A stretch of 41,429 nt of DNA from Planctomycetota bacterium (lineage in GTDB: Bacteria; Planctomycetota; UBA1135; UBA2386): NCBI GenBank assembly GCA_016794035.1, contig JAEUHS010000063.1, positions 1-41,429 of the forward strand, read 5' to 3'. Under the pieces are notes generated by a model. That model worked only from the letters and a program-made list of their open reading frames with translations, had not been told where the DNA came from and did not search any database. A program made the position numbers and the translations under genes. Numbering within the stretch: the stretch's first letter is position 1; every line of letters begins with the position of its first letter. Positions 1 through 41,429 of the stretch are shown piece by piece.

Positions 1-51
1 CACGGCGGCGAGCGCGTCCCGCGCCCACAGGGTCGGCAGCCGCCGCCGCAA
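1..51 (-). CDS. Possible 5' end of a leftward gene (partial)
   Basis: On the minus strand an AGGA lies six nt before a TTG at 51, followed by an open frame to the window edge reading LRRRLPTLWARDALAAV. The arrangement (AGGA, short spacer, TTG) matches the one seen before fmt at 23208. Only 17 codons are visible, so neither the function nor the reality of the gene can be judged; it would be divergent from the ABC-F gene. Confidence 0.25.
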   Translation of the reverse strand, partial: MRRRLPTLWARDALAAV

Positions 52-55
52 TCGC

Positions 56-61
56 TATCCT
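56..61 (+). promoter_or_regulatory. -10-like hexamer upstream of the ABC-F gene
   Basis: TATCCT ends 11 nt before the ATG at 73, so transcription would begin about five nt before the start codon. No Shine-Dalgarno sequence is visible. It belongs to the recurring near-leaderless pattern of this window; no convincing -35 is seen. Confidence 0.3.
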
Positions 62-72
62 GCTCGCCCCAG

Positions 73-1704
73 ATGATCACCCTCACCGGCATCAACAAGC
101 GGCACGGCCACCAGGTCCTGTTCGTCGACGCGTCGCTGCAGCTCAACCCCGGCGAGAAGGTCGGCCTCACCGGTCCCAACGGCGCCGGCAAGTCGACCGT
201 GTTCCGGCTGATCACCGGCGAAGAGAAGCCCGACGAAGGCGACGTCGCGCTGCCCAAGCGCCTGACGCTCGGCTACTTCCGCCAGGACGTCGGCGAGATG
301 TCGGGCCGTTCGGTGCTCGACGAGGCGATCGCCGGCAGCGGCAAGGTCGGCGAACTGCACCACGAGATCGAGCAGCTGCAGCGGGACATGGCCGACCCCG
401 AAAAGGCGGACGACATGGACCGCATCCTCGAGCGCTACGGCGAGATCCAGGGCCAGTACCAGGACCTCGGCGGCTACGAACTCGAGGCCCGCGCCAAGGA
501 GGTGCTGCACGGCCTCGGCTTCCACGACGAGCAGATCGACGGCGACGTCGGTGCGTTGTCGGGCGGCTGGAAGATGCGCGTCGGCATGGCGACCGTGCTG
601 CTCGGCAACTTCGACGTGCTGTTGCTCGACGAGCCGACCAACCACCTCGACATCGAGTCGATCCTGTGGCTCGAGAAGTTCCTGCAGCAGACGAAGTCGG
701 CGGTGCTGATGACGTGCCACGACCGCGACTTCATGAACCGGCTGGTCGACCGCATCATCGACATCGACGACGGCGAGTTCGTCTCCTACACCGGCGACTA
801 CGACTTCATGGAGCGCGAGCAGAAGAACCGCTTCGCGCAGAAGGAGGCCACGTTCGCGCGCCAGGAGGCGATGATCGCCAAGATGCAGCGGTTCATCGAC
901 CGCTTCGGCACGCACGTCGCCAAGGCCGCGGCGGCGCAGAGCCGGCAGAAGAAGATGGACAAGATCGAGCGCATCGATCCGCCGAAGAAGCGCGAGGTCG
1001 TGCCGTTCGCGTGCAAGAAGCCGCCGCGCTCGGGCGACGACATCGTCAAGCTGCAGGGCGTCGGCAAGAGCTACGGGCCGAAGACGATCTACCGGGACCT
1101 CGAGTTCGAGGTCAAACGCGGCGAGCGCTGGTGCGTGATGGGCCAGAACGGCTCCGGCAAGACGACCCTGCTGAAGATGGTCGCCGGCCACCTCGAGCCG
1201 GACGCCGGCACCGTCAAGCTCGGCAGCGTCAAGATGGGCTACTTCGCGCAGCAGGCGCTGGACCTGCTCGACCCCGAGCTCACCGTGTACGAGCAGGTCG
1301 ATCGCAAGTTCCCGCTCGAGGCGACCGGCAGCAAGCGCACGCTGCTCGGCGCGTTCCAGTTCTCCGGCGACGACCAGGACAAGCGCATCGCGTTCCTCAG
1401 CGGCGGCGAGAAGTCGCGGCTCGTGCTCGCGCTGATGCTCTACGACCCGCCGAACTTCCTCGTGCTCGACGAGCCGACCAACCACCTCGACATGGCGACC
1501 AAGGAGATGCTGGTGCAGACGCTGCGCGACTACGACGGCACGATGCTGTTCGTCAGCCACGACCGCGTGTTCCTGCGCGGCCTCGCGACGCGCGTGCTCG
1601 ACGTCAGCGCGTGCACGCAGGGCAAGGCGCCGTTCGCGTATCCGGGCAGCTACCTCGAGTGGGTCGAACGCACCGGCACCGAGGCGCCAGGCGTGCATCG
1701 GTGA
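73..1704 (+). CDS. ABC-F family ATP-binding protein
   Basis: Soluble 543-residue protein with two tandem ABC ATPase domains and no membrane segments, the layout of the ABC-F family, whose members act on the ribosome (translation factors or antibiotic-protection proteins) rather than in transport. Domain 1 has Walker A GPNGAGKST (residues 34-42), signature LSGG (about 162-165) and Walker B ending DEPTNHLD (about 187-194). Domain 2 has GQNGSGKTT (357-365), LSGGE (about 442-446) and DEPTNHLD near 467-474. A charged linker around residues 250-320, rich in Lys, Arg and Gln, sits between them as expected for the interdomain linker of ABC-F. The ATG at 73 was chosen because it starts directly with the first ABC beta strand; a -10-like TATCCT lies just upstream. 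The exact subfamily (EttA, Uup, YbiT or a resistance type) cannot be fixed by eye. It ends convergently with the kinase gene. Confidence 0.93.
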   Translation: MITLTGINKRHGHQVLFVDASLQLNPGEKVGLTGPNGAGKSTVFRLITGEEKPDEGDVALPKRLTLGYFRQDVGEMSGRSVLDEAIAGSGKVGELHHEIEQLQRDMADPEKADDMDRILERYGEIQGQYQDLGGYELEARAKEVLHGLGFHDEQIDGDVGALSGGWKMRVGMATVLLGNFDVLLLDEPTNHLDIESILWLEKFLQQTKSAVLMTCHDRDFMNRLVDRIIDIDDGEFVSYTGDYDFMEREQKNRFAQKEATFARQEAMIAKMQRFIDRFGTHVAKAAAAQSRQKKMDKIERIDPPKKREVVPFACKKPPRSGDDIVKLQGVGKSYGPKTIYRDLEFEVKRGERWCVMGQNGSGKTTLLKMVAGHLEPDAGTVKLGSVKMGYFAQQALDLLDPELTVYEQVDRKFPLEATGSKRTLLGAFQFSGDDQDKRIAFLSGGEKSRLVLALMLYDPPNFLVLDEPTNHLDMATKEMLVQTLRDYDGTMLFVSHDRVFLRGLATRVLDVSACTQGKAPFAYPGSYLEWVERTGTEAPGVHR

Positions 1705-1737
1705 CGCTCTGCAGCGTTCGCGTAGGCGCCGAGCGGC

Positions 1738-1773
1738 GTGGCGGCGGAGATGCTGGCACGGAGCCGCCGCCGC
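1738..1773. terminator. Possible bidirectional terminator hairpin
   Basis: Between two convergent stop codons (1704 and 1796) lies an inverted repeat with arms GTGGCGGCGG (1738-1747) and CCGCCGCCGC (1764-1773), ten pairs including one G-U, with a 16-nt loop. There is no T-run, so it is not a classical intrinsic terminator, but stem-only terminators are common in GC-rich genomes. The repeat could also be chance in such GC-rich sequence. Confidence 0.35.
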
Positions 1774-1795
1774 TGCACCGATGCGGAGCACGACT

Positions 1796-4417
1796 TCACC
1801 GCGGCTTCAGACCGAGCTCGGACCGCATCGCGCGCGCCTCCTCGATCAGCACGGCGCCGCCGTCATGATCGCCGCGCTCCTGCACGACGCGACCGAGCGC
1901 GTGCAGGCTCTGCTCGATCGAGAAGTGCCCGCCGGGAAAGCAGGCACGCCGCATCGCCAGCGCCTCGCGGTGCATGGCCTCGGCCGCCGCGAGGTCGCCC
2001 TGGCCGCGCAGCGCCTCGGCGAGCTGGAACCGGCACAGGGCGGTGTGCGGGTGGCCGTCCGGGAACAGTCGGTCCATGCGCTCGATCGCGTCGCGGAACA
2101 GCGGCACCGCGGCCTCGAAGTCGCTCTTGGCCACCAGCAGGCAGCCGAGGTTGTGCAGCAGCGGCGGCAGGCTGGGGTGGGACGCCGGCAGGATGCGCTG
2201 CAGCATCGCCAGCGCCTCGCGGAACAGAGCCTCGGCGCCGTCGAGGTCGCCCTTCTGCTGCAGCAGGTGGCCGACGTTGTTCGTCTGCAGCGCGACGCGC
2301 GGATGGTCGCCGGGGAACAGCCGCCGGTACATCGCCAGGGACTCGCGCGCCAGCGCCTCGGCCTCGTCGAACTCGCGCAGGCCGACCAGCACGCCGCTGA
2401 GGCTGCTCATCGCGCCGGCGACCAGTTCGTGGTCGGAGCGGTGCAGGCGCCGCTGGCTGGCGAGCGCCGCCCGCAACAGGTCTGCGGCGCCGGCGAGGTC
2501 GCCCTTCATCTCGAGCACCTGTCCGAGCAGGCCCGAGCTGGTCGCCACGATCGGGTGGTCGTCGTCGACCAGGCCCTGCACCATCGTCAGTGCCTCGCGC
2601 AGCGTGGTCTCGGCCCCCGCGAGGTCCCCTTGACGCAGCTGCACCGCGCCGAGGCAGCGCAGCCCGCCGCTGAGCGGGATGCTGGCCTCGCCGTCGAGCC
2701 GTCGCCACATCTCGACCGCCCGCCGCTGCACCTGTTCGGAACGTCGGAAGTCCCCGGCCGACATCAGCGCCTGGCCGAGGTGGCTGAGCGTCAACGCGAA
2801 GTCGCGGTCGTCGGCCGGGCCCGTGCGCTCCCACATCTGCACCGCCTCGTCCAGCAGCGCGACCCCTTCCGCCGACTTGCCGAGCAGGTCCAGCGACGAC
2901 CCGAGCTGGCTCAGCGACAGCGCCATGGCGATGGAATCCTCGCCCTGCGTGCGGTGCCTCGCGACCGCACGTTCGAGCAGGCGCCGCGCCGACTCGGGCT
3001 TGCTGATCTGCAAGTACAGCGGCCCGATCGAGTCGAGCAGGTACAGCTCCGCCTCGGGAGTCGCGCGCAGGTCGCCGTTCTCGAGCCGCCTGGCCGCGCG
3101 GTCGAGCATCTCCTCGAGCAGCGTCGTGTCGCGGTCGAGCGCGGTCATCTGCTCGAGACCGCCGAGCGTGCCGGCCAGGAACTCGGCGATGACGCGCGAC
3201 TTGTCGCGGTCGATCTCCGCCTGGCGCCGCTCGCGCTCGGCCTGTTCGCGCTGCCGCTGCTCCTCCCGCCCGGCGGCGATGGCCGCCGCCTCGCTGGCCT
3301 GCGCCGCCTTGCGCGCGGCGATCTCGCGCTCGCCGGCCGCGAGAGCCTCGCGCAGCCCGAGCCCGGTGCCGATCAGTCCCACGATCAGCAGCAGCAGCGC
3401 GACCGCGAGCCCGGTGACGAGACCCTTGTTGCGTCGCGCGAACTTGGCCGCCTGGTACCAGGTGCTGGCGGGCCGCGCCGAGATCGGTTCGAACGCTAGG
3501 TGACGGCGGATGTCGGCCGCGAACGACTCCGCCGACGGGTAGCGGCGCGTCTTGTCCTTCTCGAGCGCCTTGCCGACGATCGTCTCGACGTCGCCGCGCA
3601 GGTGGCGGTCGATGCGCGACAGCCGCGTCGGCTCCTCCTCGCGGATCACCCGCAGGGCCTCGTGCACCATGCGCGCGCTCAGGTCGTACGGCATGCGCCC
3701 GGTGAGCAGTTCGTAGGTGATGACGCCGAGCGCGTAGACGTCGCTGCGTGTGTCGAGCTGGTGCGGATCGCCGCCGACCTGCTCCGGGCTCATGTACGGA
3801 ATCGTGCCGATGATCGCGCCGACGTCGGTCTGCAGCGTCGTGCGCTGCACGTCCGCGTCGGTCGCACGCGCGACGCCGAAGTCGAGGATCTTCGGCTGAC
3901 CGGTCTCGTCGACGAGGATGTTGCCCGGCTTCAGGTCGCGATGGATCACGCCCTTCTGGTGTGCGTGGCTCACGGCGTCGCAGACGCGCGCCATCAGTTC
4001 GAGGCGTTCGCGCGTGCCGAGCGAATGGTGGCGCGCGTAGAGATCGAGCTCCTCGCCGCGGATGAACTCCATCGCGAAGAACGGCAGCCGCCGGCCGTGC
4101 CCGTCGAGCACCGTGCCCGCTTCGTGGATCTGCGCGATGCCCGGATGCTGCAGCCGGCCGAGCACCTCGCACTCGTGCTCGAAGCGGCGCAGCATCTGCG
4201 GCGTCACGTGCCCGGGTCGGATCACCTTGAGCGCGACCGTGCGCCGCGGGCTCTCCTGCTGCGCTTCGTAGACCGCGCCCATGCCACCTTCGCCGACGAG
4301 GCCGACGATGCGATAGGTGCCGATCCGTTCCGGCAGCACGGTCGGAGGCGCGGGCATGCCCTGGCTGACGCGCGTGGCGTCGTCGTCGCCCCGCGCACTT
4401 TCGGGCCCGTGGTCCAT
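1796..4417 (-). CDS. Membrane-anchored Ser/Thr protein kinase with C-terminal TPR region
   Basis: Hanks-type protein kinase of 873 residues. The kinase domain spans about 34-305: glycine loop VGEGGMGAVY (41-50), VALK lysine K64, catalytic loop HRDLKPGN (159-166, D161), DFG (179-181) and SPEQ in the activation segment (210-213). All catalytic residues are present, so it should be active. One hydrophobic segment follows at about 332-354, then a Glu/Arg/Ala-rich stretch (about 360-415) that looks coiled-coil. The rest (about 450-873) is a run of tetratricopeptide-like helical repeats (for example LGQALMSAGDFRRSEQ and LLQQKGDLDGAEALFREAL). The topology suggests a cytoplasmic kinase with the TPR array on the far side of the membrane, sensing or scaffolding. 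This architecture is frequent in Planctomycetota. A TATCGT box ends six nt before the ATG. Substrates are unknown. Confidence 0.95.
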   Translation of the reverse strand: MDHGPESARGDDDATRVSQGMPAPPTVLPERIGTYRIVGLVGEGGMGAVYEAQQESPRRTVALKVIRPGHVTPQMLRRFEHECEVLGRLQHPGIAQIHEAGTVLDGHGRRLPFFAMEFIRGEELDLYARHHSLGTRERLELMARVCDAVSHAHQKGVIHRDLKPGNILVDETGQPKILDFGVARATDADVQRTTLQTDVGAIIGTIPYMSPEQVGGDPHQLDTRSDVYALGVITYELLTGRMPYDLSARMVHEALRVIREEEPTRLSRIDRHLRGDVETIVGKALEKDKTRRYPSAESFAADIRRHLAFEPISARPASTWYQAAKFARRNKGLVTGLAVALLLLIVGLIGTGLGLREALAAGEREIAARKAAQASEAAAIAAGREEQRQREQAERERRQAEIDRDKSRVIAEFLAGTLGGLEQMTALDRDTTLLEEMLDRAARRLENGDLRATPEAELYLLDSIGPLYLQISKPESARRLLERAVARHRTQGEDSIAMALSLSQLGSSLDLLGKSAEGVALLDEAVQMWERTGPADDRDFALTLSHLGQALMSAGDFRRSEQVQRRAVEMWRRLDGEASIPLSGGLRCLGAVQLRQGDLAGAETTLREALTMVQGLVDDDHPIVATSSGLLGQVLEMKGDLAGAADLLRAALASQRRLHRSDHELVAGAMSSLSGVLVGLREFDEAEALARESLAMYRRLFPGDHPRVALQTNNVGHLLQQKGDLDGAEALFREALAMLQRILPASHPSLPPLLHNLGCLLVAKSDFEAAVPLFRDAIERMDRLFPDGHPHTALCRFQLAEALRGQGDLAAAEAMHREALAMRRACFPGGHFSIEQSLHALGRVVQERGDHDGGAVLIEEARAMRSELGLKPR

Positions 4418-4423
4418 GCCGCC

Positions 4424-4429
4424 ACGATA
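4424..4429 (-). promoter_or_regulatory. -10-like hexamer of the kinase gene
   Basis: TATCGT on the minus strand ends six nt before the kinase ATG at 4417. Transcription from it would start at or within a nucleotide or two of the ATG, giving a leaderless mRNA. No clear -35 is visible. It is divergent from the promoter at 4459-4486. Confidence 0.35.
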
Positions 4430-4458
4430 GCGGCGTGGCGCGGGACACCGACGCGGGA

Positions 4459-4486
4459 TTGCCCGGCACGTCGCGGCGTCTACCCT
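4459..4486 (+). promoter_or_regulatory. Candidate promoter for leader ORF and glycosyltransferase
   Basis: TTGCCC (4459-4464), a 16-nt spacer, then TACCCT (4481-4486). The expected transcription start, about seven nt downstream, coincides with the ATG at 4493 that opens a 13-codon ORF. This supports a leaderless message for that short ORF. Confidence 0.4.
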
Positions 4487-4492
4487 CGCGGC

Positions 4493-4534
4493 ATGGCCGC
4501 TCGCCGCCAGTCGCCTCGCCGGGCCCTCGCATGA
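4493..4534 (+). CDS. Possible 13-residue leader peptide coupled to the glycosyltransferase
   Basis: ATG at 4493 opens a 13-codon frame (MAARRQSPRRALA) whose stop overlaps the glycosyltransferase ATG at 4531 as ATGA. A -10-like TACCCT lies six nt upstream of its ATG. Together these suggest that ribosomes load on a leaderless mini-ORF and reinitiate on the main gene, which itself has no Shine-Dalgarno sequence. The peptide is Arg-rich (5 of 13). No function is known; the arrangement could be coincidental. Confidence 0.3.
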   Translation: MAARRQSPRRALA

Positions 4535-5661
4535 CCGCGGCGATGATCGCCCTGGCGGCGTTCTGGCTGTTCTGGGCGCTGCACGACCTGTGGGCGGTGG
4601 CCCGGCTGCCGGAACTGCCGCCGCTGCGAACGCACGCCCCGGTGGCGCAGGTCACGATCGTGATGGCGGTGCGCGACGACGTGCTGCACGTCGAGGAGTC
4701 CGTACGGCACCTGCTGGCGCAGCGGCACGTGCAGCTGCGGCTGATCGTGGTCGACGACCGCAGCGAGGACGGCACCGGCGACGTGCTGGCGCGGATCGCG
4801 GCCGACGAGCCGCGGCTGCACGTCGTCACCGTGCGAGACCTGCCACCCGACTGGCTCGGCAAGAGCCACGCGCTGCACGTGGGCACCGCCGACGTGGCGA
4901 CACGCTGGCTGCTGTTCACCGACGCCGACGCGCACCTCGGGCCCGACACGCTGGCGCGCGCGATCGACGCCGCCGAACGCGCGGACGCACAGCACGTGTC
5001 GCTGCTGCCGACGCACCGCGGCACGACGTTCCTCGGCCGCGCGTGCCTGCTGGCGTTCCAGCTGGTGATCCAGCGCCGCGTGGCCGCCGTCAACGGCCCC
5101 CGCCAGCGGAGCTTCGTCGGCACCGGCGCGTTCAACCTGGTGCGCAGCGACGCCTACCGCGCCGTCGGCGGCCACCTGCCGCTGCGGCTCGAGGTCGTCG
5201 ACGACGTCTGGCTCGGTTGCCTGCTGTTCCGCGCCGGCTTCCGTTCGCGCGTCTGGCTGGCACACCACGACTTCGCGATCGACTGGGGGGCGACGCCGCA
5301 CGCGCTGGTGCGCGTGGTCGAGAAGAACATGTTCGCCGTGCTGCGCTACCGCACGTGGCTCGCCGCGGTCGCCGTGCTGCTCGGCACGGTCCTGCTGCTC
5401 GCGCCGCTGCTCGCGCCCGTGTTCGCGGGTGCGCTCGGCTGGCTGCCGTTCGGCTGCTACCTCGCGACCGGCCTCGCCGGCGCCGTGCTCGCCCGCCGCC
5501 TGGGCTGGGAACCGCTCGCCGGGCTGCTGACGCCGTGGTCGCGGCTCGCGCTGCCGTTCGCGATGGCGAACTCGGCGTGGGTCACGCTGCGACAGGGCGG
5601 CGTGCGCTGGCGCGGCACGTTCTATCCGCTGGCGCAGCTGCGGCGCGGGCAGGCGCCGTAG
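4531..5661 (+). CDS. Membrane-associated family 2 glycosyltransferase
   Basis: A 376-residue GT2 enzyme, likely transferring a sugar from a nucleotide-sugar to a lipid or other membrane acceptor. An N-terminal hydrophobic helix (about 3-24) is followed by the GT-A domain: VDDRSEDGTG (74-83), the metal-binding FTDADA (129-134), an FVGTGAFNLVR acceptor-region motif (195-205) and EVVDD (221-225) supplying the likely catalytic acid. Two C-terminal hydrophobic segments (about 276-298 and 303-322) anchor it. The layout resembles hopene-associated HpnB-like and carotenoid (CrtQ-like) glycosyltransferases, but the acceptor cannot be told. The ATG at 4531 was preferred to one 96 nt upstream because it begins directly at the hydrophobic helix and overlaps the leader ORF stop. 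It ends four bases from the convergent gene. Confidence 0.85.
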   Translation: MTAAMIALAAFWLFWALHDLWAVARLPELPPLRTHAPVAQVTIVMAVRDDVLHVEESVRHLLAQRHVQLRLIVVDDRSEDGTGDVLARIAADEPRLHVVTVRDLPPDWLGKSHALHVGTADVATRWLLFTDADAHLGPDTLARAIDAAERADAQHVSLLPTHRGTTFLGRACLLAFQLVIQRRVAAVNGPRQRSFVGTGAFNLVRSDAYRAVGGHLPLRLEVVDDVWLGCLLFRAGFRSRVWLAHHDFAIDWGATPHALVRVVEKNMFAVLRYRTWLAAVAVLLGTVLLLAPLLAPVFAGALGWLPFGCYLATGLAGAVLARRLGWEPLAGLLTPWSRLALPFAMANSAWVTLRQGGVRWRGTFYPLAQLRRGQAP

Positions 5662-5665
5662 CGGC

Positions 5666-7240
5666 TCAGCGCGGGCGCGGCTGGGTCAGTCGTTCGGTCG
5701 CCGAGTCGAGCCCGCTGGGCAGCTCGGGATTCCAGGCCGGGTCGTCGATACGGAACCCGGTCGGTCGGCGCGCGCCGTCGAGCCGCCATTCGGTCGGCAA
5801 CAGCAGCGGTCCGAACGGCGTCGTCGCGACGATCTGCCAGGCCTGCGCGCGGGGGGTGCCGGCCCGTTCGATCACGCTGGCGATCTCGCCGGTGCTCGCC
5901 ACCACCATCAGCTGCAGTTCCGTCGGCCCGAGAGCACGGTGAGCGATCTGCACGACCAGCGCCTGTTGCTCGGCCGAGTCGGCCTCAGGCCGCCGGATCA
6001 GCGTCGTGCCCGGATCCAGCAGCATCACCGGCAGGAACACACGGGTCAGCAGATCGAGAAAGCGACCGCGCGCCGAGACCCGCGGCCGCGGCTCGGGCCC
6101 ACCACCCCAGATGACATCACGATCCGCCGCCGTGTCGAGCACCGCGACCTCCCACTGCGTCGCGCGATTGCCCGGCGGCACGACGCCGTGGTTCTCCAGG
6201 CGGAACAGACCAGCGCTGCGATCCCACAGCACTCGCACTTCGCCGATCCAGCAGGCGAACGTCGTCAGGTCGCCGAAGCCACGGCCGCCGTAGCGCTGCA
6301 CGACCTTGCCAGCGAGCGCGAGCGCGTCCGGCGTGCGACCGGCGCCGTCGGCGCGCGCTTCTCCGCGCAGGGAGCGACTCGGGACACCGCGCGCCTGGGC
6401 CAGCGGGTCGACCCGCCAGACGTACGACAACTCGTCCCAGACCATCTTGTCGCTGCGTCCGCGCAGCCAGCTGCGCCAGTTGTTGACGGAGGTGTCCGGA
6501 CCGGGACCGTCGGCCACGAGATCGTTCAGCATCGCCGGGCCGTCGAACGGAGTCGGCGGCGTCACCAGCGTGTCGAGCTGGCGCACGTCGCGCTGCAGGT
6601 CGGCACCGGCGTCGAGGCGCCGGCGTCGTTCCACCTCGGGCCCGGGCAACGGCTCGCCGCTGGCCACCGCGTACCGCACGATCGGTCGATCGGTGACGCA
6701 GCGGGCCGCAAAGGCGATCGTCCGGGCGAGCGCGTCGCGGTCGGCGGCACTCCACGTCTCCGCGGCCCCCGACGATGCGAAGTAGAACAGGTGACCCTGC
6801 CGCCAGATCGCGACCTTCGAGTCGCCCGGCCACTGGATCGCCTCCATCTCGGGCCCGCGCACGTCGGGCGGCATCTGCGCGATCTCGGCCGCCGTCGGCA
6901 GCAGCCAGCCACGGGCGAAGTGCGCGCCGCAGTCGCCGAGGAACACGGTCGGCACGTTCCATCGCTCGAGCTCCCCGAACGGCAGCGCGCCGGCGTCCCG
7001 CGCGACGTCGGGCCAGTCGACGACCACGACGTCGGCCAGGCGCAGGGCCAGCGGACCGCAGACGATGCGCTGCACGAGGCGCGGCGGCAGACCACGTTCG
7101 CGCAGCAGGACCGTGAGCCGCTCGGTGTTGTCGTCGTGCAGGGACCCGACCAGGGCCACCGAAGGCCGCGCCTGCGCGATCGCCGGTGCGGCAGGTACGA
7201 CGAGACATGCCAGGACCAGGTGCGGAAGGGCTGTCTTCAT
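5666..7240 (-). CDS. Secreted protein of unknown function
   Basis: A 524-residue protein with a clear signal peptide (MKTALPHLVLACLVVPAAPAIAQA, cleavage near residue 22). I do not recognise a family over the whole length. The first ~190 residues have alternating strands and loops such as VALVGSLHDDN, VVVVDWPDV and VPTVFLGDCGAHF that look like a Rossmann or glutamine-amidotransferase/ThuA-like fold, used in many planctomycete secreted proteins; this is only an impression. The remainder contains several Trp-rich segments and no further membrane helix. It lies downstream of the pyrE-fusion pair on the same strand, after a 108-bp gap, and ends against the convergent glycosyltransferase. Codon use looks like that of its neighbours. 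Confidence 0.8.
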   Translation of the reverse strand: MKTALPHLVLACLVVPAAPAIAQARPSVALVGSLHDDNTERLTVLLRERGLPPRLVQRIVCGPLALRLADVVVVDWPDVARDAGALPFGELERWNVPTVFLGDCGAHFARGWLLPTAAEIAQMPPDVRGPEMEAIQWPGDSKVAIWRQGHLFYFASSGAAETWSAADRDALARTIAFAARCVTDRPIVRYAVASGEPLPGPEVERRRRLDAGADLQRDVRQLDTLVTPPTPFDGPAMLNDLVADGPGPDTSVNNWRSWLRGRSDKMVWDELSYVWRVDPLAQARGVPSRSLRGEARADGAGRTPDALALAGKVVQRYGGRGFGDLTTFACWIGEVRVLWDRSAGLFRLENHGVVPPGNRATQWEVAVLDTAADRDVIWGGGPEPRPRVSARGRFLDLLTRVFLPVMLLDPGTTLIRRPEADSAEQQALVVQIAHRALGPTELQLMVVASTGEIASVIERAGTPRAQAWQIVATTPFGPLLLPTEWRLDGARRPTGFRIDDPAWNPELPSGLDSATERLTQPRPR

Positions 7241-7348
7241 GGGCAGAGATGCAGCACCCCCAGTGTGCCGCAGGCCGCCGCCGCAGGGCAGGTGGACTGG
7301 CGTTTCCAGCCTGCGGTCGGTGCCTCTCGCCCTGGCAGGACTCCCGTG

Positions 7349-8701
7349 CTACTCCAACGCGAACCCCAGCCGCCGCAGCTCGTCGCGCAGCGTCGCACGC
7401 GCCTTCGCATACGAGCTGTCCGCGCCCCAGGCCGCGGCCATGCGTTCGGTCCAGCCCTTCTGCTCGTTGACCGGCCGGCCGTTGTAGCCGCCCTGTTCGG
7501 CGTTCGCGCGGCGCGCCCAGGCGCGCATGACCTCGTCGGCGCCGTCGAGCACGGCGTCGGTCGCGGGTTCGTAGCGGTCCCAGTGCAGCACGCCGGCCAG
7601 CGGCATACGGCCGCGCGGCACCGGATCGTCGGCCGGCACGCCGACCGTCATGCCGAACACGACGAACACGTGCGGCGGCAGCGCGAGCCGTTCGGCGAGT
7701 TCGATCGGGTGGTTGCGCGCGGCGCCGATCATGCAGGCGCCGAGGCCCTCGGCTTCGGCGGCGAGCTGCAGGTTCTGGCCGAGCAGCGCGGCGTCGACGG
7801 TCGCCTGCAGGAACAGCTCGAGGCTCTGCGCCTGCACCTCGGTGCCGTGCCGGCCGCAGGCCGCCGCGAGCTTGTGCAGGTCGGCGCAGACGGCGAAGAA
7901 CACCGGCGCCTCGACGATGTGCCGCTGGCCGCCGCACAGCCGCGCGCAGTCGTTCTTGATCGCTTCGTCGCGCACGGCGACGACCGCATACGCCTGGATG
8001 TAGCTCGAGGTCGACGCGTGGCGGGCGGCGTCGACCAGCCGTTCGATCTGCGCCCGCGGCAGCGCATCGCGCCGGTACGAACGGTGGCTGCGATGACGGA
8101 ACATCTGCGCGACCGTGCTCCAGGGCTCGCCGTGCAGCGCGCAGACCGCGGCGCGCAGGTCCTCGGGCCGGTCGAGGTCGGCGTGCACCCACGGGTTGCC
8201 GGTCTCGACGACCCGCACGCGCGAACGGTCGGCGCGCACGACGTCGCGCAGCACGGCGCCGGGCCGGTCGATCTCGGCGAACGCCTGCCGCGTCAGCCAC
8301 ACCGGATGGCCGGCGCGCTCGCGGAACAGCGGCAGCGCGATCTCGCAGCCCTCGCGGCCGCACAGCGTGCGGAGCGCCAGCACCGTGTCCGCGGTCACCA
8401 GCGCGTGGTCGACCGGGAACACCAGCACCGACTCGGCTTCGGCCGGCAGCGCCAGGTAGGCAGCGCGCAGGCTGTCGGCCATCTCGCCGCCGCCCGAGAC
8501 CGTGACGACCTGCACGCCGAGCGAGGCCGGCAGCGCGTCGGCTCCGTCGCGGCGCACGACCAGGATCTCGTCGACACCGGCGGTGCGGCAGGTCGCGACG
8601 ACGCGTCCGATCGGCGTGCGCCCGCCGAGATCGAGCAGCGCCTTGTCGGCGCCCATGCGTTCGCCGAGGCCGGCCGCCGGCACGATCGCGACGGCGGTCA
8701 T
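7349..8701 (-). CDS. Fusion: MocA/MobA-like nucleotidyltransferase plus NfsA-like nitroreductase
   Basis: One 450-residue frame joins two enzymes. Residues 1-190 are an NTP-transferase domain of the MobA/MocA/IspD type: a VPAAGLGERMGADKALLDLGG-like nucleotide loop (7-27), FPVDHALV (95-102) with the metal-site Asp, GHP (131-133) and a closing DLDRPED (175-181). Residues about 200-450 are a flavin-dependent nitroreductase very like NfsA: RHRSHRSYRR (202-211) for FMN phosphate, the ASTSSYIQAYAV stretch (229-240), LCGGQRHI (255-262) and GLGACMIGAARNHP (319-332). The ATG at 8701 overlaps the pyrE stop as ATGA, so the two are translationally coupled. NfsA-like enzymes reduce nitro compounds or flavins with NAD(P)H; MocA-like domains cytidylylate or adenylylate molybdopterin. 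Why they should be fused here is unknown. I see no break in the frame. Confidence 0.88.
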   Translation of the reverse strand: MTAVAIVPAAGLGERMGADKALLDLGGRTPIGRVVATCRTAGVDEILVVRRDGADALPASLGVQVVTVSGGGEMADSLRAAYLALPAEAESVLVFPVDHALVTADTVLALRTLCGREGCEIALPLFRERAGHPVWLTRQAFAEIDRPGAVLRDVVRADRSRVRVVETGNPWVHADLDRPEDLRAAVCALHGEPWSTVAQMFRHRSHRSYRRDALPRAQIERLVDAARHASTSSYIQAYAVVAVRDEAIKNDCARLCGGQRHIVEAPVFFAVCADLHKLAAACGRHGTEVQAQSLELFLQATVDAALLGQNLQLAAEAEGLGACMIGAARNHPIELAERLALPPHVFVVFGMTVGVPADDPVPRGRMPLAGVLHWDRYEPATDAVLDGADEVMRAWARRANAEQGGYNGRPVNEQKGWTERMAAAWGADSSYAKARATLRDELRRLGFALE

Positions 8702-9267
8702 CTGCGGCCGCGGATCTCGCTGAGCGTCAGCAGGCACTCGACGCGGAACTCGCGGCGGAACGCGTCGGCGTCGGCGTCCTCGCGGTCGGCGATCGCCATC
8801 ACCACGACCGGGACCGCGCCAGCCTCGACGACGGCGTCGATCGCCTTCCTGGCCGAGCCGCCGGTCGTCACCGTGTCCTCGAGGATCGCGACCTTCTCGC
8901 CGCGCTCGAGGTCGCCTTCGATGCGCGAGCCGGTGCCGTGGCCCTTCGCTTCCTTGCGCACCAGGAACGCCTTGTAGTTCTGGCCGGTCTCGAACGACAG
9001 CGCGGCGACCGCGCTCGCCAGCGGATCGGCGCCGAGCGTCAGCCCGCCGACCGCGGTGACCTCGGGAAACGCCTTCAGCTTCTCCAGCAGCAGCTTGGCG
9101 ATCAGCCACAGCCCCTCGGGGTGCAGCGAGACCTTCTTGCCGTTGATGTAGAACGTCGAACGCTTGCCCGACGCGAGCACGATGTCGATGCCGTCCTTGT
9201 AGGCGCGTTCGCGCACGAGCTGCAGCAGGCGCGCCTTGGCGGCCACGGGTTCGAACTTGGTGGTCAC
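8698..9267 (-). CDS. pyrE: Orotate phosphoribosyltransferase
   Basis: A 189-residue cytosolic enzyme that makes orotidine monophosphate from orotate and PRPP in pyrimidine synthesis. It shows SGKRSTFYINGKK (33-45), which carries the orotate-binding Phe-Tyr region of the family, the flexible-loop lysines in FLVRKEAKGHG (101-111), and the PRPP motif VAILEDTVTTGGSA (126-139). Length fits the family. The start is a GTG at 9267; a -10-like TATCCA ends seven nt upstream and no Shine-Dalgarno is seen. Its stop overlaps the start of the NTP-transferase/nitroreductase fusion. It is divergent from the O-methyltransferase gene. Confidence 0.93.
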   Translation of the reverse strand: MTTKFEPVAAKARLLQLVRERAYKDGIDIVLASGKRSTFYINGKKVSLHPEGLWLIAKLLLEKLKAFPEVTAVGGLTLGADPLASAVAALSFETGQNYKAFLVRKEAKGHGTGSRIEGDLERGEKVAILEDTVTTGGSARKAIDAVVEAGAVPVVVMAIADREDADADAFRREFRVECLLTLSEIRGRR

Positions 9268-9274
9268 GGCGCCA

Positions 9275-9280
9275 TGGATA
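9275..9280 (-). promoter_or_regulatory. -10-like hexamer of pyrE
   Basis: TATCCA on the minus strand ends seven nt before the pyrE GTG at 9267, again placing the likely transcript start at the initiation codon. An out-of-frame ATG at 9275 opens ATG-GCG-CCG-TGA, whose stop overlaps the pyrE GTG, a curious echo of the leader ORF at 4493. Confidence 0.3.
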
Positions 9281-9352
9281 GCGCCAGCCCGGCGGCGTGT
9301 CCAAGACCGCGGCGGCGGCCGGATCTTCAGGGCACCTGCAGGAACCCTGCGC

Positions 9353-9358
9353 TACCCT
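9353..9358 (+). promoter_or_regulatory. -10-like hexamer of the O-methyltransferase gene
   Basis: TACCCT, identical to the box at 4481, ends seven nt before the ATG at 9366. It supports that ATG over a GTG 69 nt upstream and suggests a leaderless transcript. Confidence 0.35.
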
Positions 9359-9365
9359 GCGCCTC

Positions 9366-10006
9366 ATGTCCAAGTCGAGCACGCCGGTGGACGAGGCCCT
9401 GTTCGGCTTCGTCGCCGCGCAGACGATCCCCGAGGACGACTTCCTGCGCGACCTGCGGGTCGCGTCGCTCGCGGCCGGCCTGCCGGAGATCCACATCGCG
9501 CCGGAGCAGGCGGCGTTCCTGCGCATCGCGCTGCAGGCGGCCGGGGCGAAGCGGGTCGTCGAGGTCGGCACGCTCGGCGGCTACTCGGCGATCGCGATGG
9601 CACGGGCGCTTCCCGATGACGGGCGCATCGTCACGCTCGAGGTCGAGCCGCAGCACGCCGCGTTCGCGCGCGAGTGGATCGCGAAGTCGGACCAGCGCGG
9701 CAAGATCGAAGTGCGCCTCGGCAACGCGATGGATACGCTGCCGGCGCTGGCGGCCGGAGCGGCGGATGCCGTGTTCCTCGACGCCGACAAAGAGCGCTAC
9801 GTGGACTATCTGCGGCAATCGATGCGCCTGCTGCGACGCGGCGGGATCCTGTTCGCCGACAACGTGCTGGCCGACGGCGAGATCGCCACGGGCACTTCGG
9901 CGAAGGTGCAGGCGCTGCGCGCATTCCTCGCCGCCGCGAAGGCGCTGCCGAACCTGCGCTCCGTCATCGTGCCGCTCGGGGACGGCTGCCTGTTCGGGGT
10001 GAAGCA

Positions 10007-10010
<4 letters not shown>
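9366..10010 (+). CDS. SAM-dependent O-methyltransferase (caffeoyl-CoA/catechol type)
   Basis: A 214-residue cytosolic methyltransferase of the COMT-like class I family. Motif I is [11 protein letters not shown] (64-74), followed by an acidic residue after the second strand (VTLEVEP), a metal/substrate motif FLDADKERY, and [14 protein letters not shown], which carries the Asp-Asn pair that binds the divalent metal and catechol-like hydroxyls in this family. Length and motif order match the family closely. The substrate is not known. The gene overlaps the following sugar transferase start by GTGA, so the two are co-translated, which hints at a shared lipid or envelope role, though this is inference. 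Confidence 0.88.
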
Positions 10011-10954
<944 letters not shown>

Positions 10955-10966
10955 TCGCGGACGCGC

Positions 10967-12421
10967 TCAGCACTTGCTGGCTGCCACACGATCCGTCTCG
11001 ATGTCGGCGATCATCTGCTCGGTGATGTCACCGGTCGGGTACTCACCCTCGAAGCAGGCCTTGCAGAACTCGAGCTCGCCGTTCCCGGCCGTGCGCACCG
11101 CGTCGACCATCTCCTCGATGGTCTGATACAGCACGTAGTCGGCGCCGAGCTCCGCGGCGATCTCGCGGTTGGTGCGGTCGCGCGCGACGAACTCGCGCTT
11201 GGTCGACATGTCGATGCCATACAGGCACGGGAACAGCAGCGGCGGCGAGTACGACGCGAGGTAGACCTTCGCGGCGCCCATCTGGCGCGCGATCCTGACC
11301 ATCTGCCGACTGGTGTTGCCGCGCACGATCGAGTCGTCGAGCACGATCACGCGCTTGCCTTCGAACTCGGCGCGGATCGGGTTGAGCTTGGCGCGGATCG
11401 AGTCCCGGCGCGCCTTGTCGTTCGGCATGATGAAGGTGCGGCCGATGTAACGGTTCTTGACGAACCCCTCGCGGCACGGCAACCCGAGTTCTTCGGCCAT
11501 CGTCTGGCCGGCGGTGCGCGCCGACTCCGGCACCGGGATCACGACGTCGGCCTGCAGACCGGTCTGCTTGAACGCGCGGCCGAGCCGGCGGCCGAGTTCC
11601 ATGCGCGCCTCGTAGACCGAGGTCTGGTCCAAGAAGGAGTCGGGGCGCGAGAAGTAGATGTACTCGAAGATGCACGGCCGGTGCGGCTTGTCGCCGACCT
11701 GCACGAAGTGCGGCACGCGGTCCGGGCCGATCCACAGCATCTCGCCGGCCTTCAGGTCGCGCACGACCTCGTAGCCGGAGACGTCGAGCACGACGGACTC
11801 GCTGGCGACCGCGTACCACGTCCCCTCCGGCGTCACCTTCCGGCCAAAGATGACCGGCTTGATGCCGAACGGGTCGCGGAACGCATACATGCCCTCGCCG
11901 GTGATGCCGACCACCGAGTAGGCGCCCTTGACGCGGTCGAAGACCTCCTTGACGGCGACCCTGACGTCGTCGACCTCGACCGGATGGCCGCCGCGGCGCA
12001 TCAGCGCGTCGGCGAACACATAGAGCACGACCTCGAGGTCGCAGTTGCTGCCGAGCCGGATCTTGCGGTCGCCGAAGTAGGTGCGCTTGAGCTCGTGGAA
12101 ATTGGTGACGTTGCCGTTGTGCGCCATCGCGACGCCGACCGGATAGTCGAGCCAGAACGGCTGCACGTCCGTGTCCTCGCCGAGGCCGACGGTCGGGTAG
12201 CGCACGTGACCGGTCGCGAGATGGCCGCGCAGGCGCTGCAGATGCTTCTCCTGGAACACCTCACGCACCAGGCCGAGGCCCTTCTTGGCCTGGAAGCGAT
12301 CGCCGAACGTGACCACGCCCGCGGCGTCCTGCCCGCGGTGTTGGATCGCGACCAGACCGGTCAGGACGTCGTGGATGGCGTTGGACTCGGCCGGGCCGAA
12401 GATGGAGATGAATCCGCACAT
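10967..12421 (-). CDS. purF: Amidophosphoribosyltransferase
   Basis: A 484-residue enzyme for the first committed step of purine synthesis (PRPP plus glutamine to phosphoribosylamine). The N-terminal Ntn glutaminase begins MCGFISIFG, so Cys2 becomes the nucleophile after Met removal; there is no propeptide. IQHRGQDAAG (26-35) follows. The PRTase domain carries VIVLDDSIVRGNTSRQ, the PRPP loop. Cysteines in RPCIFEYIYFSRPDS, FPCLYGIDM and the near-terminal CKAC sit where Bacillus-type PurF binds a 4Fe-4S cluster, so an iron-sulfur form is likely. It starts 32 bp from the divergent aminotransferase gene, and the two share a -10 region. It ends 12 bp from the convergent sugar transferase. Confidence 0.96.
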   Translation of the reverse strand: MCGFISIFGPAESNAIHDVLTGLVAIQHRGQDAAGVVTFGDRFQAKKGLGLVREVFQEKHLQRLRGHLATGHVRYPTVGLGEDTDVQPFWLDYPVGVAMAHNGNVTNFHELKRTYFGDRKIRLGSNCDLEVVLYVFADALMRRGGHPVEVDDVRVAVKEVFDRVKGAYSVVGITGEGMYAFRDPFGIKPVIFGRKVTPEGTWYAVASESVVLDVSGYEVVRDLKAGEMLWIGPDRVPHFVQVGDKPHRPCIFEYIYFSRPDSFLDQTSVYEARMELGRRLGRAFKQTGLQADVVIPVPESARTAGQTMAEELGLPCREGFVKNRYIGRTFIMPNDKARRDSIRAKLNPIRAEFEGKRVIVLDDSIVRGNTSRQMVRIARQMGAAKVYLASYSPPLLFPCLYGIDMSTKREFVARDRTNREIAAELGADYVLYQTIEEMVDAVRTAGNGELEFCKACFEGEYPTGDITEQMIADIETDRVAASKC

Positions 12422-12433
12422 GTGACGACGCGG

Positions 12434-12443
12434 AGCTTACCAT
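12434..12443. promoter_or_regulatory. Overlapping divergent -10 elements between purF and the aminotransferase gene
   Basis: The ten bases AGCTTACCAT contain TACCAT for the plus strand (12438-12443, ten nt before the ATG at 12454) and TAAGCT for the minus strand (12439-12434, 12 nt before the purF ATG at 12421). With only 32 bp between the divergent start codons, the two polymerases would compete for the same DNA and both leaders would be only a few nt long. Confidence 0.35.
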
Positions 12444-12453
12444 CCCCGCCCCG

Positions 12454-13362
12454 ATGGCGAATCTCTGCAACGTCGACGGTCGCATCGCGGCCGAGAGCGA
12501 AGCGCGCATCCCCGTTCTCGACCGGGGGTTCCTGTTCGGCGACTCGATCTACGAAGTGGTCAGAACGTACGGCGACGTGCCGTTCGGCTGGCCCGAGCAC
12601 TGGCAGCGCCTGCAGCGCTCGGCGGCGGCGCTGCGGCTGCCGCTGGACCTCGACGAGCCCGCGGTGGCGGCCCGCGTCGCCGCGACGCTGGCCGCCGCCG
12701 GACACGGCGACAGCTACGTGCGGCTGATCGTCACGCGCGGCACCGGCAGCGCGCCGAACATCGACCTCGCCTACGCGTCGGGGCCGCCGCGCTGGCTGAT
12801 CCTCGTGCGCGAACTCAAGGTCCACTCGGGCGCGCCCGTGCAGCTGGCGATCGTCGACCGGCTGCGCGTCGATCGCCGCGCGCTCGACCCGGCGACCAAG
12901 AGCGGCAACTACCTCAACAACGTGCTGGCGCTGGCCGAGGCCAAGGACCGCGGCGCGACCGACTGCCTGATGTGCAACACCGACGGCTTCGTCACCGAGG
13001 CGTCGACGTCGAACGTGTTCGCGCGCCTCGACGGGGTCTGGTGCACGCCGCCGCTCACGGCCGGCATCCTCGCCGGCGTCACCCGCTCGCTGCTGCTCGC
13101 GTTCCTGCCCGATTGCGGCGAACGCGTCGAGGAACGCGATCTGCGCCCCGGCGAACTGCGGCACGCCGACGAGATCTTCCTGTCCAGCACGCTGCGCGAC
13201 ATCGCGCCGGTGACGCACCTCGACGGCCGCGCGCTGCACGGCGGCGGCATCGGCACCCGGGCGCCGATGCTGCTGGCGCGGTTTCGCGACCGCGTCGCGC
13301 AGCGGCTGCGCGATCACGACCAGCCGGCCTGGCGCCGCCTGCTGTCGCACGGATCGACCTGA
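12454..13362 (+). CDS. Class IV PLP aminotransferase (branched-chain/D-amino acid/ADC lyase type)
   Basis: A 302-residue fold-type IV PLP enzyme. VLDRGFLFGDSIYEVVRTY (21-39) is the N-terminal family motif, K149 in DPATKSGNYLNN is the PLP lysine, E182 in VTEASTSNVF binds the pyridine nitrogen, and the C-terminal DEIFLSSTLRDIAPVTHLDG is the phosphate-binding and substrate loop. These motifs are shared by branched-chain aminotransferase (IlvE), D-amino-acid aminotransferase and aminodeoxychorismate lyase (PabC), and eye inspection cannot separate them; the TKSGNY form is common in IlvE- and Dat-like proteins. Divergent from purF, convergent with the AT-hook gene. Confidence 0.88.
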   Translation: MANLCNVDGRIAAESEARIPVLDRGFLFGDSIYEVVRTYGDVPFGWPEHWQRLQRSAAALRLPLDLDEPAVAARVAATLAAAGHGDSYVRLIVTRGTGSAPNIDLAYASGPPRWLILVRELKVHSGAPVQLAIVDRLRVDRRALDPATKSGNYLNNVLALAEAKDRGATDCLMCNTDGFVTEASTSNVFARLDGVWCTPPLTAGILAGVTRSLLLAFLPDCGERVEERDLRPGELRHADEIFLSSTLRDIAPVTHLDGRALHGGGIGTRAPMLLARFRDRVAQRLRDHDQPAWRRLLSHGST

Positions 13363-13385
13363 TCAACCGTCGGCGGCGGCGCCGC

Positions 13386-13781
13386 TCACGCGAGCGCGTC
13401 GGCCAGGATCGACTGGATCTTCTCCAGCGCCGAGCGGTAGCGGGCCTTGGCCTGCTCGCTCGACTTGACCGCCGCGACGATGCTCTCGAGCGTGCCGTCG
13501 AAGCCGGCGACGGCGGCGGTCTTGCGCGGCCGGCCCGGCCCGCGCTTCACCGCGCTGCCGCCCGAGGCCTTCTGCCGGGCGGCGCGCGCGGCCTTGCCCT
13601 GGCCACGCGGCGACGACTTGACGATGCCGAGCAGCGCCTGCGCGCGGCCGAACATGATCGGATAGATCTTCAGCCGCTTCTTCGCGGCGGCGGCGGCAAT
13701 GTCGCCGTACTTCGCATTGCGGTTGCTCTTCAGGCTGTCGACGATGAAGTCCATCGCCGGATTGCTCTTCTTGGCTGCCAT
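13386..13781 (-). CDS. Small basic AT-hook-like protein, unknown function
   Basis: A 131-residue, Lys/Arg/Ala-rich protein without signal or membrane segment. A central GPGRPRK (81-87) is a textbook AT-hook core, in a flexible basic stretch (about 56-92). The N-terminal part (1-55, with DFIVDSLKSNRNAKYGDIAA) and C-terminal part (about 96-131) look helical. I infer a chromatin-like or DNA-binding role, perhaps an architectural protein; no family name is recognised. The upstream sequence is locally less GC-rich than the surroundings. It lies between convergent or same-strand neighbours with no clear functional link. Confidence 0.7.
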   Translation of the reverse strand: MAAKKSNPAMDFIVDSLKSNRNAKYGDIAAAAAKKRLKIYPIMFGRAQALLGIVKSSPRGQGKAARAARQKASGGSAVKRGPGRPRKTAAVAGFDGTLESIVAAVKSSEQAKARYRSALEKIQSILADALA

Positions 13782-13880
13782 TTCAGTGTCTTTGGTTGGA
13801 TCAAGGCCCGGAGTCGGGGGGCCGAACCATCAGTCTGCGTCGCCTGACTGTCGATCGCAAGCTCGGCGACGACATTCTCG

Positions 13881-15746
13881 TCATTTGGCGGTCGCGGCGC
13901 GTACGTCCCACGACTCGCCCGGCGCGAGTATCAACGACGACAGCGGCAGCAGTTGACGTTGCAGGTTGTGGAGACTCCGCAGGCGCATTCGCGCGACGTC
14001 GGGACGCGACTGACAGAGCAGCGTGTCGTCGATGACGACCAGCCCCGGCGCCGCGCGCCTGGCGATGGCCAGCGCCTCGGGATTGCGCGGGGAGAGGATC
14101 ATCACGTCGAACGGCCCGTCCTCGAGCTCCTCCGGGCGCAGGTCGGGACCCACCAGCAGCACCTTGGGACCCGCGGCCGTCGTCACGACATAGCTGCACG
14201 ACCATGTGACCTTGCCGTCGGGCTGCGGTGCCCCCAATGCGTGCACCCGCGTGCCGCCGGCGGCGCCGACCGCCTGTCCCGGGGTCAGCAATGGCATCTG
14301 TTCCATCGACACGACCGGCAGGTGGAAGGTGATGTGCGTCGCGACCGGGCGCGGCGGATCCGCGAGCAGCATGCGCAGCAGCAGCTGGTCGTTGCGGCGC
14401 GACATGTCCAATGGCTGGGTCAGGATGCAGAACGCCGCGCCGCCCCACAGCCATTCGGCGAGGTCGCCGCCGGCGGCATCGACCAGGAAGCCCGAGGTCG
14501 GCGTGCGCAGCAGCCAGCCGCCCATCGGCAGCCGGAACAGGCGCACCGTCGCGTTCGGCACCGGGTCCTCGGCCGCCTTCGACACCGCGAGCAGGCGTTC
14601 GCGCCACCATCTCGGCAACCCCCGCGCCTGGATGCCGGCGACCTCGCGGGTCATGCGGCGGTGGATGCGGTAGTCGAACTCGACCAGATCGACGCGCGGG
14701 AAGCGCGCGCAGTGGTCTTCGATCTCGTCGAGCAGCGTGAAGCGCTTCAGGCCACCGGCCTGCTCGGGCGCCTGCGTGCCGTCGTGCACGGCGGGCGGCG
14801 ACTGCAGCAGCCGCGCCGTCAGGTCCTGCCAGTAGGCCGGCAGCGGCACCGGCGGCTCGGCGACCGACGGCTTCGGCGGGAAGTCGGGCATCTGCCCCTG
14901 CAGCGGCGCCGCGTCGGCCACCAGCATCACGCTGGCCAGCAGGCCGGGGTCGACGATCGGTCCGCAGCCGAACGTCCAGCCGATGCGTGTCTGCGGCATC
15001 GGGTCGGTGCTCTCGTCGAAGTCGTTGACGACGATCTGCATGTCGAACACCAGCCCCGCGACGGGATCGCGACCGGGTGGCAGGACCTCGCGCCACGGGA
15101 TCCGCGCCTCGTAGCTGGTGATGCTCGCCTCCTTGTCGTGCAGCACGACGACGCGCGCGCCGTCGGCGTCGAGCACGCGCGCCGTGCCGCGCAACCGATC
15201 CCATTGCACCACCTGCCGGCCGACCTCGTCGGCGAGCCAGAACTCGCGGTCCTCGCGCCGGCCGGGGTCGGGTCCGATCGACCGGGTGTCGCGGTTCGGA
15301 TCGAACGTCAGCACCACCGAGTCCGCCGCCGGGATCTCGGTGAGCCGCAGGCTGTCGGCGGCCAGCGCGCGGTGCCACTCGTCGCGGACCGAGAAGGCGA
15401 CATAGAGCGCGTCGGCATCCCACAGCAGGAAGCCGAACGCGCTGAGGTCCTTCGGGCCGCGCCAGGCGTTGCCGGCAGTGCCGGACAACTGCCGCTGGTC
15501 GTCGAGCCGGATCGCCGGCAGTTCGGGCCAGTCGGTCAGCGTGCCGTCGATCACGATCTCGCGCTCGCCGCGCGGCAGCACCACCGCCTGCGGCAGCAGC
15601 ATCGGTCCGCGCTGCGGGTCGGCCGTCGTGGCTGGCTGTTGGGCGCCGAGCCACGGGCCGCCCAGCAGCAGGAGCAGGCCGGCGCCCAGGGCGCGGGCGG
15701 ATCGTCGGGGCGCCGGCAGGAACGGGATCAGGGGATGGTCGGACAA
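13881..15746 (-). CDS. Secreted protein with CBM9-like domain and degenerate metallo-beta-lactamase-like domain
   Basis: The TTG at 15746 was chosen because GGAG lies five nt upstream and it places a signal peptide (hydrophobic core about 18-31, then GAQQ) at the N-terminus; an upstream ATG would bury it. The product is 621 residues. Residues about 63-290 resemble a carbohydrate-binding CBM9/DOMON-like domain: IVIDGTLTDWPELP (65-78), FGFLLWDADALYVAFSV (104-120), then VVLTFDPNRDTRS. Residues about 405-610 look like a metallo-beta-lactamase (UlaG-like) fold: WLLRTPTSGFLVDAAGG, ILTQPLDMSRRND where the His-rich metal motif should be, VLLVGPD, FDVMILSP and a closing LILAPGESW. The canonical His ligands appear lost, so a catalytic role is doubtful. 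Downstream of the signal peptidase on the same strand after 88 bp. Function unknown. Confidence 0.78.
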   Translation of the reverse strand: MSDHPLIPFLPAPRRSARALGAGLLLLLGGPWLGAQQPATTADPQRGPMLLPQAVVLPRGEREIVIDGTLTDWPELPAIRLDDQRQLSGTAGNAWRGPKDLSAFGFLLWDADALYVAFSVRDEWHRALAADSLRLTEIPAADSVVLTFDPNRDTRSIGPDPGRREDREFWLADEVGRQVVQWDRLRGTARVLDADGARVVVLHDKEASITSYEARIPWREVLPPGRDPVAGLVFDMQIVVNDFDESTDPMPQTRIGWTFGCGPIVDPGLLASVMLVADAAPLQGQMPDFPPKPSVAEPPVPLPAYWQDLTARLLQSPPAVHDGTQAPEQAGGLKRFTLLDEIEDHCARFPRVDLVEFDYRIHRRMTREVAGIQARGLPRWWRERLLAVSKAAEDPVPNATVRLFRLPMGGWLLRTPTSGFLVDAAGGDLAEWLWGGAAFCILTQPLDMSRRNDQLLLRMLLADPPRPVATHITFHLPVVSMEQMPLLTPGQAVGAAGGTRVHALGAPQPDGKVTWSCSYVVTTAAGPKVLLVGPDLRPEELEDGPFDVMILSPRNPEALAIARRAAPGLVVIDDTLLCQSRPDVARMRLRSLHNLQRQLLPLSSLILAPGESWDVRAATAK

Positions 15747-15834
15747 GGGGTCTCCGCGGCGACGGGTACGGAACGGGGTCGCGATGGTGTTAGACGGCTC
15801 GGCACGGCCGGCAACAGCAGGAACGGAAGGCGCG

Positions 15835-17085
15835 TCATGGCAGCCAGCGCGCACGCGGCCACGGCCCGAGGATCAGCCTCGGCACGCCGAGGAACGACGC
15901 CGCCGGCACGGCATCGAAGTGGCGGCTGTCGCGGCTGTCGAAGGTGTTGTCGCCGAGCAGGAACCAGCAGCCCGGCGGCACGAAGCGCGGCCACTGGCCG
16001 CGGTCGCCCGGAAAGCCGGCGATGCGTTCGCGCCAGTAGAAGACGTCGCGGAACACCTGCAGCCGCGTCAGCCGCAGCGTCTCGGCGCCGAGGACGCCGA
16101 CGTGCACGTGCATGCGCGGCGGGTCCGAGCGTTCGCTGGCCGTTGGCGCGGGGCGCGCCCACACGAGCAGCGCGTCGCGGCGCCCGTCGACGGCGAAGAA
16201 CACGCGGTCGTCGAGCAGGCCGAACTCGATGCGGTGCGCGCCGGCGGGACGGTGCGGCAGCTCGGCGCGTTCGGCGACGACGCCGTCGTCCCACAGCTCG
16301 ACCTCGCCCGATCGCGCGCGCCAGCAGAGCGTCAGCGCGCGGTGGCGACCGTCGAGAGTGACCAGCAGCGCGTCGACCGGCGCGGCGACGTCGAGTTCCA
16401 TGCCGCAGTCGAGCACGCCGACGTCCTCGCCGGCGCGGCCGCGCGTGCCCGTGCCGTCGACGCACGAGGCGTCGACCGCGCGCGACGTGCCGATGCAGCC
16501 GACGGGCAGCACGCCGGGCGAACGGTCGCCGCGCCGCAGCGCACGCTGGGCGGCGCCGAACAGCGCGCGCGCCGCGGCGAGGTCCTCGCGCAACGGCGGC
16601 AGCTCGAGCGCGCGCGCGCCGGGCGTCGCGGCCGCGAGGTCGAGCGGCGCGACCAGCGCCGCGGTCGCCGGCCACGCGGCCCAGGCGACGCGCATCGCCT
16701 TCGCCGCGAACGGGTCCTTGTGCTCGCGCTGCAGCACCTGCGCGTTCGCGCCCAGCCAGACGTCGCCCTCGCGGATGTCGATCCAGCAGGCGTCGGCGTC
16801 GTCGCCGCGCGCGGCGATGCGTTTCACCAGCTGCTGGCCCGGCTGGTCGGGATGCCGCACCACCACCAGGTCGTGGCGGCGGCGCGCGGCGGCGCGCGCG
16901 AGCTTGTCGACGAAGACGACGTCGCCGTGCTCGGGATCGCCGTGCAGCACCGGCTGCATGCTGTCGGACGGGACCATGTAGCGGTCACCGGCCCAGCGCC
17001 GCAGCGCCTGCACGGTCAGCACGGCGATGCCGGCGACCAGCAGCGCATCGCGAAGCAGCGGCAGCAGCGGACGTTGGCCGACCAT
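15835..17085 (-). CDS. Signal peptidase I with large central insertion
   Basis: Type I leader peptidase of 416 residues that would cleave signal peptides on the outer face of the cytoplasmic membrane. A single N-terminal membrane segment (about 8-27) precedes box B MVPSDSMQPVL (37-47) with catalytic Ser42, and box D QLVKRIAARGDD (86-96) with general base Lys88. Box E GDNTFDSRDSRHF (378-390) comes near the end. Ordinary enzymes have about 80-150 residues between boxes D and E; here about 280 do, including a block of roughly 240 (120-360) that is Ala/Arg-rich and then beta-rich (LDCGMELDVAAPVDALLVTL, IEFGLLDDRVFFAVDG). This block may be an added lectin-like or substrate-recognition domain. A 39-codon ORF ends seven nt upstream. 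Confidence 0.9.
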   Translation of the reverse strand: MVGQRPLLPLLRDALLVAGIAVLTVQALRRWAGDRYMVPSDSMQPVLHGDPEHGDVVFVDKLARAAARRRHDLVVVRHPDQPGQQLVKRIAARGDDADACWIDIREGDVWLGANAQVLQREHKDPFAAKAMRVAWAAWPATAALVAPLDLAAATPGARALELPPLREDLAAARALFGAAQRALRRGDRSPGVLPVGCIGTSRAVDASCVDGTGTRGRAGEDVGVLDCGMELDVAAPVDALLVTLDGRHRALTLCWRARSGEVELWDDGVVAERAELPHRPAGAHRIEFGLLDDRVFFAVDGRRDALLVWARPAPTASERSDPPRMHVHVGVLGAETLRLTRLQVFRDVFYWRERIAGFPGDRGQWPRFVPPGCWFLLGDNTFDSRDSRHFDAVPAASFLGVPRLILGPWPRARWLP

Positions 17086-17092
17086 CCGGGGG

Positions 17093-17212
17093 TCAGCGCC
17101 CGGTTCCGTCGCAGGAAGGGCAGCGGCTCGCGGTCACGCCGGGATCATGCAGCAGGCCCGACCTCGCGAGAAGGCCACGTTCCGGGTCTTCGCTGCGCAC
17201 CCCGCACGGCAT
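17093..17212 (-). CDS. Possible 39-residue protein with CPSCDGTGR tail
   Basis: ATG at 17212 opens a 39-codon frame ending CPSCDGTGR, a motif resembling one half of a DnaJ-type zinc knuckle (CxxCxGxG). A G-run upstream of the ATG could serve as ribosome-binding site, and the stop lies seven nt before the signal peptidase start, so the two could be co-translated. One CxxC alone would need dimerisation or a partner to bind zinc. The short length keeps confidence low. Confidence 0.3.
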   Translation of the reverse strand: MPCGVRSEDPERGLLARSGLLHDPGVTASRCPSCDGTGR

Positions 17213-17225
17213 AATGGTCGCCCCC

Positions 17226-17273
17226 CAGCCATGGCCGCACCCGCACCGCGGTTGCCAGCCTGGGCCATGGCTG
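17226..17273. promoter_or_regulatory. 11-bp inverted repeat in the leader of the LeuA-like gene
   Basis: CAGCCATGGCC (17226-17236) and GGCCATGGCTG (17263-17273) are perfect inverted copies separated by 26 nt, 24 nt before the ATG at 17298. A CATAAT box (17210-17215) precedes them, so a transcript from it would carry this hairpin. No run of Leu, Ile or Val codons is present, so it is not a standard attenuator. Each arm is itself close to palindromic (CCATGG), so a dimeric protein site is also possible. Confidence 0.4.
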
Positions 17274-17297
17274 CCCGCTACTGGACGCCTCACGCTC

Positions 17298-18518
17298 ATG
17301 ACCCGCATCGCCGATCTGATCCACGACTGGAACCGCACCGCGGGGTCGTTCCGACCGACCCGCCCGCTGCAGTTCGACGACGAGACGCTGCGCGACGGCC
17401 TGCAGTCACCGGCCGTCAGCGATCCGCCGCTGGCCGTGAAGATCGATCTGCTCGAGCGCATGGACCGGCTCGGCATCCACACGGCCAACCTCGGCCTGCC
17501 CGGAGCCGGCGGCCGGCCGCGCGAAGACATCACCAGGCTCGCGCGCCACATCGCCGACAACAAGCTGCGCATCGGCGCCAACGTCGCCTGCCGCACCGTC
17601 GTCAGCGACATCGAGCCGGTCGTCGAGATGACCCAGCAGGCCGGCATCCCGATCGAGGTGTGCGCGTTCATCGGCAGCAGCTACATCCGCCAGTACGCCG
17701 AGGACTGGACCCTCGAACGCATGCTGCAGAACACGCGCGAGGCGCTGGCCTTCGCGCAGAAGCACCAGTTGCCGGTCATGTACGTGACCGAGGACACGAC
17801 CCGGGCCCGCCCCGAGACCATCCGCGCGCTCTACGGCGAGGCGATCGAGCTCGGCGCACGACGGCTGTGCGTCTGCGACACCGTCGGCCACGCGACCCCG
17901 GACGGCGCGCGGGCCGTCGTTCGCTTCGTGCGCGAACTCGCCGACCAGCACGACAAGAGCCTCGGCGTCGACTGGCACGGCCACCGCGATCGCGACCTCG
18001 GCATCGCCAACTGCCTGGCCGCGATCGAGGCCGGCGCCGACCGCATCCACGGCACCGCGCTCGGCGTCGGCGAACGCGCCGGCAACGCGCCGATGGATCT
18101 GCTGCTGGTCAACTGCAAGCTGCAGGGCTGGATCGACAACGACCTGCGCACCCTGCCCGAATACGCGGCCGCGGCCGCCAGGGCGCTCGAGGTCGAGATC
18201 CCGCACAACTACCCGGTGCTGGGCAGCGACGCCTTCGAGACCGGCACCGGCGTGCACGCGTCGGCCGTGATCAAGGCGTTCAAGAAGGGCGACATCGAGC
18301 TGGCCGATTCGGTCTACTCGGGCGTGCCGGCGCACATGGTCGGGCTCGAGCAGCGCATCGCCGTCGGGCCGATGGCGGGCAGATCGAACGCGGCTTTCGT
18401 GCTGGAACGCCTGGGCATCGAACCGACCGAAGAGCGGGTGCAACGCCTCCTTGCCGCCGGCAAGTCGAGCAAACGCCTGCTGACCGACGGCGAAGTCCGC
18501 GCGGCGATCGGCGGCTGA
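17298..18518 (+). CDS. LeuA-like acyl-CoA/keto-acid condensing enzyme (DRE-TIM family)
   Basis: A 406-residue enzyme of the isopropylmalate/homocitrate/citramalate synthase family, which condenses acetyl-CoA with a 2-oxoacid. It shows DDETLRDGLQSPA (27-39), with the catalytic Arg32-Asp33, metal-ligand candidates H227 and H229 in DWHGHRDRDLGIAN, and HGTALGVGERAGNAPMD, the second family signature, followed by GTGVHASAV. The C-terminal allosteric leucine-binding domain of full LeuA (about 120 residues) is absent, so it is either a citramalate/homocitrate-type enzyme or an unregulated LeuA. The usual HND of the metal loop is HRD here. The ATG at 17298 starts at MTRIADLIHDWN; an upstream in-frame ATG at 17214 would add 28 Pro-rich residues and is less likely. 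Confidence 0.85.
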   Translation: MTRIADLIHDWNRTAGSFRPTRPLQFDDETLRDGLQSPAVSDPPLAVKIDLLERMDRLGIHTANLGLPGAGGRPREDITRLARHIADNKLRIGANVACRTVVSDIEPVVEMTQQAGIPIEVCAFIGSSYIRQYAEDWTLERMLQNTREALAFAQKHQLPVMYVTEDTTRARPETIRALYGEAIELGARRLCVCDTVGHATPDGARAVVRFVRELADQHDKSLGVDWHGHRDRDLGIANCLAAIEAGADRIHGTALGVGERAGNAPMDLLLVNCKLQGWIDNDLRTLPEYAAAAARALEVEIPHNYPVLGSDAFETGTGVHASAVIKAFKKGDIELADSVYSGVPAHMVGLEQRIAVGPMAGRSNAAFVLERLGIEPTEERVQRLLAAGKSSKRLLTDGEVRAAIGG

Positions 18519-18560
18519 TTCGGCCGCGCCGCGTCAAGTCGACGCCCGGGAAAACCCGAT

Positions 18561-18578
18561 TCCTCCGCCGACGGAGGA
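18561..18578 (+). promoter_or_regulatory. Hairpin sequestering the Shine-Dalgarno of the HPt gene
   Basis: TCCTCCG (18561-18567), a CCGA loop and CGGAGGA (18572-18578) form a perfect 7-bp stem, with an extra T-G wobble at the base. The right arm is the GGAGGA Shine-Dalgarno just before the ATG at 18581. Folding would hide the ribosome-binding site, suggesting translational control (a thermosensor-like, protein-bound or coupling-dependent switch). There is no T-run, which argues against a terminator for the upstream gene. Confidence 0.5.
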
Positions 18579-18580
18579 GA

Positions 18581-18943
18581 ATGGACCAGGTCTTGGACAT
18601 GAGCGTCGTGGAGGAGTTGCTGTCGTTCTCGGACGACGGTGATCCCGAACTCCTGTTGGACCTGATCCAGATGTTCCTCGACGACGGGCCCGAGAAGGTC
18701 CGTTCGGTGCACGAGGGTCTGGTCGCGGGCGACTTCGACAAGATGGAGCGCGCCGCGCATTCGCTGAAGGGATCGTCGGGCAACCTGGGCGCGCACCTGC
18801 TGCAGGACACCTGCGAGAAGATCCAGGTCGCGACCCGGCGGCGGCAGCTCGAGGAGTCGCGGCAGCTCGCCGCCGAACTCGACGCCAAGTTCGCCGAGGC
18901 CGAGCTGGCGCTGCGCCAGCTGCACGAGACCTACAAGCCGTAA
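18581..18943 (+). CDS. Stand-alone histidine phosphotransfer (HPt) protein
   Basis: A 120-residue all-helical protein consisting of one HPt domain, an intermediate in multistep phosphorelays that passes a phosphoryl group between receiver domains. The phosphoacceptor is H60 in AAHSLKGSSGNLGA (58-71), the exact family signature (HxLKGxSxNxGA). No histidine kinase or receiver gene is adjacent, so its partners lie elsewhere. The ATG at 18581 is only two nt after GGAGGA; an in-frame ATG at 18599 (MSVVEELL) or TTG at 18593 would lose a few residues and cannot be excluded. The ribosome-binding site lies in a hairpin. A 15-bp direct repeat straddles the stop codon. Confidence 0.88.
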   Translation: MDQVLDMSVVEELLSFSDDGDPELLLDLIQMFLDDGPEKVRSVHEGLVAGDFDKMERAAHSLKGSSGNLGAHLLQDTCEKIQVATRRRQLEESRQLAAELDAKFAEAELALRQLHETYKP

Positions 18944-18971
18944 CGCCAGCGCGGGTTGCGCCAGCTGCACG
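18912..18971 (+). repeat. 15-bp direct repeat across the HPt stop codon
   Basis: TGCGCCAGCTGCACG occurs at 18912-18926 (inside the HPt gene) and again at 18957-18971 (after its stop). The second copy may be a small duplication of the gene end; no function is evident. Confidence 0.5.
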
Positions 18972-19025
18972 CAAGTCATCAGCGATGCCGGCGCGGCGGC
19001 GGATCTGCGGCCGGGTCGGCGGCGA

Positions 19026-19331
19026 TCAGCCGCCGGCGGCGGCGCTCCTGGCGGCCGGCGCCGGCTGGCGGGCCTGCTTGGGCTCGGGCTTGCCGCCCTT
19101 GCCGGGCATCTTCACGATCTTGACGCCCGCCTGCACGGGCTCCTCGGCCGTGTGCACGTTGATCATCTCCAGGTGCGCTTCCGGCGGCTGCCAATCGGCC
19201 GCCTGGCCCCGGTAGACGCAGCGATGGCACTTGTGGAAGAACGTCTGCTGGCGTGCCAGGCAGACATCCGCCCCGATGCGATGCGTGATCAACGGCGCGG
19301 CGGAACCTTCGACGGATGGGCATTGTCTCAT
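19026..19331 (-). CDS. Small four-cysteine protein, unknown
   Basis: A 101-residue protein starting at the ATG at 19331, chosen because GGAG lies six nt upstream (an in-frame ATG 57 nt earlier lacks one). It has Cys at 4, 24, 35 and 38, the last two as HKCHRC, so a small zinc site is possible. The C-terminal third is Lys/Pro/Ala-rich and looks disordered. No signal peptide or membrane helix is seen and I do not recognise a family. It is the last gene of the minus-strand run from fmt, 60 bp after the TIM-barrel gene, and converges on the HPt gene. Confidence 0.6.
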   Translation of the reverse strand: MRQCPSVEGSAAPLITHRIGADVCLARQQTFFHKCHRCVYRGQAADWQPPEAHLEMINVHTAEEPVQAGVKIVKMPGKGGKPEPKQARQPAPAARSAAAGG

Positions 19332-19391
19332 GGGGATCTCCGGCGAGGTCGGGGGCTGCCGGGCGCAAGAGTAGGCGTCCGGGGGCACCGG

Positions 19392-20225
19392 TCAACGGCG
19401 TGGCGGGCCGAGACTTCGGTTCCAGACCTCGCGGCAGGTCGCGACGGCGGCCGGCGCGGCATGGCTCGAACGCGACAGCTCGAAGCAGACCGGCCCGAGG
19501 TATCCGGCCTTCTGCAGAGCACTTAGCACCCCCGGGAAGTCGACGTCCCCGGTGCCCGGCAAGCGGTGTTCGTGCTCGCCCCGACGCATGTCCTCGAGGT
19601 GGACCTGCCGGAGGTGTGGCGCCACCGACGCGATCACCTGGACCGGCTCGTCTTCCCACACGGCGTAAAGATGGCCGATGTCGAGGGTGAGCCCGGGCGC
19701 CGCGGTGCCCAGCGCGCCGAGCATCCGGCGCCAGTCGGCGACCGTCTCGACCGCCATGCCGGGCTCCGGCTCGAGGGACGGTTCGAGTCCTTCGGCCCGG
19801 ATGCGCGCCGCGGTCTCGCGCACGCCGTCGAGCATCCACGGCTCGCTGTCGGGACCGGGCGAACGATCGATGCCGGTCCAGAACGACACCACGGTGGCGC
19901 CGAGCCGCTGCCCCATCGCCGCCACCCGCGAGTAGAAGTCCAGCCGCCGCCGCCGCGCGGCGGGATCGCGGGTCATCAGCGTCGGTTCGTGCTTGTGCCG
20001 CGGATCGAGCAGGAAGCGCGCGCCGGTCTCCATCACCGGCACAAGCCCCAGGTCGCGCAGCCGGGCCGCCACCTCGGCGAGTTCGCGGTCGCCGGTCGTC
20101 GCCGGATCGAGGTGGCAGGTGTCCGGCGTGATCGCCACGACCTGGTAGCCGTGCTCTGCCAGCAACGAGAGCGCGTCCGGCAGACGGTGGTTCTGCAAGC
20201 CGCTGGTGTGGTAGCCGAGCCGCAT
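19392..20225 (-). CDS. Sugar phosphate isomerase/epimerase-like TIM barrel
   Basis: A 277-residue protein of the xylose-isomerase-like AP-endonuclease-2 TIM-barrel superfamily, whose members isomerise or epimerise sugars and inositols. The expected metal ligands fall in order: E152 in EPSLEPEPGM, D182 in LTLDIGHLY, H209 in QVHLEDMRRG and E249 in CFELSRSSH. The N-terminus MRLGYHTSGLQ with VAITPDTCHLDP is typical of a subgroup often found beside prenyl- or sugar-metabolism genes, but the substrate cannot be told. The start lies eight nt after the stop of the upstream unknown gene, so they are likely co-transcribed with fmt and rsmB. Confidence 0.85.
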   Translation of the reverse strand: MRLGYHTSGLQNHRLPDALSLLAEHGYQVVAITPDTCHLDPATTGDRELAEVAARLRDLGLVPVMETGARFLLDPRHKHEPTLMTRDPAARRRRLDFYSRVAAMGQRLGATVVSFWTGIDRSPGPDSEPWMLDGVRETAARIRAEGLEPSLEPEPGMAVETVADWRRMLGALGTAAPGLTLDIGHLYAVWEDEPVQVIASVAPHLRQVHLEDMRRGEHEHRLPGTGDVDFPGVLSALQKAGYLGPVCFELSRSSHAAPAAVATCREVWNRSLGPPRR

Positions 20226-20233
20226 CGCGGGGA

Positions 20234-20827
20234 TCAGGTGCCACCGCTCATGCGCACGCGCTTCTCCAGGCTGCTGAGCTGGCCATAGAGCTTCTCGAGC
20301 GCCGCGTATTCGGCCGGCATCGCCCAGCCGCCCATGTCCGCCTCCTCCTGCCAGCCGAGCGGGTCGGTGATCAACCGCTTGGCCGCGTCGATCCTGTCCT
20401 TCGCCGCCGACTGCTTGTCGCGCGCCGCCTGGTTGTCGCCGGCGGTGCGCGCCTTGATGCCGTCGTTGCAGAGCACCTTGGCCTCCTCGAGCAGCTGCGC
20501 GGTCTGCTGCAGCATCGCGCCGGTCAGCGCGGGAGCCGGTCGACCCGGGGTCTTGCCGGCCTTGGCGGTGCCGGTCGGCACGACCGGCGCCGACTTCGCG
20601 GTGCTGCCCGCTGGCGCCGCGGCCGGCGTCGGTGCCGTCTCGGCGGCGGCGGACTTGCCGCCGCCGGAGTTCATCACCACCAGCACGACGACCAAGACCA
20701 GCACGCCCACGCCGCCGAGGATCATCGGCATCGAGTTGGAGCCCGAGCTCGGGGAACGTGCCGCTCGGCGGCCGGCACTGCCGCCGCCGCTGGCGCTGCG
20801 CGAACGAGGGGTGGGACGGGTCGCCAT
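20234..20827 (-). CDS. Membrane-anchored protein of unknown function
   Basis: A 197-residue protein with a basic Ser/Arg/Gly-rich head (1-33), one membrane helix (about 34-53, MPMILGGVGVLVLVVVLVVM), an Ala/Pro/Thr linker (about 55-100) and a helical C-terminal domain (about 100-190) with LLEEAKVLCNDGIKARTAGDNQAARDKQ-like TPR-type spacing. Topology predicts the helical domain outside the membrane. No family is recognised. The ATG at 20827 has GAGG nine nt upstream. It sits between rsmB and the isomerase-like gene in the same direction, eight nt from the latter. Confidence 0.75.
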   Translation of the reverse strand: MATRPTPRSRSASGGGSAGRRAARSPSSGSNSMPMILGGVGVLVLVVVLVVMNSGGGKSAAAETAPTPAAAPAGSTAKSAPVVPTGTAKAGKTPGRPAPALTGAMLQQTAQLLEEAKVLCNDGIKARTAGDNQAARDKQSAAKDRIDAAKRLITDPLGWQEEADMGGWAMPAEYAALEKLYGQLSSLEKRVRMSGGT

Positions 20828-20856
20828 GATGCTTGCCTCGGGCTTGGTCTGCGGGT

Positions 20857-20873
20857 CCTCGCGCAGCGCGAGG
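20857..20873. terminator. Perfect 7-bp hairpin in the rsmB-unknown gap
   Basis: CCTCGCG (20857-20863), loop CAG, CGCGAGG (20867-20873), lying between the rsmB stop (20933) and the next gene's start (20827). Without a T-run it could be a weak terminator, an mRNA-processing or stability element, or chance. The 105-bp gap is the longest in this minus-strand run and may also hold an internal promoter. Confidence 0.3.
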
Positions 20874-20932
20874 TTGCCGTCACGCGCACGGCCGCGACGG
20901 GGACCCCGCCGGACGGAGGGCGGCGTCGCGTT

Positions 20933-22267
20933 CTACCCGTCACGGCCGGCACCGGGAAGGCCCCGTGCCAGCACGGCGAAGAAGCCGCCGTCGTGGCGCC
21001 CCGCGGCCGGCAGGGTCAGGTGGCTGCGGACCAGCCGGCACGGCGGCAGCCCGGGCTCGGCGAGCACGGCCGCGACCACGGCCTCGTTCTCGGCGCATTC
21101 GATCGAGCAGGTCGAGTAGACGACGCTGCCGCCCGGCTTCGCCAGCGCGATCGCCTGCCGCAGCAGGTCGCGCTGCAGCCCCGCCATCTGCGCGGCGGTG
21201 TCCGGTTGCCACCGCCGCCGCACCTCGACGCGGCGGCCGAGCACACCGGTGTTGGAGCACGGCACGTCGGCGAGCACGGCATCGGCCGGCGGCAGCGACG
21301 CCGCGGTGTCGGTCACCTGCACGACGTCGCCGAAACGGAGCCGCGCGACGTTCTCGACGATGCGCCGGCGCCGCGCCGGATCCGGATCGAATGCGAACAC
21401 GCGGCCGCCCGGCCGCACGCGTTCGGCCAGCAGCGCGGTCTTGGTGCCGGGCGCCGCGCACAGATCGACGACCGTCTGCCCGGCACCACACGGCACCGCC
21501 TCGGCGGCGGCCAGCGCGGTCGGATCCTGGACCAGGAACGCGCCGCGGCGGAACGGCTCGGTCGCGAACGGCGACTCGCCGCCGATCCACTGCAGCAACC
21601 GCGGATGCGCCGCCGGCGCCGTCTCGACGCCGGCCGCGGTCAGCTCGCGTTGCAGTTCGTCGCGTTCGACCGGCGCCACGGCCCGCAGGAACGTCGCCGG
21701 CAGCGCGCTGGCGGCGGCCGCGATCGCGCGCAGCCCCTCGCGCCCCAGATCCGCCGCCCAGCGCTGCGCGGCGGCGTCCGGCAGCGAGTGCACGATCGCC
21801 AGCCGCGCGACCTCGTCGTCCGGCAGCGCCTGCGGCAGCACGAACGTGCGCTCCGGCCCGAGCGCCAGCTCGGTCGTGACCGCACGATGCGCCGCGGCAC
21901 GGGCCTCGATGCGGCCGGCGACGGCGCGCAGCAGCGCGTTGGCGAAGCCGCGGTTGCCGCGCACCAGCGCCACCGTCTCGTGCACCGCCGCGTGCGCCGG
22001 CATGCCGGCGACGAACAGCAGCTGATGGACGCCGAGTCGCAGCGCGACGCGCAGCGTCGGATCGCGCGGCAGGCCGCGGTGCGCGAGTCCTTCCAGCACG
22101 AAGTCGAGCAGCCGTTCGCGGCGCAGCACGCCGTGCGCGAGCTCGAACGCGAAGGCCTGCTCACGGCCTTCGAGGCGGGCGGCGTCGAGCACGTCGCGGA
22201 TGCGGTCGGCGCGGCCGCGATCGAGCGCCGCGAGAGCGCGCAGCGCCGCCGCCCGGGCCGAGACCAT
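20933..22267 (-). CDS. rsmB: 16S rRNA (cytosine-5-)-methyltransferase RsmB
   Basis: A 444-residue enzyme that methylates C967 of 16S rRNA. An N-terminal NusB-like helical RNA-binding domain (about 1-130, including FELAHGVLRRERLLDFVLEG) is followed by the SAM domain: VDLCAAPGTKT (267-277), DPDPARRRRIVENVARL, ADVPCSNTGVLGRR with C337, and YSTCSIECAENE with the nucleophile C387. The NusB-like head separates RsmB from RsmF and NOL-type enzymes. It starts eight nt after the fmt stop, the fmt-rsmB order common in bacteria. Confidence 0.94.
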   Translation of the reverse strand: MVSARAAALRALAALDRGRADRIRDVLDAARLEGREQAFAFELAHGVLRRERLLDFVLEGLAHRGLPRDPTLRVALRLGVHQLLFVAGMPAHAAVHETVALVRGNRGFANALLRAVAGRIEARAAAHRAVTTELALGPERTFVLPQALPDDEVARLAIVHSLPDAAAQRWAADLGREGLRAIAAAASALPATFLRAVAPVERDELQRELTAAGVETAPAAHPRLLQWIGGESPFATEPFRRGAFLVQDPTALAAAEAVPCGAGQTVVDLCAAPGTKTALLAERVRPGGRVFAFDPDPARRRRIVENVARLRFGDVVQVTDTAASLPPADAVLADVPCSNTGVLGRRVEVRRRWQPDTAAQMAGLQRDLLRQAIALAKPGGSVVYSTCSIECAENEAVVAAVLAEPGLPPCRLVRSHLTLPAAGRHDGGFFAVLARGLPGAGRDG

Positions 22268-22275
22268 GCGCGAAC

Positions 22276-23208
22276 TCAGCCGAAGCGCGCGTCGGGCGCG
22301 ATGTGATGCCCGCGCACGAACTCACCGGCGGTCATGTTGCGGCCGTTGTCCGGCTTGATGCGCGTGATGCGGTAGAGGTCCTTGCCGGTGCAGACCCGGA
22401 TGCCCTCTTCGCCGGACGATTGCAGGCCGCCGGGGATGCCCATGCCGTAGAGGTCCTGCTCGACCGAGCCCTCCATGACGATGAAGCGCTTGTTGCCGAG
22501 CCGCGTCTGCGCGCCGGGCTTGGGCGTCATCGCGCGCACCAGACGATCGACCTCGACCGCCGGTAGCTTCCAGTCGATGACGCCGTGCTCCTTCTCGACC
22601 TTCGGCGCGTAGGTGGCCTTCGCGTGATCCTGCGGCGTGAACCTGGCCTTGCCTTCCTTCAGCAGCGCCAGCGCCTCGAGCAGCGCCGCGCCGGACAGCG
22701 CCGCCAGCCGCGTGCGCAGCGCGCCGCTGTTCTCGCGTGGATCGATCAGCGTCGCCTTCTTCAGCATCACGTCGCCCGCGTCTAGCTGCTCGGCGATGCG
22801 CATGATCGTGACCCCGGTCTCCTTCTCGCCGTCGCGGATGGCGCGCTGGATCGGCGCGGCACCGCGATAGCGCGGCAGCAACGACGCGTGCGCGTTGATC
22901 ATGCCCTGCTTCGGCAGTCCCAGCAGGTCGGGCTGCAGGATCACGCCGTAGCTGACGACGACGCCGAGGTCCGGCTTCAGGTCCTTCAGCTGCTGCAGGA
23001 ACGCCGGGTCGTGCGGGTCGGCGGGTTGCGCGAACGGCAGGCCGACTTCCTGCGCGGCGAGTTTGACGTCGCTGTCGTAGATCTTGCGCCCGCGGCCCCG
23101 GGGGGCGTCGGGCTTGGTCACCACGAGCACCGGGGCGAACCCACCCTCGGCGAGGGCTTTCAGCGACGGGATCGCGAAGTCACTGCTGCCGAAGAAGACG
23201 ATGCGCAA
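22276..23208 (-). CDS. fmt: Methionyl-tRNA formyltransferase
   Basis: A 310-residue enzyme that formylates initiator Met-tRNA using 10-formyl-tetrahydrofolate. The TTG at 23208 was chosen because AGGA lies five nt upstream and the product then begins MRIVFFGSSDFA, as Fmt does; an upstream start would add a Pro/Ser-rich tail. Catalytic N105 and H107 lie in MINAHASLLPRYRGAAPIQRAI (103-124) and D143 in AEQLDAGDVM. The C-terminal domain (about 205-310) with KPGAQTRLGNKRFIV binds tRNA. Length fits the family. A TACCGT box sits 58 nt upstream. Confidence 0.94.
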   Translation of the reverse strand: MRIVFFGSSDFAIPSLKALAEGGFAPVLVVTKPDAPRGRGRKIYDSDVKLAAQEVGLPFAQPADPHDPAFLQQLKDLKPDLGVVVSYGVILQPDLLGLPKQGMINAHASLLPRYRGAAPIQRAIRDGEKETGVTIMRIAEQLDAGDVMLKKATLIDPRENSGALRTRLAALSGAALLEALALLKEGKARFTPQDHAKATYAPKVEKEHGVIDWKLPAVEVDRLVRAMTPKPGAQTRLGNKRFIVMEGSVEQDLYGMGIPGGLQSSGEEGIRVCTGKDLYRITRIKPDNGRNMTAGEFVRGHHIAPDARFG

Positions 23209-23368
23209 TGGGTTCCTGCTGGGTCCGCTCGGCGAGGCCGCGACCTGCGGCGACCCGAGGGCGAGAACGGTAGCAACCGGCCCCGGCGCGGGCAAAGGTC
23301 CAGTCCGGCGGCCTCGACCGAACGCCGCGGTTGTGCGCGGCTACCGCAGCGCGCAACATCGCCGGGCC

Positions 23369-24157
23369 ATGACCCGCCCGCCGACCGGCCCGGACGCGCG
23401 CCTGCCGCCCTTCGCGGTCGAGGCGCGGCGCAGCCTGACCGTGTTCGGCGCCCCGGTGGAACTGGTGTTCGTGCCGGCGCGGCAGCAGCGCGGCGACCGT
23501 GCCACGGCGGAACGCCCGGCCTTCCGCCGCAGCCGCGCGGCGACGATCGCGGCCGAAGAGGCGCTGTGGCGCGACGAACGCCACCTCGTGACGCCCAACC
23601 GCTATCCGTTCGCCGACCACCAGCGCATCCTGTGGCCGGCGGCGGCGAAGCGCGATCCGGACCTGGCGATGTGGACCACGATCTGTGACTGGGCCGACGC
23701 CGGCGGCAGCGCGCTGCTGAACTCGATCGGCGCGGCGGCGACGATCGCGCGCGCCCACGCCCACCTGCTGCCCGAACGCTCGCCGTTCCTGGCGGCGCTG
23801 CGCGAGCGGCCGCTGCGCAGCGACCTGATCGACGTGCCGCCCGGCGCCGCACTGGTCGCCAAAGACGTGCCGTTCTGCCTGCTCGGCGTGCGCGGCGACG
23901 CCGCGCCGCGCGCCGAGGCGCTGGTGCGGCTCGCGGAGGCGCGCCTGACGGCGGCGTGCAACGTCGTCGTGCAGGACCACACCGCCTGGCTGTTTCCGCG
24001 CCGCGCGGAGACGCCGGCCCCGCACTTCCCGTTCGCGCTCGGCGCCGCCGAGGTGTGGGGCCGCTGGTGCTACGGCGAGCGGCCGCCGTTCGCGGCGGCG
24101 ACCGGCAGCGACCTCGAACGCGCGCTCGTCGCCGCCGGCACGGAGCCACTGCCGTGA
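23369..24157 (+). CDS. HIT-superfamily (GalT/phosphorylase-like) protein
   Basis: A 262-residue soluble protein. VTPNRYPFADHQRILWP (74-90) and a later SIGAAATIARAHAHLLPERSPF (119-140) with the H130-A-H132 pair match the two conserved blocks of galactose-1-phosphate uridylyltransferase and nucleotide phosphorylases of the HIT superfamily. The first His of GalT-type HxHxQ appears as HAHL, so it may transfer or cleave nucleotides but the substrate is not predictable. The stop overlaps the acyltransferase GTG as GTGA, so the two are coupled. Divergent from fmt with a 160-bp gap. Confidence 0.72.
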   Translation: MTRPPTGPDARLPPFAVEARRSLTVFGAPVELVFVPARQQRGDRATAERPAFRRSRAATIAAEEALWRDERHLVTPNRYPFADHQRILWPAAAKRDPDLAMWTTICDWADAGGSALLNSIGAAATIARAHAHLLPERSPFLAALRERPLRSDLIDVPPGAALVAKDVPFCLLGVRGDAAPRAEALVRLAEARLTAACNVVVQDHTAWLFPRRAETPAPHFPFALGAAEVWGRWCYGERPPFAAATGSDLERALVAAGTEPLP

Positions 24158-24975
24158 CCGCCGTGCAGGAATCGGCCGTCGCGAACCCGCCGTCGTATGC
24201 GCTGCAGCGCGCGGTCCGCACCGCGGCGATCGTGTTCAGCGTCGCGCTCTACTCGATCAACGCGCCGTTCGGCTACCTGGGCTTCGCGTTCCTGTGCTGG
24301 TGGTGGCGCCAGGACCCCACCCGGCGCGCGCTGCGGCTGCAGCGCTGCATGGGCACCGGCTACCGCATCCTGCACGACTGGCTGCGCGTGTTCCGCATCG
24401 CCGACTTCAACCACCGCGGCACGCTGACCGGGCTGCCCGCCGGGCCGTTCGTCCTGGTCGCCAACCACCCGACCCAGATCGACGTCACCGCGATCGGCGC
24501 CTGCCTCGGCGGCGCCTGCACGATCGTCAAGCAGCGCGTCTGGCATCGGCGCATGGTCAAGCCCCTGCTGGTCGGCGCCGGCCTGCTCGAGGGTCCGGGC
24601 ACCGATCCGATCTCGATCGGCCGCGTGATCGACGACGGCGTCGATCGGCTGCGCCAGGGCATGCGCATCTTCGTGTTCCCCGAGGGTTCGCGCAGCCCGG
24701 CGGGCACGCTGCGTCCGTTCGGCCGCGTCGCGTTCGAGATCGCCTGCCGCGCCGGCGTGCCGCTGGTGTCGGTCGGCATCCGCTGCACGCCGCCATGGCT
24801 GTCACCCGAGGTGCCGATGTTCCGACCGCCGCACCCGATCCCGAAGCTCCGGTTGGCGGTGCTCGCGATCGACGATCCCAAGGCGTTCGGCGGCGACAGC
24901 AAGCAGCTGCGGGAGCGGGTCGAAGAGCGCTTCCGCGGCTGGCTCGGCGCGGCCGCCGCCGCCGCGACGCCGTGA
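24154..24975 (+). CDS. 1-acylglycerol-3-phosphate acyltransferase-like protein (PlsC family)
   Basis: A 273-residue membrane-associated acyltransferase. A hydrophobic N-terminal segment (about 22-50) precedes NHPTQID (104-110), the HxxxxD active site, and FPEGSRSP (175-182), the glycerophosphate/acyl-acceptor motif. This NHPTxID form is also common in acyltransferases of aryl-polyene-type clusters, but no other members of such a cluster are nearby. The GTG at 24154 overlaps the HIT-like gene's stop. It ends six bp from the convergent SRPBCC gene. Confidence 0.85.
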   Translation: MTAVQESAVANPPSYALQRAVRTAAIVFSVALYSINAPFGYLGFAFLCWWWRQDPTRRALRLQRCMGTGYRILHDWLRVFRIADFNHRGTLTGLPAGPFVLVANHPTQIDVTAIGACLGGACTIVKQRVWHRRMVKPLLVGAGLLEGPGTDPISIGRVIDDGVDRLRQGMRIFVFPEGSRSPAGTLRPFGRVAFEIACRAGVPLVSVGIRCTPPWLSPEVPMFRPPHPIPKLRLAVLAIDDPKAFGGDSKQLRERVEERFRGWLGAAAAAATP

Positions 24976-24981
24976 TCCGCG

Positions 24982-25812
24982 TCAGGCGCCCGGCGGCACG
25001 TCGGCCGGCGGCGGGAACAGGCCGGCGAGCCACTGCCGCCAGCCGTCCTGATCGGCGACGGCGGCCGCGGCCTTCGCGCCGTAGTAGTAGGCCTGGAACG
25101 TCGCCATCTGCATGCCCATGCACTCCATCGCGCTCGCCAGCACGACGCCCGGCGCCGGTGCGTCGACGAGCAACATCATGGCCGTGCCCTGCGGCACGTG
25201 GTCGATCGCATGCACCTTGCCGGTGATCGTGGCCAGGCCCGGGGCGGTGATGCGCAGCGGCTGCCCGACCTGCGGGTCGCCGGAACCGAACGCCGTCACC
25301 ATCGTGCTCCACGTCGCCGGAGCCGGCAGCGGCGACGGGGCCATGCCGACGAACGCGGTCGACGGTTGGCCGGCGTGGTGTTCGAGGTAGTGCTGGAGCA
25401 CGCGGAAGTAGCCCGGCCAGCCGTGTTCGGTGCCCTCGATCTGGTTGTCCCAGTCGTCGGTGCTGGCGAACAGGCTGTGCACGACGCGCACCAGGCATGT
25501 GCCGCCGGAGCGGGCTTCGACCGTCCACTCCGTGGCGACCGGCGGTCCGCCCTGCAGCCACGTCGAGTCCGTGGCGACGAACCGGTGCGGTGGCTGCCAC
25601 TCGGTGATCTTGGCCGACGACACCATGCCGCCGCCGAAGTCGCACGACACGGTGCCGTTCAGCTTGCCATCGACCTGGCTCGGCACGAACCACGCCGAGA
25701 TGCCGGGTCCGCTGGCGATCGCCTGCCAGACCTGTTCGGGGGTCCCTCGGACCAGTACCTCGACCTGCACGCTGCGACGTCCGGATGGCTCCTGCTTCAC
25801 ACTCATCGTCAT
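24982..25812 (-). CDS. SRPBCC/AHSA1-like protein
   Basis: A 276-residue soluble protein. Residues about 12-155 form a START-like hydrophobic-pocket domain of the AHSA1 type (VLVRGTPEQVWQAIASGPGISAWFVPSQ, then TEWQPPHRFVATD and a closing HYLEHH). Residues about 165-276 form a second domain (TAFVGMAPSPLPAPATW, then LRITAPGLATITGKVHAID) I cannot name, possibly a second binding module. The pairing of an ArsR regulator with an AHSA1 protein in one operon is common in bacteria; the ligand is usually unknown. The ATG at 25812 overlaps the regulator's stop (ATGA). Confidence 0.83.
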   Translation of the reverse strand: MTMSVKQEPSGRRSVQVEVLVRGTPEQVWQAIASGPGISAWFVPSQVDGKLNGTVSCDFGGGMVSSAKITEWQPPHRFVATDSTWLQGGPPVATEWTVEARSGGTCLVRVVHSLFASTDDWDNQIEGTEHGWPGYFRVLQHYLEHHAGQPSTAFVGMAPSPLPAPATWSTMVTAFGSGDPQVGQPLRITAPGLATITGKVHAIDHVPQGTAMMLLVDAPAPGVVLASAMECMGMQMATFQAYYYGAKAAAAVADQDGWRQWLAGLFPPPADVPPGA

Positions 25813-26429
25813 GACTCCGTCTGGGGTGGGGAACTCGGCCGCTCGCCGAGCGGATCGGGAAGGGGGTGGGCCAGCACGACGAGGCGATGCGGTCGCCCGC
25901 CCGGCGCGTTCTCGTCGTGGTAGCGGGCGGCGAGTTCGGTGATCGCTGCCGTCAGTTCGGCGCTGAACGCCGCACGTTCGGCGGCGCTGCGGAAGCGGAT
26001 CTCGCTGTCGATCGACAGCGTCGCGAGCCGCTGCTCGGCGACGAACGCGCGCCGCAACAGGTCGGCGACCTCGCGCACGGCGCGCGCCGCCAGCGCGACC
26101 AGGTAACTCGCCGACAGCCGGTCGGTGGCGCGTTCGGGTGAGACCTCGACCGGGCCGAGCGCGCTCGGCGAGACGACGTAGGCGCTGGCGGTCGCGACGA
26201 CCCGCCGCTCGGTCAACCCACCCCACTTGCGAGTGTCCACCTCGCGCACGAGGCCATGGGCCAACAGCGTTCGCAGGTGGTAGTTGACCTTCTGCCGCGG
26301 CAATCCGACGCGGGCGGCGAGCGCGGCGGCGCTGGCCGGTTCGGCCAGTTCCGCGAGCAGGCGGCAGCGCACGGGGTCCAGCGCAACCGTGGCGGTGGCA
26401 GGGTCTTCGATGAGTTCGACCGCGAGCAT
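25809..26429 (-). CDS. ArsR-family transcriptional regulator
   Basis: A 206-residue DNA-binding protein with a winged helix-turn-helix near the N-terminus (SAAALAARVGLPRQKVNYHLRTLLAHGLV, about 33-61). The C-terminal part (about 100-206) is longer than in simple ArsR proteins and may bind a ligand; no metal-binding CxC motif is seen. The ATG at 26429 was chosen because the promoter predicts transcription start about one to two nt upstream, so the mRNA is leaderless; an earlier ATG (26447) and a TTG (26453) lie inside the promoter. It is expected to repress its own promoter through the palindrome at 26446-26467 and to control the coupled SRPBCC gene. Confidence 0.88.
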   Translation of the reverse strand: MLAVELIEDPATATVALDPVRCRLLAELAEPASAAALAARVGLPRQKVNYHLRTLLAHGLVREVDTRKWGGLTERRVVATASAYVVSPSALGPVEVSPERATDRLSASYLVALAARAVREVADLLRRAFVAEQRLATLSIDSEIRFRSAAERAAFSAELTAAITELAARYHDENAPGGRPHRLVVLAHPLPDPLGERPSSPPQTES

Positions 26430-26437
26430 CGGGCCCG

Positions 26438-26466
26438 ATTGAAGCATTGACAATATTATTTGTCAA
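26438..26466 (-). promoter_or_regulatory. Sigma-70-type promoter of the arsR-SRPBCC operon
   Basis: On the minus strand: perfect -35 TTGACA (26466-26461), 17-nt spacer, -10 TTCAAT (26443-26438) preceded by an extended-10 TGC (26446-26444). Transcription should start near 26431, one to two nt before the ATG at 26429. It lies in a strikingly AT-rich island in otherwise very GC-rich DNA. Confidence 0.65.
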
Positions 26467-26467
26467 T
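26446..26467. promoter_or_regulatory. Palindromic operator for the ArsR-family regulator
   Basis: ATTGACAA (26446-26453), a six-bp spacer TATTAT, and TTGTCAAT (26460-26467): perfect eight-bp inverted arms, the size of a dimeric winged-helix site. It covers the -35 of the operon promoter, so binding would block polymerase, consistent with autorepression released by an inducer. Confidence 0.7.
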
Positions 26468-26537
26468 AGCCGCGCGCGGGATTCCGGGCCTCGTTCGGGA
26501 CGGGCGGCGGGCCCGCGCTGGGGCCGGCGCGGGTCGG

Positions 26538-28067
26538 TCAGCCGTTCTCGGCGCTGCGCAGCTCGCAGGCGCCGGGGCCGCCCACCGCCGCCGTGTGCGC
26601 GTCGCAGCCGAACTGCAACACCATGCGGTCCCCCCGCGGCGCGTAGTGCATGCTGCCCTGCGGCACGCCGCTGCTGACCTCGAGCCGGCCGCTGTCGATC
26701 GCGCCGAGCAGTTCGTCGAACGGCTGCGTGCCCGGCGCCCACTTCTCGACCGCCAACAGGCCGTGGCCCGGCAGGATGGTGAACACGACGGTGCGCGGGT
26801 CGGCCGGGTCGCGCAGCGCCTGCGAGCGCGCGAACGCCGCGGTCACCCCGTGCGCCTGCGCCTCGGTCGAGCACGACACCAGGTAGCGGAAGAACGGCGC
26901 GTCGAGCGACACGTACTCCACGGTGCGCGGGTCGTAGGACGTGACGCCACGATGGCCGTGCAGCTTGCTGCGCACCACCGGTGCCGGGCCCGCGACGCCG
27001 AACGCTGCCGGCAGCTGCACGCGCGGCAGGTGCTCGTCGATCGACGCGAACTCCACGGCCTCGGACGACGGCGGGTCGTTGCGCAGGCCTTCGACCAGGC
27101 GCACGCGCGCGCCGCTGCCGCAGTCGAGCACACCGGTGATCACCGCGAGGTCGTCTTCCTGCAGGCTCGCCTTGACCACCGGGTGCTGGCTGCCGGTGAC
27201 GGTGACGACCTGCGCCTGCAGCACCGGGTCCCAGGTGCCGAAGCAGCCTTCGCTGTACTGCTGCGCGACCGCGCCGGTGATCGCCGGCACGTCGACCAGG
27301 TCGGCGATGCGCACCATCTTGGTGAAGAACGCGCGCGCGCCGAGTTCGCGCGAGATGTGCAGCATCGCCAGTCGCGCCCTCGACGCGTTCCACGTCGCGC
27401 GCGGGATCGGCTCGCCGTCGACGCGGTGGGCGGTGACCTCGCGGGTGCTCAGGTGCGTCGCGATGCGCAGCGCCAGGTCGCCGCAGAGCCCGTCCTCGGT
27501 GTCGGCGTCGATGCGCGGGTAGGCGCCGGCGAGGTCGAACAGGTAGGCCGCGTCCGCGGTGCGTTCGCCGATGACCATGACCACGCGCAGGCTCTTGCTC
27601 TGCGCCTGCAGCAGCCGGCCGATGCACATCATCGCACCACCGCGGCTGCCCTGGTCGCGCAGCACCTGCCACGCATTGCTCGACAGGCCCGGCAGGTCGA
27701 AGTCGGCCGGATCCGGCGGGTCCTTCGCCAGCGCCGCATCGAAGCGCTGCACGAGGTCCTGCAGCTGCGCCTCGGTGACCTGGACGAACGTGTAGGTCGC
27801 CGGCTTCGCCGCGAGCCCGTAGCGCTTGCGGCCGGTGAACAGCGGCGAGTGCCGCCACGACACCGGCTCGTGCAGCCGCGCCGTGGTCACGAACGCGTCG
27901 GTGCGATCGTCCGGCTCGAGCGTCCACTCGTGCCCGCGCACGCGCAGCGCCTGCTCGACAGAGGCCAGCACTTCGTCGAGCAACGGCGTCGACGGGCCGC
28001 GCACGGCCGCCAGGCGCACGCGCCGCAGGAACGCGTGGCTCGAGTGCGCTTCGGTCGACGACTTCAC
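26538..28067 (-). CDS. Conserved-looking cytosolic protein, unknown function
   Basis: A 509-residue protein without signal peptide or membrane helix. I do not recognise a family. It has alternating alpha/beta segments (for example LRVVMVIGERTADAAYLFDLAGAYPRIDADTED about residues 160-192 and VAVITGVLDCGSGARVRLVEGL near 325) and several Cys and His residues with no obvious motif. The GTG at 28067 overlaps the SDR stop (GTGA), so it is translated with that dehydrogenase, which is the only clue to its role. It is followed by the 108-bp region holding the arsR promoter. Confidence 0.72.
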   Translation of the reverse strand: MKSSTEAHSSHAFLRRVRLAAVRGPSTPLLDEVLASVEQALRVRGHEWTLEPDDRTDAFVTTARLHEPVSWRHSPLFTGRKRYGLAAKPATYTFVQVTEAQLQDLVQRFDAALAKDPPDPADFDLPGLSSNAWQVLRDQGSRGGAMMCIGRLLQAQSKSLRVVMVIGERTADAAYLFDLAGAYPRIDADTEDGLCGDLALRIATHLSTREVTAHRVDGEPIPRATWNASRARLAMLHISRELGARAFFTKMVRIADLVDVPAITGAVAQQYSEGCFGTWDPVLQAQVVTVTGSQHPVVKASLQEDDLAVITGVLDCGSGARVRLVEGLRNDPPSSEAVEFASIDEHLPRVQLPAAFGVAGPAPVVRSKLHGHRGVTSYDPRTVEYVSLDAPFFRYLVSCSTEAQAHGVTAAFARSQALRDPADPRTVVFTILPGHGLLAVEKWAPGTQPFDELLGAIDSGRLEVSSGVPQGSMHYAPRGDRMVLQFGCDAHTAAVGGPGACELRSAENG

Positions 28068-28900
28068 GGGCGCAGCTTAGTCCGGTCGCCGTCCGCAGGC
28101 GAGCGCTCGCGGCCGTCCAGACCCAGCACGCGCACGAACCAGTCGCCGAGCCGCGGCGACAGCGTGTCGGCCCACAGCAACAGCCGGCAGTGCCAGGGCA
28201 CGATCACCTCGGCGCGGCGCCCGCGGATCGCCCGCAGCACGGCGCGGGCGACGCGGTCGGCCGGGATCTTGGCCGAGATGGCCGGCACCTCGAGGCCATC
28301 GCACATCGGCGTATCGACGCGGCCGGGGAACAGGGTGCAGACGTGCACGCCGCGGCCGCGCAGGGTCTGCCGCAGGGCGCCGGCGTAGCTGGCGAGCGCG
28401 GCCTTCGCCGCCGCGTAGGCGCCGTCGTGCGGCAGCGCCTTCCTGGCATCGAACGACGTCATCAGCACCAGGTGTCCCGCGCCGCGCGCGAGCAGGTGCG
28501 GCAATGCGGCCTGCACGACGTGGAACGCACCCCAGAAGTTGACCGCGAACGCGGACTCGAAGTCGGCGCGGGTGATGCGATCGGCGGGGCGGCGCAGGTA
28601 GCTGCCGGCGTTGGCGACCACGACGTCGAGCCGGCCCCAGCGCGCGAGCGTGTCCCGCACCGCGCCGTCGACGGCGGCCGCGTCGGTGACGTCGCAGGCG
28701 GCGACCGCGACCTCGGCGCCGCGGGCGCGCAGCTCGGCGGCGAGGTGTTCGAGCTGGTCGGTGCGCCGCGCGGCCAGGACCACGGCGCAGCCGTCGGCCG
28801 CGAGCGCCCGCGCGATCGCCGCGCCGATGCCGCTCGAGGCACCGGTCACCAGCGCGACGGCGCGCGGCGCAGCAGCAGGGGGATCGAGGTCGTTCGGCAC
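28064..28900 (-). CDS. Short-chain dehydrogenase/reductase
   Basis: A 278-residue classical SDR. Cofactor loop TGASSGIG (19-26), Arg45-Arg46 in AARR favouring NADP(H), structural NAG (97-99), and catalytic S149, Y162 and K166 (MTSF ... AYAAAK). A C-terminal hydrophobic stretch (about 235-260, with PWHCRLLLWADTLSP) may associate with membranes. The substrate is unknown. The start is GTG at 28900, 29 bp from the divergent kinase-like gene start at 28930. It is coupled to the downstream unknown gene. Confidence 0.88.
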   Translation of the reverse strand: MPNDLDPPAAAPRAVALVTGASSGIGAAIARALAADGCAVVLAARRTDQLEHLAAELRARGAEVAVAACDVTDAAAVDGAVRDTLARWGRLDVVVANAGSYLRRPADRITRADFESAFAVNFWGAFHVVQAALPHLLARGAGHLVLMTSFDARKALPHDGAYAAAKAALASYAGALRQTLRGRGVHVCTLFPGRVDTPMCDGLEVPAISAKIPADRVARAVLRAIRGRRAEVIVPWHCRLLLWADTLSPRLGDWFVRVLGLDGRERSPADGDRTKLRP

Positions 28901-28913
28901 GCGGCGGCCGCAG

Positions 28914-28919
28914 TATGCT
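28914..28919 (+). promoter_or_regulatory. -10-like hexamer upstream of the lipid kinase-like gene
   Basis: TATGCT ends ten nt before the ATG at 28930, which it favours over the ATG at 28915 that lies inside the box. Part of the near-leaderless pattern. Confidence 0.3.
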
Positions 28920-28929
28920 CGCGCCGCCG

Positions 28930-29865
28930 ATGGCGCGCGACTTCGTGCAGTCGAATGTGACCCCGCTGCTCGTGATCGCCAACCCGCGCGCCGGGCGCGG
29001 CCGCGGCGGGCCGCGCGCCGAGGAACTGACGCGCGCGCTGCGTGCCGCCGACCTGCCGTTCACCCTCGCGCACAGCAACGGCCCCGGCCACGCCACTGCG
29101 CTGGCCGCCGGCGCGCCGGGCGGCGTCGTCGCGGTCGGCGGCGACGGCAGCGTGCACGAGATCCTGAACGGCCTGCCCGCGCGCGGCGGGATGCTCGGGC
29201 CGCTCGCGGTGCTGCCGGCCGGCAGCGGCGACGACTTCGCCGGCGCGGCCGGCTTCCCGCGCTCTGCCGCCGCGCTGGTCGAACGGCTGCGCGCCGGCAC
29301 CGTGCGCGCGATCGACGTCGGCACCGCCGAGTTCGACTGCGAGCACGGGCGGATGCGGCGGCGCTTCGCCAACAACGCCGGGCTCGGCTTCGAGGCCGCC
29401 GTCGTCGCCGCCGCCGCGAACGCGCGCTGGCTGCGCGGCCGGCCGCTCTACCTGGCCGCGACGCTGCAGGCCGTGCGCCACCAGCGCCTCGTCGACTGCG
29501 AACTCGACTACACGATCGACGGCACCACGACGACGACCCGGCTGCCGCTCCTGTTCGTGTCGGCCTGCAACGGCAATCGCGTCGGCGGCGGGCTGCCGTT
29601 CGTGCCCGGCGCGCGGCTCGACGACGGCCAGCTCGACGTGCTGCAGGTCACCGCTGCGTCGCGCCGCGCGACGCTCGTCCTGCTGTGGCGGCTGCTGCGG
29701 GCCCGCCACGGCAGCGACGCGCGGGTTCGCCTCGCCCGCTGCACGCAGCTGGCGGTGCGACCGGCCACGCCGTTGCCGCTGGCCATGGACGGCGAGCTGG
29801 TGGCGCGGTCGGTGACGCGCGCGCGGCTCGGCATCGACGCCGCCAGGCTGTGGCTGTACGCGTGA
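28930..29865 (+). CDS. Diacylglycerol/lipid kinase family protein
   Basis: A 311-residue protein of the DAGK/sphingosine kinase-like (YegS-type) family, which phosphorylates lipid hydroxyls with ATP. The nucleotide-binding GGDGSVHEILNGL (70-82) and the substrate-side PAGSGDDFA (97-105, in place of the usual GTxND) are present, followed by the family's beta-rich C-terminal domain with MDGELV (about 289-294). The ATG at 28930 follows a TATGCT box. Lies between a divergent SDR and the large secreted-protein gene. Confidence 0.85.
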   Translation: MARDFVQSNVTPLLVIANPRAGRGRGGPRAEELTRALRAADLPFTLAHSNGPGHATALAAGAPGGVVAVGGDGSVHEILNGLPARGGMLGPLAVLPAGSGDDFAGAAGFPRSAAALVERLRAGTVRAIDVGTAEFDCEHGRMRRRFANNAGLGFEAAVVAAAANARWLRGRPLYLAATLQAVRHQRLVDCELDYTIDGTTTTTRLPLLFVSACNGNRVGGGLPFVPGARLDDGQLDVLQVTAASRRATLVLLWRLLRARHGSDARVRLARCTQLAVRPATPLPLAMDGELVARSVTRARLGIDAARLWLYA

Positions 29866-29913
29866 CCGGCGCACCGGGCTAGCATGCGAACTGCACCGCT
29901 CACCCCGAACCGC

Positions 29914-32900
29914 ATGCGAACCAGCACCCGACGCGTCCTGCTCCTGCTGGCCCTCGGCTCGCCGCTCGTCGGCCAGACGACGCCAGCGCTCGAGCTGCGG
30001 CCCGGCGACCACGTCGTGATGCTCGGCAACGCGCTGGCCGACCGCATGCAGCACAGCGGCTGGTTCGAGACGCTGCTGCACGCGCGCTACCCAGGGCACT
30101 CGCTGACGGTGCGCACGCTGGCCGTCGCCGGCGACGAGGTCGACACGTGGCATCGTTCGCAGGGATTCGGCACGCGCGACGACTGGCTGGCGAAGACCGG
30201 CGCCGACGTGGTGTTCGCGTTCTACGGCGGCAACGAGGCGTTCGCCGGCGCGGCGGGGCTGCCGCGATTCCGCGAGCGGCTGACGCGGTTCGTCGCCGAG
30301 GTGCGCGCCAGGACCTTCGGCGAGCACGGGCCCGTGCGCCTCGTGCTGTTCACGCCGATCGCCGGCGAACGGCACCAGGATCCGGCGTTGCCCGATCCGG
30401 CGCGGCACAACCTGGATCTGCAGCGTTACGCGGCGGCGATCGCCGACGTCGCGCGGCAGCAGGACGTCGCCTGCGTCGACCTGTTCGCCGCGAGCCGGCA
30501 GCTGTTCGCCGAGGCCGCGGCCCGCGGTCGTTCGCTGACGGTGAACGGCATGCACCTCACCGACGAGGGCGACCGCCTGTTGGCGCCGGAGCTGTTCCGC
30601 GGGCTGTTCGGCGAGCAGCCGCCCGCCGTCGCCGAGCGGCTGCTGCTGGCCGTGCGCGACAAGAACTGGTGCTGGCACCAGCGCTACCGCACGATCGACG
30701 GCTACAACGTCTACGGCGGGCGCTCGTACGAGAAGTACGCGCCGAAGGACCGTCACGGCGTGATCGGCGAGCCGATCCTGAACCGCACCGTGATGCAGCG
30801 CGAGATGGCGATGCGCGACGTGATGACGGCGAACCGCGACGCGCGCGTCTGGGCCGTCGCGCAGGGCGGCGACCTCGCGGTCACGGACGACGACCTGCCG
30901 GCGCCGATCCCGGTCGCGACCAACCATCCGGGCGATCGCGACGACCTGTCGTGGAGCTATCCCGACGGCGAGGCAGTGATCGACGAGCTGCAGGTCGCGC
31001 CGCACTGCAAGGTGAACCTGTTCGCCGACGAGGCGCGGTTCCCCGAGCTGGTGAACCCGGTGCAGATGGCGTGGGACGCTCGCGGCCGGCTGTGGGTCGC
31101 CGCCTGGCGCAACTACCCCGAACGGCAGCCCGGCAGCAAGGTCGGCGACTCGCTGCTGGTGCTCGAGGACACCGACCGCGACGGCCGGGCCGACACCTGC
31201 ACGACGTTCGCCGGCGACCTCAATGCGCCGACCGGGTTCACGTTCCACCGCGACGGCGTGCTGCTGATGCAGGCGCCGGACCTGTGGTTCCTGCGCGACA
31301 CCGACGGCAACGGCGTGGCGGACGCGCGCGAACGCGTGCTGATGGGCATCGACAGCGCCGACAGCCACCACACCACGAACGCGATGGGCCTCGACCCGAG
31401 CCTCGCGACGACGCTCAGCGACGGCTACTTCCACCGCACCCAGATCGAGACCTGGCACGGGCCGCTGCGCCACGCCGACGGCTGCATCTGGCGCTTCGAG
31501 CCGCGCACCGGCCGGGTGGAACTCTACGCGCCGTACGAGCTGGTCAACGCGCACGGCAAGGTCTGGGACGAGTGGGGCAACGACCTGCTGACCAACGCGA
31601 CCGGCAACCACACGTTCTTCGGCCCGGCGATCAGCGGCCACCTGACCCGCGGCAAGCACCCGGACATGAAGCAGTTCTGGGACCGGCCGTCGCGGCCGTG
31701 CCCGGGCACCGGCATGGTGTCGAGCGCGCACTTCCCGGCCGACTGGCAGGGCGACTTCCTGAACCTCAACGTGATCGGCCTGCAGGCGATCACGCGCGTG
31801 CGGGTGACGCAGGACGGCTCGGGCCTGAAGGGCGAGACGGTCGAGAACGTGGTCGCCGCCGATCCGAAGCTGCTGCCGACCTTCCGCCCGGTGTGCGTCG
31901 GCAACGGCCCCGACGGCGCGCTCTACTTCGCCGACTGGGCGCAGGCGATCATCGGCCACCTGCAGCACCATCTGCGCGACCCCAACCGCGACCACGCGCA
32001 CGGCCGGATCTACCGGATCACCTACGAGGGCCGACCGCTGGCCACGCCGCCGCGCATCGCCGGCGCGCCGATCGCGCACCTGCTCGACCTGCTCTGCGAT
32101 CCGGTGCAGGACACGCGCACGCTGGCGAAGCTCGAACTCGGCAGCCACGACCCGGCGCAGGTGACCGCCGCCCTGCACGGCTGGCTGGCCGCGCGCGATC
32201 CCGCCGAGCCGCGCCACGAACACCATCTGCTCGAGGCGCTGTGGCTGTGCCAGTCGTTCGACGTCGTCGACCTCGATCTGCTCGATCGGGTGCTGCGTTC
32301 GCCCGAGCCGCGCGCACGCGCGGCGGCGACCAAGGTGCTGTGCGACTGGCGCGAACGGGTGCCGGACGTGCTGCCGCGGCTGCTGCGACTGGCGGACGAC
32401 GCGGATCCACGCGTGCGGCTGCAGGCGGTGCGCGCCGCGAGCTTCTTCCACGGCGACGACGCGACCTACGCAGCGGACGTGGCGTTCGCGGCGTTGCGGC
32501 ATCCGCTCGACTACTACCTCGACTACGTCTTCGACGAGACGCTGCGGCAGCTGCGCACCGAGACCGACGCGGTGCTGCTGCCGAACGATCGGGACCTCGC
32601 CGCCGCGTATGCGCCGCGCATGCCGGACGCGGACCTGCGGCGCGCACCGGCCACGCTCGCCGTCACCCGCGAGCGCATCGACCGCAACAGCATCGAGCCG
32701 CCGTTGCGCAACCAGGCCGTCGAGCAGATGGCCCAGCTGCAGCAGACCGACGTCACGGACGTTCTCGTGCAGTCGCTGCGGCGTCTCGACGGCCGCGACG
32801 GCAACGCCGCCGTCGACGACCTCGCCCGGTCGCTCGGCTGGCTGTCCGCCAGCCTGCTGATGGTACACCGTGCGGCGCTGGAGACGATCGCCGACGGCGC

Positions 32901-33900
32901 CCACCGGCCCGCCGTTCGCCGCGCGGCACTGGTGGCGCTCGCGACGATCGCACAGGACGGCGCCGGGTTGTTCGCCGCCGCGGGCGACGCGCAGCGACGG
33001 CTGCAGACGATCGCCGCGATCCCGATGCTGCGCTCGGCGGAGCTGCGCGAGACGTTTGCGCCCGTGCTCGCCGCGATCCTCGGCGATGCGGCGGCCGACG
33101 GCGCGCTGCGCGAGGCGGCGCTCGCGGCGTTGCCGTTCGTGCCCGTGGACGAACCCGAGCGGCACTTCGCGGCGCTGGCCGCGGCGCTGCAGCGCGGCGA
33201 GGCGCGCACGACCGCCGCCCGCGCGATCCTGCAGCTGCCGCGCATGACCTGGGCGCCGACCGCCGCCGGCGCCGCCGCGACCAGCGTGCTGGCATGGGCC
33301 CGCGGCGTTTCCGCCGACGAACGCACGCAGCAGGACTTCCTCGAGGTCGTGCAGTGCGCCGAGGAGCTGGCCGGGCAACTGGCGCCCGCCGACGCCGCCC
33401 GGGTGCGGCGCGAGCTGCGCGGACTCGCGGTGCCGGTGTTCGTGCTGCACACCGTGCGCGAGCAGATGCGCTACGACCGGACCCGGCTCGTCGTCGAGCG
33501 GGGCAAGCCGTTCGAGATCGTGCTCGAGAACGACGACTTCATGGCGCACAACCTCGCCGTCGTCGAGCCCGGCACGCGCCCCGAGATCGGCATGGCGTCG
33601 GCCGTGATGTCGCCGAGCCAGCTCGACGCCGAGGGCCGCGCCTACCTGCCGGCGAGCCCGCACATCCTGGCCGCGACACGGCTCGTCGAGTCGGGGCGCA
33701 GCGCCCGGCTGAAGGTCGCGGCGATCGCGACCGAAGGCGACTACGAGTACGTCTGCACGGTGCCGGGCCACTTCCAGCTGATGTGGGGCACGCTGATCGT
33801 GACCAAGGACGTCGATGCATGGCTGCAGCAGCACGCCGACGACGCGCCGCCGGCAGATGCGGCGGCCGAAGTCCCCCACGAGCATCAGCACGGGCGGTAG
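29914..33900 (+). CDS. Secreted multidomain SGNH hydrolase / PVC-type propeller / HEAT / blue-copper protein
   Basis: A 1328-residue exported protein. A signal peptide (about 1-20, RRVLLLLALGSPLVGQ) is followed by an SGNH hydrolase-like domain (about 25-250) with a GNALADRM block I, a YGGNEAF block III and a NGMHLTDEG block V; the catalytic Ser of block I appears replaced by Asn or Ala, so activity is uncertain. Next comes a PVC-type membrane-bound dehydrogenase propeller domain (about 350-710: FADEARFPELVNPVQMAWDARGRLWVAAW, TDRDGRAD, GNGPDGALYFADW), HEAT-like helical repeats (about 720-1180) and a C-terminal cupredoxin. Type-1 copper ligands fit azurin spacing: H1212, then C1281, H1286 and M1290. 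No CxxCH heme motif is present, unlike many relatives, so electrons probably leave through copper. The ATG at 29914 was chosen over 29884, which lies in a -10-like TAGCAT. Confidence 0.88.
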   Translation: MRTSTRRVLLLLALGSPLVGQTTPALELRPGDHVVMLGNALADRMQHSGWFETLLHARYPGHSLTVRTLAVAGDEVDTWHRSQGFGTRDDWLAKTGADVVFAFYGGNEAFAGAAGLPRFRERLTRFVAEVRARTFGEHGPVRLVLFTPIAGERHQDPALPDPARHNLDLQRYAAAIADVARQQDVACVDLFAASRQLFAEAAARGRSLTVNGMHLTDEGDRLLAPELFRGLFGEQPPAVAERLLLAVRDKNWCWHQRYRTIDGYNVYGGRSYEKYAPKDRHGVIGEPILNRTVMQREMAMRDVMTANRDARVWAVAQGGDLAVTDDDLPAPIPVATNHPGDRDDLSWSYPDGEAVIDELQVAPHCKVNLFADEARFPELVNPVQMAWDARGRLWVAAWRNYPERQPGSKVGDSLLVLEDTDRDGRADTCTTFAGDLNAPTGFTFHRDGVLLMQAPDLWFLRDTDGNGVADARERVLMGIDSADSHHTTNAMGLDPSLATTLSDGYFHRTQIETWHGPLRHADGCIWRFEPRTGRVELYAPYELVNAHGKVWDEWGNDLLTNATGNHTFFGPAISGHLTRGKHPDMKQFWDRPSRPCPGTGMVSSAHFPADWQGDFLNLNVIGLQAITRVRVTQDGSGLKGETVENVVAADPKLLPTFRPVCVGNGPDGALYFADWAQAIIGHLQHHLRDPNRDHAHGRIYRITYEGRPLATPPRIAGAPIAHLLDLLCDPVQDTRTLAKLELGSHDPAQVTAALHGWLAARDPAEPRHEHHLLEALWLCQSFDVVDLDLLDRVLRSPEPRARAAATKVLCDWRERVPDVLPRLLRLADDADPRVRLQAVRAASFFHGDDATYAADVAFAALRHPLDYYLDYVFDETLRQLRTETDAVLLPNDRDLAAAYAPRMPDADLRRAPATLAVTRERIDRNSIEPPLRNQAVEQMAQLQQTDVTDVLVQSLRRLDGRDGNAAVDDLARSLGWLSASLLMVHRAALETIADGAHRPAVRRAALVALATIAQDGAGLFAAAGDAQRRLQTIAAIPMLRSAELRETFAPVLAAILGDAAADGALREAALAALPFVPVDEPERHFAALAAALQRGEARTTAARAILQLPRMTWAPTAAGAAATSVLAWARGVSADERTQQDFLEVVQCAEELAGQLAPADAARVRRELRGLAVPVFVLHTVREQMRYDRTRLVVERGKPFEIVLENDDFMAHNLAVVEPGTRPEIGMASAVMSPSQLDAEGRAYLPASPHILAATRLVESGRSARLKVAAIATEGDYEYVCTVPGHFQLMWGTLIVTKDVDAWLQQHADDAPPADAAAEVPHEHQHGR

Positions 33901-33914
33901 CGCCCGCCGCGCGC

Positions 33915-34979
33915 TCACTTCGCCGCGGGTGCCGCGGTCGGTCGCCAGGCGAGGTCCGCCGGCCGCACGCCCTTCTGGTGCGTGCCGAAGCCGAACGGCG
34001 TCGGCGCGAACGCACCGGCCAGCGACACGTCGAGATCCGGCGTGATCGCCGCCTCGCGGCCGAGCGCCCACAGGCACGCGTTGACCAGCAGCCGCCGCGT
34101 GCCCGCCTGCAGGAACGCCTGCGAGCTGCCGAGCGTGGTCGCGAACACGCGCGCGGCCCTGCCGTTCGGCGCGCGATAGGTGTTGGTCCAGGCCACCGGC
34201 ATGCGCGGCGCGTTGAGGTCCTGCACGGCGCCGGTGCTGGCGTCGGTGGTCGCCGGTGCTGGCTCGCTGTCGGGCGTCATGCCGGCCAGCACCTCGCCGA
34301 GCAGCACGGGTTCGCAGCCGGCGGGCAACGGCAGCCCCACCGCGTAGACGTCGGCCGGGTCCCACACCGCGCCCGGCGCGATCCCGCGCAGGATCACGTG
34401 GTCCTCGGCGCCCGGCGCGACGACGCCGCGCGTGCTCTGACTGCCGTGCGCGCCGTGGTGCGCGATCCAGGTCTCGCCGAGCACCTGCCGGCCGAAGCCG
34501 CCGTCCCATTGCTTGCCGTTCCACGACCAGTCCGCGTACTTCGTGTGCTTCGCGGCCGCGAACGCATGCGTCGCCGTGCGCAGCGCGACGATCGGCCGCC
34601 CCGACTGCACGTAGTCGACGATGTGCCGCATCTGCGCGTCGGGCAGGTCGCGGAAGCGCGTGAACAGCACCATCAGGTCGGCGTCGTCGAGCGCCTCGAG
34701 GCCGGGGATGTTGTCGCGTACGCCCGGATCGATCGCCCCCGTCGCCGGGTCGATCGCGAACAGCACGGTGCAGTGGCAGCCCAGGCGCGCCAGGATCCGG
34801 GCGAGCTGCGGCATGCCCTGTTCGGAGCGGTATTCCTCGTCGCCGGTCACGAACACCACGCGCGCGCCCGCGCCGACGCCGGCGCCGCCCTCGTAGACGA
34901 CCCATGGGTCTGCGGCGACCGGCTGCTGGCCGACCGCGCAGGCGAACAACGACAGGGTGACGGCGGCAGCTTGCAGCAT
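33915..34979 (-). CDS. Secreted ThuA-domain protein
   Basis: A 354-residue protein with a signal peptide (about 1-19, MLQAAAVTLSLFACAVGQQ). A glutamine-amidotransferase-like ThuA fold covers most of it: VVFVTGDEEYRSEQ, DADLMVLFTRFRDLPDAQM, GRPIVALRTATHAF, then HGAHGSQSTRG and PVAWTNTYRAPNGRAARVFATTLG near the C-terminus. ThuA proteins are linked to sugar metabolism and are expanded in Planctomycetota, but their activity is unclear; the Cys nucleophile of amidotransferases is absent. The ATG at 34979 has AGGA eight nt upstream. It is divergent from the TIM-barrel/Tm-1-like operon by 37 bp and convergent with the blue-copper protein. Confidence 0.85.
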   Translation of the reverse strand: MLQAAAVTLSLFACAVGQQPVAADPWVVYEGGAGVGAGARVVFVTGDEEYRSEQGMPQLARILARLGCHCTVLFAIDPATGAIDPGVRDNIPGLEALDDADLMVLFTRFRDLPDAQMRHIVDYVQSGRPIVALRTATHAFAAAKHTKYADWSWNGKQWDGGFGRQVLGETWIAHHGAHGSQSTRGVVAPGAEDHVILRGIAPGAVWDPADVYAVGLPLPAGCEPVLLGEVLAGMTPDSEPAPATTDASTGAVQDLNAPRMPVAWTNTYRAPNGRAARVFATTLGSSQAFLQAGTRRLLVNACLWALGREAAITPDLDVSLAGAFAPTPFGFGTHQKGVRPADLAWRPTAAPAAK

Positions 34980-35016
34980 CGTGATTTCCTGGGCGCCAGC
35001 GGGGATCATCGCGCCG

Positions 35017-35886
35017 GTGATCGTCCCCCGCACGTCGCGTCCGCAGATCCTCGCCAAACTGCATCGCAAGGTCGCGCAGCGGCTGCCGGTGTTCATCGCC
35101 TCGGCCGGCAACGGCCTCACGGCGCAGCTGCTCGAGCGCGCCGGCGTCGACTGCGTCAACACGTTCTCCGGCGCCCGGCTGCGCGCCAACGGCATGGGCA
35201 CGATGGCGATGCTGTGGCCGATCCTCGACTCCAACCAGCAGACGCTCGACTACACGCGCGAGGACATCCTGCCGGCGATGCGAGGCGACGCGTTCGTCTG
35301 CGCGTGCCTGAACGCCAACGACCCGCTGAAGGACATGCGCATGGTGCTCGACCAGCTGCTGGCGATGGGCGTCTGCTCGGTGTCGAACATCGGCCCGTCG
35401 ATCTCCTACGTCGACAAGGACAGCGAGGTCTACCGCGTGCTGACCAAGGCCGGCATCACGTTCCAGCACGAGATCGAGATGCTGAAGCTCGCCAAGGCGA
35501 TGGGTCTGGTGACGATCGGCCTCGCGTTCGACGAGGCGGACAGCCTGCAGCTGGTCGAACAGGCGCGGCCCGACGTGTTCTGCTTCCACGCCGGCACCAC
35601 GAAGGGCGGCCTGCGCGGCTACGACTCCGGCGAGACCATCGACGCGACCGCCGCGCGCACCGAGGCCGTGAACCGCAAGCTGCGCCAGATCGACAAGGAC
35701 CTGATCCTGATCGCCCACGGCGCCGCGATGGAGACGCCCGAGGACGCGCAGTTCGTGCTCGACCACACCACCGTCGACGGCTTCTGGACCGGGTCGTCGA
35801 CGGAACGCATCCCGATCGAACAGGCCGTGCTGGGCACGGCGCAGCGCTTCGCGAGTCTCCGCTTCACCACGCCCCGGAAGGCATGA
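35017..35886 (+). CDS. PEP-hydrolase-like TIM-barrel protein
   Basis: A 289-residue TIM barrel of the phosphoenolpyruvate mutase/hydrolase superfamily, of the type that forms the C-terminal half of the plant Tm-1 protein. It shows LPVFIASAGNGLTAQLLERAGVDCVNTFSGARL near the start, ACLNANDPLKDM, VSNIGPSISYVD, HEIEMLKLAKAMGLVTIG and FCFHAGTTKGGLRGYDSG. A small-molecule phosphate or acid as substrate is likely, but function is not established. The GTG at 35017 was chosen (PRTSRPQILAKLHRK follows); an upstream start would add a Pro/Ala-rich tail. Its stop overlaps the next gene's ATG. Confidence 0.85.
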   Translation: MIVPRTSRPQILAKLHRKVAQRLPVFIASAGNGLTAQLLERAGVDCVNTFSGARLRANGMGTMAMLWPILDSNQQTLDYTREDILPAMRGDAFVCACLNANDPLKDMRMVLDQLLAMGVCSVSNIGPSISYVDKDSEVYRVLTKAGITFQHEIEMLKLAKAMGLVTIGLAFDEADSLQLVEQARPDVFCFHAGTTKGGLRGYDSGETIDATAARTEAVNRKLRQIDKDLILIAHGAAMETPEDAQFVLDHTTVDGFWTGSSTERIPIEQAVLGTAQRFASLRFTTPRKA

Positions 35887-37115
35887 CCATGGACACGACC
35901 GTCGCCGTGCTCGCCACGCTGGACACCAAGGGCCACGAGGCCGAGTACCTGCGCGAGCAGCTCGGCCGGCTCGGCAGCGCGGCGCTGGTGGTCGACGTCG
36001 GCGTGCTCGGCGCGCCGCAGTGCCGCGCCGACGTGCCGCGCAACCGGGTCGCCGCGGCCGGCGGCACGACGCTGACGGCGCTGGTCGAGCAGGGCACGCG
36101 CGAGGCGGCGACGCCGGTCATGGCGGCGGGCGCGGCGAAGCTGCTCGCCGACCGCATCGCCGCCGGCACCGTGCACGCCGTGATCGGGCTCGGCGGCCTG
36201 CAGGGCACCGCGCTGTGTTCGCAGGTGCTGCGCACCCTGCCGTACGGGTTCCCCAAGGTCATGGTGTCGACCGTCGCGTCCGGCGACGTGTCGGCCTACG
36301 TCGACGTCAAGGACATCACGATGATGTTCTCGGTCGCCGACCTGCTGGGCGTCAACACGTTCACGCGGCGGCTGCTGGCGAACGCCGCCGGCGCCGCGCA
36401 CGGCATGGCGCAGGTCGACGTGCCGATCGTCACCAGGGGCGGCGACAAGCCGCTGATCGGCATGTCGAACCTCGGCGTGCTGACCAGCGGCGCGCAGCTC
36501 GCGCTCGAGCTGTTCGCCGCGCGCGGCTACGAGGTGCTGGTGTTCCACGCCGTCGGCTCCGGCGGGCGCGCGATGGAGCAGATGATGCGCCAGGGCATCG
36601 TCGGCGCGGTGTTCGACTACGCGATGGGCGAGATCACCGACGAGCTGTTCGCCGGCCTGCGCGCCGGCGGCAAGGAGCGCCTCACGGTCGCCGGCAGCCT
36701 CGGCCTGCCGCAGGTGCTGTGCCCGGGCGGCGTCGAACACGTCGGCGTGCTGGTGGCGCCGAACACCGTGCCGGCGCGCTGGCAGGACCACCAGCACGTG
36801 TTCCACAGCCCGGTCGTGCTGGCGCCGCGCCTGAATGCCGACGAGCTGCGGCAGGTCGCGCGCGAGATCGGCCGCCGGCTGCAGAGCACCAGGGGCAACG
36901 CGGTGCTGATGCTGCCGAAGGACGGCACCGGTCGCTACGCGATGCCCGGCGGCCCGCTGCGCGACCCGGCGGGCGACGCGGCGTTCTTCGCCGAACTGAA
37001 GGCCGCGGTGCCGCCGTCGATCCCGGTCGTCGAGCGCGACCTGCACGCCGAGGACCCCGCGTTCGTGCGCGAGTGCGTCGACCGGCTGCTGGCGCTGGTC
37101 GAACGGCGCGCGTGA
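35883..37115 (+). CDS. Tm-1-like (UPF0261) ATP-binding domain protein
   Basis: A 410-residue protein of the UPF0261 family, the N-terminal domain of the plant Tm-1 resistance protein, which binds ATP. It starts TVAVLATLDTKGHEAEYLREQLG, then IGLGGLQGTALCSQVLRTLPYGFPKVMVSTVASGD (about 98-132), VKDITMMFSVADLLGVN and VFHAVGSGGRAMEQMMRQG, all typical of the family. Two consecutive overlaps (ATGA at its start and GTGA at its end) bind it into one translational unit with the TIM-barrel and hydrolase genes. In plants and fungi the two domains are fused in one polypeptide, so here they probably form a complex. Biochemical role unknown. Confidence 0.9.
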   Translation: MTMDTTVAVLATLDTKGHEAEYLREQLGRLGSAALVVDVGVLGAPQCRADVPRNRVAAAGGTTLTALVEQGTREAATPVMAAGAAKLLADRIAAGTVHAVIGLGGLQGTALCSQVLRTLPYGFPKVMVSTVASGDVSAYVDVKDITMMFSVADLLGVNTFTRRLLANAAGAAHGMAQVDVPIVTRGGDKPLIGMSNLGVLTSGAQLALELFAARGYEVLVFHAVGSGGRAMEQMMRQGIVGAVFDYAMGEITDELFAGLRAGGKERLTVAGSLGLPQVLCPGGVEHVGVLVAPNTVPARWQDHQHVFHSPVVLAPRLNADELRQVAREIGRRLQSTRGNAVLMLPKDGTGRYAMPGGPLRDPAGDAAFFAELKAAVPPSIPVVERDLHAEDPAFVRECVDRLLALVERRA

Positions 37116-37843
37116 TCGGGCCGCTGCACAACCGGCACGGCGAACGGCTCGACCACGTGGTCACGCCCGGCCGCGCCGGCGCGCGCGAGATCGTCGTCGT
37201 CGCGCACGGCGTCACCTCGCAGCACGACCGCCCGTACCTGGTGGCGCTGTGCGAGGCGCTCGCTGCAGCCGGCGTCGCGTCGCTGCGGTTCTCGTTCGCC
37301 GGCAACGGCCGGTCCGAGGGCGCCTTCGCCGAGGCGACGATCGGCAAGGAGGTCGCCGACCTCGGCTGCGTGCTCGACGCCTGCGGCGACCGCCGTATCG
37401 GCTGCGTCGGCCACAGCATGGGCGCCGCGGTCGGCGTGCTGCGCGCGGCGGCCGACCCCCGCATCGCAGCGCTGGTCTCGCTGGCCGGCATGGTGCACGT
37501 GCGCGCGTTCTGCGAACGGCACTTCGCCGGGCTCGTGCCGGGCCGCGACCAGATGTTCGATCGCCCGGGCTGCGGGCTGTCGCAGGCGTTCCTCGACGAC
37601 GCGCGCGCGGTCGACACGGTGCTGCCCGCCGCGCAGCGGATCACCGTGCCCTGGCTGCTGGTGCACGGCGACCGCGACGAACTGGTGCCGCGCGCCGATG
37701 CCGAGGCCGCGCGCCGCGCTGCGGGCGGACGCCCGGAGTTGCGGGTGCTCGCCGGCGCCGACCACCGCTTCACCGGCTGCATCGAGCCGATGGTCGCGGC
37801 GGTCGTGCCGTGGCTGCTCGCGGCGCTGCGCGCGCCGGCCTGA
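37112..37843 (+). CDS. Alpha/beta hydrolase
   Basis: A 243-residue serine hydrolase of the alpha/beta fold. Oxyanion-region HGVTSQHDRPYL (32-43), nucleophile elbow GHSMG (100-104, Ser102), acid in VHGDRDELV and the catalytic His in ADHRFTG near the C-terminus. It lacks a lid domain of note and a signal peptide. GTG at 37112 overlaps the Tm-1-like stop (GTGA). The likely role is hydrolysis of an ester or thioester in the same pathway as the two upstream proteins. Confidence 0.87.
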   Translation: MIGPLHNRHGERLDHVVTPGRAGAREIVVVAHGVTSQHDRPYLVALCEALAAAGVASLRFSFAGNGRSEGAFAEATIGKEVADLGCVLDACGDRRIGCVGHSMGAAVGVLRAAADPRIAALVSLAGMVHVRAFCERHFAGLVPGRDQMFDRPGCGLSQAFLDDARAVDTVLPAAQRITVPWLLVHGDRDELVPRADAEAARRAAGGRPELRVLAGADHRFTGCIEPMVAAVVPWLLAALRAPA

Positions 37844-38147
37844 CGCGCGGCCGGTCAGCGCACCTGCTGCAGCGCCGCCGCCGACGCGGTGGCGACGTCG
37901 CCCCGACCGGCCGGCGCGCCCGCGCTACCGGCTGGTGGTGCTCGCGGTCGACGACGCCGATCCACGCGCCACACCCGCGGCGCTCGAACGACGCTGGCGG
38001 GACTTCGCGGCGGCGACGCCCTGACGTCGCGCCAGGCGGGCCGGCGGCCCCATGGCATCGACCGCCGGCGCAGGGTCGTTCGCCCGCCCGGCGATCTCGC
38101 AGCGACCGAATCGCCGGGGCGCGGCCTGTGCTACTCTGGCCGCCCTG
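37844..38147. other. 304-bp intergenic region with possible gene remnant and kpsF promoter
   Basis: The only gap of over 300 bp in the window. A plus-strand frame ending at the TGA 38022-38024 reads RYRLVVLAVDDADPRATPAALERRWRDF before the stop, with a possible GTG start at 37935 giving 29 residues. This looks protein-like and could be a small gene or a remnant of a decayed one. The second half holds the kpsF promoter region. No RNA gene or repeat is evident. Confidence 0.5.
38132..38137 (+). promoter_or_regulatory. -10-like hexamer of the kpsF-kdsC-lpt operon
   Basis: TACTCT ends ten nt before the ATG at 38148, giving a leader of only a few nt. No Shine-Dalgarno is seen in the intervening bases. 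It would drive the three coupled LPS genes. Confidence 0.35.
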
Positions 38148-39119
38148 ATGGACCCGAGGATCGAACGCGCTCGCGAGATCGTCGAACGCGAAGCTGCGGC
38201 CGTGCGGCAGGTTGCGGACCGGATCGGCACGGACTTCCTGCGCACCCTGGACCGGATCCTGGGCCTGCGCGGCCGCGTCGTCACGGCCGGCATGGGCAAG
38301 GCCGGCTTCATCGCGCAGAAGGTGTCGGCGACGCTGGCGTCGACCGGCACGCCGTCGATCTTCCTGCATCCGGCCGAGGCGATCCACGGCGACCTCGGGC
38401 GCGTCGACCAGGGCGACCTGCTGCTGGCGTTCTCGAAGTCCGGCGAGACGCAGGAACTGCTGGTGATGCTGCCGCACGTCAAGGCCGTCGGCGTGCCGCT
38501 GGTCGCGGTCACGCAGACCGTCGACTCGACGCTCGGCCGCCACAGCGACCTGGTGCTCGAACTGGGTCGCATCGACGAGTGCGGGCCGTACGGGCTGGCG
38601 CCGAGCGCGTCGACGACGGCGATGCTGGCGCTCGGCGATGCGCTGGCGCTGGTGGTGCAGGAGGGCCGCAAGTTCGGCCCCGACGAGTTCGCGCGCTTCC
38701 ATCCCGGCGGCGACCTCGGCCGCCGCCTGATGAAGGTCGCCGAACTGATGCGCACCGGCGAACGCAACCCGCAGGTGCAGAGCGGCTCGACCGTGCTGCA
38801 GGCGGTCGAGGTGATGACCCGCACGCCGGGCCGTCCGGGCGCCACCAGCGTCGTCGACCCGAACGGCCGGCTGCTCGGCTTCTTCACCGACGGCGACCTG
38901 CGGCGCCTGATCGAGCACGGCCTCGCCAACCCGCGCGAGCGCCGCATCGACGAGGCGATGACGCCGAGCCCCCGTTCGATCCGACCCGACACGTTCGCGC
39001 TCGAGGCGCTGGCGCTGCTGCACCAGTTCGCGGTCGACCAGCTGCCGGTCGTCGACGACGACGGGCGACTGCTCGGCCTGCTCGACGTGCAGGATCTGCT
39101 GAACCTCAAGATCGCATGA
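38148..39119 (+). CDS. Arabinose-5-phosphate isomerase (KpsF/GutQ/KdsD family)
   Basis: A 323-residue enzyme making arabinose-5-phosphate, the precursor of Kdo. A SIS domain (about 40-175) holds TAGMGKAGFIAQKVSATL and FSKSGETQELL (95-105); two CBS domains follow (about 205-323, ending VVDDDGRLLGLLDVQDLLNLKIA). The architecture is that of the whole family, and the adjacent kdsC supports the Kdo role. The ATG at 38148 (MDPRIERAREIVERE) follows a TACTCT box; an earlier in-frame ATG would add 32 residues. Stop overlaps kdsC (ATGA). Confidence 0.92.
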   Translation: MDPRIERAREIVEREAAAVRQVADRIGTDFLRTLDRILGLRGRVVTAGMGKAGFIAQKVSATLASTGTPSIFLHPAEAIHGDLGRVDQGDLLLAFSKSGETQELLVMLPHVKAVGVPLVAVTQTVDSTLGRHSDLVLELGRIDECGPYGLAPSASTTAMLALGDALALVVQEGRKFGPDEFARFHPGGDLGRRLMKVAELMRTGERNPQVQSGSTVLQAVEVMTRTPGRPGATSVVDPNGRLLGFFTDGDLRRLIEHGLANPRERRIDEAMTPSPRSIRPDTFALEALALLHQFAVDQLPVVDDDGRLLGLLDVQDLLNLKIA

Positions 39120-39673
39120 CGTCCCCGCCACCGACCCCGGGCCGCACCTGCCCCGACCGCAGCGTGCTGGCGGCGATCGAGTTCCTGCTGCTCGACGTCG
39201 ACGGCGTGCTGACCGACGGGCGCGTGCACTTCGACCGCGACGGCCAGGAGTACAAGTCGTTCCACGTGCACGACGCGTCGGGCATCGTCTACTGGCACCG
39301 CACGGGCGGCCGTTCCGGCCTGCTGTCGGGCCGCGGCGGCGAGGTCGTCGAACGCCGCGCGAAGGAACTCGGCATCCACGAGGTGATGCTGCGCCGCATC
39401 GACAAGGGCAACGCGTTGCACGAGCTGCTGCAGCGGCAGCAGCTCGACCCGCGGCGCGTCGCCTACGTCGGCGACGACCTGCTCGATCTGCCGGTGCTGC
39501 GCGCGGTCGGGTTCGCGGCGACCGTGCCCGAGGCGCGGCCCGAAGTGCTGGCGGCGGCGCAGTTCGTCGCGCGGCGGCCGGCCGGCTTCGGCGCCGTGCG
39601 CGACATCGTCGAAGAACTGCTGCGCGCACGCGGCGTCTGGGACGACGTCGTGCGAGGGGACGGTCGCGCGTGA
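39116..39673 (+). CDS. kdsC: Kdo-8-phosphate phosphatase
   Basis: A 185-residue HAD-superfamily phosphatase of the KdsC type without cap domain. FLLLDVDGVLTDG (23-35) carries the nucleophile D27 and acid D29; VHDASGIVYWHRTGGRSGLLSGR supplies motif II; VAYVGDDLLDLPVL supplies the metal-binding motif. Between arabinose-5-phosphate isomerase and an LPS-export protein, it fits the Kdo pathway for lipopolysaccharide. It starts at 39116 with ATGA overlap and ends with a GTGA overlap into the next gene. Confidence 0.93.
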   Translation: MTSPPPTPGRTCPDRSVLAAIEFLLLDVDGVLTDGRVHFDRDGQEYKSFHVHDASGIVYWHRTGGRSGLLSGRGGEVVERRAKELGIHEVMLRRIDKGNALHELLQRQQLDPRRVAYVGDDLLDLPVLRAVGFAATVPEARPEVLAAAQFVARRPAGFGAVRDIVEELLRARGVWDDVVRGDGRA

Positions 39674-41429
39674 AGCGCGTGCTCGCGTTCCTGCTGCTGC
39701 TCGCGTGCGGCATCGCCGCGCTGTGGCTGGCGATCGGCGACGAGGGGCCGGTCAACGCCAACACCGGCGGCGGCACCGAGAGCCGGGAGCCGGAGCCGGC
39801 GCGCGGGCCCGGCGGCGTGTCGGTGCAGCAGGGCAAGCTCGGCAGCATCTCGGTCCGGCAGACCGGACCGCTGTCGTTCCCGCAGTACCGCACCGTGCCG
39901 CTGCCGGACGGCTCCGCGCGGCACGAGCGCGTCTTCGTGCTCGACGCCGAGGACAGCACGCCGCTGACCGACACGCTGCAGCAGCTCGACCGCGTCACCG
40001 TGCGGCTGTTCGAGAACGACCAGCCGAACGCCGTGCTGCACGCGCAACGCGCGTTCCTGGAGCTGGCCCGCGACGTCGCCGGCAAGCCGTCGCTGAGCGA
40101 GGACAAGGAGATCGATCTGCGCGAGGTGGTGTTCGAGACGCTGCCGGGCGCGCGGCTCGAGGGCCTGCGGCTCGAACTGCCCAATGCGCGCATCCTCGTG
40201 GCCGAGGACACGCTGCGCCTGCGCACGGCCAGCGAGGACGACCCGGTGCTGCTGGTCGTCGACGGCACGCGCAGCGGCACGCTGCGCGGCAAGGGCCTGC
40301 AGGCGCGCGTGCCGCGCAACCGCCAGAGCGCGCTGCGCCGCGCCGACATCGAGATCCTGCACGAACCGGTGCTGGAGACCGAGGGCCTCGTCGTGCGCGC
40401 GAGCGGCCGGATGTACTACCGCGAGGACCTGGACCGCGGCTCGGCGATCGTCACCGTCGACGACGACGTGCAGCTCGACCTCGCAGGCGGCGGTCTGCCG
40501 GTCGCGAGACCGGCGCAGGCCGCAGGTGGCGCCGCCACGGGTTCGCGGCCGGTCGCCGACGGGCCGCGCACGCGGATCCGCGGCGACCGCTTCACCGGCT
40601 GGCTGCGACGCGACGCGGCGACGCGCGGCGGCGGCGGCGCGACGGGGCGCGACACCGCCTGGGAGAAGCTGCAGCTGACCGGCGCGCCGGCGACGGTCGA
40701 ACTCGACGCCGGCCGCCTGCTGACGCCGCGCATCACCGTGCTGCCCGGCCCGCTCGGCGAGCCGTGGCTGGTCACCGCGCACGGCGGCGAATCGCGCATC
40801 GAACAGACGCAGATCCGGCCCGGCAGCAAGCAGACCGAACTGGTGACCGGCACGTCGCAGCGGCGCATCCACCTGGTGCGCACCGGCAGCGGCGCCGGCG
40901 CGCAGCTGCGCCTGGCCGGCTTCCCGCAGTGGACGCTGCGGCCGCTGAACGACCTGCAGGTGGTGGTGTTCGAGGGCGACTCGCGCCTCGACGGCGGCGA
41001 CCGCACGGTCACCGCCAGCCGGGGCCTGCACGCGTTCCACCGCGAGGGTTCGTCGACCGGCGTCCTGCGCGGCTTCGGCGACGTGCGCATCGAACAGCGC
41101 GCCGGCAAGGCCGGCGAGCAGGATCTCGTCGCCACCGGCAACGACGGCTTCCTGCTGCACGCGACCGCGACCTCGCAGCGGCTGCAGCTGGGGCCGCCGC
41201 TGCCCACGGACCTCGAGGCGGCGGGCGGCGCCTGGCGCACGCATCGCTACCAGGTGCAGTACGGCGCCGCCACGGCGACCGGGCTCGGCGCCTGCCGGCT
41301 CGATCGCGACGGCGAGCGCTCGCGGCTGTGGCTGCGCGCCCCCGGCGCCGAGATCGCGGCCCGGCTCGGCGCGCAGGCGGTCGACCTCGACAACGTGCGC
41401 CAGCTCGAGGCCGTGCTCGACGGCAGGGA
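39670..41429 (+). CDS. LptC/LptA-like lipopolysaccharide export protein (3' truncated by the window)
   Basis: The GTG at 39670 overlaps the kdsC stop (GTGA) and opens a frame without stop to the window edge, at least 586 residues. An N-terminal membrane segment (about 4-20, VLAFLLLLACGIAALWLAIG) is followed by a periplasmic region of repeated beta-strands (EIDLREVVFETLPGARLEGLRLELPNARILVAED and similar), the pattern of LptC/LptA/OstA beta-jellyroll proteins. It is much longer than usual LptC (~190) or LptA (~180) and may fuse both functions. Position after kdsC supports an LPS-export role. Its length and continuation are not visible. Confidence 0.75.
   Translation, partial: MKRVLAFLLLLACGIAALWLAIGDEGPVNANTGGGTESREPEPARGPGGVSVQQGKLGSISVRQTGPLSFPQYRTVPLPDGSARHERVFVLDAEDSTPLTDTLQQLDRVTVRLFENDQPNAVLHAQRAFLELARDVAGKPSLSEDKEIDLREVVFETLPGARLEGLRLELPNARILVAEDTLRLRTASEDDPVLLVVDGTRSGTLRGKGLQARVPRNRQSALRRADIEILHEPVLETEGLVVRASGRMYYREDLDRGSAIVTVDDDVQLDLAGGGLPVARPAQAAGGAATGSRPVADGPRTRIRGDRFTGWLRRDAATRGGGGATGRDTAWEKLQLTGAPATVELDAGRLLTPRITVLPGPLGEPWLVTAHGGESRIEQTQIRPGSKQTELVTGTSQRRIHLVRTGSGAGAQLRLAGFPQWTLRPLNDLQVVVFEGDSRLDGGDRTVTASRGLHAFHREGSSTGVLRGFGDVRIEQRAGKAGEQDLVATGNDGFLLHATATSQRLQLGPPLPTDLEAAGGAWRTHRYQVQYGAATATGLGACRLDRDGERSRLWLRAPGAEIAARLGAQAVDLDNVRQLEAVLDGR

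What the first reader, a model, noticed from the sequence alone, without database searches (positions are those of the whole stretch)
35017..37843. Split Tm-1 operon with an alpha/beta hydrolase next to ThuA and a blue-copper protein
A PEP-hydrolase-like TIM barrel and a UPF0261 protein, fused as Tm-1 in plants and fungi, are separate but translationally locked genes here, followed by a serine hydrolase with the same overlap. No bacterial pathway is assigned to this pair, to my knowledge. The hydrolase plus an ATP-binding protein and a TIM barrel suggest a small catabolic or detoxification module; the divergent ThuA protein 37 bp away and the adjacent secreted propeller/copper protein may supply its extracellular steps. 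Functional linkage is inference.
Basis: partly seen in the sequence, partly recalled or inferred. Interest (0 to 1): 0.75.

Follow-up and report, generated by a model that had tools for sequence, protein, structure and literature searches.

The report
Mobile cassette around bacterial Tm-1 pair
A five-gene block, present here, at another place in one sister genome and absent from a third, joins genes for a predicted secreted dehydrogenase-like protein and a ThuA protein to the two separate bacterial counterparts of the plant virus-resistance protein Tm-1, and likely lets the cell oxidise, phosphorylate and split a still unknown, probably sugar-like compound.

Summary
The genes are real and placed as described: PF09370 TIM barrel, UPF0261 protein and alpha/beta hydrolase with 4-base overlaps, and ThuA 37 bp away on the other strand. 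The guessed link to ThuA and the PVC-type/blue-copper protein holds up. All five genes (29884-37843) form one block: in sister genome G001 the flanking genes are adjacent and the block is absent; in G002 the whole block lies on another contig. Among 92 loci (window included, nine phyla by record titles), ThuA lies within 9 kb in 39, a PVC-type dehydrogenase in 30, a class II aldolase/SDR fusion in 35, and a TIM barrel in 88. The hydrolase of the window's type is rare (4 of 92), though other alpha/beta hydrolases recur (14). The claim that no bacterial function is known is outdated for one half: a UPF0261 protein (PDB 9MPY, acetovanillone-bound) comes from a bacterium whose acetovanillone pathway starts with a single-component kinase, MarK. 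The TIM barrel is closest, after its own family, to tryptophan synthase alpha and IGPS. I read it as an oxidise, phosphorylate, cleave pathway for an unknown substrate. A natural TIM-UPF0261 fusion exists, but no confident interface was predicted.

The parts
29884..33900 (+). predicted secreted PVC-type protein: GDSL-like N-terminal domain, DUF7133/TIGR02604 propeller, HEAT repeats, azurin-like cupredoxin tail
   Evidence: PF23500, PF13472, PF13646, TIGR02604 and azurin matches; GDS motif reads GNA, no CxxCH; part of the moved block
33915..34979 (-). ThuA-domain protein with a signal-peptide-like N-terminus (read by eye)
   Evidence: PF06283 35.3 bits, cut-off 33.4; relatives form one ORF with a PVC-type protein in Verrucomicrobiota
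35017..35886 (+). PF09370 TIM barrel (PEP-hydrolase-like, TBST), GTG start
   Evidence: PF09370 199.5 bits; 30 residues invariant in 86 sequences; TrpA/IGPS-like fold of a close homologue
35883..37115 (+). UPF0261 (Tm-1-like) protein, predicted kinase
37112..37843 (+). alpha/beta hydrolase (S33-like), overlaps the UPF0261 stop by GTGA
   Evidence: PF12146 69.7 bits; inside the moved block, whose match ends at 37824
28915..29865 (+). left flank, not part of the module: YegS-like lipid kinase
   Evidence: PF00781, PF19279; next to KdsD in G001
38148..39119 (+). right flank, not part of the module: KpsF/KdsD arabinose-5-phosphate isomerase
   Evidence: TIGR00393 270.5 bits; conserved site without the block in G001, G002, G003

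Best explanation
The five genes 29884-37843 are one transferable block that likely encodes a catabolic route in which a predicted secreted dehydrogenase with ThuA would oxidise a hydroxylated compound outside the cytoplasm, the UPF0261 protein would phosphorylate it with ATP inside, and the TIM barrel would cleave or rearrange the phosphorylated product. SHOWN: block structure, empty site, recurring neighbours, domain assignments, fold matches. INFERRED: that the proteins act in sequence; that UPF0261 here is a kinase (from a structure and a pathway report on another member); that the TIM barrel is a TrpA/IGPS-like acid-base lyase acting on the phosphate ester; that ThuA works with the dehydrogenase; that the hydrolase opens an ester, lactone or 1,3-dicarbonyl product; that the substrate is sugar-like (from class II aldolase/SDR, FGGY kinase, xylose-isomerase-like and ABC transporter neighbours in other genomes, several of them named by reading the sequences).
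Against: 27 of 92 loci have none of ThuA, PVC or aldolase/SDR within 9 kb, though 46 of 92 lack 6 kb on at least one side. ThuA/PVC and aldolase/SDR are mostly alternatives: 30 loci have only the former, 26 only the latter, 9 both. In L122, L125, L129 and L134 the TIM partner is a distant type (36-37% identity) although UPF0261 is 53-55%. No biochemistry for this UPF0261 subfamily; 9MPY is 30% identical. MarK = Saro_1862 is my inference; the MarK paper was not held. Lys196 of the TIM barrel is K in 61 of 86 sequences, so a Schiff-base aldolase is unlikely. The fused model gave pTM 0.50. UPF0261 without a TIM neighbour occurs, e.g. Ruegeria pomeroyi and Gemmobacter fulvus.
Confidence: 0.5

Rival explanations
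1. Only the TIM barrel and UPF0261 protein work together; ThuA, PVC-type protein and hydrolase are separate functions that happen to travel in the same mobile block.
For: 27 of 92 loci have none of ThuA, PVC or aldolase/SDR nearby; Rhizobium, Haloterrigena, Thermomicrobium and Rubrobacter pairs have other neighbours.
Against: The same partners recur in several phyla and gene orders, and PVC-type genes track the pair genome by genome (24 of 25 against 6 of 76).
Confidence: 0.2
2. The block degrades an aromatic hydroxyketone in the manner of MarK: phosphorylation of a phenol, then cleavage by the hydrolase.
For: 9MPY holds acetovanillone; MarK starts hydroxyphenylethanone catabolism.
Against: None of the five genes matches a biotin carboxylase or a phosphatase family, and other members of the subfamily sit beside class II aldolase/SDR and sugar-type genes.
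Confidence: 0.15
3. The TIM barrel is not an enzyme but a partner that sets the specificity of the kinase in a complex, as the fused Tm-1 suggests.
For: Fusion in plants and in P0122; the two families co-evolve (PMC5028733).
Against: Acid-base residues E40, D45, R56, D102, E152, H191, H234, E263, R264 are invariant in 86 sequences; G082 and G090 keep the TIM gene far from the UPF0261 gene; the fused model gave no confident arrangement.
Confidence: 0.12

Closest known systems
MarK / Saro_1862 (PDB 9MPY), Novosphingobium aromaticivorans (that the two are one protein is inferred)
   Different: MarK is described as single-component and acts in acetovanillone catabolism; here UPF0261 is paired with a TIM barrel and a predicted secreted dehydrogenase
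Tomato Tm-1 (PDB 3WRW, 3WRX, 3WRY) and plant Tm-1L
   Different: two genes here, TIM first; plant proteins are fused with UPF0261 first
Mll9387 (PDB 2P10), putative phosphonopyruvate hydrolase
   Different: no activity is given in any call; the name is only 'putative'
Tryptophan synthase alpha chain and IGPS
   Different: 10-15% identity; no sequence match at E up to 10
Hpe/Acv acetovanillone pathways
   Same: phosphorylate-first logic (PMC9618137 abstract and passages)
   Different: HpeHI is a two-component kinase that its authors relate to phenylphosphate synthase; carboxylase and phosphatase follow, none in this block

Membership tests
UPF0261 / Tm-1-like | both Pfam domains over their cut-offs | tested here: met
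   192.8 and 189.1 bits, cut-off 27
UPF0261 / Tm-1-like | solved family fold | tested here: met
MarK-type kinase | ATP-dependent phosphorylation of a hydroxyphenylethanone | not testable with these tools
   needs an enzyme assay
Hpe/MarK-type pathway | carboxylase and phosphatase next to the kinase | tested here: not met
   none of the five block genes matches either; the rest of the genome was not tested; clustering is said to be uncommon in any case (52 of 836 cases, passage in PMC13101465)
Tm-1L fused protein | UPF0261 and TIM barrel in one chain | tested here: not met
   separate overlapping genes
PF09370 PEP_hydrolase | Pfam score over cut-off | tested here: met
   199.5 bits, cut-off 33.8
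TIM-UPF0261 complex | confident interface | tested here: inconclusive
   fused homologue P0122, pTM 0.50 with 20 sequences
TrpA/IGPS superfamily | fold similarity | tested here: met
TrpA/IGPS superfamily | sequence membership | tested here: inconclusive
   no TrpA or IGPS chain at E up to 1 with the sequence or 10 with the profile
ThuA | PF06283 over cut-off | tested here: met
   35.3 bits against 33.4, marginal
PVC-type haem-binding CxxCH protein | TIGR02604 over cut-off | tested here: met
   180.7 bits against 122.2
PVC-type haem-binding CxxCH protein | CxxCH haem motif | tested here: not met
   no CxxCH in the window protein; cupredoxin tail instead
GDSL/SGNH hydrolase (N-terminal domain) | GDS catalytic serine | tested here: not met
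   window motif reads GNA; among the 12 of 31 long ORFs in which the pattern was found, 10 read GNA, 1 GNT and 1 (L127) GNS, which keeps the serine

The most novel reading that the evidence does not exclude
An undescribed oxidise-phosphorylate-cleave catabolic pathway spread over at least six phyla, in which a secreted ThuA-dehydrogenase unit makes a keto compound, a UPF0261 kinase phosphorylates it and a PF09370 barrel splits it by TrpA-like acid-base chemistry; this two-enzyme step is the ancestral function from which plant Tm-1 was fused.
Probability: 0.35. Interest if true: 0.82.

Novelty: new variant of a known kind. Interest (0 to 1): 0.62.

Why it matters
The original job of Tm-1, a plant virus-resistance protein, and of its widespread bacterial relatives is open as far as my searches show. 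A defined five-gene block with an empty-site relative, a kinase precedent for one half and a fold precedent for the other turns that question into a small set of enzyme assays and gene knock-outs. It also gives a genomic context to ThuA and PVC-type dehydrogenases, families that recur in the related genomes and whose substrates no call here identified.

Tried and rejected
Interface by structure: the natural fusion P0122 with 19 paired rows gave pTM 0.50, so no interface can be claimed or excluded. A first alignment mixing single-domain rows (A3) aligned the wrong halves and was not used.

Schiff-base aldolase for the TIM barrel: dropped, because Lys196 is not conserved (K in 61 of 86).

Fusion evidence for the hydrolase and for a 3-keto-disaccharide hydrolase (P0123, P0125): not used; on reading, P0123 looks frame-shifted before its hydrolase part and P0125 looks chimeric. 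P0124 (cupin-UPF0261) reads cleanly but is 40% identical, the other subfamily. P0126-P0130 are UPF0261-ABC ATPase proteins of distant type (32-36%) and were not followed. P0122 itself rests on one 2.9-kb metagenome contig.

HpeHI/AcvAB as the same enzyme: rejected after reading passages of PMC9618137: 71.2 and 40.6 kDa subunits, described as homologous to phenylphosphate synthase. Cutibacterium paper PMC12733950 (passages): its ThuA and Tm-1-like genes lie over 1 Mb apart; coincidence. The passages I saw of PMC11837543 (also abstract) and PMC12607616 held nothing on UPF0261.

Print status: searches for UPF0261 (5 papers), Tm-1-like ATP-binding (0), phosphoenolpyruvate hydrolase family or Tm-1 (3,424 papers, 30 seen), ThuA with trehalose utilization and 3-keto (2), TIM-barrel signal transduction and related terms (14), acetovanillone terms (2 and 12), Saro_1862 (0), MarK terms (1), ThuA/PVC/Tm-1 terms two at a time (1, irrelevant). 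None of the titles and abstract starts seen describes this gene cluster; subscription journals are mostly not held.

Full report
Observation. The four genes of the finding are present at the stated coordinates with the stated overlaps. The TIM gene starts at GTG 35017 and ends at 35886; UPF0261 is 35883-37115; the hydrolase is 37112-37843; ThuA is 33915-34979 on the minus strand. Upstream lies the PVC-type protein 29884-33900, convergent with ThuA and 14 bases away. Very long ORFs that span several genes in other frames (2306 and 2322 codons) I take as products of the high G+C content. By Pfam the window's ThuA is marginal (35.3 bits, cut-off 33.4), and a family search of the own genome reported only another ThuA gene on contig C69.

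One block. In the sister genome G001 (same genus, 92% complete) the gene left of the block (YegS-like lipid kinase) and the gene right of it (KdsD) are about 60 bp apart as protein matches, and the aligned DNA ends are 83 bp apart. G001 has no match to UPF0261, to ThuA or to the PVC-type protein at E 1e-60 (where 6 of its 9 candidates were scored). In sister genome G002 the flanks are together on contig C12, about 1.4 kb apart, while the block is on contig C25: window 29989-37824 aligns there as one piece of 7923 columns at 80.8% identity, with nothing else of the window matching that 19.5-kb stretch. G003 also has the flanks, about 1.4 kb apart, without the block. So the five genes 29884-37843 are gained, lost or moved together in this genus. 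This is the strongest evidence that the hydrolase, too, belongs to the unit here.

Neighbourhoods. UPF0261 relatives were found in 41 of 101 related genomes, own included, in two subfamilies: one at 50% identity or more (24 full places plus a fragment in G056) and one near 40% (30 places, two of them fragments). Within 9 kb of UPF0261 there is a TIM barrel in 88 of 92, ThuA in 39, a PVC-type protein in 30, a class II aldolase/SDR fusion in 35, alpha/beta hydrolases of other types in 14 and of the window's type in 4; the window itself is counted where it applies. Of the four without a TIM barrel, L100 and L112 are cut by a contig end, and L089 and L097 (genomes G090 and G082) carry the TIM gene elsewhere. 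Only 46 of the 92 hold at least 6 kb on both sides; there the counts are 44, 20, 16, 20, 9 and 1. The loci come from Planctomycetota, Bacteroidota, Verrucomicrobiota, Acidobacteria, Gemmatimonadota, Chloroflexi, Calditrichota, Poribacteria and Pseudomonadota, as I grouped the record titles; 6 carry no phylum name, and many are metagenome bins. ThuA or PVC neighbours were seen in six of these phyla: Planctomycetota, Bacteroidota, Verrucomicrobiota, Acidobacteria, Gemmatimonadota and Chloroflexi (the last one locus, ThuA only). By combination: none of ThuA, PVC and aldolase/SDR 27; aldolase/SDR only 26; ThuA and PVC 24; ThuA only 6; all three 6; ThuA and aldolase/SDR 3.

Gene order. ThuA-PVC-TIM-UPF0261 run on one strand in L083 (Gemmatimonadota) and L086 (Acidobacteria); TIM-UPF0261-ThuA-PVC in L135 and L138 (Verrucomicrobiota). 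In L119, L132, L135 and L138 ThuA and the PVC-type protein are one ORF of 1377-1386 codons. In Bacteroidota such as L101, hydrolase, aldolase/SDR, TIM and UPF0261 follow each other on one strand.

Chance. Among 101 genomes, 24 of the 25 with the window's UPF0261 subfamily have the PVC-type protein at E up to 1e-60, against 6 of the other 76 (nominal Fisher p 1.3e-16; the genomes are related, so this is not a true probability, and only 6 candidates or fewer were scored per genome). ThuA lies within 11 kb in 10 of 24 genomes (G056 dropped because its UPF0261 is a fragment at a contig end), 0.19 expected from copy numbers; with one genome per genus, 5 of 16, 0.12 expected. As a comparison I looked at 15 of the 30 places of the 40% subfamily: none has ThuA in the stretch fetched, but 11 have a PVC-type protein of a different subgroup (25-35% identity) nearby, 0.74 expected. 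The dehydrogenase link may therefore hold for the pair more widely in planctomycetes, while ThuA marks the window's subfamily.

Pairing. P0122 (708 aa, one 2.9-kb contig) is a fusion with the TIM barrel first, the reverse of plant Tm-1. In G082 and G090 the TIM gene of the window's subfamily is not next to its UPF0261 gene but beside a TIM gene of the other subfamily, so both are kept even when apart. All 9 genomes that I searched for it, each with UPF0261, hold a TIM barrel. In four loci the TIM partner is of a distant type (36-37%), so partners can change. The fused model gave pTM 0.50, so a physical complex is neither supported nor excluded. Outside this subfamily, pairs sit beside sugar or amino-acid transporters, cupins and aromatic-type genes, and UPF0261 can stand without a TIM gene nearby. 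The substrate therefore probably differs between subfamilies.

Secreted part. The GDSL-like domain of the window protein has GNA in place of GDS, so it is probably not an esterase; of the 12 long ORFs (31 examined, not all of them PVC-type) in which the pattern was found, 10 read GNA, 1 GNT and 1 GNS, and the search pattern favoured such forms. The tail keeps the order of copper ligands; 18 of the other 30 ORFs carry a CxxCH haem motif. Both fit an electron-passing dehydrogenase, which is inference; no activity of this family was found in any call.

Verdict. I commit to an oxidise, phosphorylate, cleave route; the substrate is unknown, sugar-like by context.

Noticed in passing
L144, L145, L147, L148, L151, L152, L155, L156, L157, L161, L142: UPF0261 loci of the other subfamily in related genomes also sit near PVC-type dehydrogenases (11 of 15, 0.74 expected), without ThuA.
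   Followed up: partly
window 29884-33900, first 250 residues: GDSL-like domain with the catalytic GDS changed to GNA, shared by most relatives in which the pattern was found.
   Followed up: partly
L142 7589-9477, L143 7917-10074: TIM barrels of both subfamilies lie beside each other on opposite strands, away from the UPF0261 gene of the window's subfamily.
   Followed up: partly
L162 4284-9230: In Ruegeria pomeroyi a UPF0261 gene without TIM neighbour follows genes annotated as aldehyde dehydrogenase, class III aminotransferase and homoserine kinase, perhaps an amino-alcohol pathway.
   Followed up: no
L133 7370-21224: In Labrenzia alba the pair lies in a cluster with AraC regulator, alpha/beta hydrolase, aldolase/SDR, FGGY-like kinase, HAD-like protein, a second class II aldolase and an ABC transporter (several labels from reading the sequences).
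   Followed up: no
P0124; L163, L164: Cupin-UPF0261 fusion; cupin genes also sit beside or between the pair in Rhizobium and Haloterrigena.
   Followed up: no
window 28846-35766 minus and 30147-37115 plus: Two ORFs of over 2300 codons overlap several genes in other frames; taken as a high-G+C artefact.
   Followed up: no
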